Below are positions 1 to 64,000 of a stretch of 64,000 nucleotides of DNA, one piece after another. Each line of letters begins with the position of its first letter. Position 1 is the first letter of the stretch. Source of the DNA: Ancylothrix sp. D3o (lineage in GTDB: Bacteria; Cyanobacteriota; Cyanobacteriia; Cyanobacteriales; Oscillatoriaceae); NCBI RefSeq assembly GCF_025370775.1, contig NZ_JAMXEX010000004.1, forward strand, positions 77,441-141,440, written 5' to 3'. Below the pieces are notes generated by a model. That model had not been told where the DNA came from and did no database searches. It saw only the letters and a list, made by a program, of their open reading frames with translations. The position numbers and the translations under genes are program-made.

Positions 1-249
1 ACCGAAGCTAAAGCAGAAGAACCGGCTGAAGTTATTTCTGTTGAGCCTGAGACAACCGAAGCTAAAGCAGAAGAACCGGCTGAAGTTATTTCTGTTGAAC
101 CCGATACAACCGAAGCTAAAGCAGAAGAACCGGCTGAAGTTATTTCTGTTGAGCCTGAGACAACCGAAGCTAAAGCAGAAGAACCTGCTGAAGTTATTTC
201 TGTTGAACCCGATACAACCGAAGCTAAAGCAGAAGAACCGGCTGAAGTT
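1..249 (+). repeat. 54-bp in-frame tandem repeat with 108-bp higher-order period
   Basis: Four full 54-bp units (1-54, 55-108, 109-162, 163-216) and a partial fifth (217-249) encode the 18-residue repeat. Units 1 and 3 end in GAGCCTGAGACA and units 2 and 4 in GAACCCGATACA. The alternation means the array grew most recently by duplicating a two-unit block. The array continues beyond the left edge. Confidence 0.9.
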
Positions 250-486
250 GTGCCGGTGGAAACGAAAGCAGAAGAACCCGCAGAAGCAAAATCAATAGAA
301 GCAACAGCTTCAGAATTGCCAGCAGAAGTAGTAGAAGTGGGAGAGGCTGTTTCCGAAAACGTGCCGGTGGAAGCCACGCCGAAAAGCACAAAGACATCGG
401 CCAAAAGCAAAGGCATTCAACCGAGCAAAACCACCAAAAAGTCTACAAAAACAACAACTACCAAAAAAACACGCAAATCTAAATAA
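1..486 (+). CDS. C-terminal part of an acidic repeat protein (5' end outside window)
   Basis: The frame is open from base 1 to TAA at 484-486, so only the last 161 codons are visible. The first 80 or so residues are an 18-residue repeat rich in Glu, Ala, Pro and Val (core AEEPAEVISVEP). The tail switches to a strongly basic Lys/Thr/Ser run ending KKTRKSK. An acidic repeat followed by a basic tail suggests a disordered linker and a nucleic-acid- or membrane-contacting end. No catalytic domain is visible, so I do not assign a function. The frame is sure, the identity unknown. Confidence 0.75.
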   Translation, partial: TEAKAEEPAEVISVEPETTEAKAEEPAEVISVEPDTTEAKAEEPAEVISVEPETTEAKAEEPAEVISVEPDTTEAKAEEPAEVVPVETKAEEPAEAKSIEATASELPAEVVEVGEAVSENVPVEATPKSTKTSAKSKGIQPSKTTKKSTKTTTTKKTRKSK

Positions 487-909
487 TGAAGAGTTAGGAG
501 GACGTAAAAGCCAGACATTTCTGCAAACAGAATAATCATTTAACTAGGGCGATGCTTCGTTGCAGCTAACAGGATAAGGAGTCAGGCACTTTTGACAAGT
601 GAGCTTAACTTTTTGATTGTGAAATGTTGTGTGATGCTCGTCCTTACTTTTTTAAAAAGAGTAATGATCTGTTGTAATTATTCACTTCATTATTGAATAA
701 GTTTTTATTTTTTTCCTTACTTTGCCAAACTTTGCCAGCTTCCAATAACCGCAGACTTTTGACTAATGACGATTTCCATAAACTAACTGACAATAGAATC
801 TTGACAATTAAACTTTGATAAATAGCTTTTAACCATATCGTTCAGTAATTACTAAACGTTTAAAATGTGATATCCTAAAAGAAACCACTGAGAGCTAAAA
901 AAGGCAAGC
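487..909. other. Intergenic region, no gene seen; candidate operator
   Basis: This A/T-rich spacer separates the repeat protein from the GbsR/MarR-type regulator. I see no convincing coding frame or RNA gene. A TTGACA at 801-806 could be a -35 box, but no good -10 box lies at standard spacing. A perfect 10-bp palindrome TAAACGTTTA lies at 853-862, about 48 bp before the regulator start, and could be its own operator. Confidence 0.4.
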
Positions 910-1395
910 GTGGAAAAAGAGGAGCGGGAATTTGAAGAAAAGCGGTTTATTGAAGAAGTCGGCGTGCTGTTCGAGCTAATGGGGCTGCCGAGGATGGCCG
1001 GCAGGATTTTAGGATGGCTGCTGATTTCTAACCCGCCGCATCAATCAACCGGCCAACTAGCCGAAGTTTTGCAAGCCAGCAAAGGGTCTATTAGCACAAT
1101 GACAAGACTGTTGATCCAAGGTGGATTAGTAGAGCGAGTCAGCTTACCGGGCGACCGGCGGGATTTTTTTTGCATAAAATTGGGTGCGTGGCCGGCACTT
1201 CTTAAACAAAGAATGGGCCAAATTACAGCAATTCGGGAACTTGCAGGAAGGGGGCTAAAAATCTTAGAAAATCAAGAACCAGAACGGCGGACACGGTTGC
1301 AAGAAATGCACGACTTTCACAGATTTTTTGAGCGACAATTTCCCTTGCTGATTGAGCGGTGGGAAACAGAACAAAAACACGATATCAGCCATTAA
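910..1395 (+). CDS. GbsR/MarR family winged-helix regulator
   Basis: This is a 161-residue DNA-binding regulator. The winged helix spans about residues 15-90, with QSTGQLAEVLQASKGSISTM as the helix-turn-helix and VERVSLPGDRRDFF as the wing. Length and pattern match the GbsR/MarR family. The start is GTG at 910, preceded by a weak AAGG. It lies upstream of and codirectional with a MacB-type efflux adaptor (1777), separated by 381 bp, so it plausibly controls that exporter. The ligand is unknown. Confidence 0.8.
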   Translation: MEKEEREFEEKRFIEEVGVLFELMGLPRMAGRILGWLLISNPPHQSTGQLAEVLQASKGSISTMTRLLIQGGLVERVSLPGDRRDFFCIKLGAWPALLKQRMGQITAIRELAGRGLKILENQEPERRTRLQEMHDFHRFFERQFPLLIERWETEQKHDISH

Positions 1396-1776
1396 AGATA
1401 AATAGGCTCGATAAAAGTTTAACTTTGATTGCCCTAAAAAATCACCCAATCAGGTCAGTCTTTTGCATGATGTTGCAGGGATTGAGGAGATTGTAGTGTA
1501 TAGAGGAGTAGGAGAGGATGGATGATTGGCAGCAGGAAGAATTTAATTTTGACAAAGGAATATTTATATTTGGTTACAATAAAATTAAATCAAGGGAACG
1601 GCGTTGAAAGTCAAACTTTTTTTATTAGAAGTTGATGGATATCCAATCCCCAAAAAACCATAGCCGCCTCCTATCTAGTAAACAAGTTTGAAGGCAAAAA
1701 ATATCAAACTTGCTGCGGCCAAAAAATCTACCAAAAGATCCCGGCTTTTGTCCTCCAAGCAACTCAAAAAATCGAT
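1396..1776. other. Intergenic region before efflux operon, no gene seen
   Basis: The region is A/T-rich without a convincing reading frame. A TTGACA at 1549-1554 and a TACAAT at 1575-1580 look like promoter boxes, but the 20-bp spacing is too long for a confident sigma-70 call. It presumably holds the promoter of the adaptor gene. Confidence 0.3.
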
Positions 1777-3333
1777 ATGCAACTCAAAACATCCCCTGAA
1801 AAATCATCATCCCCAGAACAGCCGCAACAGCCACCGGCAAAGGGGACAATTAAGCTAAAAGAAAAGAAAAAAATCAATCCCTGGCTGTTGGGACTGGTGG
1901 CGGCGGGAATCGTGGGGACAGGCGGGGCCGGTTTGGTGGCGGTGAAAAATACTGCTCCTAAAGCGGATATTACAACCCTAACGGTGCCGGTGGAAGCCAA
2001 ACAGGTTACGGTGAGGATCAGCGCCTCTGGAAGCGTGCAGCCGGTGCAGCGAGTCAACTTGAGTCCAAAAAACTCAGGCCGGTTGGAGGAATTGTATGTG
2101 GAACAAGGCGACCGTGTGCAAGCTGGCCAAGTGATTGCCAAAATGGAAAGTGCGGATATAGAAGCGCAACTTTTGCAAGCGCAAGCAAGGCTGGAAAGCG
2201 CCAAAGCCAGACTAGCTAAACAACTAGCCGGCAACCGCAGAGAAGATATTACTCAAGCGCAGGCGCGGCTGGATCAAGCTCAAGCGAGTTTAGAACAAGT
2301 GCAGGCCGGCAGCCGCACTGAAGAAATTGCCGAAGCGCAAGCCGCTGTTACGAGGGCACAAGCGCAGGTAGACGAAGCCAGATCGCGGTTAAATTTGGCA
2401 TCAAATAACGTCAGACGGACAAGACCTTTGGTTGCAGAAGGAGCACTGGCCGGTCAAGAATTAGATAGAACAATTGATGAACAAACAAGAGCTCAAGCAA
2501 GTTTAGAACAATTGCAGGCCGGTGTAGAAGAAGCGCGACGCCGGTTAGAAAAAGTGCAAAACGGTTCGCGTCCTGAAGAACTTGCTAAAGCCCAGGCAAC
2601 TGTTGCCGAAGCCCAAAGCAATTTAGATGAATTGCAAAACGGCTCTCGACCCGAAGAAATTGCCCAAGCAAAAGCAGAAGTTGCAGAAGCCGAGGCGCAA
2701 GTACGATACTATGAAGTGCAACTAGAGGATACAAAAGTTCGCGCAGCTTTTGCGGGAATTATTACTCAAAGATATGCCATAGAAGGGTCATTTGTGACAC
2801 CGGCCACTTCCGCGTCGGATGCGTCTTCGGCAACCTCAACTTCAATCGTGGCGCTGGCGAAAGATTTGGAAGTTTTGGCAAAAGTACCAGAAGCCGATAT
2901 TAGCCAAATTAAAGCCGGTCAAACAGTAGAAATTGTGGCAGATGCGTATCCTGGGGAAGTTTTTAAAGGCAAGGTGAGATTGATTGCCCCAGAAGCGGTG
3001 AAAGAGCGGGATGTAACGCTATTTCAAGTGCGGATAGAAATTAACACCGGCAAAGATAAATTGCAATCAGGAATGAATGCCGATTTGCAGTTTTTAGGCG
3101 CAGAAATTAATAATGCTATGGTGGTTCCTACGGTTGCCATTGTTACGAATAAAGGGCAAACTGGGGTGTTAATTCCTGATGAGAAAAATCAGCCGAAGTT
3201 TCAACCAGTCGTTACGGGCACGACAATAGGCAATCAAATTCAAATTATTGAAGGCGTGCAACCTGGAGAGCGCGTATTTTTGGAATTGCCCGAAGGTAAA
3301 AAGTTAGAAGATATCGTAAAAACCACGAAATAA
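1777..3333 (+). CDS. Efflux periplasmic adaptor (HlyD/MacA-like membrane fusion protein)
   Basis: This 518-residue protein would link an inner-membrane ABC exporter to an outer-membrane channel. A single membrane anchor lies at about residues 35-57 (NPWLLGLVAAGIVGTGGAGL). It is followed by a split biotinyl-lipoyl domain (SASGSVQPVQRVNLSPKNSG ... KVRAAFAGIITQR) around a long coiled coil. The coiled coil contains four variants of a repeat of the type GSRPEEIAQA, which makes this hairpin longer than in classical MacA. It starts a cluster with the permease 8 bp downstream and the ATPase further on. The exported substrate cannot be told from sequence. Confidence 0.88.
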   Translation: MQLKTSPEKSSSPEQPQQPPAKGTIKLKEKKKINPWLLGLVAAGIVGTGGAGLVAVKNTAPKADITTLTVPVEAKQVTVRISASGSVQPVQRVNLSPKNSGRLEELYVEQGDRVQAGQVIAKMESADIEAQLLQAQARLESAKARLAKQLAGNRREDITQAQARLDQAQASLEQVQAGSRTEEIAEAQAAVTRAQAQVDEARSRLNLASNNVRRTRPLVAEGALAGQELDRTIDEQTRAQASLEQLQAGVEEARRRLEKVQNGSRPEELAKAQATVAEAQSNLDELQNGSRPEEIAQAKAEVAEAEAQVRYYEVQLEDTKVRAAFAGIITQRYAIEGSFVTPATSASDASSATSTSIVALAKDLEVLAKVPEADISQIKAGQTVEIVADAYPGEVFKGKVRLIAPEAVKERDVTLFQVRIEINTGKDKLQSGMNADLQFLGAEINNAMVVPTVAIVTNKGQTGVLIPDEKNQPKFQPVVTGTTIGNQIQIIEGVQPGERVFLELPEGKKLEDIVKTTK

Positions 3334-3341
3334 GTAAGCCA

Positions 3342-4559
3342 ATGGATATCATAGAAAGCGTTAAGATGGCCGGCACAACTTTGCTGGCAAATAAACTTCG
3401 TAGCAGTTTAACAATGCTGGGGATTATTATTGGTAATGCCTCGGTAATTGCGATGGTGGGAATTGGCGAAGGTGCTCAAAAATTTGTTAGTGATCAGGTG
3501 AATTCTTTGGGGCCGAATTTGTTGTTTGTGATTCCGGGGAGTCCAGAAGCACAAAGCCGGCCGGTTTATCCGCCGCAAAATTTAGTTTTAGCTGATGCCG
3601 AGGCAATAGCCGAACAAGTGCCCTCGGTGGCTGAAGTTGCACCTTCATTAAATGGCAGTGAAGTGATTAGTTATCGCAACAAAAATGCTTCTGCTTCTGT
3701 GGTAGGAACAACGCCGGCATTTTTGACAGTGCGGAGTTTTGATGTGGCGAAAGGCCGGTTTTTAAATAATTTGGATCTGCAAAGACAAGAAAATGTGGTG
3801 GCGTTGGGGTCAGAATTGGCAGATAAATTATTTGAAGGTAAAGATCCTCTTGGAGAGTATATTCGGGTTAAAAATACCAGCTTTCAAGTGATTGGAGTGA
3901 TGCAGCCAAAAGGTTCTAGTTTTGGCGACAATCAGGATATGAATGTTTATGTGCCGCTGACAACAATGGCTAACAGAATTGTGGGGCGGACTTCTCCTTA
4001 TGGACTTCAGGTAACGTTTATTTCTGTGTCTGTGAAGGAAGGAGAAAGCATGAATAAGGCACAGTTTCAAATTGAAAATTTACTGAGGTTACGTCATAAA
4101 ATTGTCGATGAGGATGATTTTACGGTTCGCAATCAAAAGGATTTGTTGAATATTTTGGGGAATATTACCGGCGCTTTGACGTTACTTTTGGCGGCGACGG
4201 CGGCGATTTCTTTGTTTGTGGGGGGGATTGGCATTATGAATATTATGCTGGTTTCTGTCACGGAACGTACTAAAGAAATTGGCTTGCGTAAGGCAATTGG
4301 TGCTTCGCCGCAGGATATTTTAATTCAGTTTATGATCGAGGCGGTGATTTTGTCTGCTGCTGGCGGTTTAATTGGTACATTGATCGGCGTTGGAGGAATT
4401 GTTTTAGTTGGGGCTGTGACGCCTTTGAAGGGGGGAATTTCTTTAACGGCGATTGTATTTGCAACGGGTATTTCTGGCGGAATTGGCTTGTTTTTTGGGG
4501 TGGTTCCTGCCCGTCAAGCTGCTAAACTTGACCCGATTGTTGCTCTCCGAAGTGCGTAA
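3342..4559 (+). CDS. ABC transporter permease, MacB/FtsX type
   Basis: The protein has 405 residues. One membrane helix lies near the N-terminus (LANKLRSSLTMLGIIIG), then a large MacB periplasmic core domain, then three C-terminal helices of the FtsX domain (about residues 275-400) with the family signature VTERTKEIGLRKAIGASPQDI. Unlike E. coli MacB it carries no ATPase domain, which is supplied by the separate gene at 5277. It starts 8 bp after the adaptor stop codon, so the two are almost certainly cotranscribed. Confidence 0.9.
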   Translation: MDIIESVKMAGTTLLANKLRSSLTMLGIIIGNASVIAMVGIGEGAQKFVSDQVNSLGPNLLFVIPGSPEAQSRPVYPPQNLVLADAEAIAEQVPSVAEVAPSLNGSEVISYRNKNASASVVGTTPAFLTVRSFDVAKGRFLNNLDLQRQENVVALGSELADKLFEGKDPLGEYIRVKNTSFQVIGVMQPKGSSFGDNQDMNVYVPLTTMANRIVGRTSPYGLQVTFISVSVKEGESMNKAQFQIENLLRLRHKIVDEDDFTVRNQKDLLNILGNITGALTLLLAATAAISLFVGGIGIMNIMLVSVTERTKEIGLRKAIGASPQDILIQFMIEAVILSAAGGLIGTLIGVGGIVLVGAVTPLKGGISLTAIVFATGISGGIGLFFGVVPARQAAKLDPIVALRSA

Positions 4560-4723
4560 AAAGCGCGCAATAATTGAATACCAATTATCAATATTTATCA
4601 GTTGGGTTAAAATTTATCAGCGTTATTTGTTGGTAGCCAAAGGTGAGCAAGTGTCGGTTTTTGTTAATTCATGTTACCAACAGAAAAACTCGATAAACCT
4701 GCCCTAAAAATGTTGGATAATTT

Positions 4724-5143
4724 TTAGTACGGTGGGGGGACAGCCGGGTTAATAAATTTAGAATTAGCCCTCACAAAACACTGCCCCCCTTTAATCACAA
4801 CTCTCAGCCAAGGTTTACCGGCCTTATCTTTTTGAATAACAATCACTTCATCCGAACCGCCACGCCCAAAACTCCCCGCTTGAAGAACATCATTTTTAGC
4901 AAATTGGCGGATAATTTTATTATTAGTGCCAGGGGCGTTACGACAATTTAAACCAACAGTCATAACTCGCCAATATCGGTGCTCTCCCCGCGCTCCTTGT
5001 ACCGGCTTCCCATCGTGAGTAATTTTTTGGATTGATTGATAATCTCCCCTTTGATCAGGAATTGGCAACTGCGTATTTTCAAAAGGCACAGGCGTACTAG
5101 AAATTAAAAAAGCAACACTCACAGGAAAAATAGAAGAAAACAT
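4724..5143 (-). CDS. Small secreted SH3-like domain protein
   Basis: The protein has 139 residues. The N-terminus (MFSSIFPVSVAFLISSTPVP) looks like a short signal peptide. The C-terminal half (GLNCRNAPGTNNKIIRQFAK ... PWLRVV ... CFVRANSKFI) has the pattern of a bacterial SH3 (SH3b) domain, which typically binds cell-wall peptides. It lies on the opposite strand between the permease and the ATPase of the same exporter. No specific function can be assigned. Confidence 0.7.
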   Translation of the reverse strand: MFSSIFPVSVAFLISSTPVPFENTQLPIPDQRGDYQSIQKITHDGKPVQGARGEHRYWRVMTVGLNCRNAPGTNNKIIRQFAKNDVLQAGSFGRGGSDEVIVIQKDKAGKPWLRVVIKGGQCFVRANSKFINPAVPPPY

Positions 5144-5276
5144 AATTTAAAATCTCTGCTCACGCTTAAATTGTCACTCAGCCCTAGCCAAGGTTATAAT
5201 CAACTCAGATTTAGCCTTTACTTAAGCTTTTTCTATTATTCTCTCAAAACTTTTGGGAATCCGCCAAACTTTTACT

Positions 5277-6047
5277 ATGTACTCTCAAAATTCAACGTCT
5301 CTCAGCCAGGAAAAAACAACGAATGTAGCAACCACAAAAAAAATTATTGTCCAGCTTGAAAATGTCTCTAAAGTTTATGGTATGGGCAATACAGAAGTGC
5401 GGGCGCTCAATGGTGTTAGCCTGACAATTGAAGAGGGCGAATATTGCTCAATTATGGGTGCCTCTGGTTCTGGAAAATCTTCAGCTATGAATATTATCGG
5501 CTGTCTTGACCGGCCCACCACCGGACGTTACTATTTAGATGAGTTAGATGTAGCGGCATTGCCAGAATCAGATTTAGCTACTATTCGTAATATCAAGCTA
5601 GGATTTGTTTTCCAGCAATTTCATTTATTAGCGCAATTAACAGCCCTAGAAAATGTTATGTTGCCAATGGTATATGCCGGAATTCCCAATAAAGAACGCA
5701 AAGAGCGTGCTAGGGAAGCATTGATTCGGGTAGGCTTAGAAAATCGTTTAAATAATAAGCCAAATCAACTTTCAGGAGGACAACAACAACGGGTAGCAAT
5801 TGCCCGTGCAATTGTCAATCAGCCGGTTGTATTATTAGCAGATGAACCCACAGGAGCCCTAGACTCCAAAACCACCCAAGAAGTCATTGATATTTTTTCC
5901 GAATTAAACGCCAGCGGAATTACAATTGTTATGGTGACGCATGAACCAGATGTTGCTCGCTGTACGCGCCGGGTGGTATGGTTTAAAGATGGTGAAATTG
6001 TCCACTCACATTTAAAACCAGAAGAATTAGGTCATGCGATTTTTTAA
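5277..6047 (+). CDS. ABC transporter ATP-binding protein (MacB/LolD type)
   Basis: The protein has 256 residues from ATG 5277. A TTG eight codons upstream is less likely. Walker A is GASGSGKS, the Q-loop is VFQQF, the signature is LSGGQQQRVAIARA, Walker B is VVLLADEPTGALD and the H-loop is MVTHEP. This is the MacB/LolD/DevA class that powers mechanotransmission exporters, and it is the expected partner of the permease at 3342-4559. The 0.7-kb gap holding an opposite-strand gene means it probably has its own promoter or depends on readthrough. Confidence 0.9.
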   Translation: MYSQNSTSLSQEKTTNVATTKKIIVQLENVSKVYGMGNTEVRALNGVSLTIEEGEYCSIMGASGSGKSSAMNIIGCLDRPTTGRYYLDELDVAALPESDLATIRNIKLGFVFQQFHLLAQLTALENVMLPMVYAGIPNKERKERAREALIRVGLENRLNNKPNQLSGGQQQRVAIARAIVNQPVVLLADEPTGALDSKTTQEVIDIFSELNASGITIVMVTHEPDVARCTRRVVWFKDGEIVHSHLKPEELGHAIF

Positions 6048-6056
6048 AAAAGTAGG

Positions 6057-6073
6057 GTGGGCTTTTAGCCCAC
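6057..6073. terminator. Stem-loop between convergent genes
   Basis: GTGGGC-TTTTA-GCCCAC forms a perfect 6-bp stem 10 bp after the ATPase stop and just before the stop of the convergent HEAT gene. There is an A-run on the left but no strong T-run on the right, so it fits minus-strand termination better. A bidirectional role is possible. Confidence 0.5.
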
Positions 6074-6083
6074 AGAAACCCAA

Positions 6084-6749
6084 TTACGAAACAGATAAAC
6101 CTATTTTTGCCTCCGTAGCAACCTGCTCAACATCATCCTTTGCCAAAATTTCCAAAGCCCCAACAGCCTCACTACCGCCCAAACGATGCAAAGCCTGAGC
6201 AAGACGGTGACGAAACTGCCAATCAGGATGATTAACAAACCCAACAAGCAAAGGTGTAGCCCGCGAATCACCCAACTCACCCAAAGAACTAATCGCCGCC
6301 ATTTTTAACAAATCCTCCTTGGAATTCAAAGCATTTGTTAACAAATCAAAAGCCCGAACATTCCCCAACTCACCCAACGCCGCCACAATACTAAAACGAA
6401 CCAACCATTCCCCAGAACTTTCATAAACCTGAGCGAGATCATCAAAAGCATCTTGTAAATGCAAACCAGCCAAAGAATCAGCAGCAGCAGCTTGCACATC
6501 AGGCTCAGGATCATTCAACAAACGATCTCGCAACAAATCATAAGCAAGCTGTAAATCTTGATTTCCCAAAGAAGCCAACTGACTAACCGCAGCATAACGC
6601 ACACGAGCATTTTGATCAGCCGCCGCAACTTGAGCCAACTCAAAAGCAACAGGCGGATCAAGTTGACGAAACAAATTAACTGATTTCAGGCGTTCGCCCA
6701 AATCCTCCGAACTTAAAAGCTCTCTAACAGACTCAGGAGTGATACTCAT
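6084..6749 (-). CDS. nblB: HEAT-repeat protein, NblB-like
   Basis: The protein has 221 residues made almost wholly of alpha-helical HEAT repeats (RVRYAAVSQLASLG, DVQAAAADSLAGL, VRFSIVAALGELG, LLKMAAISSLGELGD, WQFRHRLAQALHRLG). Length and repeat pattern resemble cyanobacterial NblB. NblB is related to bilin lyases of the CpcE/F type and is needed for phycobilisome breakdown under nutrient stress. No phycobiliprotein or nblA gene is adjacent. It could be another HEAT protein of the same superfamily, so the symbol is tentative. Confidence 0.6.
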   Translation of the reverse strand: MSITPESVRELLSSEDLGERLKSVNLFRQLDPPVAFELAQVAAADQNARVRYAAVSQLASLGNQDLQLAYDLLRDRLLNDPEPDVQAAAADSLAGLHLQDAFDDLAQVYESSGEWLVRFSIVAALGELGNVRAFDLLTNALNSKEDLLKMAAISSLGELGDSRATPLLVGFVNHPDWQFRHRLAQALHRLGGSEAVGALEILAKDDVEQVATEAKIGLSVS

Positions 6750-6801
6750 TTTATTGTTAATTCCTAACCAAAATTTGCTAATTGATCATTGAAAAACAAC
6801 C

Positions 6802-7266
6802 CTACTCTTCAGCAGCAGCCATTGCTCTTACCACATCACCCCGCGTAATAATCCCTACCAATTTACCCGCAGAATCTTGAACCAAAAGCCGGTGAATTTG
6901 GCGTTCGTGTAACAAGCGAGCCGCATCAGACAAAGATTTATCGGGGGAAATAGAAATGGGATTTTTACTCATCACCTCCCCCACCGTTTGGCCTAAAGCC
7001 TTGTGAAGTTCCTCTTCATAACGGGCTGGATTTTCTAAATAAATCACACTATCGAGCAACATAATATAAGCTGGTGGAGTCGCTCCCGTAGCCCGCCACA
7101 TCAAATCACCCTCGGAAATCACCCCTACCACTTTGCCAGACTCATCAACCACCGGCAAACCACTAATTCGCCGCTCTGCTAAAATCTGAATTGCTTCTTG
7201 GAGAGGAGTCTCAGGCCGCACCACAATCGGGTTAGGCTGCATAACTTCGGCCACAGTTTTAGGCAT
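6802..7266 (-). CDS. Tandem CBS-domain protein
   Basis: The protein has 154 residues from ATG 7266. A TTG two codons earlier is less likely. Two CBS motifs fill it: residues about 5-60 (VAEVMQPNPIVVRPETPLQ ... GLPVVDESGKVVGVISEGDL) and about 95-152 (VGEVMSKNPISISPDKSL ... RLLVQDSAGKLVGIITRGDV). Such pairs bind adenosine nucleotides and act as energy sensors for a partner protein. The partner is unknown. The gene lies 52 bp upstream of the HEAT gene on the same strand. Confidence 0.85.
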   Translation of the reverse strand: MPKTVAEVMQPNPIVVRPETPLQEAIQILAERRISGLPVVDESGKVVGVISEGDLMWRATGATPPAYIMLLDSVIYLENPARYEEELHKALGQTVGEVMSKNPISISPDKSLSDAARLLHERQIHRLLVQDSAGKLVGIITRGDVVRAMAAAEE

Positions 7267-7496
7267 AAACAAGTTTGTAACATTAAAAACAATCTAGCTA
7301 ATTTTAAAACGAAATTTGAACAGGACAAAGGCAAAAAACCGGGTTTCTTAAATAAAGCGGGGTTTTTGCCCCTCGGTGCGTTGGTCAAGATTGAAATTAA
7401 AAATTACCCCCTCAATAGTCAGCCTCAGCACATATCATTATTTGTCACAGACGTTAATATCAAATATGTAAAGAATTCTTACAAAATCGGGGAGCA

Positions 7497-7838
7497 ATGG
7501 CACAGACACAGCCACAAGAACAGCCACAAAAACAGCCACAAGAACAGCCACAAGAACGCTGTGTAATGGTTTGTCAGCACACATCCTGCCAAAGAAACGG
7601 CTCCGCAGAAGTCCTCAAACAATTTCAAAACCAAAACATCCCCGGAGTTACAATCACCGCCAGCGGCTGTATGGGACAATGCAGTACCGGGCCAACGGTT
7701 CGCGTTACCCCGGACGAAATCTGGTATTACCGAGTCCTCCCCCCAGATATTCCCCAAATTGTTCAACAGCATCTCATCGAAGGAGAGCCGGTGCAAAACA
7801 AACTACACCCCCGAATACACCAGCGAATTTCCTATTAA
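7497..7838 (+). CDS. Thioredoxin-like [2Fe-2S] ferredoxin domain protein
   Basis: The protein has 113 residues. After a Gln-rich leader of about 20 residues, the pattern VCQHTSC ... ASGCMGQCSTGP ... YYRVLPPDIPQIVQQHL fits the small thioredoxin-fold [2Fe-2S] ferredoxins also found as NuoE-like domains. The four ligand cysteines are the CxxxxC pair and the CMGQC pair. It is probably an electron carrier. The Gln-rich leader comes from a short CAGCCACAAGAA repeat and is likely disordered. Confidence 0.75.
   Translation: MAQTQPQEQPQKQPQEQPQERCVMVCQHTSCQRNGSAEVLKQFQNQNIPGVTITASGCMGQCSTGPTVRVTPDEIWYYRVLPPDIPQIVQQHLIEGEPVQNKLHPRIHQRISY
7509..7556 (+). repeat. 12-bp microsatellite-like repeat encoding QPQE/QPQK
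   Basis: About four copies of CAGCCACAAGAA and close variants encode the Gln/Pro/Glu leader of the [2Fe-2S] protein. Simple repeats of this kind expand and contract by slippage in multiples of four codons, so leader length may differ between strains. Confidence 0.7.
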
Positions 7839-7888
7839 CAAAAGAACCCCTCCAAACCCGGCCCTATTGTCCTCGCTTGGAGAAAAAA

Positions 7889-8782
7889 TCATCCAGCAAA
7901 AGACAAAACCCAAGAGCGAATCAACTCATTAACTTCGCCAGGAACCTCATCATGGGGACAGTGCCCAGCCCGCAAAAAATGCTCGGTAAGTTGGGGATAA
8001 TAATCCCGAAATAGAGCCGCTCTTTCTCGACTATTCATCCACGGATCAGCCTCCCCCCACAACATCAACAAAGGACACTTTAGCTTAGCCAATAAAACAT
8101 CTATCTTTTCCCCTTGGGGAGACTTAAAAACTGAGCCAAAAACCTTAAGAGCACCTGGATCACAAGAAGGGCGATAGATATCTTCAACCAATTGATCTGT
8201 CACCGCCGATTTATCTAAATAAACCTTTTCTAAGGTTTTGCGAATTACCGATTTTTGGCGAGTGTAATTGAAGAGAAAAAAACTAAACCACTCTTGCAAC
8301 ATTACTGCTTGAATTCCTTGTTTAAAAAATTTTCGCGCTGGGTTAGGTTCGGGGGCCGGTTTTGTAGAAGTAAAGGGGCCGGCACTATTGAGCAAAACTA
8401 AACCAGTAGCAGATTCCGGTCGCTGTGCAGCCACACATAAAGAAACATAACCTCCTAATGAATTGCCGGCCAAGACAACAGGTTTTTGGATGATTTGAGT
8501 AATAAAATCATGTAATTGGTCGCGCCACAAATCACCGCTATATTGCCAATCTGGTTTTGCGGAACGTCCAAAACCCAGCAAGTCGATGGCCCATACATCA
8601 AACTGGTCAGCCAAACCGGCTAAATTTTTCCGCCAGTGGTCGGTGGATGCGCCAAAACCGTGTACAAGCAGCAAAGGAGGCAGGGGGCTCGAAGTGTTGC
8701 CGGTGTGGACATAATAGATAGACTGTCCTCGCCATTTCCAATATTCTCCGGGGATAGTGGGTGCGGTAAGGGTTGCTTGCAT
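7889..8782 (-). CDS. Alpha/beta hydrolase
   Basis: The protein has 297 residues. It has the oxyanion-hole motif HGFGASTDHW, the nucleophile elbow GNSLGG, the acid in MLWGEADPW and the catalytic His in AGHCPHDEVP. This is the full fold with an intact Ser-Asp-His triad. Close cyanobacterial and plastid relatives are often annotated as esterases, haloperoxidase-like or pheophytinase-like enzymes. The substrate cannot be told from sequence. It converges with the [2Fe-2S] gene, leaving a 50-bp gap. Confidence 0.85.
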   Translation of the reverse strand: MQATLTAPTIPGEYWKWRGQSIYYVHTGNTSSPLPPLLLVHGFGASTDHWRKNLAGLADQFDVWAIDLLGFGRSAKPDWQYSGDLWRDQLHDFITQIIQKPVVLAGNSLGGYVSLCVAAQRPESATGLVLLNSAGPFTSTKPAPEPNPARKFFKQGIQAVMLQEWFSFFLFNYTRQKSVIRKTLEKVYLDKSAVTDQLVEDIYRPSCDPGALKVFGSVFKSPQGEKIDVLLAKLKCPLLMLWGEADPWMNSRERAALFRDYYPQLTEHFLRAGHCPHDEVPGEVNELIRSWVLSFAG

Positions 8783-9046
8783 GGTTAAAAGGCAATAATT
8801 TTACTGAAGTTTTGTAAACAATTATAAAGCTTTTTTAACTCTACAGGCCGGCGGTGTTTCTCGGTTTCCCAGCGACAGCCCCCTAGAGAGAAACCTTAAA
8901 AGCAAAGAATGAGATAAAATTTCCAGATATATTTTGTCCAACCACCGACCTGCGAAAGTTTGAGGAGTTTCGCTATGCAACCAATCCCTGCACATCAAAG
9001 CAAATTTGATCGTTCCAGCAACTATGAAGTGTAGCAATAATCAAAG

Positions 9047-10126
9047 ATGGCACAGCAGAAAACTTTCGACCTTGCAAAACTTGGCAACCCGCAGGCCATT
9101 AAAGTTTTAATGAATCAATCTCTACAACCGAAAGGTATTACGGTTAAAGTAGGGCTCAAAAATAACTGCTTGATGGTAATCGCCGAATCGCAAACACCGC
9201 CGGATCAGTCGTTTTTGGTAAATTTTATTCGCCAGGGCGTGGGAAGTTTAAAACCCGCTTCTGTGGAGCGGGTGGTGGTGCAAGCACATACGGCTGGCAG
9301 TTCCACACCGGCCTGGCGCACCAGCTTTGACCTAAATGCCAAAGTGCCGGCATCAAAAACTCCACCACCCGTACCGACTCAGGCAAAAAAATCGCCAAAA
9401 AACCTCGATAAGCCCGTCGAATCCCAACCGTTGAATCCCTTCCTTAAAGGAACTTTATTAGCCTTAAAATTCCTTGCCTACGCGGTTATTTTTGCGGTTT
9501 TAGTGTGGTTGGGATTTATTATCAAAATGGGGGCTTTGTTGATTGCTGAATCGCGGATTTACAATATTTCAATTCTTGGCGATATTTTGCAAGGTATTCA
9601 AGTTGTTGAAGTTTTGAATGTTTTAGTTTTTGCAATTCTCGGCATGGGTTTGGGAGTGGCTGCCGGTTTATTGCCAAAAAAATCAGGAATTTATGCAGGG
9701 GCAATTTTGGTAATTCTGAGTTTGCCAGTGCTGGTGGTTTTATCAGATGTTGTCAAATACAATGACTGGGTAAATCAAGTGGCTGATGTGGAAAGGGTTA
9801 CTTATCCGCAAGCCGAAAAAATTACCAGTTCTTTTTTACAAAGTCGGGTAGGAAGTCCTGGTTTTTTGGGGTTTTATCTTCACACGGCGTCTTATCCGGT
9901 GCTGCCGGTTAAACAAGTTGAAATGAAAGAAATCCGCAATCCTAATTTGAGGGTAGCTTCAAGATTTAGCAATTTTTCAAAAATTGAACCCCAAAAAATT
10001 GCTGCTTTGTTTTCAATTTCTGGCTGGGGAATTCGTCTGTTTTATTTTTTGGTGGCGGTGATGACAGTGATTTATCATTTTCAAGAAGGCTTAAAAGTTG
10101 TGAAAATTTTTCCCAAAGGTGATTAG
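9047..10126 (+). CDS. Unknown membrane protein
   Basis: The protein has 359 residues and I do not recognise it. Residues 1-90 form a soluble N-terminal domain (LGNPQAIKVLMNQSLQPKGI; VERVVVQAHTAG) of a kind seen in cyanobacterial proteins of unknown function. A Pro/Lys-rich linker follows, then about five hydrophobic segments: residues 135-165, 190-210, 214-235, 270-285 and 325-345. It is codirectional with no immediate neighbour and converges with prs. Confidence 0.7.
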   Translation: MAQQKTFDLAKLGNPQAIKVLMNQSLQPKGITVKVGLKNNCLMVIAESQTPPDQSFLVNFIRQGVGSLKPASVERVVVQAHTAGSSTPAWRTSFDLNAKVPASKTPPPVPTQAKKSPKNLDKPVESQPLNPFLKGTLLALKFLAYAVIFAVLVWLGFIIKMGALLIAESRIYNISILGDILQGIQVVEVLNVLVFAILGMGLGVAAGLLPKKSGIYAGAILVILSLPVLVVLSDVVKYNDWVNQVADVERVTYPQAEKITSSFLQSRVGSPGFLGFYLHTASYPVLPVKQVEMKEIRNPNLRVASRFSNFSKIEPQKIAALFSISGWGIRLFYFLVAVMTVIYHFQEGLKVVKIFPKGD

Positions 10127-10160
10127 AAATTGGCGGTTAGCGAAGGAAAAAAACAAAAAC

Positions 10161-10194
10161 AAAAAAAAGGTAAAAGGCGGATATCCTTTTACCT
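10161..10194 (-). terminator. Intrinsic terminator of prs
   Basis: Read on the minus strand, AGGTAAAAGG pairs with CCTTTTACCT (perfect 10-bp stem, 7-nt loop) and is followed by a run of eight T (forward A-run 10161-10168). It lies 42 bp past the prs stop codon. Confidence 0.85.
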
Positions 10195-10235
10195 GGAAAG
10201 TTTTAAAAGTTTTAGTTGCTAGGGTTTGTAATCGG

Positions 10236-11246
10236 CTATCGAAACATACTGCTAACAGAACTGTCTTCGTGAACCCGCCAAATTGTCTCACCCAGTACGT
10301 TTGCAACCGAAAGCAAAGTTAATTGCTTAAAGCGTCTGTCTTCTGGCACCGGAATGGTATTAGTGACAATGACTTCTTCAAATACACCACTAGAAAGCCG
10401 TTCAATGGCTGGTGGTGAAAATACTGCATGAGTGGCGCAAGCATACACTTGACGCGCACCTTCTCGGCGCAACAGACGCGCACCTTCTGCCATTGTGCCG
10501 GCGGTATCAATCATGTCATCAACTAAAACAGCGGTTTTACCCTTGACATCGCCAATGACATTGAATACTTCCGCCACATTATGAGCTTGGCGGCGCTTAT
10601 CAATAATGGCCAAAGGCGCATCATTTAACTTTTTGGCAAAGGCTCTGGCTCTTGCCACACCGCCTACATCTGGCGAAACCACCACAAGATCGGGCAGGCG
10701 CTTGCTGGCGAGATATTCCAACAAAACCGGCGAACCGTACACATGATCGAAAGGAATATCAAAATAACCTTGAATTTGCGCTGAGTGCAAATCCATTGCC
10801 AAAATACGATTGGCTCCAGCTTCGGTGATTAAGTTGGCCACCAGCTTGGCGGTAATTGATTCTCGTCCGGCTGTTTTGCGATCCGCTCTGGCATAACCAT
10901 AGTAGGGGATCACTGCCGTAATTTGCCTTGCCGATGCCCGCCGGCAGGCATCGATCATAATCAACAACTCCATGAGGTTGTCATTGACGGGGTGGCAAGA
11001 TGGCTGGATTAGATAAACATCACATCCGCGAATAGATTCTTGTATTTGTATGTAGAGTTCTCCATCCGCAAACCGTTTGCGTACCATTGGCCCTAAGTCT
11101 ATTCCCAGGTAGCGTGACACTTCCTGAGCAAGGGGAAGATTAGCGGACCCAGAGAACAGTCGCAGCCGGCTATGGTCAGCAGGTGCCGGTGTAGCTGACT
11201 GAAGAGTTAAAGTAGCAGAATGGATCACAGCAGACCCTCGCAGCAC
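10236..11246 (-). CDS. prs: Ribose-phosphate pyrophosphokinase (PRPP synthetase)
   Basis: The enzyme makes PRPP from ribose 5-phosphate and ATP for nucleotide, His, Trp and NAD synthesis. The frame has 336 residues from GTG 11246. A second GTG at 11228 would give 330. Diagnostic regions are RLRLFSGSANLPLAQEVS at the N-terminus, YYGYARADRK, the ribose-5-phosphate/cation motif VVSPDVGGVARARAFA, the flexible-loop DKRR and the PRPP motif VLVDDMIDTAGTM. Catalytic regions are intact. It is monocistronic, with its own terminator at 10161-10194. Confidence 0.95.
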   Translation of the reverse strand: MLRGSAVIHSATLTLQSATPAPADHSRLRLFSGSANLPLAQEVSRYLGIDLGPMVRKRFADGELYIQIQESIRGCDVYLIQPSCHPVNDNLMELLIMIDACRRASARQITAVIPYYGYARADRKTAGRESITAKLVANLITEAGANRILAMDLHSAQIQGYFDIPFDHVYGSPVLLEYLASKRLPDLVVVSPDVGGVARARAFAKKLNDAPLAIIDKRRQAHNVAEVFNVIGDVKGKTAVLVDDMIDTAGTMAEGARLLRREGARQVYACATHAVFSPPAIERLSSGVFEEVIVTNTIPVPEDRRFKQLTLLSVANVLGETIWRVHEDSSVSSMFR

Positions 11247-11628
11247 GTTCTTTCATCGCAATATTATCATTTCTGCTTCAAAATATTGATGATGATTTCA
11301 CGGATCTTTTCTAAAAATGCCGAGCAGGAGTTTAACAAACTTCAAAAACCTTGAGTTAACGTTTACTTTTGCCAAGAAAATTTTGGTTGGCCCTTCTCTG
11401 AAAATATTTTCTGGTTTTTTTGAACCGGCTGGCTTCTACATCTGGTCGGAAGCTTGTAAAGAGTCGCTCTGCCGGTGTTTCGACCGGCCCACACTCAGCC
11501 ATCGCTCCACCGTTCTCGCACAAAAGAGCATAATTTGGTAAATCTAAAAAAATCCTTTTAAAATGAGAAAATAATGCAAATTAAGCTAACGCAGTTTTTT
11601 CTCAACAACACAAACAAACGCACTTCCC
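11247..11628. other. Divergent intergenic region between prs and yqeY
   Basis: No convincing gene is seen. The region should carry the divergent promoters of prs and yqeY. The 70 bp before yqeY are A/T-rich with possible -10 boxes, but no pair of boxes stands out. Confidence 0.35.
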
Positions 11629-12090
11629 ATGAGCAGCCTCAAAGAAAAAATCGGCGAAGACATCAAAGCCGCAATGAAAGCAAAAGATAAAATTCGCCTC
11701 GAAACAGTCCGCAGCATCAAAAAAGTGATCCTTGAAAAAGAAACCTCCGTCCGTCCGGCAGGCAAAGCCGAACTCACCGAAGAAGAAGAACTGGAAGTTT
11801 TGATCCAGCTTGCCAAACAGCGCCGCGATTCTATTGAACAATACCGCCAAGCTAAACGGGACGACTTAGCCGACACGGAAGCGCAAGAATTGGCCATTAT
11901 TGAAGAATACCTGCCCAAACAACTCTCGGATCAGGAAGTTGCGGCTGTGATCGAGGAAATTATTGCCAAAGTCGGGGCGACTACTGCAAAAGATATGGGC
12001 AAAGTTATGGGCGCGGCTATGCAGCAGCTAAAAGGCAAAGCCGATGGCAAAAAAGTCCAAGAACTCGTTAAAGCCAAACTTGGCGCGTAA
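11629..12090 (+). CDS. yqeY: GatB/YqeY domain protein
   Basis: The protein has 153 residues covering the whole YqeY fold: an N-terminal helical domain (MSSLKEKIGEDIKAAMKAKD) and a C-terminal helical domain (LPKQLSDQEVAAVIEEIIAK ... KDMGKVMGAAM). The latter matches the tail of GatB, the tRNA-dependent amidotransferase subunit. The usual role is proposed to be tRNA-related but is not settled. The length is typical for the family. Confidence 0.9.
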   Translation: MSSLKEKIGEDIKAAMKAKDKIRLETVRSIKKVILEKETSVRPAGKAELTEEEELEVLIQLAKQRRDSIEQYRQAKRDDLADTEAQELAIIEEYLPKQLSDQEVAAVIEEIIAKVGATTAKDMGKVMGAAMQQLKGKADGKKVQELVKAKLGA

Positions 12091-12108
12091 ACTTTGGCCA
12101 TAGTGAAA

Positions 12109-12125
12109 GGTGGGCAGAGCCCACC
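12109..12125. terminator. Stem-loop between yqeY and petL
   Basis: GGTGGGC-AGA-GCCCACC is a perfect 7-bp stem between two convergent genes. It lies 18 bp after the yqeY stop and 9 bp from the petL stop. No long T-run is present, so efficiency is uncertain. Confidence 0.5.
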
Positions 12126-12133
12126 CTACCACA

Positions 12134-12235
12134 TTAAATCAGTTTGATGGCTCGGAAACCAAACATTAGACCGGCAGCGAGAACCACAGCACCGCCGAAG
12201 AACAGAGCGTAACTTAAAACCGCTGGAACAGACAT
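12134..12235 (-). CDS. petL: Cytochrome b6f complex subunit PetL-like (33 residues)
   Basis: This short minus-strand frame starts at ATG 12235 and stops at TAA 12134-12136. It reads MSVPAVLSYALFFGG at the start and ends MFGFRAIKLI: a single membrane helix followed by the RxIKLI tail typical of PetL. The 33-residue length matches PetL (about 31-33). A GGAG lies 9 nt before the ATG, which supports translation. PetL is a small single-span subunit that stabilises the dimeric b6f complex in thylakoids. Other tiny photosynthetic subunits (PsaM, PetM, PsbX) fit less well. Confidence 0.75.
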   Translation of the reverse strand: MSVPAVLSYALFFGGAVVLAAGLMFGFRAIKLI

Positions 12236-12369
12236 TTACAAATCTCCATAAAAACTCATAACACTATTGAAACATGGACTGGGTTACAATACAGCCGGTG
12301 TGCGTTTATTTAAAAACTTGGCAAAATTAGACCATTGGAAAAATCAACGCTACAGATCGCCCTAAAATC

Positions 12370-12400
12370 TTGAAAATCTAAAATCTAAAATCTAAAACCT
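12370..12400. repeat. Short A/T-rich tandem repeat (AAATCTA)
   Basis: Several copies of the heptamer AAATCTA precede the aroB start codon. Similar heptamer runs occur at 19630-19672 and 26110-26160. They match the short tandemly repeated sequences known from filamentous cyanobacterial genomes. Confidence 0.6.
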
Positions 12401-12404
12401 TTTT

Positions 12405-13496
12405 ATGGCTTCTACAATTTGTGTCAATTTACCGCAAAATGCTTATGAAATCGTGATTGCATCGGGTAGCTTAGATGAACTGGGCACGCGAATGCAATCT
12501 CTTAAATGTGGCAAAAAAGTTTTACTTGTTTCCAACCCTGTTATTTTTGAACATTATGGAAATCGTGCATTAGCTTCTTTGACGGCGGCGGGGTTTGATG
12601 TCAGAAGTTGTATTTTACCGGCAGGAGAAGAATACAAAACTCCCCAAACATTGCAAACTATTTATGATGCGGCTTTAGAACACCGGCTTGAAAGATCCTC
12701 GACAATGGTAGCCCTCGGCGGCGGTGTAATTGGCGATATGACTGGGTTTGCGGCGGCGACTTGGCTACGCGGGATTGGAGTTGTACAAGTTCCGACAACT
12801 TTATTAGCAATGGTTGATGCGTCTATTGGCGGCAAAACCGGCGTCAATCATCCCAAAGGAAAAAATTTAATTGGGGCTTTTCATCAGCCTAAATTAGTAT
12901 TTATTGATTCCGAGGTTCTCAAAACTTTGCCGGTTAGAGAATTTCGGGCCGGTATGGCAGAAGTTATTAAATATGGTGTGATTTGGGATAAGCCGCTTTT
13001 TGAAGCTTTAGAAGCAAGTCCCCGTCTTGATGAAATTGATGTTATTTCTCCAGAATTAATTGAAAAAATTATCACGGCTTCTTGCCAAAGTAAGGCAGAT
13101 GTGGTAAGCAAAGATGAAAAAGAATCAGGTTTAAGAGCAATTTTAAATTACGGTCATACGATTGGTCATGCGGTGGAAAGTTTAACCGGCTACACTGTTG
13201 TGAATCATGGTGAAGCGGTGGCAATTGGCATGGTGGCGGCTGGAAATTTAGCCGTAGAATTGCAAATGTGGGATGAAGAAAGTAATAATCGGCAATTAGC
13301 TTTAATTGAAAAAGCCGGTTTGCCTAGTAAGTTACCGGGGGGTTTGAATTTAGATGAAATTGTCGATAGTTTGCAAACAGATAAAAAGGTAAAGGATGGA
13401 AAAGTCCGGTTTATTTTGCCTACTTCTATCGGTGTAGTAACGATTACTGATCAGGTGCCGGCGGAGTTGATTTTTAAGGTTTTAAAAAGTATGTAG
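12405..13496 (+). CDS. aroB: 3-dehydroquinate synthase
   Basis: This is the second step of the shikimate pathway: it converts DAHP to 3-dehydroquinate using NAD and a divalent metal. It has 363 residues, the usual length. Signature regions are the NAD-binding [19 protein letters not shown], the substrate loop [20 protein letters not shown], the metal-ligand Glu in MAEVIKYG, and the metal-binding His residues in [11 protein letters not shown] and [11 protein letters not shown]. It lies 1 kb from the DAHP synthase gene on the other strand, so two consecutive shikimate-pathway enzymes are near neighbours but not in one operon. Confidence 0.96.
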
Positions 13497-13581
13497 CAGT
13501 AGGGGCGGGTTCTCGTTAATTTATTGCACCCGGAAGCCTTGATAAACCCGCCCTCTTCGCTTATTATACAGATATAAAGCA

Positions 13582-13621
13582 GGCAAGATGCCCGCTCCAC
13601 CAGTGGGGCGGGCATCTTGCC
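13582..13621. repeat. Long perfect hairpin, likely dispersed intergenic repeat
   Basis: GGCAAGATGCCCGC pairs with GCGGGCATCTTGCC around a smaller CCAC/GTGG stem. The text resembles the mobile GC-rich hairpins scattered between cyanobacterial genes. It may also stop transcription after aroB. Confidence 0.6.
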
Positions 13622-13753
13622 CGCCATTGTGTAAAGCAGCTTATGTTGCCTCAACAGAAGATATCTATTTTGTTAAAAGCTTGGGTTTAGGAATTTTTTT
13701 AAGGGTATAAAAATAGCCAGATAATTTAGATTTTTTAGGGAAAAGATAAAATA

Positions 13754-14470
13754 ATGACAAATGTTTATTTTCGGTTTTATGATGAGTTAAATGATTTTTT
13801 GCCTCGCTATCAACGTCATGGCGAGATAGCTTATGATTTGGCAAGTAAAGCGGGTATTAAGGATACTATAGAAGCTTTGGGTATTCCCCATACCGAAGTT
13901 GATAAAATTGTGGTTAATGGGGAAGAAGTGGATTTGAGTTATATTATTGCCGGTGGAGAAAAGTGCAGTATTTATCCTGCGGTACCCGGAAGCAAAGAAT
14001 ATCCAGAAAAATTTGTGCTGGATGTGCATTTAGGAAAATTGGCAAATTTTTTGCGGATGTTGGGGTTTGATACCCTTTACCGCAATCATGCTGATGATGA
14101 CGAATTGGCAGAAATTTCCAGTCGGGAAGAACGAATTTTATTGAGCCGTGATCGCGGTTTATTTAAACGCTCAATTGTGGTTTATGGGTATTATGTTCGG
14201 GAAACTAACCCCCAAAAGCAGTTAGAAGAAGTCTTGCGGCGGTTTAATTTTATGGATAAAATTCAGCCGTTCCGACTGTGTATAAATTGCAATACTAATT
14301 TAGAGCCGGTGGCTAAAGAAAAGGTGATTGATTTAATTCCGCCAAAGGCAAGAGAACGTTATGATACTTTTTCTCGGTGTCCGTCTTGCAGCCAGATTTT
14401 TTGGAAGGGAAGCCATTATGAAAAAATGCAAAAATTTATTACTGATTTGGTAGATAAGGAGTTGGGTTAA
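13754..14470 (+). CDS. Mut7-C RNase domain protein with ubiquitin-like N-terminus
   Basis: The protein has 238 residues. Residues 1-80 resemble a small beta-grasp (ThiS/MoaD-like) domain (RFYDELNDFLPRYQRHGE; IYPAVPGSKEYPEKFV). Residues about 85-235 are the Mut7-C domain: a PIN-like fold with acidic residues (FVLDVHLGKLANFLRMLGFD; HADDDELAE; ILLSRDRGL) and a terminal zinc ribbon (CINCNT ... CPSCSQIFW). Mut7-C domains are predicted RNases. The RNA target is unknown. Confidence 0.85.
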   Translation: MTNVYFRFYDELNDFLPRYQRHGEIAYDLASKAGIKDTIEALGIPHTEVDKIVVNGEEVDLSYIIAGGEKCSIYPAVPGSKEYPEKFVLDVHLGKLANFLRMLGFDTLYRNHADDDELAEISSREERILLSRDRGLFKRSIVVYGYYVRETNPQKQLEEVLRRFNFMDKIQPFRLCINCNTNLEPVAKEKVIDLIPPKARERYDTFSRCPSCSQIFWKGSHYEKMQKFITDLVDKELG

Positions 14471-14548
14471 AGGATTTTATTTAACCCAACGCATCAAACA
14501 ATTTTCTGGTGTCGCTGTAGCATAAGCTCAGCAAGCAGGTAAAGTGAT

Positions 14549-15406
14549 TTAAGCAACAGCTAACTGCCGGTTCATTTCCGCCACCGGCACCCGACGGCCA
14601 ACAGCAGCAGCAATGGGACGCAAACTCTCAACTAATTCGGCCATTTCTTCTAAAGAAAGCGCCTGTCTGGCATCAGAAACAGACTTTTCTGGTTCAGGGT
14701 GACACTCTACCATAATGCCATCAGCACCGGCAGCCACCGCAGCTTTTGCCAAAGCACTAACTAACTCGCGTTTACCCGCAGCATGAGAAGGATCAACAAT
14801 CACCGGCAAATGAGTAATTTGTTTAAGCGCCACCACAGCCCCTAAATCAAGTACATTTCTGGTGTAATTATCGAAACTGCGAATACCACGCTCACATAAA
14901 ATAACCTCTGAGTTGCCATGAGCAAGGATATATTCAGCAGCCATAACGAATTCTTCAATGGTTGCAGCTAAACCCCGTTTCAAAATAACCGGTTTACCGG
15001 CACTTCCCACAGCTTTAAGTAAATCGAAATTTTGCATATTGCGGCTGCCAATTTGTAGCATAGCAGCGTGTTCGACAATGCCTTCAATTTGGCCAATGCT
15101 CATTACTTCCGTGACAGTGGGGATGTTATGGTGCCGGGTAATAGTCGATAAAATATTTAACCCCGCATCTCCCATGCCTTGGAAAGCGTAAGGGGAGGTG
15201 CGGGGTTTGTAGACGCCGCCTCGCAAAACTTGTACTGATGTGTGGGCGAGGTGGTTGGCGACTTGTTCCATTTGGTGTAAGCTTTCTACGGTACAAGGGC
15301 CACCAATGATCAATAAATCCTCACCCCCAATGCTGGCAGTTTGGGAGACTTTGAGGATCGTTTGGTGTTCGGCGTGAGTTTTAGCAGCGAGTTTTGCAGT
15401 TAACAT
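14549..15406 (-). CDS. aroF: 3-deoxy-7-phosphoheptulonate (DAHP) synthase, core-only
   Basis: The enzyme condenses PEP and erythrose 4-phosphate, the entry step to Phe, Tyr and Trp. It has 285 residues from ATG 15406. The same frame is open further upstream, but that part is occupied by a terminator and leader, so a longer N-terminus is rejected. Motifs include LLIIGGPCTVES, VLRGGVYKPRTSPYAFQG, the Lys/Arg region KPVILKRG, ILCERGIRSFD, and the metal-binding DPSHAAGKR and VECHPEPE. It is the short KDO8P-synthase-like (I-beta) type. No ferredoxin-like, ACT or chorismate-mutase domain for feedback control is visible. Control appears to lie in the leader, which holds two tandem attenuator units. 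Confidence 0.95.
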   Translation of the reverse strand: MLTAKLAAKTHAEHQTILKVSQTASIGGEDLLIIGGPCTVESLHQMEQVANHLAHTSVQVLRGGVYKPRTSPYAFQGMGDAGLNILSTITRHHNIPTVTEVMSIGQIEGIVEHAAMLQIGSRNMQNFDLLKAVGSAGKPVILKRGLAATIEEFVMAAEYILAHGNSEVILCERGIRSFDNYTRNVLDLGAVVALKQITHLPVIVDPSHAAGKRELVSALAKAAVAAGADGIMVECHPEPEKSVSDARQALSLEEMAELVESLRPIAAAVGRRVPVAEMNRQLAVA

Positions 15407-15475
15407 GACTTTGTTTTTTCCTAAAAAGTAGGGTTTGTTGTTTTGTTGTTGGGGTTGGTTGGTAGGGCTTGGCCT

Positions 15476-15510
15476 AAAAAAAAACCCAGAACTTTTTACA
15501 GTTCCGGGTT
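15476..15510 (-). terminator. Attenuator terminator 2 of the aroF leader
   Basis: On the minus strand AACCCGGAACT (15510-15500) pairs with AGTTCTGGGTT (15493-15483), with one G-U pair and a 6-nt loop. It is followed by nine T (forward A-run 15476-15484). It lies 70 nt before the aroF start codon. Its 5' arm can instead pair with the upstream antiterminator arm at 15549-15538. Confidence 0.88.
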
Positions 15511-15549
15511 CAGGTGTCAAACGACATGAGGCTACCTACCCAGAACTGT
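15498..15549 (-). promoter_or_regulatory. Antiterminator 2 (mutually exclusive with terminator 2)
   Basis: The minus-strand arm ACAGTTCTGGGT (15549-15538) pairs with ACCCGGAACTGT (15509-15498): 12 bp with one U-G pair. It shares its 3' arm with the 5' arm of terminator 2, so only one hairpin can form. The upstream arm lies on the last codons and stop of leader peptide 2. A ribosome that finishes the peptide masks it and favours termination. A ribosome stalled on the aromatic codons leaves it free. Confidence 0.82.
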
Positions 15550-15598
15550 GTCTGCGCCAAAAAAAATAAAAGCTAAAAAATCGGGTTTGGGTTGTCAT
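15536..15598 (-). CDS. Leader peptide 2 of the aroF attenuator (aromatic-rich)
   Basis: A 20-codon frame runs from ATG 15598 to TAG 15538-15536 and reads MTTQTRFFSFYFFWRRHSSG. Codons 7-14 are FFSFYFFW: seven of eight are Phe, Tyr or Trp. Its ATG overlaps the TGA of a 13-codon mini-frame (15636-15595) as ATGA, which suggests translational coupling. The stop codon lies inside the antiterminator arm. This is the design of an amino-acid attenuator leader peptide. Its neighbour leader 1 has the same layout with a different sequence. Confidence 0.82.
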   Translation of the reverse strand: MTTQTRFFSFYFFWRRHSSG

Positions 15599-15636
15599 CT
15601 GTTTAAGAGTTGGTTGAGAGTGTTTTGGGTAGGCAT
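15595..15636 (-). CDS. Possible 13-codon coupling mini-ORF between the two attenuators
   Basis: ATG 15636 sits exactly at the end of the T-run of terminator 1, and the frame MPTQNTLNQLLNR stops at TGA 15597-15595, overlapping the leader-2 start by four bases. It has no aromatic residues. It would be translated only on transcripts that pass terminator 1, and could bring ribosomes to leader 2. It may equally be a chance frame. Confidence 0.4.
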   Translation of the reverse strand: MPTQNTLNQLLNR

Positions 15637-15666
15637 AAAAAAAACCGCAGCCTTTTGTCTGCGGTT
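15637..15666 (-). terminator. Attenuator terminator 1 of the aroF leader
   Basis: On the minus strand AACCGCAG (15666-15659) pairs perfectly with CTGCGGTT (15650-15643) around an 8-nt loop, followed by eight T (forward A-run 15637-15644). Its 5' arm overlaps the 3' arm of antiterminator 1. Confidence 0.88.
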
Positions 15667-15711
15667 CACTTGGGTTTCCAGCACCATTGAAGGTGTCACG
15701 CCAAGTGAACC
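15663..15711 (-). promoter_or_regulatory. Antiterminator 1 (mutually exclusive with terminator 1)
   Basis: The minus-strand arm GGTTCACTTGG (15711-15701) pairs perfectly with CCAAGTGAACC (15673-15663), 11 bp. The last four bases of the second arm are also the first bases of terminator 1. The first arm covers codons 15-19 of leader peptide 1, just before its TGA, so completion of the peptide masks it. Confidence 0.84.
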
Positions 15712-15755
15712 TGCGTAAACCACCAAAAATAAAATGAATAAGTGCTGTTGGACAT
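15696..15755 (-). CDS. Leader peptide 1 of the aroF attenuator (aromatic-rich)
   Basis: A 19-codon frame runs from ATG 15755 to TGA 15698-15696 and reads MSNSTYSFYFWWFTQVHLA. Codons 6-13 are YSFYFWWF: seven of eight are aromatic, including two adjacent Trp codons. It begins about 32 nt after the predicted transcription start. No strong ribosome-binding site is seen, which is common in cyanobacteria. Its end overlaps the antiterminator arm. Scarcity of charged Tyr-, Phe- or Trp-tRNA should stall the ribosome before that arm and allow readthrough into the second unit. Confidence 0.82.
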   Translation of the reverse strand: MSNSTYSFYFWWFTQVHLA

Positions 15756-15793
15756 TTGCGGTTTTTTTGTTTTTTAAATCCTTTATCTCTTCG

Positions 15794-15822
15794 ACCCTAG
15801 CATAAGGTTTTCGGGGTGTCAA
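15794..15822 (-). promoter_or_regulatory. Sigma-70 promoter for the aroF leader
   Basis: On the minus strand a perfect -35 TTGACA (15822-15817) is followed by a 17-bp spacer and the -10 TAGGGT (15799-15794). The -10 is preceded by TGC, so it is of the extended (TGn) type. The predicted start is near 15787. The -35 box overlaps the last bases of the upstream thioesterase gene, whose stop codon is at 15819. Confidence 0.7.
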
Positions 15823-16304
15823 GGGGTGGGGAAATTTGTTGATTTTGGGGGGAGCGAGTGAGCCAATTCTTCTAAAAGATTGGGTTCTGGGGTGGTTTGT
15901 TGCAATTGATCAAATAAGTCTATTAAGGGATTAGGGATGGGTTTGGGGCGCATGGTTTTGAGGTCTACCCATACCCATAAAGCCTCGGCAGTAACTAAGA
16001 GTTGTTCTTCGTTTTGTTTGCGAATTTCATAGCGGCGAATTGCTCGCGGGCCGCGCATTTTTTCGAGCCAAGTAGTTATTAAAAGCGTGTCGCTGGCGCC
16101 GGCGGGACGTAGATAATCGATTTCAATGCGCCGCATGACAAAGACTCCGCCCATTTGCTGGTAGCGCTCTAGGGTGAAACCGAGGTGTTCTAAATGTTCG
16201 ATGGCGGCGTGTTCTAAGTAATGTTGATAAATGGCATTATTAACATGGCCGAGGGTGTCCATTTCGTAGTGACGAACTCGGATTTGGGTAGTGAATTTTT
16301 GCAT
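15819..16304 (-). CDS. Acyl-CoA thioesterase (hotdog fold, 4HBT type)
   Basis: The protein has 161 residues. It begins FTTQIRVRHYEMDTLGHVNN, with the family motif in which the Asp acts in thioester hydrolysis, and continues LEHAAIEHLEHLG and VMRRIEIDYLRPAG. This is the YbgC/FadM-like class. In cyanobacteria related enzymes include 1,4-dihydroxy-2-naphthoyl-CoA thioesterase for phylloquinone, which is one possibility here, but the sequence alone does not decide. It ends at the promoter of the aroF leader. Confidence 0.85.
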   Translation of the reverse strand: MQKFTTQIRVRHYEMDTLGHVNNAIYQHYLEHAAIEHLEHLGFTLERYQQMGGVFVMRRIEIDYLRPAGASDTLLITTWLEKMRGPRAIRRYEIRKQNEEQLLVTAEALWVWVDLKTMRPKPIPNPLIDLFDQLQQTTPEPNLLEELAHSLPPKSTNFPTP

Positions 16305-17164
16305 TATTTTTTAAAGGTTTGGGGGCAAAGAAGATGCGGTATATTTAATGAAGTTTAGCATTTTTGGTGAAGATGCTAATTTGTAGGTGTACCGAGCCGG
16401 CGGGGGAGAGCATTTTTAACTGTTCCAATTTTGAGGAGATTTTTTTGATGCGGTTTAGGGGTGGCGTTTGGGGGTGAGGTGGAAGAGTTGAGCAAGTTCA
16501 ATCAATAAGGCGATGGTTGTAGGAGATGCTGAGGCGGATGGCAGATGAGCCGGTATAAAATAAGCTGAGAGTAAAGTATAAGAAGGCTACGGCTAGGGTG
16601 TCTCTGCCATAGTAGCGTAATCAAGTTGAGCCGGCCTTTTTATAGATCAGGATGCTTTCACCGGCTACTACACAGACAAGGGCGGGTGGAAAAAAACGTT
16701 TTTGTATCTGTAAGGGCATTGTTTTTGTTTTTTTGGGGTATAAAAATCAATTTAGAACCGTAGAATAGTTTTTAAGGGTGAAGAGTTCTACGCCTCAAGG
16801 TTTTAAGAAAGGGTGCTTTGACGGCCACCAAGAGCCAAAAGCAGAAAAATTAGCAAAATGAGCGCAAAAGTTAAGCTAGTGACCAGAAATTGTTGGCACG
16901 GCTGAAGGGGTGCAGAATACAGGATTTTTCCTAAACAGGGAAATTCTAGCATTTTAGATTTTAGGGGAGAAAAGTCTTTGACTGGAAAGGGTTTGAAGAT
17001 TTTGCTCTCTATGATCTGTTTTCCGAAATGCTCTGGCAGGAAAGACCGGCAGAGTAACCTTTTTGTTAAATTATGTGTGACAAGCCTCGATCTGCATACC
17101 AGGGAAACAGTCGAGTTAAAAATCTCAAGCAACCCCCACCGCTAACTCAGACACAGGAGGAACT
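16305..17164. other. 860-bp gap without a recognised gene
   Basis: Neither strand carries a frame with recognisable protein features. One minus-strand frame of about 109 codons (16803-17132) looks spurious. The sequence mixes A/T-rich tracts with GC-rich patches. The right end has a strong ribosome-binding site (AGGAGG, 4 nt before the ATG at 17165) and so contains the 5' leader of the next gene. An unrecognised small RNA cannot be excluded. Confidence 0.4.
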
Positions 17165-19618
17165 ATGGCGAAAGCCTTTGATTTTGATGCCATTCTTTAT
17201 GAATTGTGGCATCACGCCAGCTTAAAAACTGCCCAATTGTTAGGAGCAGATCGCGCCAATATTTTTTTATTAGATGCGCTAAATTATCAGCTTGTCTCAA
17301 TTTCTCCAAGTTGGCAAAAAGAGGGACATCAAGAAAATTTAAGGGCGGTTGGTGGGGTGTTTGATGAGGTGATAAAGTTGAAAAAGCCTGTGAAGATTGG
17401 CTTTGATTTTTATGATGATCCTCGCTCAAAATTGGCTAAAGAAGAAGACGCAAAAACTGGCTATCGAACTTATACGTTATTGGCTGTGCCGGTGTTTAAC
17501 TCCCAAGGGATAATTTTGGGAATTGTGGAAGTGGTTAATAAGCTTAATAAAAGCGAGTTTTCTGAGTCTTTGTTTCCAAGAATAGACCTAGGGGGTTTTA
17601 CGAAAGACGATGAAAGTTTATTAACTGAATTCTTGCCGCTGTTGGTGCCGGTTATGGAAAAATCTCTGGGAAATTTTTCTCTGCAAAATAATGTCCTAGG
17701 AAAAAACAGCCAACAAGCGGAGATTTTAGCGGAGGAGGGGAGTTTTTCGGAATTGATGGCGACGAGAAAGGGTGAAACGATTATCTTGGGTGGGGAGAAA
17801 GCAAGCACTGAAAATAATAAGCTGTTGTTGTTGTTACCGGCCATTAGGAAAATTAGCGAAAGAAGTTTTGATTTTGATGAAACGCTGCAAAGCGTGATGA
17901 GAGAAGCGAAAAAATTGGCGAATTCTGACCGTAGTATGGTTTGGATCGTTGACCGCGAAAAAAATGATTTGTGGACAAAAATTTCTCTGGCCGGCACTTT
18001 TCAAGAAATTCGCATACCAATGGGCGCCGGTTTTGCCGGTCGGGTGGCGCAAACCGGTGAGCCTATGGAGATGGGTTTTGATTTTTATGATCATCCAGAT
18101 AGTGAAGCCGCTAAACAAGCCGACCAACAAACAGGATACCGGACTTGCAGTTTATTGTGTTTGCCAATTTTTAATTTAAAAGGTGAGTTAGTTGGGGTAA
18201 CACATTTAGTTAATAAGCTGCGTTTGGGCAATTTTCCGCCCTACGATCCTGACAGTTGGCCACAGGCTCCTGAAGCATGGAAAGCTAGTTTTAGTTCGGC
18301 AGATCGAGAAGTGATTGAAGCGTTAAATTTACAAGCTGGAATTGTCTTAGAAAATGCCAAAAACTTCGCTGATTTTAATTATCAAGAACAGCTTAAAAAT
18401 GATATAATTCGTAGTTTCGCTTGGGGAGTTATTGCCACAAATTTAACAGGCCATATTAGGGCAATTAATCCCAAAGCTAAAGAGTTAATGGGATTGAGCG
18501 ATGCGGACTGGCTGGAAGGACGCGCTCTTACGGATTTGCTGGAAATTGAAGAGGGGGATTTATCGGCATATTTAAACACAGCAGTTACCGCCGTTGGAGA
18601 AGAAAATCGGCCCCAAACTTACCGGGAAAAACTTTTAGTTACTGCGGATAAAAAAGCCCGAAAAGTTAATGTAATGGTGCAGGCAATGGGGGAAGAACCA
18701 GACAAAAAAAGCGGGGTTTTGATAGTTTTGGAAGAAGTCTTTGCAGCGGATGAATCCATTGCTTCTGAGGGAGAGCCTAAAAGCAAAAAAGAACTGCCAA
18801 AAGGCGGGAAAGTTAACATAACCGGTGAACGCAAAGAAATTACGGTTCTCTATTCAGGAATGCGAAGTTTTACGCCGCTTCTTGAAAGCCTGGAAGATGT
18901 GGAAGTTGGCGAACTTCTCAAAGAGTATTTTAACTCGATGAGCGAAGCCGTTATTAAATATAAAGGCACGATTGATAAATATGTTGGGGATGCTATTATG
19001 GCAACCTTTGGTTTGCCGGTAGCGCAACGAGATCACGCTTGGAGTGCTGTGCAAACGGCGATAGAAATGCGTCAGCGACTCTTTGAATTAAATGTTCACC
19101 GCGTTGAAGAAGGTAAACAAGCTCTGCGGATGGGAATTGGCATTAATTCTGATAGCTTTTTCCTCGGCAATTTAAGCACATCTGGGCGTTTAGAATTAAC
19201 TTCGGTTGGTGATAGTCTGAATGTGGGGTTTTATTTAGAAAAAGCGAGCAAACAATACGGCTGTGATATTATTATTAGCGACAGCACTTATCGGCTTTGT
19301 GCTGAGCGAGTTTGGGCGCGAGAATTGGATAGCATTCGTGTCAAAGGAAAAGATGAGCCGGTGGCAATTTACCAGCTTGTAGCTTTGCGTTCTGAAGAAT
19401 TGCCGGAAGAAAAAGTGCAAGTCATTGAATACTATTCTCAAGGGCGTTCCTATTATCGAAATAGGGAATTTTCCCAGGCGGCTGAGCAATTTAGCAAGGT
19501 TTTAGAAATTTCTAGCTGGGATATTCCCGCCGCGATTCAACTTGAACGCTGTCAACATTGGTTAAATTCGCCGCCGCCGGCAGAATGGGATGGTGTTTGG
19601 AAACTTACAGAAATTTAA
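17165..19618 (+). CDS. GAF-GAF-PAS protein with degenerate class III nucleotide-cyclase domain
   Basis: The protein has 817 residues, and AGGAGG lies 4 nt before the ATG. Two GAF domains (about residues 5-180 and 220-405) share the repeat GFDFYD-hP-SxAAKxxDxxTGYRT. A PAS domain follows at about 410-520. The cyclase homology domain (about 555-745) has an intact second metal Asp (GDAIMATFG, D609). The first metal Asp is Gly (LYSGMRSFT, G565) and the transition-state Arg of the NxxxR motif is Tyr (NVGFY, Y690). The C-terminal tail looks like a TPR pair. The losses predict no cyclase activity, so it is probably a sensor or scaffold, or a partner in a heterodimer. Confidence 0.85.
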   Translation: MAKAFDFDAILYELWHHASLKTAQLLGADRANIFLLDALNYQLVSISPSWQKEGHQENLRAVGGVFDEVIKLKKPVKIGFDFYDDPRSKLAKEEDAKTGYRTYTLLAVPVFNSQGIILGIVEVVNKLNKSEFSESLFPRIDLGGFTKDDESLLTEFLPLLVPVMEKSLGNFSLQNNVLGKNSQQAEILAEEGSFSELMATRKGETIILGGEKASTENNKLLLLLPAIRKISERSFDFDETLQSVMREAKKLANSDRSMVWIVDREKNDLWTKISLAGTFQEIRIPMGAGFAGRVAQTGEPMEMGFDFYDHPDSEAAKQADQQTGYRTCSLLCLPIFNLKGELVGVTHLVNKLRLGNFPPYDPDSWPQAPEAWKASFSSADREVIEALNLQAGIVLENAKNFADFNYQEQLKNDIIRSFAWGVIATNLTGHIRAINPKAKELMGLSDADWLEGRALTDLLEIEEGDLSAYLNTAVTAVGEENRPQTYREKLLVTADKKARKVNVMVQAMGEEPDKKSGVLIVLEEVFAADESIASEGEPKSKKELPKGGKVNITGERKEITVLYSGMRSFTPLLESLEDVEVGELLKEYFNSMSEAVIKYKGTIDKYVGDAIMATFGLPVAQRDHAWSAVQTAIEMRQRLFELNVHRVEEGKQALRMGIGINSDSFFLGNLSTSGRLELTSVGDSLNVGFYLEKASKQYGCDIIISDSTYRLCAERVWARELDSIRVKGKDEPVAIYQLVALRSEELPEEKVQVIEYYSQGRSYYRNREFSQAAEQFSKVLEISSWDIPAAIQLERCQHWLNSPPPAEWDGVWKLTEI

Positions 19619-19963
19619 GGGGAGATTATACCAATTCAAAATTCAAAATTTAAAATTCAAAATTTAAAATTCAGATGAAGTCTGGATTTCAGGTTTTAAA
19701 TCTGTTGCTCTATTTTAAAGAATTGGTATTAAAGCCCGGTTCCTTAACAAAATCGGGTTTTTAGAATCAATAAAAAAGCTGCACTTCCCAAGAGCAGCTT
19801 TTCTTTAGTATCACTTTAGTTCAAAACCACAAAGTTGAATCGCTTTTTTTTAGGAGTTTAAGCCAACTGTTTTTTCTGCCTCCAAACTGACATTTTTAAT
19901 ACTTTTTCAATTTATAAATATAGAAATTGACGCTGAGAACATCCACCCAAAAACAATCCCTAA
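19619..19963. other. Intergenic: heptamer repeats and terminators after the cyclase-like gene
   Basis: Bases 19630-19672 are copies of the A/T-rich heptamer AAAATTC/AAATTTA, a short tandemly repeated sequence. Two T-tailed hairpins follow: one near 19735-19762 (CCCG / CGGG then TTTTT) and one at 19774-19802. No gene is seen. Confidence 0.55.
19774..19802 (+). terminator. Intrinsic terminator
   Basis: AAAAGCTGC and GCAGCTTTT form a perfect 9-bp stem around an 11-nt loop, with a T-rich tail. It probably ends the transcript of the cyclase-like gene, and the A-rich left side could serve the opposite strand too. Confidence 0.75.
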
Positions 19964-20164
19964 TTAATCAACAATTTTGAGCCATCCCCGTCGCACTGCA
20001 TGAAGCAGCCGATCAATTGCATCTCGATCTTCTGGATTCACAGACAAGTTTAACAGTAGATTTTGCAGTGCTAAACGCTGATTTAATGTTAGATAGCGAT
20101 AATTCCACGCTTCACCAAACAATTCGGCAACTGGCACTGGGGATAAAGCAACTTGTGCAGACAT
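19964..20164 (-). CDS. Small unknown protein (66 residues)
   Basis: The frame reads AELFGEAWNYRYLTLNQRLA near its middle and ends in a helical region with DRDAIDRLLHAVRRGWLKIV. I do not recognise it. It lies in a row of four short minus-strand frames (19964-20798) that may be the pieces of a decayed gene or a set of small genes. Upstream in the same frame a stop codon occurs close before the ATG. Confidence 0.4.
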   Translation of the reverse strand: MSAQVALSPVPVAELFGEAWNYRYLTLNQRLALQNLLLNLSVNPEDRDAIDRLLHAVRRGWLKIVD

Positions 20165-20188
20165 TTGGGTGGCTTGAACTCGACAACT

Positions 20189-20344
20189 TTAATATCGCCT
20201 AATTTTTGCCAATCTTCTGTGATTTAATTCCCTGACGGCTTGTGATAATTTTGTTGCTTTTGAGAGATCCAAATCGGTGAAAAATTGTGATTGAATCTCG
20301 ACGCAGACGTGATACTGATCACAAACAACCATAACACGCCCCAT
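20189..20344 (-). CDS. Possible small protein (51 residues)
   Basis: ATG 20344 to TAA 20189-20191 encodes MGRVMVVCDQYHVCVEIQSQ followed by a helical, basic C-terminus ending LNHRRLAKIRRY. It sits between two other short minus-strand frames with 9- and 24-bp gaps. Reading past the stop in another frame gives a plausible continuation, so it may be one part of a frameshifted gene. The function is unknown. Confidence 0.3.
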   Translation of the reverse strand: MGRVMVVCDQYHVCVEIQSQFFTDLDLSKATKLSQAVRELNHRRLAKIRRY

Positions 20345-20353
20345 GCCAGTGTT

Positions 20354-20554
20354 TTAGTTTCTTAACGCCAGTTGTTTTTGGTGGGCTGCTTGTTGCGCCG
20401 TTTCGATAGCGATTTTTTCGGCTTTATCTTGAATAGCTTTAATTGTCATTCGCATCACCCAACGCGAAAGCTGAGGATTTTTTTCGATTTCAGCAATCAA
20501 CATTTCTAAATCGCTGATAATGACATCCATTTTGCCATTTTTTGCGGAATTCAT
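20354..20554 (-). CDS. Small helical unknown protein (66 residues)
   Basis: The frame encodes a mostly alpha-helical, charged peptide (DVIISDLEMLIAEIEKNPQL; AIQDKAEKIAIETAQQAAHQ). I do not recognise it. Its composition is protein-like rather than random, which supports a real or recently decayed gene. It lies 9 bp upstream of the 51-codon frame. Confidence 0.4.
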   Translation of the reverse strand: MNSAKNGKMDVIISDLEMLIAEIEKNPQLSRWVMRMTIKAIQDKAEKIAIETAQQAAHQKQLALRN

Positions 20555-20594
20555 AGGATTTAATTTTTTGTAGGGTAGAAAGTTTTACTAAAAT

Positions 20595-20798
20595 TTAGCA
20601 GGGGCGCATTATTACTTCGGCAATAAACTGTTCTTTGTGCAATAAACTTTCTACAGATGCCGGTGTGACAAAGAATTGGCGTTTTTTGGCAGTGTTGTCT
20701 TGGAATAATTGATTGATCAGCAGGTTGGGGAGGCAAACTTCAAGAATCATGGGTTTGTGTTGAACTCTATGCTTTTTACTGTAGACAGGGAAGCCCAA
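20595..20798 (-). CDS. Small unknown frame (67 residues), possibly a fragment
   Basis: The part after residue 17 (PMILEVCLPNLLINQLFQDN ... FIAEVIMRPC) looks protein-like. I do not recognise the family. It is the most upstream of the four short minus-strand frames between the cyclase-like gene and the NACHT-WD40 gene. Confidence 0.3.
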   Translation of the reverse strand: MGFPVYSKKHRVQHKPMILEVCLPNLLINQLFQDNTAKKRQFFVTPASVESLLHKEQFIAEVIMRPC

Positions 20799-21165
20799 GC
20801 GCAGTTAAGATTTTGTGGCACTTCTTCTGGCTGACTGGCTTTTTTCTCTAACCGTTGCTCTTTAATCGCGGGCAAGCGCTATCCTCAAAACCATATTCAG
20901 TAAAGCTTTTAGCCAACCGTCCTCTAAAGTGTCATAGTTTCTAAAGTAGACAGTCTACTCAAGTGGAACAAATCGATTTTAGATTTTAGATGGCGCGATT
21001 TTCCATACCCAGAAACGTTGAAATTGTTGGCATATTTTAGATTGGCGATTTTAATTGATTTGAGGTTTTAGCTTTTAGATGCAAAAATTGAAAAACGCTT
21101 TCATTTTTGCCCCAAATCAGATTAAACTTTTTTTGATTCTCTGCTGTGGGTTAGGAAAAATTAAT
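20799..21165. other. Intergenic region before NACHT-WD40 gene
   Basis: No gene is seen. A perfect dyad AGTAGAC-AGTCTACT lies at 20945-20959. A/T-rich TTTAGATT-type repeats occupy 20978-21078. The region presumably includes the promoter of the NACHT gene. Confidence 0.35.
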
Positions 21166-23937
21166 ATGAAAATAAGAATGCAACAAATCCTAGAGTTTTC
21201 CGCTCCTCAGTTTGCACGGCAGAACGTTCAAACTCGCTATCAACTTCTTTGGGAAGTTCAAAAAGAGGTGCAAAGCCGGCTCGACCAATCTTTACACCGG
21301 CTAATTTGGCAAAAAAATAAGCTGCAAGATCATAGTGAATCTACCCGCAGTTGGGATGTGGAAGTTAAAATCGGCAATTTACCAAGCGAACGATTACTGC
21401 CAGAAACAAAACTGATCGAATTATTTGACTTACCGGCAGTAGCAGGAAAATTAGTTATTTTAGGCGCATCAGGTGCCGGCAAAACCACCAGTTTATTAGA
21501 ATTAACTTCTGCGCTGGCATTTCGCGCTGAAAAGGATACCACTCAGCCGGTGCCGGTGCCGTTGAATCTTTGTTCATGGCATGGCGACTGTACGCTTTTT
21601 GAATGGCTTGTTAATGAAATTTATATTAAATACGGCTTAATACCAGAAACCACCGCTTTATGGCTAAAAAATCGCCAACTTATACCTTTGCTAGATGGTT
21701 TCAGCGAACTGAAAACCGAACTACAAAAACCTTGCTTACAAACCATTAACGAATATCTGGAAACTTTCCAACCCCAGCATTTAGTAGTTTGCTGCGGTTT
21801 AACAGAATATGCCGCCGCTAAAACCCTACTTTCTCTCAACGCAGCTATTTATTTTTTACCCTTAAATGAAACGCAAATTCAAACTTATCTCTCAAGTTTG
21901 GGTTTACAGCAATTATGGCAACAGTTTCAACAAGATCCTTTTTTATTAAATTGGGCCAAAACTCCTTTATTTCTCAATATTATCATTTTAGCCGCTGAAG
22001 AAATTTGGCTGGATGAATGGCGAGGACGAACTTCGCCAGAGTCACGGTGTCGATATTTACTTGATGCCTTTATTCGCTACCAACTCAAACAAGAACCAAC
22101 CCAACAATTTTATCCCACCGGCACCCCTCCCACCCCAGAAAAAACAAAACACTGGCTAGGCTGGTTAGCACAGTGCTTAAAACGCCAATATTTAGAAGAA
22201 TTCTTAATCGAAAAAATCCAACCCCACTGGCTAACAGTTCCTCTCCACCGCTGGCTTTATCGCTTCGGTGTGGCGTGGGTTGTGGGTTCCATTGGGGCGT
22301 TATCTTCAGCTTTGAGTTTTGGGCCGGCAGCCGGAATTTTAGCCGGTTTATTTTTTGCCTTGCTGGGAGGATTATGTTTTACAATTGAGCCGGCGGAACC
22401 GATAAACTGGTCTTGGGAAAAAGCCCTAAAAGGTGTTAGCCTTGGGCTACTTTTGGGTTTAGGATGCGGTTTATTAATTGCTTTATTTTTATCGACAATT
22501 CTACAGCAATTTAGCGAGGCTTCTTTTGGCATCAGCCGGGCGCTGGTTGGGGGGTTAATTGGCGGCCTCATTTTTGGCTTAAGTCAAGGCTTAAATGACC
22601 CCGAAATTAAAACTCGAACAGTTCCCAATCAAGGCATCTGGCACTCGGCCTCAACGGCGGCAATTTTTACCCTCATTAGTGGGGTAACATTTGGCTTGAG
22701 TTTGGGAATTTTTGGCGGGATAATGAGTGGTTTAGGCGGTCTTGGTTTTGGAATTTTGGCAGGGTTGGCTTGTGGGGGTATTGCCTGTATTCAACATTTA
22801 ATTTTACGGGGTATTTTATATGCTTTTGGCTATATTCCCTGGAATTATGCACAGTTTTTAAATTATGCAAATTCTCTGGGATTTCTACAGCGGGCCGGTG
22901 GCCGTTATCGTTTTGTACATGATATGGTGAGAGCGAATTTTGCTGCGCCTCCTTTGGCAGAAATTGTCTTGCGAAAAACCTCTACACAAATTGCAAATAC
23001 GGTGGCCGGTCATTCTGATTATGTTCAGGCTGTGGCTATATCCCCAGACGGTCAAATGGTGATTAGTGGCAGTGATGACAGGACAATTAAACTGTGGAAA
23101 ATGGTGGCAAAAGAGGGGGGTTCAACTCTTCAGCCAATTCGCACTCTTGCCGGTCATTTAGGTTATGTACGGACGCTGGCAATTTCTCCCGATGGGCAGT
23201 TATTAGCAAGTGGAAGTAATGATAAAACCATTAAAATTTGGCATTTGGGAGGTGTCGGTAGCATTCCCCAAGGTACCGTTTTATTTTCTCTCAATGGTCA
23301 CAACAATTGGGTCAGAACTGTTGCATTTAGCCCCGACGGTCAGTTATTAGCAAGCAGCGGCGATGATAAAGTGATTAATATTTGGTATCTGCCCACCGGC
23401 CAGTTATTAAATAGTTATCCGGGGCATTCTGATTATATTCGCAGTTTAGCCTTTACTCCAGATGGAAAATATCTCGCTTCAGCAAGTGATGATGCGACGG
23501 TAAATGTTTGGGAAATTAACAGCAATGGCGGTTTAAAAGAAATGCCTTACTTAACCCTAGAAGGCCATGCTGGTTATGTTCGGTGTCTGGCTATTTCTGG
23601 CAACGGCCAGTTTTTAGTCAGTGCAAGCGATGACCAAACCATCACAGTTTGGCAGTTGGCAAAAGGCGATTTGTTGCGGGAACCCGGAACAGCAATTCAT
23701 CTTTTAGGAGGTCATTTGGCACCGGTTTGGTCGTTAGCAATTTCTCCCGATGGTAAAACTTTGGCGAGTTGCAGTAAGGATAAAACTATTAAACTTTGGC
23801 GGCTTTACACCGGCGAGTTATTAAAAACAATTCCTTTGGGACAAGCGGGGATTTTTTCGATAGTTTTTAGTTCCGATGGCCGGTATTTAATTGGCGGAAG
23901 TCAGGATAAAACGCTGAAAATTTTGCCGGTGAATTAA
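21166..23937 (+). CDS. NACHT-type ATPase with membrane region and seven WD40 repeats
   Basis: The protein has 923 residues from ATG 21166, chosen because AGGA lies 9 nt upstream. The frame is open to 21079. Domains in order: helical N-terminus; NTPase with Walker A GASGAGKT (about residues 100-107) and the Walker B-like LIPLLDGFSEL; a Gly-rich hydrophobic region (about 365-555) that predicts several membrane helices; seven WD40 repeats (about 611-923) with typical SPDGQ and IKLW motifs. STAND NTPases of this type are signal-gated switches, some of them antiviral in cyanobacteria and others developmental. The membrane segment between switch and sensor is less usual. No effector gene is adjacent. 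Confidence 0.85.
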   Translation: MKIRMQQILEFSAPQFARQNVQTRYQLLWEVQKEVQSRLDQSLHRLIWQKNKLQDHSESTRSWDVEVKIGNLPSERLLPETKLIELFDLPAVAGKLVILGASGAGKTTSLLELTSALAFRAEKDTTQPVPVPLNLCSWHGDCTLFEWLVNEIYIKYGLIPETTALWLKNRQLIPLLDGFSELKTELQKPCLQTINEYLETFQPQHLVVCCGLTEYAAAKTLLSLNAAIYFLPLNETQIQTYLSSLGLQQLWQQFQQDPFLLNWAKTPLFLNIIILAAEEIWLDEWRGRTSPESRCRYLLDAFIRYQLKQEPTQQFYPTGTPPTPEKTKHWLGWLAQCLKRQYLEEFLIEKIQPHWLTVPLHRWLYRFGVAWVVGSIGALSSALSFGPAAGILAGLFFALLGGLCFTIEPAEPINWSWEKALKGVSLGLLLGLGCGLLIALFLSTILQQFSEASFGISRALVGGLIGGLIFGLSQGLNDPEIKTRTVPNQGIWHSASTAAIFTLISGVTFGLSLGIFGGIMSGLGGLGFGILAGLACGGIACIQHLILRGILYAFGYIPWNYAQFLNYANSLGFLQRAGGRYRFVHDMVRANFAAPPLAEIVLRKTSTQIANTVAGHSDYVQAVAISPDGQMVISGSDDRTIKLWKMVAKEGGSTLQPIRTLAGHLGYVRTLAISPDGQLLASGSNDKTIKIWHLGGVGSIPQGTVLFSLNGHNNWVRTVAFSPDGQLLASSGDDKVINIWYLPTGQLLNSYPGHSDYIRSLAFTPDGKYLASASDDATVNVWEINSNGGLKEMPYLTLEGHAGYVRCLAISGNGQFLVSASDDQTITVWQLAKGDLLREPGTAIHLLGGHLAPVWSLAISPDGKTLASCSKDKTIKLWRLYTGELLKTIPLGQAGIFSIVFSSDGRYLIGGSQDKTLKILPVN

Positions 23938-23948
23938 TAACTGAAAGC

Positions 23949-24479
23949 TTACCGGCGCCGCCAGAAATGTTGCCCCCAAGTCCGCAAAAATGCAAAAACA
24001 GGAAATTGATAATACTCGATAATTAACCACACTACACATCCTAAATGGGTGGCAAAAGTTAAGCTTGTCCAAAACCAAGGAAACCACGATAAAGGACTTC
24101 CGGGTAAGGGTGGAAATAGATAAGCACCTAACCCGACAATTGCCGGAGGAAACCCCACAAAACACAATGCCAAAACCACAATTTCCCAGCCAAAATCAAC
24201 TCCACTTCGCGGTACGCCTTGCCAGTTTTTGCCATTCCAATACCAACTAAGCGACTGCGAACTATCGGCCATTTCAATGATTTGTCTGTCGAGATTGGCA
24301 CTAAAAATATGTCGGCAAAAATTACAGGCAAAGGCATCCATTAGCGTCAAGGCAGAAATTTCTCCATACCGGCACACCGGACAACTATAATTTCCTTGAT
24401 AGTTCAGGCGTTCTGCTGTTAATGCCGATGCCGGTGCAGGGCTATTGCTACGCCGGCGATCAAAAATCGGCTCTCTCAT
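23949..24479 (-). CDS. Unknown membrane protein with N-terminal zinc ribbon
   Basis: The protein has 176 residues. Two CxxC knuckles (CPVCRYG and CNFCRHIF) about 15 residues apart form a probable zinc ribbon. A WNGKNW segment follows, then two hydrophobic segments (about 98-122 and 134-158). I do not know a named family. It converges with the NACHT-WD40 gene, 11 bp apart. Confidence 0.7.
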   Translation of the reverse strand: MREPIFDRRRSNSPAPASALTAERLNYQGNYSCPVCRYGEISALTLMDAFACNFCRHIFSANLDRQIIEMADSSQSLSWYWNGKNWQGVPRSGVDFGWEIVVLALCFVGFPPAIVGLGAYLFPPLPGSPLSWFPWFWTSLTFATHLGCVVWLIIEYYQFPVFAFLRTWGQHFWRRR

Positions 24480-24583
24480 AGCGATCTCCTAAAATTGAGG
24501 GCTTTGTGGCTAAACCTATTGTAGGGTGGGCTCTGCCTAGCGGCTATAGTGCCAGGTTCCACACCCCCTCAAAAACGCCGTTT

Positions 24584-24606
24584 CCCGCCTATTTAGCGGG
24601 TTTTTT
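24584..24606 (+). terminator. Plus-strand intrinsic terminator
   Basis: CCCGC-CTATTTA-GCGGG is followed by six T. It sits beyond the start of the minus-strand zinc-ribbon gene, so it may catch readthrough or antisense transcription coming from the NACHT-WD40 gene. Confidence 0.65.
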
Positions 24607-24653
24607 GCCTAGAGTAGCGCAAGAAAAATCCGGGTGCCGGTGGCCATAAAATA

Positions 24654-24681
24654 AGCCCCACCTTGGCAACAGGGAGGGGCT
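24654..24681 (-). terminator. Stem-loop after desA
   Basis: AGCCCC and GGGGCT form the base of a hairpin 26-53 bp past the desA stop codon. On the minus strand it is followed by TATTTTATG, a weak T-tract. Confidence 0.5.
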
Positions 24682-24706
24682 AGGAAATTGTGTTGTCAAT
24701 TAGCTT

Positions 24707-25756
24707 TTATTTCGCAGCGGAGAAATCTTTAAAAGAGCGGTAATTTTCAACAGGATCATACAAATGACATTCATCAGTAATCTCTTTCATCAATTCCCAA
24801 GAAAAACGAGATTCGTTGATATATTCCCCCCAATTTTCTTTAATAATCTGGTGGGCTTTCCGTAAATTATAGAAAGGGATCGCCGTTGAAAGATGGTGAG
24901 GAATATGAACGTTAATATCATGGCAGAGAACCTCAACCCACCGAGGATAATCACAGTGGACAGTGCCGGCCAGTTGTGCTAAAGCTTCATTCCATTCTTG
25001 CGGTGCTTTAAAAGCAATATTCGGTGCCGTGTGGTGCACCAAAGTAAACGTACTCATCCAAAAATGGTAAACTAACCAAGGAACAAACCAAAATTTAACA
25101 AAGCCCCAAAAGCCGGTGGTTGCAATTAAAAGGGGGAAACCTATCGCTGCCCCAACAATCACAAACAAAGCTGAAAAGCGTACTTGTTCGCGCTGTTTGC
25201 CTTGAAATTTCGTCCAGTTAAAATGCAGCATGAACCAGTGGATAATCGAAGATAACCACCACAACCGGCCCCGCATGACTCGATAAACGATTTGCAAAGC
25301 CATAGGAGAAGCGGCAAAAACGTCTTGTTTCCAAGGTTGCCAAGCGTTATCCTCTTCAAGTTTATTCGTGTGTTTGTGGTGGTGGTTATGCAAAAGCCGC
25401 CAACCATGAAACGGATAAATTAAAGGCAAAAACATGAAATGACCAACCAAATCATTTACCCATTTGCGGTTAGCAAAAGAGCGGTGGCCACAATCATGTC
25501 CTAAAACAAAAAAGCCAGTTAATGCGGTGCCGGTGAAGATCCAAAGCACCGGCAAAAAGTACCAAGGTGCAACAGACAAACCTACATAGCCAAGGGCTAC
25601 CAAAAAAATATTAATGGCTACGGCATTCCAAGCTTTCCGCTGATTTTTTTTAAAGCACTCTCGCGGCAGAGTCTTCAAAATATGTTTTAATTTCAAGTCT
25701 GAGTCGGTGCGGGTTTGAGCGAGCGTCTCAGGTTTTAAAGTCGTGCCAGTCATCAA
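24707..25756 (-). CDS. desA: Acyl-lipid delta-12 (omega-6) desaturase
   Basis: This di-iron membrane enzyme introduces the second double bond into oleoyl lipids and helps keep membranes fluid in the cold. It has 349 residues (348 if the second Met is used). The three His boxes are [14 protein letters not shown] and HIPHH. Long segments such as [39 protein letters not shown] and [20 protein letters not shown] are as I recall cyanobacterial DesA. Four or more membrane helices surround the boxes. It is monocistronic. Confidence 0.93.
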
Positions 25757-26138
25757 CGGATTAACAGTCTCCTGGGTAATGGTACGAGTCCATCAGTTGT
25801 CTTGATTAAAACCCCTGCGAGGCCAGATTATTCGCAGCAGACAAGGCAACTGAGCTAATTTCTTTGCGTTTTAGCCCGTTTTGAACAAAGCAAGCCCAAA
25901 ATCGGCTGCCGGTTACAAAACTTCACCATTTATACCACACTCTGGCGATTGACGATGGAGGATTGGGGAAGAGGTAATTTTAGATGAAAATTCGGGAATG
26001 GGGATAGAGGAAAGAGGCATAAACAAATCCTAGCCTTAACACTGGTTGCTGAGTTTCTCGGCCTGCTCTGGTTTATCCAATTAAAAATGCTTCTCTTAGG
26101 CCAGAAAGTTTTAAATTTTAAATCTCAAATTTCAAATC
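25757..26138. other. Intergenic region, no gene seen
   Basis: The region holds the promoter side of desA and the 3' side of the GGDEF-EAL gene. Bases 26110-26138 are part of an A/T-rich heptamer array (AAATCTC/AAATTTC) that continues into the last codons of the GGDEF-EAL gene. Confidence 0.4.
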
Positions 26139-26160
26139 TTAAATCTCAAATCTCGAATTT
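26110..26160. repeat. Heptamer repeat array running into a coding 3' end
   Basis: Copies of AAATCTC, AAATTTC and AAATCTT follow each other and reach past the stop codon at 26139-26141 into the gene. The last residues of the GGDEF-EAL protein (LLNSRFEI) are therefore partly encoded by repeat DNA. Confidence 0.6.
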
Positions 26161-29100
26161 AAAAGCTCAAACCCGATAATTTCCAATGCCCCACCTGCCG
26201 TCAGTAAATCGGTAGCTTTTTGGCTAGGAACCGGCCTCGACAAAAAGAAACCCTGCACAGACTCGCACCCCATAGTTCGCAGTTGTTCAAGCTGATCGAG
26301 CGTTTCCACGCCTTCAGCAATCACATCCATTCCTAAACTGTGGGCCAAAGTCATAATCGTGCGGACAATTTCGCAATTTTCGCCGGTTGCAGAAAGCCTG
26401 TTGACAAAAGACCTGTCTATTTTGAGGGTATTAATCGGCAACTCATGTAAGCGAGCTAAACAAGAATATCCCGTGCCAAAATCATCAATAGAAAGCTTGA
26501 CACCTAAAGCCTTTAACTGATCTAACATCACCGCATTGGTAGTATTTGGCTCAACAATCGTGCTTTCTGTAATTTCCAACTTCAAAGCCTCACCACAGAG
26601 GCCGGTGGCACCCAAAATCCGCTCGATTCGTTCCACCATGCCCAACTGGCCTAACTCTTTGGCAGACAAATTCACACTCATTGTCAAAGGTTGAAGATGG
26701 GGAAACTGATTTTTCCAAATCCCCAACTGCCGGCAAGCTTGCTGCAACACCCAACGATCAATCAAGCTAATTAAGCCGGTTTCTTCTGCCAAAGGAATAA
26801 ACTCTACTGGCGAAATCATCCCCCGCTTTGGATGACACCAACGCACCAGCGCCTCAAACCCGGTAATAGTACCGGATGACAGCGAGACAATCGGCTGATA
26901 ATAAACCTCAAACTGTTCTGCCTCAATCGCTCGCCGCAGTTCTGTTTCTAGCAGCAAGCGTCTGAGAGCGCCCGTGTGCATAGTTTGGTCAAAAACCACA
27001 TAAGGCACTGTCGGCTGCTGCTTAGCCCAGTGAGTCGCCGTGTCTGCATCCCTGAGCAAGTCTTCAGCGTCATTGTAAGCAATTTTGGATTTAGGATTTT
27101 CCAGATTGTGGGCCGCCGGCTCGCTAGAGCTTGTCTGAAACCAACTCAAAGCAATTCCAATACTGGCATTAGAAAACACTTCATGGCCGTTTAAATCAAA
27201 CGGAAGTGAAAGTGACGAGCGAATTTTCTCAGCCACGCAGGTTGCATCTTTGAGTAAATCAGTGTTCGTTAGCAAAATCCCAAATTCATCTTCTCCCACC
27301 CGCGCTACAAAATCGTGCCGGCCTACAGCACTTTCTAAGCGACGTCCCACCGCCACCAGCAGCCGGTCGGCCACCAAATGACCCAAACTATACTTGACCA
27401 TTTCAAACCGGCTTAAATCTAAAAACAACACGGCAAATAAGCCCGCCTTACCGAGTTTTGCTTGTTGAAGCGCCTCGGTTACTCGCTCAACAAATAAAGC
27501 ACGATTTGGCAGGCCGGTAAGAGCATCATAAAAAGCAAAACGCCGCAAAATCTCCTCGTTTCGCAAACGTTGCGTCACATCCACACCAATACCCCAAGTA
27601 GCCCAACCAGGAATAGGAAACCGCTGCGATAAATTTGACCAAGCAACAGTTTTGATAGTGCCATCTTTAGATGTAAGCTGCCATTCCCAGTTGCGGTAAT
27701 CGTCAGGACGCTTTTGCCACTCTTCCAGCATTTTCCGGCGATAGCGCGATTCAGGATAGAGCATTTCTAACGCCTGCGGGTTGCCAACAATTTCTGAGGC
27801 TTCATATCCCGTCACTCGTTCGCATTCTTGATTCCAAACCTGGATATTTCCTTGTTCATCAAAAGCATTCATCATCACCGGCATACTTTCCAACACCGTC
27901 CGCAACCGCTGTTCACTTTGTTGGATTTGCTCTTGCATTTCTTCACGTTTGGTTACATCTTGTACCATTGCCAGAAACCCGATAATTGTGCCATCCTGTT
28001 GCTTGAGCGGCGTATTAAACCACTCACACATAATGGTACGTCCGTCTTTGGTGATATTTTCACTTAAGCTGTGAGCTTTCATATCTCCTTGAGAGAGCCG
28101 GTGCCAAATCTCATTAACTTCGGGTTGGGTTCTTGGGGGAATAATCTTTTCAAACGGATGTAATCCGATAATTTCTTCTTTTTTAAAGCCAAAAATTTCT
28201 TCTGCTGCTGGATTCCAATCCACAAAACAAAAGTTTTTATCCATAAGAATACATCCAATTGGCATCCTATCAATTTGCAGTTTTGCGAGTTCTTGCAATT
28301 GTTTTGTTTGCTCATAAAGTTGAGCATTAAGGATTGCCATCGCGCAACGTTCAGCGGTAATTTCTAATAAATGTAATTGTCTTTCTTCCCAGGGGTGATC
28401 CTGAAGCCAACCGACATAAAGCACCCCGACTAAATTGTGATTGCGCTGAAGAGGAACGCCCAAAATCGAGCGAATGCCTTTTTGTTTGATTAGTTCGCTG
28501 GTGATAAGAGCATCAGTCTGGGCGTTGGCTATATATAAAGGCTTCCTGGTGGCGGCAATAAGGCCGGCAAAGCCTTCTCCCATGATAGGGCAAAAGCCGG
28601 GATCGCTGATGATGTTATCGGAGCCGTTCTCAGATTCAAAAATACGGGCACTAACTGACAAAAAATCCTGGTGATCTTGGCTAAAATTTTCGTCACAAAG
28701 CCTATTTTCTCGGTGGCGTTTTGAAAGTTTTTCGCTAAAAATTGGCAACTCATTTTTATGAGATTTTAAAAGAATAACTCCTATATCTGCCTGCATCACT
28801 GCGACAATTCTCTTCAGCATAACGTCGAGCAATTCATCCAAGTCGAGGGTACTAATTGCATTAGCAGTAACGGCGGTTAAGGCTGCCAAGTCTTCTTTTT
28901 CTATTTTTAATTTGTCCAGTAATAAATCTCGCTCTTTTTCTAAAGCTTCTTGTTCTGCCCTTAAAGATAATTGCTCTGGAGGGTTGGTATTAAGTTGGCA
29001 CTGGCCGGCAAAAAAATTATTACTATTAATGCCCATAAATCCTCCCCTATCCTTTTTAACGAAAATGTTATTTACAATTTTTTCTCTAAGTGGTTTTTCT

Positions 29101-29354
29101 GTGCGTGTCGTCAGCCCTAAATAAGGTTGATATTCAAGCAAAAATCGCATTTTTCGACTAGCATACATCAGCGTCGCCACAAAGGGCAATATTAGTAAAA
29201 ATTTTAAGCGTTGCAGCCAATTAAAATCGCTTATAGGCTGAATAACCAAAGTATCTATAGGTTGAGAAAACCAAACCAAAACAGCAACAGCCGTAACAAA
29301 AACATTTATTAAAACTATTTTGAAAGTAATTTTTGTATAAATGCGAGATTCCAT
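26139..29354 (-). CDS. GAF-PAS-PAS-GGDEF-EAL cyclic-di-GMP protein, membrane-anchored
   Basis: The protein has 1071 residues, with GGAGG upstream of ATG 29354. Two N-terminal helices (about 10-32 and 46-66), a coiled segment, GAF (about 155-345), two PAS domains (about 355-480 and 485-605), GGDEF (about 610-790) and EAL (about 810-1055). The GGDEF site reads GEDEF (687-691), a one-residue deviation at the second Gly. The EAL site looks complete (EALVRW, NLSAKEL, EITES, IDDFGTGYS, LKIDRSF, AEGVET, QGFFLSRP), so phosphodiesterase activity is likely. It is a sensor adjusting c-di-GMP, which in cyanobacteria affects motility and adhesion. Confidence 0.92.
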   Translation of the reverse strand: MESRIYTKITFKIVLINVFVTAVAVLVWFSQPIDTLVIQPISDFNWLQRLKFLLILPFVATLMYASRKMRFLLEYQPYLGLTTRTEKPLREKIVNNIFVKKDRGGFMGINSNNFFAGQCQLNTNPPEQLSLRAEQEALEKERDLLLDKLKIEKEDLAALTAVTANAISTLDLDELLDVMLKRIVAVMQADIGVILLKSHKNELPIFSEKLSKRHRENRLCDENFSQDHQDFLSVSARIFESENGSDNIISDPGFCPIMGEGFAGLIAATRKPLYIANAQTDALITSELIKQKGIRSILGVPLQRNHNLVGVLYVGWLQDHPWEERQLHLLEITAERCAMAILNAQLYEQTKQLQELAKLQIDRMPIGCILMDKNFCFVDWNPAAEEIFGFKKEEIIGLHPFEKIIPPRTQPEVNEIWHRLSQGDMKAHSLSENITKDGRTIMCEWFNTPLKQQDGTIIGFLAMVQDVTKREEMQEQIQQSEQRLRTVLESMPVMMNAFDEQGNIQVWNQECERVTGYEASEIVGNPQALEMLYPESRYRRKMLEEWQKRPDDYRNWEWQLTSKDGTIKTVAWSNLSQRFPIPGWATWGIGVDVTQRLRNEEILRRFAFYDALTGLPNRALFVERVTEALQQAKLGKAGLFAVLFLDLSRFEMVKYSLGHLVADRLLVAVGRRLESAVGRHDFVARVGEDEFGILLTNTDLLKDATCVAEKIRSSLSLPFDLNGHEVFSNASIGIALSWFQTSSSEPAAHNLENPKSKIAYNDAEDLLRDADTATHWAKQQPTVPYVVFDQTMHTGALRRLLLETELRRAIEAEQFEVYYQPIVSLSSGTITGFEALVRWCHPKRGMISPVEFIPLAEETGLISLIDRWVLQQACRQLGIWKNQFPHLQPLTMSVNLSAKELGQLGMVERIERILGATGLCGEALKLEITESTIVEPNTTNAVMLDQLKALGVKLSIDDFGTGYSCLARLHELPINTLKIDRSFVNRLSATGENCEIVRTIMTLAHSLGMDVIAEGVETLDQLEQLRTMGCESVQGFFLSRPVPSQKATDLLTAGGALEIIGFELLNSRFEI

Positions 29355-29957
29355 TTTAATTCATCCCTCCTCAGCACGCTTACAAGAGAAGCCGATTTAT
29401 TGCCTGCGGCGTACCTGTGACGTGCGGCCACCCTTAAAAGCTCAACTTGGCGGGGGGTATGGCCGTTGAAAAGGTTTGCTTTCAAGCCGCTGATTTATTG
29501 GTGGGTCTGTCTTTAAGATACACCCTTGTCGGTTTAGCTTAGTTTAACAACTATTATGCTTTGATTGTTTTAAGGTTAACGATTACAGTCAATTTTCAAC
29601 CTGAAAGCAAGGTTTAAAACTCTACTGTGCCAAGCCTTAAACAGAGGTAAAAGTGCTTATGCTTAAAAAAAAAAGGATTTATTGAAGCCTTCGGCCTTCC
29701 ACAACCTTTATAAATAATAGCAGCGACTCTCAATAGTTGCAGGTAAACAAGCAAATTCAGCAGCACCCATCCACGTCTTGATCCGGACGCTCAAATTTTT
29801 GCTTTTTTTTTAAATTTATTTATTTTTCTGCCAACAAGGGCCGATAAAAGCAAAAGTTAATTGTTATTAGCTTAACTGATGGCGTTAACGGCGTAGGCAA
29901 CAAGCAAGAATAAGTGATTTTATTTGCTATTTGCTGCTTATGAAGGGGCTTAAGTAT
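29355..29957. other. 603-bp gap without a recognised gene
   Basis: This is the leader of the GGDEF-EAL gene on one side and the 3' flank of the next minus-strand gene on the other. I see no coding frame, tRNA or repeat that I can support. Bases 29666-29676 and 29800-29826 are homopolymer-rich A or T tracts. Confidence 0.35.
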
Positions 29958-32357
29958 TTACTCAAACCGGCGCCGGTCAGAAACCCAGCGTTTTAGAGTA
30001 TAACCGTTGGCAGTATCAACAACCAAAGCCACCGGCCCGCCATCTTCCAGGTCAGCAAAACCGGTCAAAGATTCCCCAGAATTAAAAGTAAAGGCGCTAT
30101 AAATTAAACGTCCATTGTCATCAAAAATTAATGTTTTGGGACGCGAGGAATCACCGCTGTTTTGTGGCAAAGAAGCCATAGATCCTGCCCAAGAAGCAGC
30201 CATATCATACTGTAAAGTTAACACGGCATCGGGTACCTGATTGCCATTCAAATCAACAAGCTGCACCTGCCAAGAACTGCTTTGTTGTAACATTTGATCT
30301 AAACTTGGTGCGCGGCCTGCCCCACGACCGGGCCCCTGTAGTTCTCGCCACAAACTTGTCAAAATTCCCCTCACTAAAACCGGTTGAGAGCCATTTAATT
30401 CATTCATATTCATCAAAGCCGGTTCTAACCAACGAAACTTATCTGCGGTAAAAGCAACAGGTCGCGGAAACTGAGTTTGTTCTGGCAGCGGCTCACCGGC
30501 AGCTAATAATTCCAAAACACCTTTGCGAAAAGAAACCGCTTTTACAGTAGCCAGACCGGTTTTTTGACTACCATCTGGCAACCAAACAGAAATTTGAAGA
30601 TTCGGATCAAGATTTAACCCCAAAACTTTCCACAAACGCCGGCCTGTTTCAATATTAGGTAATTGCAGATTTAAAAAAGGTGTCCGCAGCCATTGCTGTC
30701 CGTCGTGAAAACCGGCCAGACGCACTTGATACCAAACTTGTCCCTCAGTTTTTTCGAGGGCTTCTTTTTTTGTCGGCATCATCCAATCTTGTGCATTCAC
30801 TTTTGCCACCGGCACTGCCAAGCCCATCAGTTTCCCTGGATGATTAACCAAAAGTGACTCTGCCATTGCCACATCTAGCCTTTCCAAAACTTGACTAACT
30901 CGCGCCGCCGTCTCAAAGCTGGCGGAAGCGATTTTATTTTGCGATTGATACCATGCCATTGCTTTTGGTTTGCCTTCTTGAGCCGAGCGCAACACGGCCC
31001 CCCAAGCCAGTAGAACTTCACTGCTAGGATTCTTTCTCAATGATGCTTCCAAGCGTTTTGAAATTACGCCTTTATCTGATTTGAGGAGTAGGGAAATATT
31101 GTAAGTATTATCCAAATCGGCCTCAAAAATTTTCAAAGCTTCTTCCCACCGGCCATCAATGATCGCTGCCAGGGCTTTTTGGGCGGGATCAGACCAAGCG
31201 GCATCTGCTTGAGTTTTAGTGATTTTGGCGTGGAAGGCAACGACATCCAGTTGAGCTTGGGCGCTGTCTGGCCACGCTTGATTGTTTTGAATTTTTTGTT
31301 GTTTTAGGGATTCTAATAATTGCAGGGCCGGCGACCACAAGCCACTTTTTGCCAACATTAAAGCGTCGCGGTAGACCGCATCCTGTAATACCGGCTCTTT
31401 GAGGGAAATTTCGGTTAATTCTATAGGATTAGGAACGAAATTACGCGGTTGAATTTGATAAACTTCAAACTTTGGCTCTAAACCGATAGATTGATCGACA
31501 ACCAATTCTGGCCGGCCACTGGCTGTAACTTCTTGCCAATTGGGAACGCGACCGGCCGGTGAAACCCACTGTGTCATTAAGCCCAAATGAGCGCGGTCAG
31601 GATTATAGTGAAAAACTTGTCCATAGGCGAGGGTGGTGTCGCCTTGACGACGGTAGCCGCTGAGGTTTAACCAAATGCCGGTGGGGGGAGCTTCACCTTG
31701 TAAAGGTTCAATATTCGTTAAAGCTTGGGGGCGATTGCTTGCTCTGTTTTTTCCAGTATCAAGTCCAGACAAGACAAACGTTTCTGCCGGCCCTTCTAAC
31801 TGTGTTTGACTGACCAAGCGGAGGTATTTTTCAGAGTTTTTGCTGTCTCCGACTGGCTGATAAATTTTCAGTTCCGAAAGTTGCTGGCAAGGCGACATAC
31901 ACATTAAATGTTTGGGAGGCGCAGACTCGACAACCACCGGCAACAGTAAGTCTGGTTCCATCTTGGGATTTTTGGGGCTGGTGAGCCATTTGGGTGTCCC
32001 CGGAATTTGCCCAGCGTCGCGCATTTCGGCTTGGATGGCAGCTATTGTCTGGGGGGGGTTGCCTTGAGACTCGCCGGCTATGCCTTCGCGTTCGGGTAAA
32101 AATTGGTTTAACCCCATGACTGCATCGGGGTTCATAATCATTTGAATGCTCATCCAAGCACCGCCGGCTAGAAAGCTAAGGCCACCGGCAAAGGCTGCTA
32201 CTGCTACGACTCCGGGGGGAACTTGCCATCGGCGTACCGGCCTGGTGTTGATGGCTGGGACGATGGGGGCCGGCCGGCGAGGAGGTAATTTTGGTTTGTT
32301 TTGAGTTTGTAATTTCCGTTGCAGGTTCGTACCAAAGTCGCGTAGCTTGTTGTTCAT
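29958..32357 (-). CDS. Large single-span membrane protein of unknown function
   Basis: The protein has 799 residues. A Pro-rich basic N-terminus (PKLPPRRPAPIVPAINTRPV) is followed by one membrane helix (about residues 50-72). The large remainder is extracytoplasmic and probably rich in beta strands, with a central helical part (about 330-530) that looks TPR-like (LLESLKQQKIQNNQAWPDSA ... GRWEEALKIFEADL). A late DLNGNQVPDAVL segment resembles an FG-GAP or EF-hand-like calcium loop. I do not know the family. The stop of this gene's frame is isolated, and its start is 22 bp after the GT4 stop codon on the same strand, so the GT4 and this gene may be cotranscribed. Confidence 0.75.
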   Translation of the reverse strand: MNNKLRDFGTNLQRKLQTQNKPKLPPRRPAPIVPAINTRPVRRWQVPPGVVAVAAFAGGLSFLAGGAWMSIQMIMNPDAVMGLNQFLPEREGIAGESQGNPPQTIAAIQAEMRDAGQIPGTPKWLTSPKNPKMEPDLLLPVVVESAPPKHLMCMSPCQQLSELKIYQPVGDSKNSEKYLRLVSQTQLEGPAETFVLSGLDTGKNRASNRPQALTNIEPLQGEAPPTGIWLNLSGYRRQGDTTLAYGQVFHYNPDRAHLGLMTQWVSPAGRVPNWQEVTASGRPELVVDQSIGLEPKFEVYQIQPRNFVPNPIELTEISLKEPVLQDAVYRDALMLAKSGLWSPALQLLESLKQQKIQNNQAWPDSAQAQLDVVAFHAKITKTQADAAWSDPAQKALAAIIDGRWEEALKIFEADLDNTYNISLLLKSDKGVISKRLEASLRKNPSSEVLLAWGAVLRSAQEGKPKAMAWYQSQNKIASASFETAARVSQVLERLDVAMAESLLVNHPGKLMGLAVPVAKVNAQDWMMPTKKEALEKTEGQVWYQVRLAGFHDGQQWLRTPFLNLQLPNIETGRRLWKVLGLNLDPNLQISVWLPDGSQKTGLATVKAVSFRKGVLELLAAGEPLPEQTQFPRPVAFTADKFRWLEPALMNMNELNGSQPVLVRGILTSLWRELQGPGRGAGRAPSLDQMLQQSSSWQVQLVDLNGNQVPDAVLTLQYDMAASWAGSMASLPQNSGDSSRPKTLIFDDNGRLIYSAFTFNSGESLTGFADLEDGGPVALVVDTANGYTLKRWVSDRRRFE

Positions 32358-32379
32358 AGCAGGTCGGTAGTCGGCAGTC

Positions 32380-33576
32380 TTAATCCATTAAAACTTGTTC
32401 GTAGCATTTTCCAACACTTTCCCAAGTGTAGGCGTTTTCAATCAGGCTGCGAGCGTTTTGCGAGATTTGCTGTCTGAGTTGGGGGTTTTCAAACAAGCGC
32501 ACTATTGAATCAATATACTCGCTGGTGTTGTTGGCGGCGATGGCGGTGAGGCCGGTGGGTGTTTGCAGGCTGATGCCTTCTAAGCCTCGTTCGCTTGCTA
32601 CCACCGGCACTCCGGTTGCCATTGCTTCGAGGGTTTTATTTTTGATGCCAAAACCTACTCGCATCGGGATAACGCAAACGGTGGCTTGATGCAGGTATTC
32701 TGCCACAGATTCAACTTTTCCTGTTACGGTTATGGCTGGATTTTTGCTGAGTTCTTTAATGGCTGGTTTTGGGTTTGTTCCGACTAGGGTTAGGTGTGTT
32801 TGCGGGTAGTTTTGTTGCACTTTGGGTAATATTTCTAGGGCTAAATATCTGGCGGCGTCTATGTTGGCTAGGTTATCCATTGCGCCGGCAAATATGAGGT
32901 TATAACCGCCTGGATCTTGGGTTCTATTGGGAAATTTTTCGAGCATTACTCCGTTAGGAATTATGCTGATCGGTATGTTTGGGTTGAGGGGTTGAATAAA
33001 TTTTTTGTCTTGTTCTGTGGTGACGACGAGGTGGGAAAATTTGGCGGTGTGTCTTTTTTCGTATTGGCGCAATAGGGGTATTTGCAGCCAGTCTCTTAAT
33101 GGGTTTTCGGAAATGCCGGTTTCTATTTGTGCTTTTGCTGTTGCATATATTGAACTGTGGATATTTAATATTTTTCTATTTTTCCATTCTGGACGTATAT
33201 ATATTTCGTTGATGCTGTGTTCACAGGTAATAATTGCATCGGGGTTTTCTGCTATATGTTGATCAATCCAGTTTTGCATGGCTGGTGAGTAATAATGGCG
33301 GACGTTTGGGGGGGTGCCGGTTGTTAAAAATTGGCCGAAGCGTTGTAGTTTGCCGGTTATTGTTTTGGGATAGTTTTGGCTTGTTCGGGGAAATTTTTTG
33401 AGGTGGGTTACTTGTTTTTTTAAGGTTTCTATGTGTTGGTTGTCTGTTGTTTCGGTTTGGGTTACTAGGGTTATTTGATGGTGGCGATTAAGGTATTTTA
33501 GGAGGTTATAGGTTCTGGTTGTGGTTCCGCCGGTTGGGGGATAGGGAAAGTTTGTGGAGATTATTATAATTTTCAT
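32380..33576 (-). CDS. Glycosyltransferase family 4-like
   Basis: The protein has 398 residues. The N-terminal Rossmann half begins IIIISTNFPYPPTGGTTTRT, typical of GT4 enzymes that act on sugar nucleotides. The C-terminal half has the donor site GNKTLEAMATGVPVVASERG-like motif (here KNKTLEAMATGVPVVASERG) and SLIENAYTWESVGKCYEQVL. It probably works in polysaccharide or lipid glycosylation at the cytoplasmic face. It is divergent from the GT2 gene, with 100 bp between them, and lies directly upstream of the unknown membrane protein. Confidence 0.9.
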   Translation of the reverse strand: MKIIIISTNFPYPPTGGTTTRTYNLLKYLNRHHQITLVTQTETTDNQHIETLKKQVTHLKKFPRTSQNYPKTITGKLQRFGQFLTTGTPPNVRHYYSPAMQNWIDQHIAENPDAIITCEHSINEIYIRPEWKNRKILNIHSSIYATAKAQIETGISENPLRDWLQIPLLRQYEKRHTAKFSHLVVTTEQDKKFIQPLNPNIPISIIPNGVMLEKFPNRTQDPGGYNLIFAGAMDNLANIDAARYLALEILPKVQQNYPQTHLTLVGTNPKPAIKELSKNPAITVTGKVESVAEYLHQATVCVIPMRVGFGIKNKTLEAMATGVPVVASERGLEGISLQTPTGLTAIAANNTSEYIDSIVRLFENPQLRQQISQNARSLIENAYTWESVGKCYEQVLMD

Positions 33577-33587
33577 GGTTTTTTTTT

Positions 33588-33618
33588 AACCGCAGATGAA
33601 CGCAGATTAACGCGGATA
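33588..33618 (+). repeat. Dispersed intergenic repeat (copy 1)
   Basis: AACCGCAGATGAACGCAGAT followed by TAACGCGGATA. A near-identical element in the opposite orientation lies at 60551-60580. The motif is a tandem of ACGCAGAT/ACGCGGAT units and is of the kind scattered between genes in many bacteria. Confidence 0.7.
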
Positions 33619-33676
33619 GTTTTGGGCCTGGATGTTATAGTTTTTTATGATGGTGTGGCTGGTTTTTGGAGGGGTT

Positions 33677-34627
33677 ATGCCAAAGGTTAGTGTTTGTATT
33701 CCTACTTTTAATCGGGTAGGTTTATTGCGGTTGGCGATTGAGAGTGTTGTGGGGCAATCTTATCAGGATTGGGAGTTGATTGTTTGTGATGATGGTTCTA
33801 CGGATGGGACTGCGGATTTTATGGCTGGTTTGAGTAGTGATCGGCGTATTCATTATATCCGTCATTCGCACAATATTGGTAAAAGTAATAATATGCGGTC
33901 GGGTTTTGATTTGGCTAGGGGTGATTATTTTGTTAAGTTTGATGATGATGATCAATTGACTTCGGATTTTTTGGTTCGTACTTGTGAAATTTTAGATGGT
34001 TATGCTGATGTGGATTTTGTTGGCTGTGATCACTGGATTATTGATGTTAATAATTTACGTCAAGAAAACGAAACTGAGTTAAATTCTCGGAGGTGGGGAC
34101 GCTCTTTTTTAAAGGCTGGTATTGTTGATGATTTGTTGGATGTTGTTTTTGTGCAGCAAAGTTTCCAAGTAGGCGCTACTCTGTTTCGGAGAGAGGTTCT
34201 ACAAGCAATTAATTTTATGTTGCCTAATTTACAAAATTGCGAAGATAATGATTTATTTGTTAGGCTGGCTTTGGCGGGTAAAAAAGGCTATTTTTTGCCG
34301 GAAAGATTGATGGAATATCGTGTTCACGCCGAACAACAAGGCATTAATCGTGCTATTCCTTATTTGCAGGATAAATGCTGTTATCTACAGCGTTATTGTT
34401 TTGAGTCTTCTCGGTTGGAATTTATTAGAAAGTCTCGTTTAGCCGAAACTCAGCTTATTTTGGGGTTGCGGTTAATTGAAAGGGGAGAATCTCAAGAAGG
34501 AAGACGGTTAGTTTGGCAAGGAAAAACGTTTTCTACCCGGAAAGCTTTTTTAGGTTTGCTGCTTTCTTTTGTGCCGGTGGAATGGCGGATAAATTTTTTT
34601 GAATTGGCGAGAAAGTTGAAAAAATAA
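33677..34627 (+). CDS. Glycosyltransferase family 2
   Basis: The protein has 316 residues from ATG 33677, with GGAGG 6 nt upstream. An upstream ATG in frame lacks a ribosome site. The GT-A fold begins PKVSVCIPTFNRVGLLRLAI, with QDWELIVCDDGSTDGT for nucleotide binding, the DXD-like FDDDDQ, and a C-terminal acceptor region with the acid ENDLFVRLA-type motif (CEDNDLFVRLA). It is an inverting transferase of the polysaccharide type. It is divergent from the GT4, and the two may serve the same surface glycan. Confidence 0.9.
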   Translation: MPKVSVCIPTFNRVGLLRLAIESVVGQSYQDWELIVCDDGSTDGTADFMAGLSSDRRIHYIRHSHNIGKSNNMRSGFDLARGDYFVKFDDDDQLTSDFLVRTCEILDGYADVDFVGCDHWIIDVNNLRQENETELNSRRWGRSFLKAGIVDDLLDVVFVQQSFQVGATLFRREVLQAINFMLPNLQNCEDNDLFVRLALAGKKGYFLPERLMEYRVHAEQQGINRAIPYLQDKCCYLQRYCFESSRLEFIRKSRLAETQLILGLRLIERGESQEGRRLVWQGKTFSTRKAFLGLLLSFVPVEWRINFFELARKLKK

Positions 34628-34668
34628 GATTATTGTATTTATAAAGTTATTGGTTTTTATAAAAATTA

Positions 34669-36006
34669 TTAGGGATGCCCTATTAATACTAACCACGCCC
34701 AATTTTGGGGCTGGGGATATTCTTTCATGGTGGCTAACATAGCGTTTCGGAGAGACAAAGCTTTATCTCCTGTTTGGAGCCAATTATGATAGAAATCTTT
34801 AATTAAAGAAGGAGGTTTATCGAAATTGTTTTGCCACAAAGATAAAATTAAACTTAAAGCACCACTTCCTAGAAAACCGCTGGTAATCATCACTACTCCA
34901 TCGCCCCATAGCTTACCGTGCGTTGTATCATACCCACTTAAAACTACTAATTCAGCATTAATTTTCTGCTGGAGAATTTCAAATAGTCTTAAAAAACCAT
35001 CATTGGGGCTGGGAGTGAGGGCAATAGCACCGGCTAACCCTCCTTTATCTTCGCCTAAAATATGTGTAGCAAAGTGGATAATTTGACTAGTTGTAATTTT
35101 TGTTAAAACAGTTGTTTTGGTGGCATCTAATCCTATTAACGCTTCAGTTTCTAATAACTCAGCTACCTGGAGGGCTTCTATTTCAGCATTTGGGAGTGCG
35201 CTTAAAGAAGCATCTAATTCATCGATGGGGCGATAAATGCTCGGCATGATGGGATTTCCTACTATCAAGCAATCACTGGGATCAGGAAATTTGGCGGGGT
35301 TTATTCTCTGGTTTTCTAAGGTTAATTCTAGGTAAAAAATTGAAGGCGCCATCGATATGGTATGTTTTTCAATTAAGTAAGAACCATCGCTATCTTGTAA
35401 GGCACAAAAAGGTACTAAAAATAGAAAATCTTGGGGAATAAAAATCACTCTACTTTCGGGATTGCTGGGCAGTAAATCTGCAATCGGTTGAATAAGAAAC
35501 TGATACAAATAGTGAAGGGGTGGGTGGCAGAAAATATCCGGTATAATTGGGCTTTTTGCGTTGATGCTTTCTCGCAAACTGCGGACTAAAGTTGAAAGAA
35601 GAATTTTGTTGGTTTCTGCTTTGAGGTTGACTTTGCGGAAGGTGATGTCGCCGCTGGGTTTAACGAGCCAAATAAATAAGGCTTCTGCGTAGGCAAAATG
35701 GTCATCAAATGGTAGCCGGTAGCCGGATAATTGACTGATTTGGTTATCGTTATAAATAATCGAATATTCTACTAAAGTAGCATTGAAAGTTTTAGCAACT
35801 TTTTGGATGCGGGCCAGGTCGGGGGGAGTGTTAGAGTGGGGAAATTTGGGTTCAATTCCTAAGCGGGTGATGAATAAATTTTTCAAGGCTCGATAGCGGC
35901 CTTGTTCTGCGACTTCTAGGGCGTTTTGAATGCGGTTTTGGGCAATTAAAACTTTTTGAAACCCCCGGTAAATATCAGGGGGCTGGTCTTGGCCATATAA
36001 ATTCAT
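34669..36006 (-). CDS. CHAT-domain protein without the catalytic Cys
   Basis: The protein has 445 residues from ATG 36006. A TTG six codons earlier directly follows a stop. Residues about 1-60 match the end of a TPR region (IYRGFQKVLIAQNRIQNALE-type helix, EQGRYRAL), and the rest is a CHAT caspase-like domain. The catalytic His is kept in HFATH (about H315). The usual SACNTG around the catalytic Cys reads SGYDTTHG, with Tyr (about residue 359) for Cys. The usual long TPR array is missing. CHAT proteases act in cyanobacterial signalling and gRAMP-type systems. This one is probably inactive. Confidence 0.8.
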   Translation of the reverse strand: MNLYGQDQPPDIYRGFQKVLIAQNRIQNALEVAEQGRYRALKNLFITRLGIEPKFPHSNTPPDLARIQKVAKTFNATLVEYSIIYNDNQISQLSGYRLPFDDHFAYAEALFIWLVKPSGDITFRKVNLKAETNKILLSTLVRSLRESINAKSPIIPDIFCHPPLHYLYQFLIQPIADLLPSNPESRVIFIPQDFLFLVPFCALQDSDGSYLIEKHTISMAPSIFYLELTLENQRINPAKFPDPSDCLIVGNPIMPSIYRPIDELDASLSALPNAEIEALQVAELLETEALIGLDATKTTVLTKITTSQIIHFATHILGEDKGGLAGAIALTPSPNDGFLRLFEILQQKINAELVVLSGYDTTHGKLWGDGVVMITSGFLGSGALSLILSLWQNNFDKPPSLIKDFYHNWLQTGDKALSLRNAMLATMKEYPQPQNWAWLVLIGHP

Positions 36007-36195
36007 GGGATAAGACGATTGCAAAGTTTAGATTTTTAAGGTGGTGAAAGAAAAAAAGAGTTGGAGCCATAAAAAAAGCTTTTTTATTTTTCTTCTTTTA
36101 GCAGGGATTGAGAAGAAATAAAGCCTGTTTTTCTGTTTTTTTGATAACAAAACCCTATTTTTTGCCAGAGAAACCGGCTTTTTGAAAGCGAAGGG

Positions 36196-36963
36196 TTAAA
36201 AGAGCAATTGCAATAAAACGCTGCCTAAGACGTTAATGATGTTACCGCCGCCGCCGGTGTTGCCAGAGGCTCTTGCTTGATAGGCTTCAATTTGTTTGAC
36301 TAGCATTTCTGAGGTTTGAGTGCCGTTGGGGTTGTTTTGGGCGGTGTAGAGGGTGCCGGCATATTGAGCATCTTGGAGTGCGCCGGTATAGTCGCCCATT
36401 TCTGCGCGGGAGGCAGAACGACCGAGGTAAGCGGGGGCAAAATCGGGTTTGATGGTGAGGGCTTCGTTAAAATAGGCGATGGCTCCGGGGTAATTTTTGC
36501 GTTTTCCTTCTTCCATACCCCACTGGTAGAGGTTTTCGAGTCTGCCTTGGTATTCACCGAGGCCGGTGGTGCCTCGGACGCTTGCACCGGCCAAGATGAC
36601 GTTGGTGGTGTCTGCACCCTCTAACATTGCATCCCTGAGATCGGCTCCCGTGAGGTTTGCGCCGCGTAAATTAGCTCCTGATAAGTTTGCCCCGTATAAA
36701 CTGGCATTTCGCAAGTCGGCACCGGAAAGATCGGCTCCGCTGAGGTCAGCACGGCTGAGATTGGCGCGGTTTAGATTTGCACCGGCCAAGTTTGAGCCGG
36801 CTAAGTTGGCAAGAACCAAGCCGGCGCCGCTGAGTTCACATTTTTGGCACTGTTTTGTGGCAAGTAGCTGTCGGGTGTGGTCGAGGTTTTCCGCGCTGGC
36901 AACAGGGGCAAAAAGTGAGCCGCAGAGCAGCACTACACTGGCTAGGATTCTCGCTTTGATCAT
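36196..36963 (-). CDS. Secreted pentapeptide-repeat plus TPR protein
   Basis: The protein has 255 residues from ATG 36963, with an alternative GTG at 36975. A signal peptide ([20 protein letters not shown]) is followed by a CxxC pair ([11 protein letters not shown]). About 14 pentapeptide repeats of the A(D/N)LSG type form a beta-helix (about residues 45-125). Two TPR units follow (about 145-215). A hydrophobic C-terminus ([13 protein letters not shown]) ends it. It is a common cyanobacterial architecture of unknown role, probably periplasmic or lumenal. Confidence 0.85.
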
Positions 36964-37023
36964 GGCTTTTAACACTGGTGAGGTGCGAGGCTATTTTCTA
37001 CAGCACTTACGCAGGTAAGGTCA

Positions 37024-37090
37024 AAAACCCGGTTTTTACGTCTCTATCGATACGGAAACGATCCACTATTTTTAAGATAAACCGGGTTTT
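37024..37090 (-). terminator. Long-arm stem-loop after the TPR gene
   Basis: AAAACCCGGTTT and AAACCGGGTTTT form a perfect 12-bp stem separated by 43 nt, followed on the minus strand by further T. It lies about 60 bp after the TPR stop codon and before the pentapeptide gene. Confidence 0.55.
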
Positions 37091-37147
37091 GTTGCGTAAG
37101 TCTTCTTTTAGCTATCTTAAGCGATTATGCCGGTGTAGCGCTAGCAC

Positions 37148-37765
37148 TTATGGGGTTTTTGGGGCTGGGTTTTGCAGTTCGGTGATGCGGTTCATGGCAT
37201 CTTGGTAATCTTGGGTTTTGCCTTGTTTTTTATAAATGTCGGCGGCTTTTTGAAAATCGGCAATGGCTTCGGTAGATTGTTCGAGGGCGGCGTGGGCTAG
37301 TCCTCGGTTGTAATAGGCGTTGGCGTTTTCACCATCGAGTTTTAAAGCTTGGTTATAATCTTCAATGGCTTTGGGGTAGTTTTTCAATTCTGCATAGACG
37401 GTGCCTCGATTGTTGTAGGCAAAGGTGTTGTCTGGGGCGATGCGAATGGCGGTGGTATAGTCTTCGATGGCTTTGTCATTTTCTTCTAGCAAATCAAAGG
37501 CTAAACCTCGAAAGTAGTGGGTTTCGGGGTTATTTGGTTGAATTTTGAGGCTTTCGTTAAAGTCGGTAATGGCGCCTTGAAAATCTTGGCGTTCCATTTT
37601 TTGCAAGCCTTGGTTAAATAAATCGACTGCTTTGGGTGAAGTTTCGGTGGCGGGGGTGTTTTGGGCAAGGCTTAGTGGGGTACTTTGGGCTATGGCTGGG
37701 ACGGCTGCCCCGCCTAAGAGAGTGGCAAGGCTGAAGATGGCGAGGCTTTTGTTAATTCGGTTCAT
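37148..37765 (-). CDS. Secreted TPR protein
   Basis: The protein has 205 residues from ATG 37765, with AGG 6 nt before. A frame extension to 37810 lacks a ribosome site. A signal peptide (SLAIFSLATLLGGAAVPAIA) is followed by four TPR units (about residues 45-190), for example AITDFNESLKIQPNNPETHY and AIEDYTTAIRIAPDNTFAYN. It is probably a periplasmic or lumenal scaffold. No specific partner can be named. Confidence 0.85.
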   Translation of the reverse strand: MNRINKSLAIFSLATLLGGAAVPAIAQSTPLSLAQNTPATETSPKAVDLFNQGLQKMERQDFQGAITDFNESLKIQPNNPETHYFRGLAFDLLEENDKAIEDYTTAIRIAPDNTFAYNNRGTVYAELKNYPKAIEDYNQALKLDGENANAYYNRGLAHAALEQSTEAIADFQKAADIYKKQGKTQDYQDAMNRITELQNPAPKTP

Positions 37766-38006
37766 TGGTTTACCTGAAATGTGACAATTCAGCACAAAGG
37801 GTGCTTCCAAAACTATCTACTAGGAACGCCTTCCTCACCGGCCCTGTTCCTGAATTTATTTGCGGGGTTTGGACTGGTATGAGTGGCTGCTATTCAGGCT
37901 AACATTTTTGCTTCGTGGGCTTCTCTTGCCGCCCAGCCCTCTCGAAGAAAGGGCGGTAAGGCGAATCTCTCCCCTTGTAAAAAGAGGCGTTTAGGGGAGA
38001 GCAGTT

Positions 38007-38879
38007 TTAGGTGCGTGCAGTGGGTTGGGGTTGGGGTAAGCTCGGCCTCGGTTGGTATGGCATGGGGAGATATTGAACGCTTGGCCGGCCTCCTTGCGGT
38101 TGCGGATATAAATCCATCAGTTTATAAATAGACATCGGCAATCCTACGGTGATTGGTAGGCCGAGTTGTTTTGCTTCTTCTACGGTAATTGGACAGTCGT
38201 GAGTGATTTGGCCGGTGGTGAGGGTGTCAATAATACGGTCGATGTTTTCGGGGTTGATTTTTTGTTTGGGAAAGTTATCTTCTAACAAGGTGCGAACAAA
38301 TCGCTGGACTTGTTTGATGGCTTTGCCAGATAAGTCTGCCATGATCAATGTTTGGTCGTCTATTTCGCCGATGGGTTTTTTTTCTACGACTTTGAGAATG
38401 CTGGCGGCGGCAAAGTTACCAAGTTGCGGATCAACCGGCCCTAAAACAGCGTTTTCATCCATGATAATTTCATCGGCTGCTAGGGCCAGCATTGTACCTC
38501 CACTCATGGCATAGTGAGGTACATAAACGGTGACTTTTGCTTTGTGACGTATTAGGGCGCGAGCGATTTGTTCGGTAGCGAGAACTAAACCGCCAGGGGT
38601 ATGCAATATTAAATCAATTGGTACGTCGGGCGGTGTCAGACGTATGGCTCGCAAAACTTCTTCTGAGTCTTCGATGCTGATATACCTAGAAACCGGTATG
38701 CCTAAAAGATTGATTGATTCTTGGCGGTGAATTAATAAGATGACGCGGCTGTTTTTCTGCTGTTCAAATTCTCTGAGGGTTTGAATGCGGCGCATTGCAA
38801 CCATTCGTTTTTGCCAGGCCGGTTGAAGCGAAGCAAAGGCAAGAAATACCCAAAAAAGGTCAAAAAAACTAAAGGACAT
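38007..38879 (-). CDS. Clp-fold membrane serine protease (SDH proteinase family)
   Basis: The protein has 290 residues. A short N-terminal hydrophobic helix (FFDLFWVFLAFASL) is followed by a crotonase/ClpP-like fold. The segment IDLILHTPGGLVLATEQIAR and the nucleophile context YAMSGGTMLALAADEIIMD place the catalytic Ser in SGG. GPVDPQLGN matches the SppA/SDH family dimer region. It is a membrane-associated protease for misfolded or regulatory proteins. A Pro/Gln-rich tail of about 35 residues follows the fold. The gene is monocistronic. Confidence 0.85.
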   Translation of the reverse strand: MSFSFFDLFWVFLAFASLQPAWQKRMVAMRRIQTLREFEQQKNSRVILLIHRQESINLLGIPVSRYISIEDSEEVLRAIRLTPPDVPIDLILHTPGGLVLATEQIARALIRHKAKVTVYVPHYAMSGGTMLALAADEIIMDENAVLGPVDPQLGNFAAASILKVVEKKPIGEIDDQTLIMADLSGKAIKQVQRFVRTLLEDNFPKQKINPENIDRIIDTLTTGQITHDCPITVEEAKQLGLPITVGLPMSIYKLMDLYPQPQGGRPSVQYLPMPYQPRPSLPQPQPTART

Positions 38880-39161
38880 AGAGATATTTGTTGATGGCTA
38901 GATTTCTTTTAATTTTGCCTTTTTCAATGGGTTAACTCATCCACCTTTAGGACGATCCAAAGGATGAAATAGGGTCTGATGGAGGCGAAAATTTAACCTA
39001 AAAATCTCTTTAATGGCTGAGGAAAGTGCAGGTGAATATAAAGCCGGGGACGGTTTAAGTAAAAATCCTAGCAACCTTTGCAAAAACTCGGAAACTTAAA
39101 AAGCATTGGCAGTTTGAGTACATCTTAAAGAAAAATGCAGCCAACGATAGCTGCATCTTTC
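38880..39161. other. Intergenic region, no gene seen
   Basis: No coding frame or known RNA is apparent. A GAGGAAAGTGCAG string at about 39020-39032 recalls part of RNase P RNA, but no surrounding match was found. Confidence 0.35.
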
Positions 39162-39632
39162 CTAAACTTTGGTAGGAGTTTTTTTGTTTTTTTTGGGCTT
39201 AGGGCGTTTGAGGTTATATTTAAGGCGGTAGCGGACAGCTTCGTGAACAACTTTATAGGAAGCGTCTATACCGCATTCTTGGTTTAGCCACATTTTAATC
39301 TCGCCGTAACTTTCAAAAGAGGGAGTTTCTTGCAGGCGTTTTTGCAAACGATCCATGATTTCTTTAGGGATGGCCGGTTTTCTGCCTTGGCTTTTTTTGA
39401 CTTCTAGCAAACCGTCCAGGCCGTCGCTTCTGTATTTTTGTAACCAGCGTTGCAGGGTGACACGATTTCTACCTAGGGCCACTGCTAATTCTTGCACGGT
39501 TTTGACTTGCCCAATTTTGAGCAGGTAAAGTGCTTGGACTCGTTCTTTTCCTTGGGCGGTTTTTTGTTGGTTGAGCAGGGTTTTCAGGTGTTCGCGGGTT
39601 TCTGTGATATTGAGGTTGAGAACTCCGGTCAT
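39162..39632 (-). CDS. IS630-type helix-turn-helix protein, solo (no DDE domain)
   Basis: The protein has 156 residues from ATG 39632. A GTG at 39671 is possible. Two winged-helix regions are seen: about 33-75 (QALYLLKIGQVKTVQELAVA; GRNRVTLQRWLQKYRSDGLD) and about 95-135 (SYGEIKMWLNQECGIDASYK). This is the DNA-binding half of IS630-family transposases. No DDE catalytic frame follows, and no terminal inverted repeats are seen. It is a remnant or a domesticated DNA-binding protein. The basic tail is RPKPKKNKKTPTKV. Confidence 0.75.
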   Translation of the reverse strand: MTGVLNLNITETREHLKTLLNQQKTAQGKERVQALYLLKIGQVKTVQELAVALGRNRVTLQRWLQKYRSDGLDGLLEVKKSQGRKPAIPKEIMDRLQKRLQETPSFESYGEIKMWLNQECGIDASYKVVHEAVRYRLKYNLKRPKPKKNKKTPTKV

Positions 39633-39955
39633 GCTAGTTATTAGTTGAGATTGCTTTATTTTATGATGCACTAAAATAGTGATTTTGATTGAATTGTTTT
39701 GAGAAATTCTATAAAAACTCCAATTCGTGCCGTTTGGGAATGTATAGTTTTGTTAATAAAATCTAACTCTGCATCGCGATAATAATCTCTCACCCACCGG
39801 CGCTACAAGGCGAGGCGACAAGAGGCGAAGGGATAAACAATAGTTTTGCCGCCTCTATCAAGTAGGGGAAGAAGTTATGGGCTTTAGGTTTCAACGGGCG
39901 GGCGCCCTTGAACGGATAAACTAGGATCTATGAATTATTTAGACGTGCTTTTAAA

Positions 39956-40792
39956 ATGGATGTCCTAGAGTTGAAATTTTTATTGGAGTTGTTGGGGGAG
40001 GCGGATTATCGGGCACCGGCCAGCAAAATTAAACCAAACCCCCAATCTAAAGCCAGCGAACGGGATAATATCTGCCGCCGGCTTTCTGAGCGTGATTTGG
40101 TGGGCTATAGTGTGGAAGTAACGCGGTTGGCTATTGCCCCTCCGGGTAAGTCTTTGTTGAAGTTGGAGATGGCGGGTTTGCCGGTGACGGCGGAAGAGTT
40201 GCTGGTTTTGCAAGCTTGTGCGAATGAGGAAATTTCGCCTACCCAAACCGGCATTGTTGCAGAACTTCAGCAGCCTGTTATTCAAGGTTTAGCTCAACGG
40301 GGTTTAATTCGGGCTGTTAAAACGCAAATTAATGAAATTTGGTTGACAGAACGCGGCCAAGAATTTTTGCTCAATGAATGTAACCCTACGGGAACAAGCC
40401 CAGTTATTAGTTTAAATGGTTTGGCAAATTATTTGCGTTTTTTTCGCAAAGCGTTACGGGATGTGGGTGTAGTTGAAAAAGCTGTAAGTAAGCTATCTCA
40501 AGGAAAAACTGCTGCCGAACTTATACTTAATGATGATGATATTTTGCAAATTATCCAAGATTTAGACCGGCAATTAGGAACGGATAATTATTTGCCGATT
40601 TTTCAGTTGCGGTCAAAATTGCAACCGCCTTTAACGCGGGATGAGTTGGATCGGGCGCTTTATCGTTTGCAACGAAATGACAAAATAGAATTGAGTTCTT
40701 TGCAAGAAGCTATTGCCTATAGTCAAGAACAAATTGAGGCCGGTATTGCTCAAGATGTCGGCGGGCCGCTATTTTTTATTATTGTAATTTAA
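39956..40792 (+). CDS. Winged-helix protein of an ATPase operon, unknown family
   Basis: The protein has 278 residues. At least two winged-helix-like segments are visible: about residues 35-70 (RDNICRRLSERDLVGYSVEV) and about 75-145 (GLPVTAEELLVLQACANEEI; VIQGLAQRGLIRAV; EIWLTERGQEFL). A third lies at about 215-255 (NYLPIFQLRSKL; ELDRALYRLQRNDKIEL). Such tandem winged helices bind DNA or act as adaptor subunits. It precedes two paralogous ATPases on the same strand with gaps of 64 and 21 bp, so the three form an operon. I do not recognise the family. Confidence 0.75.
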   Translation: MDVLELKFLLELLGEADYRAPASKIKPNPQSKASERDNICRRLSERDLVGYSVEVTRLAIAPPGKSLLKLEMAGLPVTAEELLVLQACANEEISPTQTGIVAELQQPVIQGLAQRGLIRAVKTQINEIWLTERGQEFLLNECNPTGTSPVISLNGLANYLRFFRKALRDVGVVEKAVSKLSQGKTAAELILNDDDILQIIQDLDRQLGTDNYLPIFQLRSKLQPPLTRDELDRALYRLQRNDKIELSSLQEAIAYSQEQIEAGIAQDVGGPLFFIIVI

Positions 40793-40856
40793 GCGGTGGT
40801 GCTCTGCCCCTACCAGTCATCAATCAGTAATCATCCACTATCAATCACTAATTACC

Positions 40857-42890
40857 ATGCCATCTATTGATCAAATCATCCAAAGAGAACCTAATCCTTT
40901 TGACACCGAAACTTTCTGGTCGGGGAATTTTTGGCAAGAACAACAAGACCCTAATTTAATGGTCGATTCTATTCACAAAGAGGCGATTGTTGAAATTGAA
41001 AATATCCTTGATTTAGTGGCGCAAGATAACCGGACTCGGACTTTAATGTTAGAAGGCGAAACCGGGTCAGGAAAAACGTATTTATTGGGAAGAATTAAAC
41101 GCCAGCTAAACCCGAAAGCTTTTTTTGTTTATATTGAACCTTTCACCGCCAGTGATTATATTTGGCGGCATATTTTACGCTATACGGTGGATAGTTTGCT
41201 GGAAGTTCCCGAAGGCAAAGAAGATTCACAGTTGATGATTTGGTTAAAAGGGTTATCGGAGTTTAAACACCGCAGTATTATTGATATGATTCGCGGCGAC
41301 CGGCAAGTATTTATTCGCAATTTACGCGAAGCTTATCCAGCCGGTATTTATAATGCGGCGGAGTTTTTTGGGGTGTTGTATGATTTAACAAATCCAAAAT
41401 TAGCCAGTCTTGCTTGTGAGTGGTTGCGTGGCGATGATTTGGATGAGGAAAATTTAAAACTGTTGAAAGTGCAGCACTCAATTGATACTGAAGATGCAGC
41501 CCAAAAAATCATTGCAAATTTTGGCAGAATTGCTGAAGAAACTCAGCCGATAGTGTTGTGTTTTGACCAATTAGATAACATTGCGCGGTTAAGTGATGGG
41601 ACGATTGATTTGCAAACGTTGTTTAGTGCTAATTCGGTTATTCATAACCAAAAGCTAAAGAATTTTTTGGTGATAATTAGCATTATTACAGATACTTGGC
41701 GGCAAAACTCGCATCGCATTCAACCAACGGATAAGGATAGATTAGATACGGTGCTTCAATTAAAGCAAGTTTCGCTGGATCAAGCGGAAGCTTTGTGGAA
41801 ATATCGGCTTTCTATTCTCCACCGCAACGCCTTGTCATTGCCTGATTCTGCGCTTTATCCTTTGGAGAGAGATAAATTAGAAGAAAAGTTTCCAGGGGGG
41901 AAAACAAAGCCGCGAAATGTGCTGATTTTAGGCCGGCAACTTTATCAAGATTATAAGGTTAATTTGGTGGGTTCGGAACTTTCCCACGTCGAAGAAAAGA
42001 CGGTTGAGGAAGAGAAAAAACCGGTGCCGGTGGTAGAAAAAACTTTTGACCCCATTGCTGCTTTTAAGTTGGTGTGGTTGCGGAAGTTTACACAAACTCA
42101 ACAGCGAGTAACTCGTGTGCGGCAATTTTCTTCGCCGGAATTAATTCAAATGTTAGCTGAGGCGCTTTCGGCGTTGGAAATAGCGGCGGTGGAGATGCGG
42201 TTTTTACCAAATCGAATTTATGCAAATTATTCCTTAAGTTACCAAATGCCAGAAAACGGCGAACGGGTGGCGGTAGTGTGGAGTGAGGATCAAAATTTGA
42301 CGAAGTTTTGTAATTTTATGAAAGTTTGTCAGGAGGCAATTGAGCAGAATTTGTGTCAAGTTTTGCAGTTAATTCGCTTTGAGGGTGTGGGGAATCCGCA
42401 TAATTTGGGGTATCGAATTTATAATGATATTTTTGAAGATTCGCCGCACAATCATTTTATGCCGGATGTGTCTTCTGTGCAGTATTTAGTGACGTATCAT
42501 AGTTTGGTTAATGATGCGTATTCGGGGGATTTGGTTGTGGGAGAAGCGACACCGGATATTAAGGAGTTGGAGACGTTGATAAGAGAGTCGCAGGTGTTGC
42601 GGGGTTGTACTTTGTTGCAAGATTTGGGGGTAGTACCGGCCTTTGTAATTAGTGACGATAATAAGGATGAATGGCAACCCATTGAGGAGTTTTTGTTAAA
42701 TCGGGTAATTAATCAGCAGTGTTTGGCAAGACAGCGTTTATTGCAGGAAACTTTGCATCAGTTTTCTTATGTGAGTGAGGGGCAAGTGAATCAGTTAATT
42801 GATCATTTGTGTGGCGATAATCAAAAAGTGAGAATTCTTGATTCTGGTGCAAAAATTGAGGATCAATTAGTCTATTTAGTGAGAGTTTAA
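40857..42890 (+). CDS. P-loop ATPase A, STAND/Orc-like, unknown system
   Basis: The protein has 677 residues. A conserved leader (IIQREPNPFDTETFWSGNFW) precedes the AAA core. Walker A is GETGSGKT (67-74), and Walker B with two acidic residues is VLCFDQLDN (D237), followed by a sensor-1-like strand (FLVIISIITDTW). A C-terminal region (about 400-677) of mixed alpha/beta type with a terminal winged-helix-like segment (LLQETLHQFSYVSEGQVNQLIDHL) has no match I know. It is 21 bp upstream of a paralogue of identical length. The role is unknown, and a DNA-linked complex is plausible because of the winged-helix partner. Confidence 0.8.
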   Translation: MPSIDQIIQREPNPFDTETFWSGNFWQEQQDPNLMVDSIHKEAIVEIENILDLVAQDNRTRTLMLEGETGSGKTYLLGRIKRQLNPKAFFVYIEPFTASDYIWRHILRYTVDSLLEVPEGKEDSQLMIWLKGLSEFKHRSIIDMIRGDRQVFIRNLREAYPAGIYNAAEFFGVLYDLTNPKLASLACEWLRGDDLDEENLKLLKVQHSIDTEDAAQKIIANFGRIAEETQPIVLCFDQLDNIARLSDGTIDLQTLFSANSVIHNQKLKNFLVIISIITDTWRQNSHRIQPTDKDRLDTVLQLKQVSLDQAEALWKYRLSILHRNALSLPDSALYPLERDKLEEKFPGGKTKPRNVLILGRQLYQDYKVNLVGSELSHVEEKTVEEEKKPVPVVEKTFDPIAAFKLVWLRKFTQTQQRVTRVRQFSSPELIQMLAEALSALEIAAVEMRFLPNRIYANYSLSYQMPENGERVAVVWSEDQNLTKFCNFMKVCQEAIEQNLCQVLQLIRFEGVGNPHNLGYRIYNDIFEDSPHNHFMPDVSSVQYLVTYHSLVNDAYSGDLVVGEATPDIKELETLIRESQVLRGCTLLQDLGVVPAFVISDDNKDEWQPIEEFLLNRVINQQCLARQRLLQETLHQFSYVSEGQVNQLIDHLCGDNQKVRILDSGAKIEDQLVYLVRV

Positions 42891-42911
42891 TAATTAGTAG
42901 GAGGTAGGAGG

Positions 42912-44945
42912 GTGTTGTCAATTTATCAAGTGATCCAGAGAGAAATGAATCCTTTTGACTCAACAACTTTTAGGCCGGGAAATTTTTGGCAGGAACAGCA
43001 AGATGTTAATTTGACGGTGGATTCTATTCATCAAGATGTTGTCAGGGATATTGAGGCTCTTTTGGCACAGGTAGCTGCGGATAATCGCACTCGGACTTTG
43101 TTGTTAGCGGGGGATTCTGGGGCGGGGAAAAGTTATTTGTTGGGCCGGCTTAAAAGGCTTTTAAATTCACGGGCTTTTTTTGCTTATATTGGCCCTTGGC
43201 CTGATAGTGAGTATATCTGGCGCCATACGTTGCGAAATACGGTTGATAGTTTGATGTATGTGCCGGAAAATCAACAGGAATCTCAGCTTTTGTTGTGGTT
43301 AAAAAGTTTATCAACTTTTGAAAATAAGGGGTTGATGGAGCAGTTGTGGGGTGAGCGAAATTTGTTTATCCATAATTGTAAAAAGGCGTTTCCGAGAGGG
43401 ATTTATAATGCTTCCGAGTTTTTTGGGGTGCTTTATGATTTGACAAATTCTGAACTTTATCCGCTTGCTTGTGAGTGGTTAAAAGGTGATGATTTGGATG
43501 AGGATAATTTGAGGTTATTGCAGGTTAAGCGGTCGATTGATAGTGAGGAGACGGCGCGGAAAATTTTGTCTAATTTCGGCATAATTTCGGCGGCGACTCA
43601 GCCGATAGTTTTGTGTTTTGATAATTTGGATAATATTGATCGGGCGCTGGATGGGTTTATTAATTTGCAAGCTTTGTTTAATGTAAATTCAATTATCCAT
43701 AATCAGAAATTAAAGAATTTTTTTGTGATTATTAGTATAGTTACGAATACTTGGAAACAAAATTCTAAGCGGATTCAGCCGGCAGATTTGGCGCGGTTGG
43801 ATATGCAAATCAGGTTGCAGCCCATTAGTTTGAATCAGGCTGAGGCGCTTTGGGAAAATCGGCTTTTTTCCTTACACCGGCAAGCGGATAAAGAACCAGT
43901 TTCTAAGATTTTTCCGTTAAACCGGCAACAACTAGAAGAGAAGTTTCCGGGGGGAAAAACACGCCCGCGTTATGTGTTGATGTTGGGCCGGCAGTTGTTT
44001 CAAGATTTGAAGAATCGCGGGATTGATGGGTTAATTGAAGCTGAAAATAATGCTACTGCCGGCACACCTGATCCGTTGGCGGCGTTTCAGTTGTTGTGGT
44101 TAAAAGAGTTTGGAAAAATGCAGGAAAAAGTAACAAGATTACGTTATTTTTCTGCACCAGAATTAATGCAAATGTTGCGGGAAGCAATGGGGGCTTTGCA
44201 AGTGCCGGCTATTCAGCCGAAGTTGTTACCTAGTCCAACTTATGCGAGTTATTCTTTGAGTTATCATTTGCCGGTGCAGTTGGGAAGGGTGGGTGTTGTT
44301 TGGACGGAAGAACCGAATTTAAATAGTTTTTTTCATTTGATGAAAGCTTGTGAGAAAACTGTGAAGCGAAATTTGTGTCAAACGTTGGTTTTAATTCGTG
44401 GGGAATGGGTGGGAAATTCGGGTAATCAAGGTTATCGAATTTATCGCAGTATTTTTTCTGGAAGTCGTCATAAACATTTGATTCCTGATTTAGCTTCGCT
44501 GCATTATTTGGCGACTTATCATAGTTTGGTAAATGCTGCTTGTGCGGGGGAATTGGTGATTGGGGATTTAACGCCTAGTTTGGCAGATTTGGAGGGGTTT
44601 GTGAGGAAATCTAGGGTGTTTCAGGAGTGTTTGTTGTTGCAGGCTTTGGGAGTGTTTGAGGGGGCTATGCCGGTGGCGGGAAGTCGTCAAAGAACGGCTG
44701 ATTTTTCGGTGCGTAATTTAACTGAGGCTTTTGGAGAGGTGAAGGAGTTTTTGTTAAATTTGATGAAAACTCAGCAGATGATGGGGAGACAGGTTTTGAT
44801 TGAAAATGCTGTTTCTCAGTTTCCTTTGGTTGAGGGTGTTGAGGTGTCGCGTTTGATTGATAAGTTATGTGAGGAAAGGGTGATTTTTATTTTAGATCCT
44901 GCGGTTTCTAGTCAGGCGCAGTTGGTGTGTTTGGTGAGGAAATAA
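42912..44945 (+). CDS. P-loop ATPase B, paralogue of ATPase A
   Basis: The protein has 677 residues starting at GTG 42912 with AGGAGG just upstream. It aligns end to end with ATPase A: IQREMNPFDSTTFRPGNFW, Walker A GDSGAGKS (67-74), Walker B VLCFDNLDN, and the same C-terminal half. The duplication is old enough for substantial divergence, yet length and both Walker motifs are kept, so both copies are probably active and may form a hetero-oligomer. The eight-unit 13-bp repeat array starts at its stop codon. Confidence 0.8.
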   Translation: MLSIYQVIQREMNPFDSTTFRPGNFWQEQQDVNLTVDSIHQDVVRDIEALLAQVAADNRTRTLLLAGDSGAGKSYLLGRLKRLLNSRAFFAYIGPWPDSEYIWRHTLRNTVDSLMYVPENQQESQLLLWLKSLSTFENKGLMEQLWGERNLFIHNCKKAFPRGIYNASEFFGVLYDLTNSELYPLACEWLKGDDLDEDNLRLLQVKRSIDSEETARKILSNFGIISAATQPIVLCFDNLDNIDRALDGFINLQALFNVNSIIHNQKLKNFFVIISIVTNTWKQNSKRIQPADLARLDMQIRLQPISLNQAEALWENRLFSLHRQADKEPVSKIFPLNRQQLEEKFPGGKTRPRYVLMLGRQLFQDLKNRGIDGLIEAENNATAGTPDPLAAFQLLWLKEFGKMQEKVTRLRYFSAPELMQMLREAMGALQVPAIQPKLLPSPTYASYSLSYHLPVQLGRVGVVWTEEPNLNSFFHLMKACEKTVKRNLCQTLVLIRGEWVGNSGNQGYRIYRSIFSGSRHKHLIPDLASLHYLATYHSLVNAACAGELVIGDLTPSLADLEGFVRKSRVFQECLLLQALGVFEGAMPVAGSRQRTADFSVRNLTEAFGEVKEFLLNLMKTQQMMGRQVLIENAVSQFPLVEGVEVSRLIDKLCEERVIFILDPAVSSQAQLVCLVRK

Positions 44946-45047
44946 TGCGGCGGGTTAATGCGACGGGTTAATGCGATGGGTTAATGCGACGGGTTAATGC
45001 GACGGGTTAATGCGACGGGTTAATGCGACGGGTTAATGCGACGGGTT
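44944..45047. repeat. Eight 13-bp direct repeats (AATGCGACGGGTT)
   Basis: Eight head-to-tail copies start at 44944, 44957, 44970, 44983, 44996, 45009, 45022 and 45035. Six are identical; copy 1 has GCGGCG and copy 3 has GCGATG. The array begins at the stop codon of ATPase B and ends in a hairpin (CGACGGGTTAAAACCCGCCG). It lies 123 bp from the 3' end of the ParB-like gene. It could be a protein-binding array or only an expanded intergenic repeat. Confidence 0.85.
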
Positions 45048-45102
45048 AAAACCCGCCGCTACACGAATAAAACCCCTTCGGGGTTATGAGAATTTTGTAC
45101 AT

Positions 45103-45122
45103 AGTCCGTTAGGACTTTTTTC
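45103..45122 (+). terminator. Intrinsic terminator of the ATPase operon
   Basis: AGTCC-GTTA-GGACT followed by six T. It lies after the 13-bp repeats and a second small hairpin (AACCCC-TTC-GGGGTT, 45071-45085). Confidence 0.8.
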
Positions 45123-45170
45123 TTGTAGACGCTCTTTAACCGGTGGCTTTTTTCGTGTTTACATCCGGTT

Positions 45171-45956
45171 TTAACCGGCGGCTTTTTGCTGCAAAAGTTC
45201 AATTAACTGTAGCTTATTCATTCCCGAATAGCCCTTTAGCTTGAGTTTTTTTGCCTCTGCTTTTAGCTTTGTAAGCGTCATATTTTCATAGCCTGTATCT
45301 TTTATCTCCGCTGGCTTAATGGGTGGTTTCGGCTCAATAACCGGCTTTTCTTTCTCTTCAAAAAGCGCCGTTAATAACTCATCTTTGAAAGAGCTAAACT
45401 TCCTCTCTACAGCAGATTCTAGCTTCTCACTCAAAGAGTTTTCCAAACGTTCTATTAACTGTTTCAGCGATGCAGATTCCAACCCCACCGGCTGAACTTC
45501 TGCCGGCGCTTCAACAATTGCCGGTTTATCTTCAACAATTGCCGGTGCCACAACCAAAGCCGGCTTATCATCAACTACAGCCGGTTTATCCACCCCAGAA
45601 AAACCTAGCAAAACCTGCATTTCTTCTCTTAAAGCCGCCGCCTGCTCATCCGTCAAATCAAACACCCAAACCCACAACCGACTAATCCCTAATTCCTTAG
45701 CAACAAAACACCAATCCTCCCCATAAACTACCTCGTATTCTTCATCCTTATAAGCCTCAGATCGACGCACAATAATCGTCGCTAAATTTCCACCTTGTGC
45801 CTGCAAACTTTTTTCAATAGCCAGCCGCCTCTCTGGTGTAATTTCTGGCAAAAAACCGGGCCGAATAGCAATTAAATCCGTATCCAATTGACCGTGATTA
45901 ATCGCTTTTGGAAGCAATCTTTTAATAAGAGCATTTTGACCTTCTGCAAAATCCAC
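45171..45956 (-). CDS. ParB-like protein with C-terminal SAP/Rho-N-like domain
   Basis: The protein has 261 residues from GTG 45956. Residues about 25-115 follow the ParB N-domain pattern (LIAIRPGFLPEITPERRLAI; GGNLATIIVRR; YEVVYGEDWCFVAKELGISR; VWVFDLTDEQAAALRE). The canonical GERR box reads GEDW, so the CTP-binding residues may differ. A Val/Pro/Ala-rich linker with repeats of the KPAIVEAP type follows, then a coiled coil (about 165-205). A SAP or Rho-N-like helix-turn-helix (TLTKLKAEAKKLKLKGYSGM) closes it and may bind nucleic acid. It is the 3' partner of the nuclease-ParA gene, 14 bp downstream. Confidence 0.7.
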   Translation of the reverse strand: MDFAEGQNALIKRLLPKAINHGQLDTDLIAIRPGFLPEITPERRLAIEKSLQAQGGNLATIIVRRSEAYKDEEYEVVYGEDWCFVAKELGISRLWVWVFDLTDEQAAALREEMQVLLGFSGVDKPAVVDDKPALVVAPAIVEDKPAIVEAPAEVQPVGLESASLKQLIERLENSLSEKLESAVERKFSSFKDELLTALFEEKEKPVIEPKPPIKPAEIKDTGYENMTLTKLKAEAKKLKLKGYSGMNKLQLIELLQQKAAG

Positions 45957-45970
45957 TTCTCCTACTCCAT

Positions 45971-47455
45971 CTATTTACAAACTTTCATCAAATGCCGTGC
46001 CAAATTCATATAAGCATTCCAAGCATTCTCAGCCATTTGCTTATCTCCACTCGGCAAACTATTATCAAATTCAGCATAACAAAGCGGATATCCCTTATCC
46101 GGCGTTTGTGCAACCACCTTTAACTGTGGAATCCACGTTTTCTCATCAAATAATCTGATATTTTCAGCCCCCCGAATACTACTCAAAATTTTATTGATTT
46201 TATTCGTCATAATTGCCTGAACGCTTGTTGTCCGTGTATCGTACATACTCACAGCAATTCCCAAAATTGGTAAAGGTTCCTCCCTTAACTGCCCCACAGC
46301 CAAAGCGCGAGCAATCACATACTCCAAAGCTCGCACAGGATAAGGTGCTAAATGAGTAGGAACCAAAATTCCAGCAGATGCCATTAAAGCAATGGTGTTT
46401 GCTTTACCAAAAGAGGGCGGCGGATCAATTAATATAAAATCATAATCATCCTTATAATTTTTCAGCTTTCGGCTCAAAACTCGGTCAACATCCACTGTCT
46501 GAATTAGCGTCGCCTCCATGTCACTTAAACGAATATGAGAAGGCACAATATCTAACTCAATTTCTCCCCAATTTTTCTTAATAATTGTATCCGGTAGTTG
46601 CGTTTTAGTCTCCGTCAATAAATGACTAATATCTTTTTTCCCTTGGAACTCCACATCAACCAACGGATCAATCCCTACCCCCATCGTCAAATTTGCTTGC
46701 GCGTCAATATCAATCAACAAAACCTTTTTTCCTAACTTATTCAGCGCCGCCGCTAAATTAATCGTCGTCGTAGTTTTACCCACACCGCCTTTATTATTGA
46801 AAACCGTAATAATCATGCCTTGTCTCTCCTTTAAACTATCTTCCAAACTTGTACTCGTCATCACAACCGGCCCATTTCCAGACTGAGAATCATCCGAAGC
46901 TTTCTCCTCAAACATCCCCAGCATATCCTTATTACCAAACGCCTTAGAAATCAACTCCCCAAACTTAACCCTAACTAACTGTTGCCTTTTATAGCAAGCC
47001 TCAATCACCTTTAAACAAGTTGCCTTACAAAGCAACCGTAAAAAAAGCTTAGAATCCGCCACAAGTTCAGCCTGGGAATACTCAGCAATCACCTCCACAT
47101 TGCCATCATAATGATAAAAAATACGAAAGTCATAACCATTTGTCAAAAGCCCTAAAATCGCTCCCGACTTCCGCAGATAAGTATTCAATTGCCAGCCATT
47201 ATGAGTAAGTTTTTTACTCGGTGCCTTCGCCTCAATCACCAAATAGGGAGGATAAATTAAAGCCGCCTCTTTCGGATGAACTAAAAAATCAATCTTTCCC
47301 CTATTCAATGGAAATTGAGCCTGCCAGTCTTCATCACTATATCCCAAAATTTTTAACAAGGGAATAATGACTTGACGCTCCACATCCGCCTCACTACAGC
47401 GAAGCGTAATAGCTGCAAATAGCTCAGATAAACTACAATCGGCCAAATCATTCAT
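45971..47455 (-). CDS. HsdR-N-type nuclease domain fused to ParA ATPase
   Basis: The protein has 494 residues. Residues about 20-140 are a PD-(D/E)XK-type domain as in the N-terminus of type I restriction subunit HsdR: ERQVIIPLLKILGY, then D56 in GKIDFLV and E75-x-K77 in YLVIEAKAPS. Residues about 214-494 are a complete ParA/MinD ATPase: deviant Walker A NNKGGVGKTTT, LLIDIDAQANLT, Walker B DFILIDPPPSFG. A ParB-like gene follows 14 bp downstream. An internal ATG at 46816 (residue 214, MIITVFNNKGG) has GGAG 9 nt upstream and may give a separate ParA. The role could be partition or defence. Confidence 0.85.
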   Translation of the reverse strand: MNDLADCSLSELFAAITLRCSEADVERQVIIPLLKILGYSDEDWQAQFPLNRGKIDFLVHPKEAALIYPPYLVIEAKAPSKKLTHNGWQLNTYLRKSGAILGLLTNGYDFRIFYHYDGNVEVIAEYSQAELVADSKLFLRLLCKATCLKVIEACYKRQQLVRVKFGELISKAFGNKDMLGMFEEKASDDSQSGNGPVVMTSTSLEDSLKERQGMIITVFNNKGGVGKTTTTINLAAALNKLGKKVLLIDIDAQANLTMGVGIDPLVDVEFQGKKDISHLLTETKTQLPDTIIKKNWGEIELDIVPSHIRLSDMEATLIQTVDVDRVLSRKLKNYKDDYDFILIDPPPSFGKANTIALMASAGILVPTHLAPYPVRALEYVIARALAVGQLREEPLPILGIAVSMYDTRTTSVQAIMTNKINKILSSIRGAENIRLFDEKTWIPQLKVVAQTPDKGYPLCYAEFDNSLPSGDKQMAENAWNAYMNLARHLMKVCK

Positions 47456-47791
47456 GCTAATAAAACCAAGGAAAACCGCAAGAATTCCTCAGCCCTCGCT
47501 AATGCTCCCCTCATTCGGGATTTAAGGTGATTGCAATAACTATACCCCACACGCCCCACTAAACTCTAAATTTTTATATAAATTTTGTGTGAAGAAATCC
47601 CAACTAATTCGGCACAATTATTCTCTCATCACAAAATAAAAAAAACCTTAAATTTGAAGAGGGCGGTTAGTTAGAAAAAGACCAAAATTAAAGACTTATA
47701 CTTAAAAAAAGCAAAAAAATAACCCCCATAGGGGGTTTCGTTTCGTGTAGCCACCGGCATTAACCAGTAGCATAATATTGCAGAAAATAAC
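47456..47791. other. Intergenic region with terminator, no gene seen
   Basis: The region lies between the nuclease-ParA start and the HHL1-like stop. It contains one intrinsic terminator (47714-47737) and an otherwise A/T-rich sequence that should include the promoter of the parA-parB-like pair. Confidence 0.45.
47714..47737 (-). terminator. Intrinsic terminator of the HHL1-like gene
   Basis: On the minus strand AACCCCC-TAT-GGGGGTT is followed by ATTTTTTT. It lies 55 bp past the stop codon of the HHL1-like gene and isolates it from the nuclease-ParA gene. Confidence 0.8.
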
Positions 47792-48229
47792 TTAACCTTG
47801 CTTCTTCAAAAGCCCCGAAAAAGCACTCTTAATATTATCAACAGCATCTTGAATAAAACCTCCTGGCCCCGGTGCCGGCTTAACAGCAACCTGAACCGGC
47901 TCATCAGCAAAATCAGCACCCTTTAAACGATAACCATACTCCAAATTATTCTGATTCTTTTTCAAAACCGGAAACAACCGAAAAGCACCCTGTAACAAAT
48001 CATCCTCATTCTCAAAAATAGCCCGATTAATCATAGTAGAACGATTCACCGCCAAAGAACCAATCGGAAACCAATTCTTCTTATCCTTAACCCGCACAAA
48101 AACACTAAACTCCGGCAAACCATCCGCCTTCATATTCTCATACTTCTTACCGGCCTCAGCCCGCTTTCCAGCATTCTTACTTACCTTCTTTGCTGGCTGA
48201 ACCTTCCCGAACCCCCTTTGTGTAGCCAT
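47792..48229 (-). CDS. HHL1-like conserved cyanobacterial/plastid protein
   Basis: The protein has 145 residues with GGAG before the ATG. The basic N-terminus (KVQPAKKVSKNAGKRAEAGK) is followed by the conserved core EFSVFVRVKDKKNWFPIGSL, AVNRSTMINRAIFENEDDLL, GAFRLFPVL and LEYGYRLK. This resembles the plant thylakoid protein HHL1 (hypersensitive to high light) and its cyanobacterial relatives, which are linked to photosystem II protection. The plant protein has a membrane span, whereas this one seems soluble. The family call is from memory of the motifs. Confidence 0.6.
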   Translation of the reverse strand: MATQRGFGKVQPAKKVSKNAGKRAEAGKKYENMKADGLPEFSVFVRVKDKKNWFPIGSLAVNRSTMINRAIFENEDDLLQGAFRLFPVLKKNQNNLEYGYRLKGADFADEPVQVAVKPAPGPGGFIQDAVDNIKSAFSGLLKKQG

Positions 48230-48528
48230 CTTGCATAACTCCTAAACGTCTTTTACAAAAGTTTACAATATTTTCATAAAAAAGCGAACCCCTCACATAG
48301 CCAAGCATTTCGCAATCCCCACACCCACAACAGCGTCATAACCCCAACAAAGCGATCTACATCACACCCACCCCCCCACAAGATCACCCCAAAACCGATC
48401 ATCCCATCACCACCAAACCCCCAAAACATCACACATACAGCCAACAAAGATCACCCAAAAAACCCCAAAAAACCCCCATACTGCAAACATCAAAAAACAA
48501 AACAACAAAAACCAAAAAAACAGGAGCC
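48230..48528. other. G-poor low-complexity intergenic region
   Basis: The plus strand is extremely rich in A and C, with runs such as CACCCACCCCCCCAC and repeated ATCACCC/CCCAAAA. No coding frame is supported. Part of it (48415-48500) resembles the region before the second small paralogue (48740-48930), so the pair may have arisen by duplication that included upstream DNA. Confidence 0.5.
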
Positions 48529-48729
48529 ATGCTTAGCATTCGTGAACTCGTCAAAGAAGCACTCCAAACCGGCATCCTCACCCTAGAAGCCGAAAAAGAA
48601 CTGCGCCAACTCCTCAGCACAAAATACGACCTCCAAGACCTCCACGCCTTAATGACCCTGCAACACGGCGCCATATCAGGCAGAGTCCGCCAGCAATCCC
48701 GCCAACAACTCACCTACTCCCAAACCTAA
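48529..48729 (+). CDS. Small helical protein, tandem paralogue 1
   Basis: The protein has 66 residues: SIRELVKEALQTGILTLEAE, ELRQLL, DLQDLHALMTLQHGAISGRV, RQQ. AGGAGC precedes the ATG. It matches the protein at 48932-49156 over its whole length. Such short proteins of the pattern (I)xxLVxxAxxTGxLTxEAExxL are frequent in filamentous cyanobacteria, often unannotated. No function is known to me. Confidence 0.65.
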   Translation: MLSIRELVKEALQTGILTLEAEKELRQLLSTKYDLQDLHALMTLQHGAISGRVRQQSRQQLTYSQT

Positions 48730-48780
48730 AAACCCACCCCTGTGATCTCGATCAGATCACCCCATCCAAACAGTCACAAA

Positions 48781-48856
48781 AAAACCCCAAAAAGCATCAC
48801 CCAAAAACCCCAAAAACATCACCCAAAAACCCCAAAAGCATCACCAGAAAAGCAAT
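48781..48856. repeat. About 20-bp tandem repeats (CCCAAAAACCCCAAAAACATCA)
   Basis: Three or more tandem copies of a unit combining CCCAAAAA, CCCCAAAA and CATCA lie between the two small paralogues. The composition matches the upstream flank of the first paralogue. Confidence 0.7.
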
Positions 48857-48931
48857 ATCACATCACTCACCAAACAGAAAAAAAGCCCCATACTGCTGAA
48901 GACGCACACAAAATAAAACCAAAGCAGTATC

Positions 48932-49156
48932 ATGGGACGCATAGAAGAAATCATCAATCAAGCCATAACCATCGGCCAGCTTAGCCCAGAAGCCGAACAA
49001 CAACTAAAACAACACCTAGCAACCCAAACCGACCCCCAAGACCTCTTTGCCTTCATGCTACTACAGCACGCCTTCATCTCCGGTCGCGTTAGGCAAACCA
49101 GACAACAACTCCAGCCCAACCAAACAAAAAAACCCCCAAACAACACCTCCGAATAA
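48932..49156 (+). CDS. Small helical protein, tandem paralogue 2
   Basis: The protein has 74 residues: RIEEIINQAITIGQLSPEAE, QLKQHL, DPQDLFAFMLLQHAFISGRV, RQT, then a Gln/Lys/Pro-rich tail. It shares the LQHxxISGRVRQ box with paralogue 1. The two are 203 bp apart. They are followed on the same strand by the two kinase-WD40 genes. Confidence 0.65.
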   Translation: MGRIEEIINQAITIGQLSPEAEQQLKQHLATQTDPQDLFAFMLLQHAFISGRVRQTRQQLQPNQTKKPPNNTSE

Positions 49157-49354
49157 CCAAAACTCATTTCTAAAAACTCATTTTTCAAAACTCAAGAACC
49201 AGGATATGCGTCCCACTCCCTACTTAACCATTGGTCAAAACTCAGATCAAATAAATCTGCCATTTTTGACCACCATATCAAAGCAGCCAGACCCTAAAGA
49301 GGAAAAATCCAGCAAAGCGGTACCATAGAATCACGCGAAAAAAAGCTTCCAACT

Positions 49355-51106
49355 ATGACCTTTTGCACAAATCCCAATTGCCCAAGCCCCCAAAACACCG
49401 ACAAAGCCAAAACTTGCGCCACTTGCGGCTCAAAACTGCTCATCCAAGGACGTTACCGGCCCATCAAACCCATCAGCAAAAAAAACACCACATACTTCGC
49501 AATTGACGAACGCAAAAAAGTCAAACCCCCCTGCATCATCCAAGAAATCTACCCCTCATCAACCGGCCCCTACACCCAAGAAATCTTTCAAAACTATCAA
49601 CTACTCGCCCCATCACCCCACCTCCCCAAACTCCTCAACCACACCACCCTAGAAAACCGGCATTACTTCATCTTTGAATACATCGAAGGAACCAACCTCA
49701 ATCAAGAACTCCTCAGCACTGGAACCCTCACCGAAACCGAACTGGGGCAACTTCTCGAACAAATTTTACCCCTCCTCGAACAACTCCACAACCAACAACT
49801 CCTTCACAACAACATCAAACCCCAAAACATCATCCGCTCTAACCAACCCGACAAACCCTACATCCTAGTCGGATTCACCGGCACCCTCAACACCAAAACA
49901 AGCGACCCCATCTACAGCGCCCCCGAACAAATCCAAAGACAACCAATCCCCGCCAGCGACCTCTACAGCCTCGGCGTAACCTGCCTACACCTAATCACCG
50001 GCATACACCCCCTAGAACTCTTAGACAGCAAAGAAGATAACTGGGAATGGCAAGACTATCTCCGCCGTGAACTTCCCAAAAACCTCCTAATCGTACTGCG
50101 AAGCCTAGTACAAAGATCCCAACTGGGAAGATACCAACTAGCCAGCCAAGCCTTACAAGACCTGCATCCCCCAACTCAAAACGCCACCCCCAAAAACGAA
50201 CAGCCAGAAATCCTTCAACCCAAAGAGTGGAAATGCACCCACATCCTCAAAGGGCACAACAACACCATCCCCAGCATCTCCCTAAGTCCAGACGAACAAA
50301 CCATAGCCTCCGGTAGTCACGACGGCACCATCAAAATATGGGACGCCAAAAACGGCAAACTGATCCACAGCATCGAAGGAAATCCCTACATCCACGCCGT
50401 AGCCTTTACCCCAGACGGACAAACCCTAATTTCAGTCGGTCATCAATCCTGTATCAACCTAGTCAACCCCCAGACCGGTAAATATATCAAAAAACTCAGC
50501 CAACTCGAACAAGACATCGAATCCCTCGCCATCAGCCCAAACGGAGAAATCTTCGCCACTGGCGAAAACACCGGCATCATCAAACTTTGGGATCTCAAAA
50601 CCGGCGCCCTCTACGAAACCCTAATCAGCCCCGACTGTCAACCCTGGCATGGCGTAGACGCCCTCGCCTTTAGTTCCGACGGCCAATTTCTTGTCAGCAG
50701 TTCAGAAGTGTGGGATCTCCAAAGAAACAAACGCCTCTACAACTTCACCCCAGAAGCAATCTGGGCACACTCCATAGCCATCAGCCCCGACTGTCAAAGC
50801 TTCGCCGTCACCGGCGACATGGACAAAACCGCCAAACTCCTCAACGTCAGAACCGGCCAAATTATCCGCAAATTCAAAGGCCACCTCAAATCCTTACGCG
50901 CCCTAGCCTTTCATCCCAACGGACAAATCATCGCCTCCGGCTCTAAAGACGGACGCATCAAACTGTGGAACATCCACACCGGCCAATCAATCCAAACCCT
51001 CTCCGGCCACTCCAAAGTCGTCACCAATCTAATTTTCTGCCAAGACGGCAAAACCCTAATCAGCGCCTCCCAAGATAGAAAACTCAAAATTTGGCAGTGT
51101 GACTAA
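49355..51106 (+). CDS. Zinc-ribbon pseudokinase with WD40 propeller
   Basis: The protein has 583 residues. The N-terminal zinc ribbon has C4, C9, C21 and C24. The kinase-like domain (about residues 33-275) lacks all key catalytic elements: no Gly-rich loop (PISKKNTTYFA), Gln at the VAIK Lys position (CIIQEI, Q63), HNN in place of HRD (residues 151-153), and GFT in place of DFG (173-175). The APE (SAPEQ) and DLYSLGVT elements remain, so the fold is kept. Six or seven WD40 repeats (about 290-583) follow. It is predicted catalytically dead and probably regulatory for the related kinase downstream (51581). Confidence 0.85.
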   Translation: MTFCTNPNCPSPQNTDKAKTCATCGSKLLIQGRYRPIKPISKKNTTYFAIDERKKVKPPCIIQEIYPSSTGPYTQEIFQNYQLLAPSPHLPKLLNHTTLENRHYFIFEYIEGTNLNQELLSTGTLTETELGQLLEQILPLLEQLHNQQLLHNNIKPQNIIRSNQPDKPYILVGFTGTLNTKTSDPIYSAPEQIQRQPIPASDLYSLGVTCLHLITGIHPLELLDSKEDNWEWQDYLRRELPKNLLIVLRSLVQRSQLGRYQLASQALQDLHPPTQNATPKNEQPEILQPKEWKCTHILKGHNNTIPSISLSPDEQTIASGSHDGTIKIWDAKNGKLIHSIEGNPYIHAVAFTPDGQTLISVGHQSCINLVNPQTGKYIKKLSQLEQDIESLAISPNGEIFATGENTGIIKLWDLKTGALYETLISPDCQPWHGVDALAFSSDGQFLVSSSEVWDLQRNKRLYNFTPEAIWAHSIAISPDCQSFAVTGDMDKTAKLLNVRTGQIIRKFKGHLKSLRALAFHPNGQIIASGSKDGRIKLWNIHTGQSIQTLSGHSKVVTNLIFCQDGKTLISASQDRKLKIWQCD

Positions 51107-51580
51107 ACCCAAAACCCGCTTTTCCCGATCAACTCTAACTTGCTTCCATTAAATTTTTGTATGGATTGCCAAAGACTCAATAAGGAAGCCATCCCCATTG
51201 CAGTTTACTTTTGCTAAAGTTTTGTAAAGAAAATTATCAATTATCAAAGACTTGATTAAAAACCCCTAATTTGCAAGTTATTTCCCCTCATATTTCTTAC
51301 CATAAGCGAGAAACCTTGTAAATCAAGGCTCCATATTTGATCATAAATAGTTACATAGAAAACTAAATGTTTAAACCCTCCTTCAAATCAATAAACCGGC
51401 AGCACTTCCAAAGCCATGCTTTCAGCCATTTATAAGTATTGAAGCGGAAAAACTGAGTAATTTTGACTAGCCCCGCAGCCTTGAAATCATTTTCATAACA
51501 CCGAAAAGCGAACCTCCGGTCAAGAGGAAACTCCAAAGGAAGACTTACCATAGAAAACAGTCATAAGATTGGGTTGCGAT
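51107..51580. other. 474-bp gap between the two kinase-WD40 genes
   Basis: The region is A/T-rich with no supported coding frame. It separates the pseudokinase from the active-looking kinase and is long enough for an independent promoter. Confidence 0.4.
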
Positions 51581-53539
51581 ATGAGTTATTGTCTCAATTC
51601 CTCCTGCCAAACTCCGCAAAACCATCCGGGTGCGGAAAATTGCGTTAACTGCGGCACAAAGCTACTGCTCAAAGACCGTTACCGAACCATTAAAGTCTTA
51701 GGTCAGAGCAGCTTTTGCCGAACCTTTCTAGCCATTGATCAAGATCAACCGGCCCACCCCCACTGTGTCATCAAACAATATACACAAGAAACCACAGATA
51801 GCACTCCAGCATCCTCAAGAGTGACAGGGATTTTCAAACTGTTTTACCAAACCGCAAAACAACTCGACGAGCTTGGGAAACATCCTGCCATCCCCAAACT
51901 GTGGGCATCCTTTCAACAAGGAGACCAGTATTACTTAGTCAAACAATATATTGAAGGAGAAAATCTAGCCGAAGAACTAAACGAGGTAGGCGATAGCAGC
52001 GTAAGCGAAACAGAGATCCGAACCTTACTCAAACAAATCTTGCCGGTGCTGCATTTTGCCCACAGCCGCAAAATCATACACGGCGACATCAAACCCGAAA
52101 ACATCATATCTCGACAAAAAGACAAGAAAAATATCTTAGTAGACTGGGGCGACAGCCAACTGTTTGCAGCCACCGGCCTATATGGCTCAGCCGAGTATAG
52201 CGCACCCGAACAACTGCATGGACAGGCAACCGCCAGCAGCGACCTCTACAGTTTAGGGCTAACCTGCTTGTACTTACTCACCCAAATTTCACCCTTTGAC
52301 TTATTTGATGTCAAAGCCGGGGAATGGGCGTGGAGAGACTACCTAAAAACACCCGTAAGCTACTCCTTGGGTAAAATCCTAGATAAACTCGTACAACGCA
52401 ACCCCAAACAAAGATATCAAAGCGCATCGGAAGTTATCAGCGACCTGCATTCATGGATGATGCCGGTGCCGACAACGCACCATAAAACCAGACTAGCAGC
52501 CGGTGCGCTGGGAGGGGCAGTAGCAGCCATGCTGATCGCCCTCTTACACCCCCGCGTCCCCACACCCCTGCCGACAACCACCTACACCATAGAACCGGCC
52601 CAAATCACAACCCTGCCAGAATATAACACCTACAGCAGCAACGAAAGCTGGGGAGAAATTCAACCACTTCGCACCTTAGCAGGAGACACCGGCCCATTTT
52701 GGTCAGTTGCAGTCAGCCCCGACGGGCAAACCGTAGCCACCGGCAGCTTTGATGGCAGCATCAAACTCTGGAACCTGCACAGCGGCGGAATGGAAAGTTT
52801 ATTAGCCGGTCATTTTGGCGCAGTGTGGGCCGTTGCCATCAGCCCAGACGGACAAACCCTAGCATCGGCCAGTTCCGACAAAACCATCAAACTCTGGAAC
52901 GTCAGAACCGGCGAACTGCTAGAAACTCTAAACGGCCATACCGGCTCAGTTTTCTCCGTTGCTTTTTCACCCAACGGCAAAATTCTCGCATCCGTCAGCG
53001 AAGACAAAACCATCAAACTCTGGGATACCCGCACCGGCATCGAAGAACGCACCCTCAAAGGGCACAACGATGAAGTGCAAACGGTAGCCTTTTCCCCCGA
53101 TAACAAAACCCTTGTCAGCGGCAGTTCCGACGGCACTGTTAAACTCTGGAACGCCAAAAACGGCAAACTCCAGCGCACTCTCAAAGGACATAACGATGCC
53201 ATTTGGTCTGTTGGCATCAGTCCAGACGGAGAATACATCGCCAGTGGAAGTTGGGACAACACGATTAAAATGTGGTCTTTGGAAACCGGCGACCTCTTAA
53301 ACACTTTCATCGGCCATAGCGCTCAAGTCCAGTCGGTTGCCTTCAGCCCCGATGGAGAAACCCTCGCCTCTGGCGACATGAACGGCACGATCAAACTCTG
53401 GCAAGTTGGGTCAGGCGGTTTAGTCGGCACCCTCAAGGGACACTCTGCACTGGTTAAATTGGCATTCAACCCCCAAGGGAAAATGCTTGTCAGTGGCAGC
53501 TTTGATGACACCGTGAAGTTATGGCGTTTATGTCCGTGA
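51581..53539 (+). CDS. Zinc-ribbon Ser/Thr kinase with membrane helix and seven WD40 repeats
   Basis: The protein has 652 residues from ATG 51581, which gives the family start MSYCLNSSC. A TTG four codons earlier is unlikely. The zinc ribbon (C4, C9, C21, C24) is followed by a kinase domain (about 33-290) with catalytic residues kept: K65 in CVIKQY, HGDIKPENI (D169, N174) and DWG (D188-G190). The Gly loop is weak (LGQSSFCRTFLA). A membrane helix lies at about residues 305-325 (LAAGALGGAVAAMLIALL), and seven WD40 repeats (about 365-652) follow. It is a typical cyanobacterial WD40 kinase of the SpkG/Pkn type. The propeller is probably extracytoplasmic or lumenal. Confidence 0.9.
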   Translation: MSYCLNSSCQTPQNHPGAENCVNCGTKLLLKDRYRTIKVLGQSSFCRTFLAIDQDQPAHPHCVIKQYTQETTDSTPASSRVTGIFKLFYQTAKQLDELGKHPAIPKLWASFQQGDQYYLVKQYIEGENLAEELNEVGDSSVSETEIRTLLKQILPVLHFAHSRKIIHGDIKPENIISRQKDKKNILVDWGDSQLFAATGLYGSAEYSAPEQLHGQATASSDLYSLGLTCLYLLTQISPFDLFDVKAGEWAWRDYLKTPVSYSLGKILDKLVQRNPKQRYQSASEVISDLHSWMMPVPTTHHKTRLAAGALGGAVAAMLIALLHPRVPTPLPTTTYTIEPAQITTLPEYNTYSSNESWGEIQPLRTLAGDTGPFWSVAVSPDGQTVATGSFDGSIKLWNLHSGGMESLLAGHFGAVWAVAISPDGQTLASASSDKTIKLWNVRTGELLETLNGHTGSVFSVAFSPNGKILASVSEDKTIKLWDTRTGIEERTLKGHNDEVQTVAFSPDNKTLVSGSSDGTVKLWNAKNGKLQRTLKGHNDAIWSVGISPDGEYIASGSWDNTIKMWSLETGDLLNTFIGHSAQVQSVAFSPDGETLASGDMNGTIKLWQVGSGGLVGTLKGHSALVKLAFNPQGKMLVSGSFDDTVKLWRLCP

Positions 53540-53718
53540 GCACAGGTTATTTTTAAACCCAGAGGACGCATTAGTGGACAAAAAGCCCGCAGAGGAGTTA
53601 TACCTTACTCCTCTGTCGCCTCTGTCTTAAAAACTCGCCTTAAAACACTCTCATAAACCCAAAAGATAAGCAAGAATCTAATCTGCTTTTATCTCTTAGA
53701 ATAAGGTTAAATTTCTGC

Positions 53719-54477
53719 CTACTCCAAACAATCGGGCTGCTTTTTAATAATCATTTCGTAAAGCGATTGAAAACAAAACCATCCTAGAGAATGGGTTCCT
53801 ACTTGGCTTGCTGCTAATTTGGCATTTTCATGGTCAATTAAAATCGGTTTCCCTGCGGCTTCTGCCATTAATTGAACTTGACAAGAACGCTCCATTGTGA
53901 TAAACCACCACGCGGCCTCATCGACGGTTTGGCCGACTGTTAATAAACCATGATTTCGTAAAATAATTGCTTTTTTATATGCCAAAGTTTCGGCAATGCG
54001 TTTGCCTTCGGAGGTTTCTAAAACAACGCCGGTGTAATCATCAAATAAAGCATGATCTTGATAGAAACTACAGGAATCTTGGGTAAGCGGGTCAAGCAAT
54101 TTTCCCAAGGTAGACCAAGTTTTTCCGTAGATAGAATGGGCGTGGGCGGCGGCTACGACATCAGGACGGGCGCTGTGAACTTGGGAATGGATGGCAAAGG
54201 CGGCGCGGTTTATAGGCCGGTTTCCTTTGATGATTTCGCCTTTATCGTTGACTAAAATTAAGTCTGAAACTTTAATATGCCCGAAATAAACTCCGAAAGG
54301 ATTAACCCAAAAATGATCGCTAAATTCGGGGTCTCTGGCGGTGATATGGCCTGCTACTCCTTCATCAAATCCAAAATATGCAAACAGTCTAAATGCTGCT
54401 GCTAGACGTTGGCAACGGTGTCGGCGTTCGTCTTCTATTTTTTCAAAGGTTGGGGGGGTGGGGATTTGGAGTTTCAT
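53719..54477 (-). CDS. Class II aldolase/adducin family protein
   Basis: The protein has 252 residues from ATG 54477. An upstream extension in frame is of low quality. The fold motifs are AGHITARDPE, the metal-binding VVAAAHAHSIYGK, and ILRNHGLLTVGQTVDEAAWW with the third His. The family includes fuculose- and ribulose-phosphate aldolases and non-catalytic adducin-like proteins. The substrate here is not known. It converges on nothing, as its upstream neighbour gnd is on the same strand. Confidence 0.88.
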   Translation of the reverse strand: MKLQIPTPPTFEKIEDERRHRCQRLAAAFRLFAYFGFDEGVAGHITARDPEFSDHFWVNPFGVYFGHIKVSDLILVNDKGEIIKGNRPINRAAFAIHSQVHSARPDVVAAAHAHSIYGKTWSTLGKLLDPLTQDSCSFYQDHALFDDYTGVVLETSEGKRIAETLAYKKAIILRNHGLLTVGQTVDEAAWWFITMERSCQVQLMAEAAGKPILIDHENAKLAASQVGTHSLGWFCFQSLYEMIIKKQPDCLE

Positions 54478-54541
54478 TTTAGGTTTTTTGTTTGGGGTTA
54501 AAAAATATTTTATCGGTATTTTTATTAAATTTCTTAGCAAT

Positions 54542-54588
54542 CAGGGGTCAGTTAATAGTTGAGAAAAACAGCTAAGAACTGACCCCTA
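54542..54588 (-). terminator. Long hairpin between gnd and the aldolase gene
   Basis: AGGGGTCAGTT and AACTGACCCCT are perfect 11-bp inverted repeats around a 25-nt loop, 13 bp past the gnd stop. No T-run follows, so it may be a dispersed repeat or an RNA processing or stability element instead. Confidence 0.5.
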
Positions 54589-54600
54589 AGTATCATTTGG

Positions 54601-56097
54601 TTAACCCTTTACAGGGACGGTTTTTTCGAGATGACCGGCTGCTTGTTGGCTTTGGGGGGTTGAAGTTTGCAGCGTTTCTTTGGAAGCTTCCGTCCATTCG
54701 GTGTGGAAGACTCCAGGTTTATCAATTCGTTCGTAGGTGTGGGCACCAAAGTAGTCGCGTTGTGCTTGGGTGAGGTTTTGCGGTAAAGTGGCGCGACGGT
54801 AACTGTCGAAGTAGTCCAAGCTGGCGCTGAAGGCGGGGACGGGTACACCGAGTTTTGCGGCGACAGAGATAACTTCTCGCCATGCTGTTTGCCGGTCGAG
54901 AATGGTTTGTTTAAATTCGGGTGCCAACAACAAATTAGGCAAAATTTGGTTTTCTTTGAAGGCGTCTTTGATTTTATTCAAAAAGCCGGCCCGAATAATA
55001 CAACCACCTTTCCAAATTCGCGCTATTTCGCTGAGGTTTAAGTTGTAGGAATAGGTAGTTGATGCTGCGCTTAATAAGGCCATTCCTTGCGCGTAGGAGC
55101 AAATTTTTGAGCAATAAAGTGCATCTCGAATTTGGTTAATAAAGGTCTTGGTGTCGCCGTCATATTTGCCGGTGGGGCCGGTTAATTCCTGAGAGGCTGC
55201 CACTCGTTCTTGTTTGTATGATGACATGATCCGTGCATTGACAGCGGCGATGATCGTGGGGATGCAAACGCCTAATTCTAGGGCGCTTTGTACTGTCCAC
55301 CGGCCGGTTCCTTTTTGGCCGGCTGCATCCATAATCAAATCAACAACTGGTGAATTTGTATCGGGGTCGATCTGGGTGAAAATATCAGCAGTGATTTCAA
55401 TTAAATAGGAATTTAATTCATCGGTTAAATTCCATTCGGCAAAAACTTCGTGCAGTTGATTGTGGTCGAGTCCCAGGGTATTTTTCAACAAATCGTAGGC
55501 TTCGGCAATTAACTGCATATCGCCGTATTCAATGCCGTTATGCACCATTTTTACATAGTGACCGGCACCAGCGGGGCCCATGTAAGTAACACAGGGCCCA
55601 TCATCGACTTGGGCGGCGATTTTTGTAAAAATGGGTTCGAGAAATTCGTAGGAGCTTTTTGTGCCACCGGGCATTAAACTGGGGCCATTGAGGGCTCCTT
55701 CTTCTCCGCCGGAAACTCCCATGCCAATGAATCGAAATCCTTGGGCTTCTAAATCGCGGGTGCGGCGGGCTGTATCATCGTAAAGCGAATTACCACCGTC
55801 AATGATGATATCCCCTTCTTGGAGGTAGGGTTTCAGTTGGTCGATGACTGCATCCACCGGCGCCCCTGCTTTTACCATGATTAGCATTTTGCGGGGTCGT
55901 TCGAGGGAGTGGACAAATTCTTGCAGTGAATAAGTCCCTTTGACTTTTTTGCCTTGTCCCCGTGTGGAGACAAAGGCATCGGTTTTTTCGGGGCTACGGT
56001 TATACACTGAGATGGGGAAACCGTTGCGTTCGACGTTGAGAGCGATGTTTTCACCCATCACTGCTAAACCAATTACACCAAAGCTTTGTAGCGTCAT
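54601..56097 (-). CDS. gnd: 6-phosphogluconate dehydrogenase, NADP-dependent (decarboxylating)
   Basis: This oxidative pentose phosphate enzyme makes ribulose 5-phosphate, CO2 and NADPH, mainly for dark metabolism in cyanobacteria. It has 498 residues. Motifs: Rossmann [39 protein letters not shown], the catalytic Lys region [20 protein letters not shown], and the C-terminal [20 protein letters not shown]. All are intact. The last 20 or so residues beyond the usual end are Ser/Gln/Lys-rich. Confidence 0.96.
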
Positions 56098-56339
56098 ATT
56101 TGTTAGTTGTTTTCTGTCTTGGTTCTTTTACAGGGTAGCCCGATTTTTCCAAATCATTGCTAAAGAAGATGTTAAAAGTAAACACCTCCAGACAAAATCA
56201 GCCCTTTTGGCGATTTGCTAGGCTCCATATCAGCATTGTGATAGATGTCAATGAGAAAATATAGGATCTTGGCATTTTTGTTTTATCTGGTAGCGTAGAT
56301 AACAAATAGCTATCAACTCTGGGGGGATTATATTTTGTT

Positions 56340-57635
56340 TCAAAACATCCCATCATTTTCTATGCCGGTATAAGCATCACCAGGCAATAAGCCTAACCAA
56401 GGATCAGAACTCGGAGTTAAAAACAATTCTGCATACACTCTTTCATTCAATTTTTCTAGGGTGCCGGTGGAGTTTCCATTGATGAACCATTGATGCAGTT
56501 GCCGGTGAAACAAATATTCATTGCGTACTGTATCTAAAGCTATATTCCTCTCAAAATTTGGTAAGACTTTTTGCAGATTTTCTAAGTTTTTATAATTGCT
56601 GTTTTTGCTTTGCATTAAGGTGATGCTGTTGCTATCTAAACGCGCATCTGCTGTGTGAAGTTCTGCGAGTTGAACCCAAGGGCTGTTATTGGGGGCCGGT
56701 GTGATACTTTCGGCACTTGGTGTGATGGAACGCAACACCGGCATTTCTGTTGCCATTTTACTTAATGCCCCAGGTGCGGCTTCAAGGGCTGTGGGTTGGT
56801 TTTGTGCTGTGTTTGGCAGACTGGGTAAGGGGGGTACTAATTGCCCTAAACTCAGAAAGTCGTTTTGCCAGGAGGTTTCTATTTCGCTAAGGCGTTGTTG
56901 ATGATATTGGCGGAGTAGGGTTTGTTGTTGTTGGGGAGAAGTATTGTTATAGGACTTGACAAAATTGTTGATTTGTGCTATGTGTTTGAGGAATGCTTGG
57001 GGGCCATAAAGTCCGGGGAGGGCTTCGATGGGGCGTCCGTTACTGTCGAGGATGTAGTGGATGCTGTTGCCGGTGAGGGTGCGTTCAAGTTTGCGTCCGT
57101 CTCCGAAGTCGATGGTAACTCTGGGGGCGGGGCGGACGGACTGCCAGTGCAAAATATAGTTTTCGCGGAGATATTGGGATATTTGGGCGTTGGGATAAAG
57201 GGCGATGCGGAAAAACCGGCTGTTGGCACAGCTAAGTTCTTCATTTAATTTGCCTAACAAATGCAGGGATAAGATGGGTTTGCCGGTTTTGGCTGCGGCT
57301 TGTTTTGCTTGTTCGAGGTCGGTGTACCAGTAAAGTTTCGAGGCGTAGCAGTCGCGCTGGGCGCAGATGGTGTCCAGGGCTGTTTGCAGGGAGGCGCGGG
57401 TTTGGGAGGCGAGTTTGCTATTTGGTTGCAATTTATCTGCATGAAGATTGATAAAAGCATCGATTCCGGCTGGCCCTTGTTGACGCAGTTGGCTGATGGC
57501 GAGGTTGGCTTCGGCGGGGGTGGGGGAAGCGGCTATGCCTGCTAGTTGTTGCAGGGTGTTTTGGGCAAGGGAGGGTAGGGTAAAGAGGGTGGTGCCGGTG
57601 AGGGTGAGGAGGGGAAGAATGCTTTTAATTTTCAT
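56340..57635 (-). CDS. Secreted protein with thioredoxin-like segment, unknown function
   Basis: The protein has 431 residues. A signal peptide (SILPLLTLTGTTLFTLPSLA) is followed by a helical region. A thioredoxin-like segment (about residues 95-230) reads DLEQAKQAAAKTGKPILSLH ... LSCANSRFFR ... RPIEALPGLYGPQAFLKHI, but without a CxxC active site. The C-terminal 200 residues are helical with no match I know. It is a periplasmic protein with no clear role. Confidence 0.7.
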   Translation of the reverse strand: MKIKSILPLLTLTGTTLFTLPSLAQNTLQQLAGIAASPTPAEANLAISQLRQQGPAGIDAFINLHADKLQPNSKLASQTRASLQTALDTICAQRDCYASKLYWYTDLEQAKQAAAKTGKPILSLHLLGKLNEELSCANSRFFRIALYPNAQISQYLRENYILHWQSVRPAPRVTIDFGDGRKLERTLTGNSIHYILDSNGRPIEALPGLYGPQAFLKHIAQINNFVKSYNNTSPQQQQTLLRQYHQQRLSEIETSWQNDFLSLGQLVPPLPSLPNTAQNQPTALEAAPGALSKMATEMPVLRSITPSAESITPAPNNSPWVQLAELHTADARLDSNSITLMQSKNSNYKNLENLQKVLPNFERNIALDTVRNEYLFHRQLHQWFINGNSTGTLEKLNERVYAELFLTPSSDPWLGLLPGDAYTGIENDGMF

Positions 57636-57856
57636 AGCAAAAGTCTGCTTTTGTTGGGGTGGGAGTTTTTGGGGTGGGGAACAACGGCAGCGTGTCTATG
57701 GTGATGATGGTAACAAAGAGTTTTTGCGGTTGGGTTTGTTTCTGCTACCCAAGTCTGAGGAAAGTTCCGCATAAGAGGCGGTGAGAACGATAAAATTAGC
57801 CTGTAAGCGACCAAAAATGGGCTTTTTGTTTAGTTTTGTAAAGTGTAGGTTAAAAG

Positions 57857-59491
57857 ATGCTTTCTAACATTTTGGCAGTATTGGTAGGTGTTGGTAGCTT
57901 TTTGCTTTATATGGCTGCTTTCTTTTTTCCAGAGGTTCACCGGAAGGGGGATTTTTTCTGGAGTGGGATAGGGATGTTTTATGCTTTGGTTTTATGGTTT
58001 TGTGCGGGCAGGATGACTGGTGCTGTGCTTTTGGGGCAAACGGCGACGGTGGCGTTTATGGGTTGGTTTGCTTGGCAAACTTTGCTGTTGAGACGGGAGG
58101 TGACACCGGCTGGTCAGCGGACGGAGGTTTCTGATACGGTGGTGGCAAAGTCGGGTGGTTTTGGGTTGTTTAAGGCTAAGCCAAAAGATAAGCCGGTGGC
58201 TGTGGCTGCTTCTGGGGCGCAGGTGGTGACGGTGGAGACTTCTGCGCCTCAAAAGGTGGTTACTAAGTCGGGTGGTTTTGGGTTGTTTAAGGGTAAGGCA
58301 AAGGATAAGCCGGCTGCTGTGGCTGCTTCTGGGGCGCCAGGGGTTGAGAGTTTGCCTTCTTTGGAGGATATTTTGGTGCCGCAAAAGCCGGAGACTGTTT
58401 CACCGGCTACGGTTATTCAGGTTGAGGAGGTGCCGGTTTCTGTGGAGGCTTCGCAGCTAAGTGCGGAAGAAATTCTGGCAAATATTGAACAAGCACCGCT
58501 ACCTGTGGAAGTCACACCGGTTGAGGCGACAGGTGTGACTCCCCTCAGCACAGTCAGCACAGGCAAGACGCCGGTGCCACTGGTAGAGGATGATGATTTT
58601 GGGTTGGATGATGTGGAACTTAAACCGGCACCTGTAAGGAAGGTTGAGGCGAAAAAAGAGCCGGTTGTAGGAAAGAAAAAAGAGAAGAATGAGAAAAAAG
58701 AGAAGAATGAAAAAGCTGCAAAAGCTGCCGGTGGTTTGGGGGCGATTTTTGCTCCGCTGATGGGTTTGTTTGCTAAGAAGAAGGATAAGAAGGCGGTGGA
58801 AGCAAAGCCGGCGCCGGTTGTCAAGGCTGAAGAGACAGCGAGTGCTCTTGTGAAGGTGGAAGATACGGCTAGTGCTGTTGTGAAGGTGGAAGAGACGCCG
58901 AGTGCTGTTGTGAAGGTGGATGAAACGCCGAGTGCTGTTGTGAAGGTGGAAGATACGCCGGTGGTGGCTGAAATGATGCCAGAGATGGATGCGGTGGTTG
59001 AGGATGTGGTGGGAGATGTGACGCCGGAGGTGTTGACGGATAGTTCAGTGATGGAGTCGGTGACGGTGGAGTTTGAGCCGGTGGTGGAGCCAACGGGTGA
59101 GGAGGCTGTGCCGGAGTTGGTGCGTCCAAATGAGCCTTCTGCGGAGTTGGTGGAGGCGGCTCAGCCGGTGTCTGAGGAGGTGCCTTTGGCGGATGTTGCG
59201 GTGGAGGAGATAGCGCCGGAGGTTGATCTGGCTCCGCCGGCGGAGGCTCCTGTGGAGGCTTCTGTGGAGGTGCCGGTGGAGGTGGAAGCGGAGCCGGCGG
59301 TGGCTTTGCCGGTGGAACCTTTGGCGGAGGCTGAGCCGGTGGTTTCCCAGGAGTCTGAGGGTGGTTTTGCTGAGTTGTTGTCTCGCAAGCGTGAGGATAT
59401 GGCGCGTGTTGAGGTGCCGAAACGTTCGGCTCAGGCAAGCTCTGCTAAAGGGGGTGCCGGTGATGTTAAGGATGATGATGATGATTTTTAA
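57857..59491 (+). CDS. Ycf66-like membrane protein with long repetitive acidic tail
   Basis: The protein has 544 residues. Residues about 1-80 form three or four membrane helices with the family pattern VGSFLLYMAAFFFPEVHRKG, FFWSGIGMFYALVLWFCAGR and LLGQTATVAFMGWFAWQTLLLRRE, resembling Ycf66 of cyanobacteria and plastids. The remainder is disordered and acidic, with a duplicated segment (KSGGFGLFKxKxKDKPxAVAASGA, at about 95 and 135), a Lys-rich block (about 270-325) and four 10-residue repeats (SAVVKVEETP). The extension is much longer than plastid Ycf66. The function is unknown. Confidence 0.75.
   Translation: MLSNILAVLVGVGSFLLYMAAFFFPEVHRKGDFFWSGIGMFYALVLWFCAGRMTGAVLLGQTATVAFMGWFAWQTLLLRREVTPAGQRTEVSDTVVAKSGGFGLFKAKPKDKPVAVAASGAQVVTVETSAPQKVVTKSGGFGLFKGKAKDKPAAVAASGAPGVESLPSLEDILVPQKPETVSPATVIQVEEVPVSVEASQLSAEEILANIEQAPLPVEVTPVEATGVTPLSTVSTGKTPVPLVEDDDFGLDDVELKPAPVRKVEAKKEPVVGKKKEKNEKKEKNEKAAKAAGGLGAIFAPLMGLFAKKKDKKAVEAKPAPVVKAEETASALVKVEDTASAVVKVEETPSAVVKVDETPSAVVKVEDTPVVAEMMPEMDAVVEDVVGDVTPEVLTDSSVMESVTVEFEPVVEPTGEEAVPELVRPNEPSAELVEAAQPVSEEVPLADVAVEEIAPEVDLAPPAEAPVEASVEVPVEVEAEPAVALPVEPLAEAEPVVSQESEGGFAELLSRKREDMARVEVPKRSAQASSAKGGAGDVKDDDDDF
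58841..58960 (+). repeat. Four 30-bp in-frame tandem repeats
   Basis: Units start at 58841, 58871, 58901 and 58931 and encode SA(L/V)VKVE(D/E)T(A/P). They sit in the disordered tail of the Ycf66-like protein. Confidence 0.85.
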
Positions 59492-59629
59492 TGTGTTGAA
59501 TTGGTGATTTTTTGGAGGGGAGATTTTGTTTTCTCCCCTTCTTTTTTTTGGGTAATTTTTTTGAATCGCTGCTTTTTTGGGGCTACAAATTATGGTAGGA
59601 TAAAATAGTAATACTAAAAAATCATACCG

Positions 59630-59860
59630 ATGCTTAAAGTCACAATTACGTTAGAAGATGAACTATTAAAGTTTGTGGATGAGCAGGCAAAAGGCAACCG
59701 CAGCGCTTATATTAATGCTCTTTTGGCGGCACACCGGCGCAGTGTTTTAGAAGCGCAAATGATTGCGGCATTAAAGGAAGATGCGGAAGATTCAGAATAT
59801 GCTGTTGAAATTGCCGGTTGGGATTGTGTTGTGGGAGATGGAATTGATGCCGCAGAATAA
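59630..59860 (+). CDS. MazE/CopG-type antitoxin
   Basis: The protein has 76 residues. The ribbon-helix-helix-like N-terminus (MLKVTITLEDELLKFVDEQA; NRSAYINALLAAHRR) is followed by an acidic helical tail (LKEDAEDSEYAVEIAGWDCV) typical of a toxin-binding region. A -10-like TAGGATAAAATAG tract lies upstream. Its stop overlaps the ATG of what looks like a truncated MazF frame (59847), so the module has probably lost its toxin. It may still regulate other targets. Confidence 0.8.
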   Translation: MLKVTITLEDELLKFVDEQAKGNRSAYINALLAAHRRSVLEAQMIAALKEDAEDSEYAVEIAGWDCVVGDGIDAAE

Positions 59861-59936
59861 TTTAATTTATCGGCGGTATAATTTTTGCGGCGGGTTTAAG
59901 AAAACGGATTTCTGGGTTAACAACAGCCAAGTTTAA
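59847..59936 (+). pseudogene. Truncated MazF-like toxin start
   Basis: ATG 59847 overlaps the end of the antitoxin gene, as usual in mazEF-type operons. The first ten residues MPQNNLIYRR fit the N-terminus of chromosomal MazF/PemK toxins. After that the frame diverges (YNFCGGF...) and stops at 59936 after 29 codons. The usual protein is about 110-120 residues. The tail is shared with the 3' end of the opposite-strand hicB-like frame, which fits a deletion junction. Confidence 0.5.
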
Positions 59937-60148
59937 GCAAGTTGAAAAATTGGGGAAATCGGTTTTGGTTGAGGGAGAGGTTTTCCATCTTGTTGATATT
60001 CTTCGATTAAAAGTTCTAAGACTTCTTGAGCGTTTTTTAAGGCTTCTTCGTAGGTTTCGCCGTGTGTATGGAACCGTTGAGAGGGAAAGTCTGGTAAATG
60101 TACGAGGTAACAGTTATCTTCTTCTGACCAATGGATTTTGCTCGATAT
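59933..60148 (-). pseudogene. hicB: HicB-like antitoxin without a start codon
   Basis: This minus-strand frame encodes 71 residues: KIHWSEEDNCYLVHLPDFPS, then HTHGETYEEALKNAQEVLEL, LIEEYQQDGKPLPQ and a stop at 59933-59935. This is the HicB fold, a degenerate RNase H-like antitoxin domain, and is nearly complete. No ATG, GTG or TTG lies in frame between its first residue and the upstream TAG, so it cannot start normally. No hicA toxin is next to it. Its 5' end lies within the truncated hepT frame in another reading frame. Confidence 0.7.
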
Positions 60149-60206
60149 TTTCGGTCGCAGCGGCTATGATATCTACAATACGATCTTGCGACGTCCTAAA
60201 AGGCAT
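60114..60206 (-). pseudogene. hepT: Truncated HepT-like toxin
   Basis: ATG 60206 overlaps the end of the nucleotidyltransferase gene. It encodes MPFRTSQDRIVDIIAAATEN followed by IEQNPLVRRR and stops after 30 codons. The first 20 or so residues fit the start of HepT (DUF86) HEPN toxins, which are about 110-120 residues. The sequence then runs into hicB coding DNA in a different frame, so the toxin is cut off by a junction. Confidence 0.6.
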
Positions 60207-60486
60207 TAATCGCCTCCTTAAGCACTCGTTCCCGCAGATGCTCTTTTAAATATTTCCGACTTCCAATATCAACAGAACACCCCAAAGTATCCTCTAAAAA
60301 AAGATGCACCGCGCTAACTTCAAATAAACTCACTGGTCTCTCAAATTCCACCAAAAAATCCACATCACTATCAGAACTCGCCTCATCTCGCGCCACAGAA
60401 CCAAACAACTCTAAAGACTTCACCCCCATCGCCTTTAATTCATCCTTATGCGCTGCAACAATTGCCAAAACTTCCTCCTTTTTCAT
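60196..60486 (-). CDS. mntA: MntA-type minimal nucleotidyltransferase (antitoxin of a HepT module)
   Basis: The protein has 96 residues from ATG 60486, with AGGAGG 5 nt upstream. The active-site signature is LFGSVARDEASSDSDVDFLV (GSx10DxD), followed by FERPVSLFEVSAVHLFLEDT and LGCSVDIGSRKYLKEHLRE with the third acidic residue. In MntA-HepT systems this enzyme adds AMP to the HepT RNase to neutralise it. Here the following hepT is truncated, so the antitoxin appears to be an orphan. All three acidic residues remain. Confidence 0.85.
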   Translation of the reverse strand: MKKEEVLAIVAAHKDELKAMGVKSLELFGSVARDEASSDSDVDFLVEFERPVSLFEVSAVHLFLEDTLGCSVDIGSRKYLKEHLRERVLKEAINAF

Positions 60487-60550
60487 AAAACCTCCTAACA
60501 AAAAAATCCATTAATAACTCAACCCTACCAAACTCCAGAGCAAAAAAACC

Positions 60551-60580
60551 ATCCGCGTTCATCCGCGTTCATCTGCGGTT
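60551..60580 (-). repeat. Dispersed intergenic repeat (copy 2)
   Basis: On the minus strand it reads AACCGCAGATGAACGCGGAT followed by GAACGCGGAT. It is the same element as at 33588-33618, in opposite orientation. It lies upstream of ileS and mntA. Confidence 0.7.
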
Positions 60581-60668
60581 TAAAAAAACACCACCGCAAC
60601 CTCATCTAACCAACCCCATCTAGCCCTATAATAAAACCAACAACAACTTCACCATTAGGCATCCGACT

Positions 60669-63545
60669 GTGACAGAAGCAAAAAGTTATAAAGACTCCGT
60701 AAACCTTCCCCAGACAAAGTTTGATATGCGAGCAAACGCCGTCAAACGTGAACCCGAATTACAAAAATTTTGGGCAGATCAAAAGATTTACGAACGACTG
60801 TCTCAAGAAAATCCGGGTGAATTGTTCATTTTACACGACGGCCCCCCCTATGCAAACGGCCCCTTGCACATTGGTCACGCCCTCGGTAAAATCCTCAAAG
60901 ATATAATCAACCGCTATCAGCTATTACAAGGCCGCAAAATCCGTTATGTGCCCGGTTGGGACTGTCACGGATTGCCAATTGAATTAAAAGTTTTGCAAGA
61001 AATGAAACCCGAAGAACGCAGACAGCTAACTCCGCTGCAACTGCGTCATAAGGCGCGAGACTTTGTTCTGCAAACCGTGCAACAACAAAGCAAAGGATTT
61101 CAAAGATACGGCGTTTGGGGCAATTGGGAAAACCCTTATTTGACGCTGCAACCCGAATATGAGGCAGCACAGATTGGCGTTTTTGGCAAGATGGTGCTGA
61201 AAGGCTATATTTATCGAGGTCGCAAGCCGGTACACTGGAGCCCTAGCTCAAAAACTGCCCTCGCGGAAGCAGAACTCGAATACCCGGAAGGACACACCTC
61301 TCGCAGCCTTTATGCTGCATTTAAAATGACTAATTTGGCATCAAGTGTGCCGCAGGAATGGGAGACTTATCTACCGGATCTGGGAGTAGCCATCTGGACG
61401 ACAACCCCCTGGACAATTCCTGCTAACCTAGCAGTCAGTGTCAACCCTGAACTTACTTATGCGGTGGTGGAAACCGGCAGCGAAATTTGTGTTCATAAAT
61501 ATCTGATTGTAGCGGCTGATTTAGTGGAAAAATTAGGCGGAATTTTTAACACAAACCTCACTGTAAAATCAACAGTTAAAGGTGCAGCACTTGAACATTC
61601 CACCTATCAGCATCCTCTCTATGATCGGGTGAGTGAAATTCTCATTGGTGGAGATTATGTTACCACCGAATCAGGCACCGGCTTAGTACATACAGCACCC
61701 GGACACGGACAAGAAGATTATCAGGTAGGATTACGGTATGGGTTGCCAATTTTTGCGCCGGTTGATGAAGATGGTAATTTTACCGAAGAGGCGGGAGAAT
61801 TTGCGGGTAAAAATGTTTTGGGTGAGGGCAATGTTGCCGTTATTGAAGCCTTAAAAGAACGCGGTTCTTTGCTGAAAGAAGAACCTTATTTGCATAAATA
61901 TCCCTACGACTGGCGTACTAAAAAACCGACAATTTTCCGCGCTACAGAACAATGGTTTGCCTCGGTTGAAGGCTTCCGCGAAGAAGCTTTGAAAGCTATC
62001 TCTGAGGTAAAATGGGTTCCTGCACAAAGCGAAAATCGGATCACGGCAATGGTTTCTGAACGTTCCGACTGGTGTATTTCTCGTCAGCGTACTTGGGGTG
62101 TGCCAATTCCTGTTTTTTATGAAGAAAGCACCGGTGAGCCGTTATTAAATGAGGAAACTATCGCCTACGTTCAAAACATTTTTGCTGAAAAAGGTTCCGA
62201 TGCTTGGTGGGAATTAGCGGTGGAAGAATTGCTGCCTGAAAGTTATAGGAATAACGGCAAAACTTACCGCAAAGGTAGTGATACAATGGATGTGTGGTTT
62301 GATTCTGGTTCCTCTTGGGCGGCGGTGGCAAAAGAAAGAGAAGAATTGCGCTATCCAGCGGATATGTATTTGGAAGGATCAGATCAACATCGCGGCTGGT
62401 TTCAATCGAGTTTATTAACCAGTGTGGCTAATAATGGAGTTGCGCCGTATAAAACAGTGCTTACTCATGGCTTTGTTTTGGATGAAAAAGGCCGCAAAAT
62501 GAGTAAATCTTTGGGCAATGTGGTTGACCCCCAAATTGTGATTGAAGGCGGCAAAAATCAACAACAAGACCCTGCTTATGGGGCGGATATTTTGCGGTTG
62601 TGGGTGTCATCTGTAGATTATTCTTCTGATGTGCCGCTTGGTAAAAATATGCTGAAGCAATTAGCAGATGTTTACCGCAAAATTCGTAATACGGCGCGGT
62701 TTTTGTTGGGGAATTTGCATGATTTTGATCCGGCAAAAGATGCAATTGCTTATGAAAAAATGCCGGCTTTGGATAAGTATATGCTGCACCGAATGACGGA
62801 AGTTTTTGCAGAGGTGCAAGAGGCGTTTGAAAATTATCAGTTTTTCCGCTTTTTCCAAACTGTGCAGAATTTCTGTGTTGTTGATTTGTCTAATTTTTAT
62901 TTGGATGTTGGCAAAGACCGGCTTTATATCAGTGCGTCGGATGCGTTTCGCCGGCGTTCTTGTCAAACTGTGATGGCGGTGGCGTTGGAAAATTTAGCTC
63001 GTTCTATTGCGCCGGTGTTGTGTCATTTGGCTGAGGATATTTGGCAATTTATGCCTTATTCTACGCCTTATAAATCTGTGTTTGAGTCGGGATGGGTGAA
63101 GCTGGATGAAGGGTGGAAGAATCCTGATTTAGGGCAGTTTTGGGAACAGTTGCGCGAGGTTCGTGCTGAGGTGAATAAGGTTTTAGAGCAAGCTCGCATG
63201 GAAAAGATGATTGGTGCATCTTTGGAGGCGAAGGTGTTGCTTTATGTGGCTGATGAAGCTTTGCGTAAACAGTTGCATTCTCTCAATCCTGATAGTTTAG
63301 ATGGCAATGGGGTTGATGAGTTGCGTTATTTGTTTATTTCTTCTCAGGTTGAGTTGTTAGATTCTCCGCAATCTCTGGAAGGTTTGCAATATAAATTGCT
63401 GGCGGATAATTTGGGTGTGGGTGTGGTGAAAGCAGAGGGCGAAAAATGTGAGCGCTGCTGGAATTATTCAACTCATGTGGGAGAAATTGCTGAGCATTCT
63501 ACGATTTGTGAGCGTTGTGATTCTGCTTTGGTTGGGGAGTTTTAA
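60669..63545 (+). CDS. ileS: Isoleucyl-tRNA synthetase
   Basis: The enzyme charges tRNA-Ile. It has 958 residues from GTG 60669. Signature HIGH is in PPYANGPLHIGHALGKILKD, and KMSKS in DEKGRKMSKSLGNVVDPQIV. The CP1 editing domain (about residues 190-400) contains TTTPWTIPANLAVSV and GTGLVHTAPGHGQEDYQVGL. The anticodon-binding helical region and a C-terminal zinc-binding segment (CERCWNY ... CERCDSAL) complete the bacterial type. The length is usual. It is followed by a strong hairpin (63561-63584). Confidence 0.97.
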   Translation: MTEAKSYKDSVNLPQTKFDMRANAVKREPELQKFWADQKIYERLSQENPGELFILHDGPPYANGPLHIGHALGKILKDIINRYQLLQGRKIRYVPGWDCHGLPIELKVLQEMKPEERRQLTPLQLRHKARDFVLQTVQQQSKGFQRYGVWGNWENPYLTLQPEYEAAQIGVFGKMVLKGYIYRGRKPVHWSPSSKTALAEAELEYPEGHTSRSLYAAFKMTNLASSVPQEWETYLPDLGVAIWTTTPWTIPANLAVSVNPELTYAVVETGSEICVHKYLIVAADLVEKLGGIFNTNLTVKSTVKGAALEHSTYQHPLYDRVSEILIGGDYVTTESGTGLVHTAPGHGQEDYQVGLRYGLPIFAPVDEDGNFTEEAGEFAGKNVLGEGNVAVIEALKERGSLLKEEPYLHKYPYDWRTKKPTIFRATEQWFASVEGFREEALKAISEVKWVPAQSENRITAMVSERSDWCISRQRTWGVPIPVFYEESTGEPLLNEETIAYVQNIFAEKGSDAWWELAVEELLPESYRNNGKTYRKGSDTMDVWFDSGSSWAAVAKEREELRYPADMYLEGSDQHRGWFQSSLLTSVANNGVAPYKTVLTHGFVLDEKGRKMSKSLGNVVDPQIVIEGGKNQQQDPAYGADILRLWVSSVDYSSDVPLGKNMLKQLADVYRKIRNTARFLLGNLHDFDPAKDAIAYEKMPALDKYMLHRMTEVFAEVQEAFENYQFFRFFQTVQNFCVVDLSNFYLDVGKDRLYISASDAFRRRSCQTVMAVALENLARSIAPVLCHLAEDIWQFMPYSTPYKSVFESGWVKLDEGWKNPDLGQFWEQLREVRAEVNKVLEQARMEKMIGASLEAKVLLYVADEALRKQLHSLNPDSLDGNGVDELRYLFISSQVELLDSPQSLEGLQYKLLADNLGVGVVKAEGEKCERCWNYSTHVGEIAEHSTICERCDSALVGEF

Positions 63546-63560
63546 GGGGAGATAATAATA

Positions 63561-63584
63561 AGGTTGGGTTTTGCAACCCAACCT
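63561..63584. terminator. Perfect hairpin between ileS and the RelE-type gene
   Basis: AGGTTGGGTT-TTGC-AACCCAACCT has a perfect 10-bp stem. It lies 15 bp after the ileS stop and 24 bp from the stop of the convergent toxin gene. There is no T-run, so it may be a bidirectional terminator or a dispersed repeat. Confidence 0.55.
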
Positions 63585-63608
63585 ACAAACTTTAGAGAAA
63601 AGCAGAAT

Positions 63609-63881
63609 TTAAGGGAAAATTCTATAAATTTCTTTGCGGTGAGCAAGGCGCTGGCAAATTAATGTTTGTCGTTCTTTGTCAACTGTAATACCAATCCGAT
63701 AATCCCCAACGCGGATTTTATATTTGTCAGAATATCCCTTCATTTTTTCCAAATATCCTAAATCAAAAGGGTTTTCGCATTCTAGGTCTTGAAAAACAAT
63801 GGGTTCAATCCGCGATATAATTTCTGCCGGCATTGCAGACAATTCTTTTAAAAATCTCTTTGTGTATTCAATTTTCCACAT
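63609..63881 (-). CDS. RelE/ParE family toxin
   Basis: The protein has 90 residues and reads WKIEYTKRFLKELSAMPAEI ... LGYLEKMKGYSDKYKIRVGD, YRIGITVDKERQTLICQRLA, HRKEIYRIFP. This is the compact RelE fold with the usual basic residues (K, R) in KYKIRVGDYR and the terminal HRKEIYR. Such toxins cut mRNA on the ribosome or inhibit gyrase. Its ATG overlaps the stop of the upstream antitoxin gene. Confidence 0.88.
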   Translation of the reverse strand: MWKIEYTKRFLKELSAMPAEIISRIEPIVFQDLECENPFDLGYLEKMKGYSDKYKIRVGDYRIGITVDKERQTLICQRLAHRKEIYRIFP

Positions 63882-64000
63882 AACTTTTTTTCAAGAATTG
63901 ATAATAGTTTCGGGCTTCATCTCCTGAAAGACGCTCATCATTTTCTGTTTCTTCCATGAGTTTTGCCAAGCCAAAGTTTTCGATAATTTCTTCTATTTTC
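63868..64000 (-). CDS. Antitoxin of the RelE-type toxin (5' part outside window)
   Basis: The C-terminal 43 residues are visible: KIEEIIENFGLAKLMEETEN, DERLSGDEARNYYQFLKKSY, VEN, with stop TGA at 63868-63870. The acidic helical pattern and the 14-bp overlap with the toxin start are typical of type II antitoxins of the RelE/ParE class. The DNA-binding N-terminus lies beyond the right edge. Confidence 0.8.
   Translation of the reverse strand, partial: KIEEIIENFGLAKLMEETENDERLSGDEARNYYQFLKKSYVEN

Follow-up and report, generated by a model that had tools for sequence, protein, structure and literature searches.

An accessory DAHP synthase gene of cyanobacteria is preceded by two putative leader-peptide attenuators in series

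The window analysed in this study, a stretch of 64,000 nucleotides from Ancylothrix sp. D3o (contig NZ_JAMXEX010000004.1, positions 77,441 to 141,440), carries on its minus strand an accessory gene for DAHP synthase, the first enzyme of aromatic amino acid synthesis. Between a single promoter and the gene, which starts at 15406, lie two units in series, unit 1 at 15755-15637 and unit 2 at 15598-15476, each consisting of a short leader ORF rich in aromatic codons and two competing RNA helices (Table 1). This anatomy is shown by the data below, while the reading of both units as leader-peptide attenuators is inferred. The promoter boxes are separated by a spacer of 17 bases, and in 40 of 45 representative loci the 110 bases before leader 1 contain the pattern TTGACn-N16-18-TAnnnT, compared with 0.9% in shuffled sequences. 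Only 38 bases separate the first T-run from leader 2 in the window. Across the loci studied, the distance from T-run 1 to start codon 2 is at most 80 bases in 79 of 84 cases (median 30.5, range 18-120), so that in most loci there is little room for another promoter and leader. Upstream, the end of an ORF for a YbgC/FadM-type thioesterase (15819-16304) falls within the -35 box of the leader promoter, at 15819. On the other side, aroB (3-dehydroquinate synthase, 12405-13496) points towards the DAHP synthase gene, with about 1 kb and one ORF between its end and the 3' end of that gene.

Leader 1 runs from an ATG at 15755 to a TGA ending at 15696, and seven of its codons 6-13 are aromatic. Its last codons form the 5' strand of an 11-bp antiterminator, in which GGTTCACTTGG (15711-15701) pairs with CCAAGTGAACC (15673-15663); the competing terminator pairs AACCGCAG (15666-15659) with CTGCGGTT (15650-15643). 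The terminator of unit 2 joins 15508-15500 to 15493-15485 and is followed by nine T down to 15476. A first-pass annotation, made from sequence alone, had described the promoter, the 19-codon leader, the 11-bp antiterminator, the 8-bp terminator and the eight T of unit 1, all of which are confirmed as described. Beyond what it described lie the tandem unit 2 and its start-codon helix, so that the element is half of a larger structure. A Shine-Dalgarno-like GGAG, GAGG, AGGA or AGGT is found at the last two codons and the stop of leader 1 in 23 of 45 representatives; such bases might slow the ribosome on arm 1, or they may be a mere consequence of the pairing.

Table 1. Coordinates of the promoter, the two leader units and the DAHP synthase gene in the window
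Feature	Position	Strand	Basis
Promoter -35, TTGACA	15817..15822	-	Read directly in the sequence
Promoter -10, TAGGGT, with TGC just before it	15794..15799	-	Read directly in the sequence
Leader peptide 1 ORF, MSNSTYSFYFWWFTQVHLA, stop TGA	15696..15755	-	Direct reading; like peptides in relatives
Unit 1 arm 1, antiterminator 5' strand, GGTTCACTTGG, last codons of leader 1	15701..15711	-	Covariation; scan z -9.9
Unit 1 arm 2, common to antiterminator and terminator	15659..15673	-	Covariation of both helices
Unit 1 arm 3, terminator 3' strand, CTGCGGTT	15643..15650	-	99.2% of 360 cells paired
Unit 1 terminator T-run, 8 T, first two able to pair	15637..15644	-	Direct reading
Unit 2 helix A 5' strand, CAGATGACA, contains start codon	15593..15601	-	Duplex with 15518-15526
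Leader peptide 2 ORF, MTTQTRFFSFYFFWRRHSSG, stop TAG	15536..15598	-	Direct reading; unit 2 model matches 93/96 loci
Unit 2 arm 1, ACAGTTCTGGG, last codons of leader 2	15539..15549	-	Pairs with 15498-15508; covariation
Unit 2 helix A 3' strand, TGTCGTTTG, after stop codon	15518..15526	-	Unbiased scan and permutation test
Unit 2 arm 2, CCCGGAACTGT, common to both helices	15498..15508	-	Covariation of both helices
Unit 2 arm 3, terminator 3' strand, AGTTCTGGG	15485..15493	-	94.5% of 563 cells paired
Unit 2 terminator T-run, 9 T	15476..15484	-	Direct reading
Controlled gene, DAHP synthase, 285 aa	14549..15406	-	NF006421 and TIGR01361, both over their cut-offs

Leaders 1 and 2, the second starting 157 bases downstream of the first, are the only short ORFs (8-40 codons) on either strand of the window that contain at least seven aromatic residues within nine codons. 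Four more short ORFs reach six in nine, and the mean number at six or more was 2.28 in 25 windows simulated with a Markov model. One rival explanation, chance resemblance in T-rich intergenic DNA, has in its favour that Phe is often encoded by T-rich DNA. However, ORFs with at least seven aromatics numbered only 0.08 per simulated window on average, against the two observed, and together with conservation and linkage to the gene this all but excludes it.

Conservation was examined in two samples. The first, 40 genomes comprising the source genome and its relatives, gave 16 loci of the DAHP synthase orthologue, and a script found both leaders in 14 of them; the second consisted of 80 named loci, the best 80 of 555 matches, bringing the total to 96. 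Carriers with names include Nostoc, Calothrix, Tolypothrix, Scytonema, Westiellopsis and Microcoleus, as well as Microseira, Laspinema, Hydrococcus, Phormidesmis, Leptolyngbya and Symploca. Nostoc punctiforme NIES-2108 and Westiellopsis prolifica are two of the strains and species concerned. The covariance models R1 (unit 1) and R2 (unit 2) match 92 and 93 of the 96 loci, respectively, many of these loci being part of the models themselves. R1 fails at L018, L032, L048 and L049, and R2 at L017, L048 and L049. Loci L048 and L049 are cut by contig ends, and in L018 and L032 unit 1 is truly absent from the available sequence. L032 retains unit 2 from the aromatic run on; its leader 2 is without a usual start codon, and other sequence containing no unit 1 lies upstream. 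That sequence upstream of unit 2 (L032, 1-260) is a replacement, and the joined sequence may resemble a transposon end. Wherever the script finds both units, unit 1 comes first (84/84 loci). The gene with both units (72% identity) is also present at L063, in a record titled Candidatus Obscuribacter MAG; this could be a cyanobacterial contig that was binned wrongly.

Linkage was also tested, with less circularity, in 339 genomes sampled from the phylum Cyanobacteriota. By protein search, 33 of them contain the DAHP synthase orthologue at E 1e-88 or better (weakest 1.6e-119). At E 0.01, R1 was found in 33 genomes and R2 in 65, of which 32 had matches at E 2.8e-8 or better and 33 had weak matches only. 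The 33 genomes with the orthologue contain R1 in 32 cases, a strong R2 in 32 and both in 31, whereas the 306 genomes without it contain R1 once and a strong R2 never. The single exception, G065 (L122, 1000-1650), is a relic in which leader 1 and arms 1 and 2 are followed by a deletion and then by a decayed piece of DAHP synthase. Both units are therefore linked to their downstream gene, which makes the very amino acids that would be sensed. Some circularity remains in this test, as genomes used in training the models are among the 33 (e.g., G000, G008, G011, G021, G034 and G039) and others may be of the same species as the named loci; the searches also used stricter filters, with loss of weak matches. 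The weak R2 matches (E 4.8e-5 to 0.01, in the 33 further genomes plus one in the source genome) were counted as chance. Six of them were examined (L191-L195 and L199; the others were not opened) and none has a seven-aromatic leader, while the three that were aligned (L192, L193 and L194) lack both arms. Two orthologue matches, L274 (G076) and L282 (G155), have 1 TGA and 2 TAG in frame, which may reflect decay, assembly error or something else.

A second rival explanation holds that only one unit regulates, the other being either a duplicate in decay or a simple terminator that shields the gene from the thioesterase gene upstream. It is supported by the existence of loci with unit 1 alone (L017, in genome G034) or unit 2 alone (L018 and genome G168), and by weak matches of the unit 2 model to unit 1 in five loci, as expected of a duplication. 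Against it, both units covary and keep their aromatic runs across the sampled loci, and all but two of the 33 orthologue genomes have both, which makes this explanation unlikely. The two single-unit genomes and the losses in L032 do indicate that two units are not indispensable.

The leader ORFs look coding. All 84 row-gaps within the leader 1 columns of the alignment are of 3 or 6 bases, and 105 of the 108 within the leader 2 columns are multiples of three, although these counts refer to rows rather than independent events. The aromatic class is maintained even where the residue changes: among representatives, the 225 cells in the aromatic columns of unit 1 comprise 179 with the commonest residue, 40 with another aromatic and 6 with a non-aromatic residue, and the corresponding 399 cells of unit 2 comprise 302, 74 and 23. 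Of the cells that depart from the commonest residue, 40 of 46 in unit 1 and 74 of 97 in unit 2 hence still hold an aromatic; according to the codon table, one random nonsynonymous base change in such a codon yields an aromatic residue at most about once in six. Phe, Tyr and Trp all occur within the last 19 residues in 85 of 87 leaders 1 and in all 90 leaders 2, and most leaders have 5-10 aromatic codons, leader 1 of L045, L074 and L097 having only 4. The position of the run is also constrained: 77 of 87 leaders 1 have their last aromatic 7-8 codons ahead of the stop, and 75 of 90 leaders 2 have it 7 codons ahead. If the ribosome is assumed to reach 12 bases, counted from the first A-site base, a stall within the run would leave arm 1 largely uncovered. 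Three leaders end ahead of arm 1, namely leader 1 of L013 and the second leaders of L009 and L088. One criterion for an attenuator of this kind, a cluster of end-product codons in a short leader ORF, is met for both units, translation itself not being shown.

These observations bear on a third rival, in which a bound metabolite or protein (a riboswitch or an antiterminator protein) controls the two terminators and the short ORFs are incidental. Conserved competing helices are typical of riboswitches too. However, gaps in threes and a conserved aromatic class are not what incidental ORFs would give, and length and sequence vary outside the arms and the ORF. Furthermore, no family of Rfam release 15 reached its gathering score when the window was searched, and the six weak matches had E values of 0.099 at best. 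No amino acid leader family is among these six sub-gathering matches, and the T-box riboswitch is absent from the matches of the window, weak ones included. We consider this explanation very unlikely.

The competing helices were examined for covariation, the mutually exclusive helices being counted as named structures, in 45 unit 1 representatives (of 87 rows, from the 96 loci) and 57 unit 2 representatives (of 58, from 90 rows; L044 was omitted because its T-run was wrongly cut). Unit 2 of L022 was dropped for want of a TTTT, and L009 was not classed owing to its early stop. The script selected unit 1 rows by a TGA stop and a V-H or V-R ending (L013 and L041 end otherwise), so the constancy of the end of leader 1 is partly due to selection. 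The antiterminator of unit 1 is paired in 84.7% of 672 cells, with both sides changed in 49 cells, and its terminator in 99.2% of 360 cells, with 9 such cells. For unit 2, the figures are 87.5% of 614 cells with 31 for the antiterminator, and 94.5% of 563 cells with 35 for the terminator. For none of the four helices does any of 500 shuffles match the observed pairing percentage, count of double-changed cells or covariation score, and versions of the helices slid out of register pair in at most 61% of cells. Two other measures are weaker. In the order unit 1 antiterminator, unit 1 terminator, unit 2 antiterminator and unit 2 terminator, the observed number of pairs with both sides changed was reached by 21, 1, 57 and 11 of the 500 shuffles, and that of further pair types by 4, 500, 69 and 0. 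Two slid versions of the unit 2 antiterminator have 6 both-side-changed pairs versus 5 in the true register.

An unbiased scan compared the duplex energy of 140 pairs of 16-base segments per unit with that of permuted partners; the top-ranking pair in each unit was that of arms 1 and 2 (z -9.9 for unit 1 and -7.4 for unit 2). The remainder of the scan is quiet, with a median z of -0.45 in unit 1 and -0.02 in unit 2; weaker, unexplained signals (z -3.6 to -4.1) link the arm 2 region of unit 1 with bases -60 to -37. Shuffles and permutations ignore the relatedness of the loci, an objection that the slid controls and the quiet remainder of the scan answer in part. On the evidence of covariation, both units meet the criterion of an exclusive antiterminator and intrinsic terminator with a common strand.

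Covariation and the residue exchanges also speak against an arrest-peptide sensor, the fourth rival, in which the nascent peptide and a free aromatic amino acid or other ligand in the exit tunnel would stall the ribosome and act through the same hairpins. TnaC, which stalls the ribosome with Trp, is a known example of such a peptide. In favour of this explanation, residue order is rather constant in the main clade (YFYFWF in one leader and WFYGFYFWPR in the other). However, the aromatic columns mostly exchange one aromatic for another, which fits a sensor of the charging of three tRNAs and fits a fixed arrest peptide less. The residues after the run follow the RNA arm: at codon -3 of leader 1, a change of CAC to CGC (His to Arg) is accompanied by a change of the partner base in arm 2 in 6 of 45 representatives, with no broken pair. 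Moreover, the TnaC logic raises expression in the presence of the free amino acid, which is the wrong sign for a biosynthetic gene. This possibility, too, is very unlikely.

The only further strong signal in the scan of unit 2 (z -7.0 and neighbours) corresponds to a helix, here called helix A, that joins the region of the start codon to sequence after the stop codon. In the window it is a duplex of 9 pairs (15601-15593 with 15526-15518) with an energy of -10.8 kcal/mol. Anchored at the start codon in the 57 representatives, helix A has a mean energy of -12.0 kcal/mol versus -8.9 kcal/mol with permuted partners, a value matched by none of 5000 permutations. Its median length is 13 pairs, and two or three bases of the start codon are paired in 48 of 57 representatives. 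Helix A is compatible with the terminator of unit 2 but crosses its antiterminator. A plain MAFFT alignment of the start region, from which 12 of 57 rows were omitted by eye, was kept out of the counts because peptide length shifts the start codon. A corresponding start-codon to post-stop helix in unit 1 is unsupported in the representatives, as 592 of 5000 permutations reach the observed value.

The consequences of ribosome position were modelled by folding the RNA with the ribosome-covered bases masked. With a ribosome at the stop, complete unit 1 forms the terminator in 44 of 45 representatives. A stall at codon -9 gives the antiterminator in 41 of 45, and 32 of 45 form it when no ribosome is present. 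Complete unit 2 favours the terminator in every state, forming it in 56 of 57 representatives when a ribosome occupies the stop, in 50 with a stall and in 54 without a ribosome, so its regulation must depend on co-transcriptional order, queued ribosomes or a pseudoknot. When the RNA is folded as a nascent chain, with arm 2 just emerged, unit 1 forms the antiterminator in 44 of 45 representatives without a ribosome and in 45 of 45 with a stall. Nascent unit 2 forms it in 31 of 57 without a ribosome, helix A forming instead in 22, in 46 of 57 with a stall, and in 55 with a stall plus a second ribosome at the start codon. That no antiterminator forms with a ribosome at the stop (0 in the nascent foldings of both units) follows by construction of the mask. 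The criterion that a ribosome at the stop covers arm 1 and a stalled one frees it is met, in unit 2 on nascent RNA only; the exceptions to coverage are the early stops of L009, L013 and L088. In the absence of translation, the model predicts that unit 1 alone would read through, and unit 2 should lean more to termination because helix A crosses its antiterminator. This asymmetry is only a prediction, as the foldings exclude pseudoknots and kinetics.

Taken together, the two units are very likely (probability about 0.87) serial ribosome-mediated transcription attenuators that sense the charging of aromatic tRNAs, a judgment that rests on comparative evidence alone, without expression data. Anatomy, conservation, helix covariation, coding character and gene linkage are shown, whereas termination, stalling on uncharged tRNA, multiplication of the effects of two units and the role of helix A are inferred, there being no transcript, ribosome or growth data. 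In each unit, the leading ribosome would translate a short peptide rich in Phe, Tyr and Trp. When the aromatic tRNAs are charged, it would reach the stop and cover arm 1, arms 2 and 3 would pair, and RNA polymerase would terminate. At low charging, the ribosome would stall in the aromatic run, 7-14 codons before the stop, leaving arm 1 free to pair with arm 2, and transcription would continue. Full-length mRNA would require readthrough at both units, which should reduce leak and steepen the response to the total aromatic supply.

The first-pass annotation had proposed such attenuation for unit 1, with expression switched on when charged Phe-, Tyr- or Trp-tRNA is scarce. Comparison supports this reading, the response of expression itself remaining inferred. 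The conservation check it suggested has now been run and passed, the unit 1 model matching 92 of 96 loci and both unit 1 hairpins showing compensatory changes in the representatives. The refuting case, hairpins conserved without the aromatic run, does not occur among the 92 loci, although three of their leaders have only 4 aromatics. Its masking logic, in which completion of the peptide leads to termination and a stall to the antiterminator, is upheld for unit 1 by the masked foldings. The caveat that the last aromatic codon lies near the arm is fair, yet the spacing is conserved.

A bolder reading, for which we judge the odds to be slightly unfavourable, is that of a two-stage AND gate with built-in asymmetry. 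Untranslated, unit 1 would read through by default and unit 2 would terminate by default, with helix A locking the start codon of unit 2 once the ribosome has missed its chance. Passage would then occur only if the leaders are actively translated and the ribosomes stalled on aromatic codons in both units. If true, the gate would tell amino acid shortage from general translation failure and sharpen the response to the summed charging of three tRNAs.

Whether or not the gate is real, serial attenuation of the kind preferred here belongs to a known class of switch, represented by trpL, pheL and AroR; its tandem form and its phylum are absent from the literature searched. A 2016 study stated that there were no reliable data on attenuation in cyanobacteria (PMC4833913). 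In the open-access literature that we searched, by titles and the starts of abstracts and with most subscription papers outside the scope, no cyanobacterial leader-peptide attenuator is described. This agrees with the initial remark in the first-pass annotation that none was known for a cyanobacterial DAHP synthase. Nor are two like amino acid attenuators in series described in the same open-access titles and abstract starts. Attenuators of DAHP synthase genes have nonetheless been described in Corynebacterium and proposed in Acholeplasma. In Corynebacterium glutamicum, the AroR leader before the aroF (DAHP synthase) operon is a ribosome-mediated attenuator with Phe-Tyr-Phe codons (PMC11802643, PMC4046766; Neshat et al. 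2014). AroR, which belongs to another phylum, is a single leader with a Phe-Tyr-Phe motif and answers to Phe and not to Tyr. The cyanobacterial form, in contrast, has two serial leaders, the second with a start-codon helix, and most leaders contain all of Phe, Tyr and Trp. The uORFC-13-1 motif of Acholeplasma aroF is likewise a predicted leader ORF with Phe codons and a terminator before a DAHP synthase gene, but it is single, is represented by 24 sequences with at least one Phe codon, and has no stated relation to cyanobacteria (PMC8632094).

The trpL and pheL leaders of Escherichia coli share with the present units a run of end-product codons and an exclusive antiterminator and terminator (PMC11802643). 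In those leaders, too, the first arm is covered by a ribosome at the stop codon. They differ in sensing one amino acid with one unit each and in controlling other genes; for their 1:2 pause hairpin, which gives termination without translation, no counterpart is supported at the start codon of unit 1, and unit 2 has a helix that buries the start codon, whose role is inferred. The tandem attenuators of Salmonella mgtCBR also comprise two short ORFs in one leader that are expected to affect stem-loops and transcription (PMC3641672), but they precede another gene. The two mgtCBR leader ORFs respond to different signals, whereas both cyanobacterial leaders are built for the same amino acid class.

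The cyanobacterial system provides a case with covariation, carried by dozens of named strains and by 33 of the 339 phylum genomes. If the interpretation is correct, transcription and translation in these cells must be coupled so tightly that a ribosome can steer RNA polymerase. With its possible fail-safe helix, the serial arrangement would constitute a natural experiment on why cells use two like attenuators, and the leader would be an engineering target for aromatic overproduction in cyanobacteria.

This mode of control may be peculiar to the accessory DAHP synthase gene. The ubiquitous DAHP synthase paralogue (48-53% identity) has no like leader within 900 bases before the matched part at 32 of 33 loci (L001, L019-L021 and L162-L190; L181 was skipped as too short, and L183 was shortened, its coordinates being uncertain); weak short ORFs scoring 5 occur at L001, L169, L177 and L188. 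In 14 relatives, no leader with a terminator was found before pheA (13 of 14 matches scanned), trpE and its relatives (23 scanned of 24 sampled, 43 matches) or leuA and its relatives (23 scanned of 24 sampled, 37 matches), so attenuation of this mode is not general at these genes. L216 of the trpE set and L251 of the leuA set were not scanned for lack of a usable frame. The scan would miss a Trp leader with only two Trp codons, and his, ilv and thr were outside its scope. Two weak ORFs without a terminator were seen in it, at L203 and L258. Besides TrpE, a second TrpE-like protein that falls below the family cut-off is encoded at G000:C1:592669-593958 and at similar loci of relatives.
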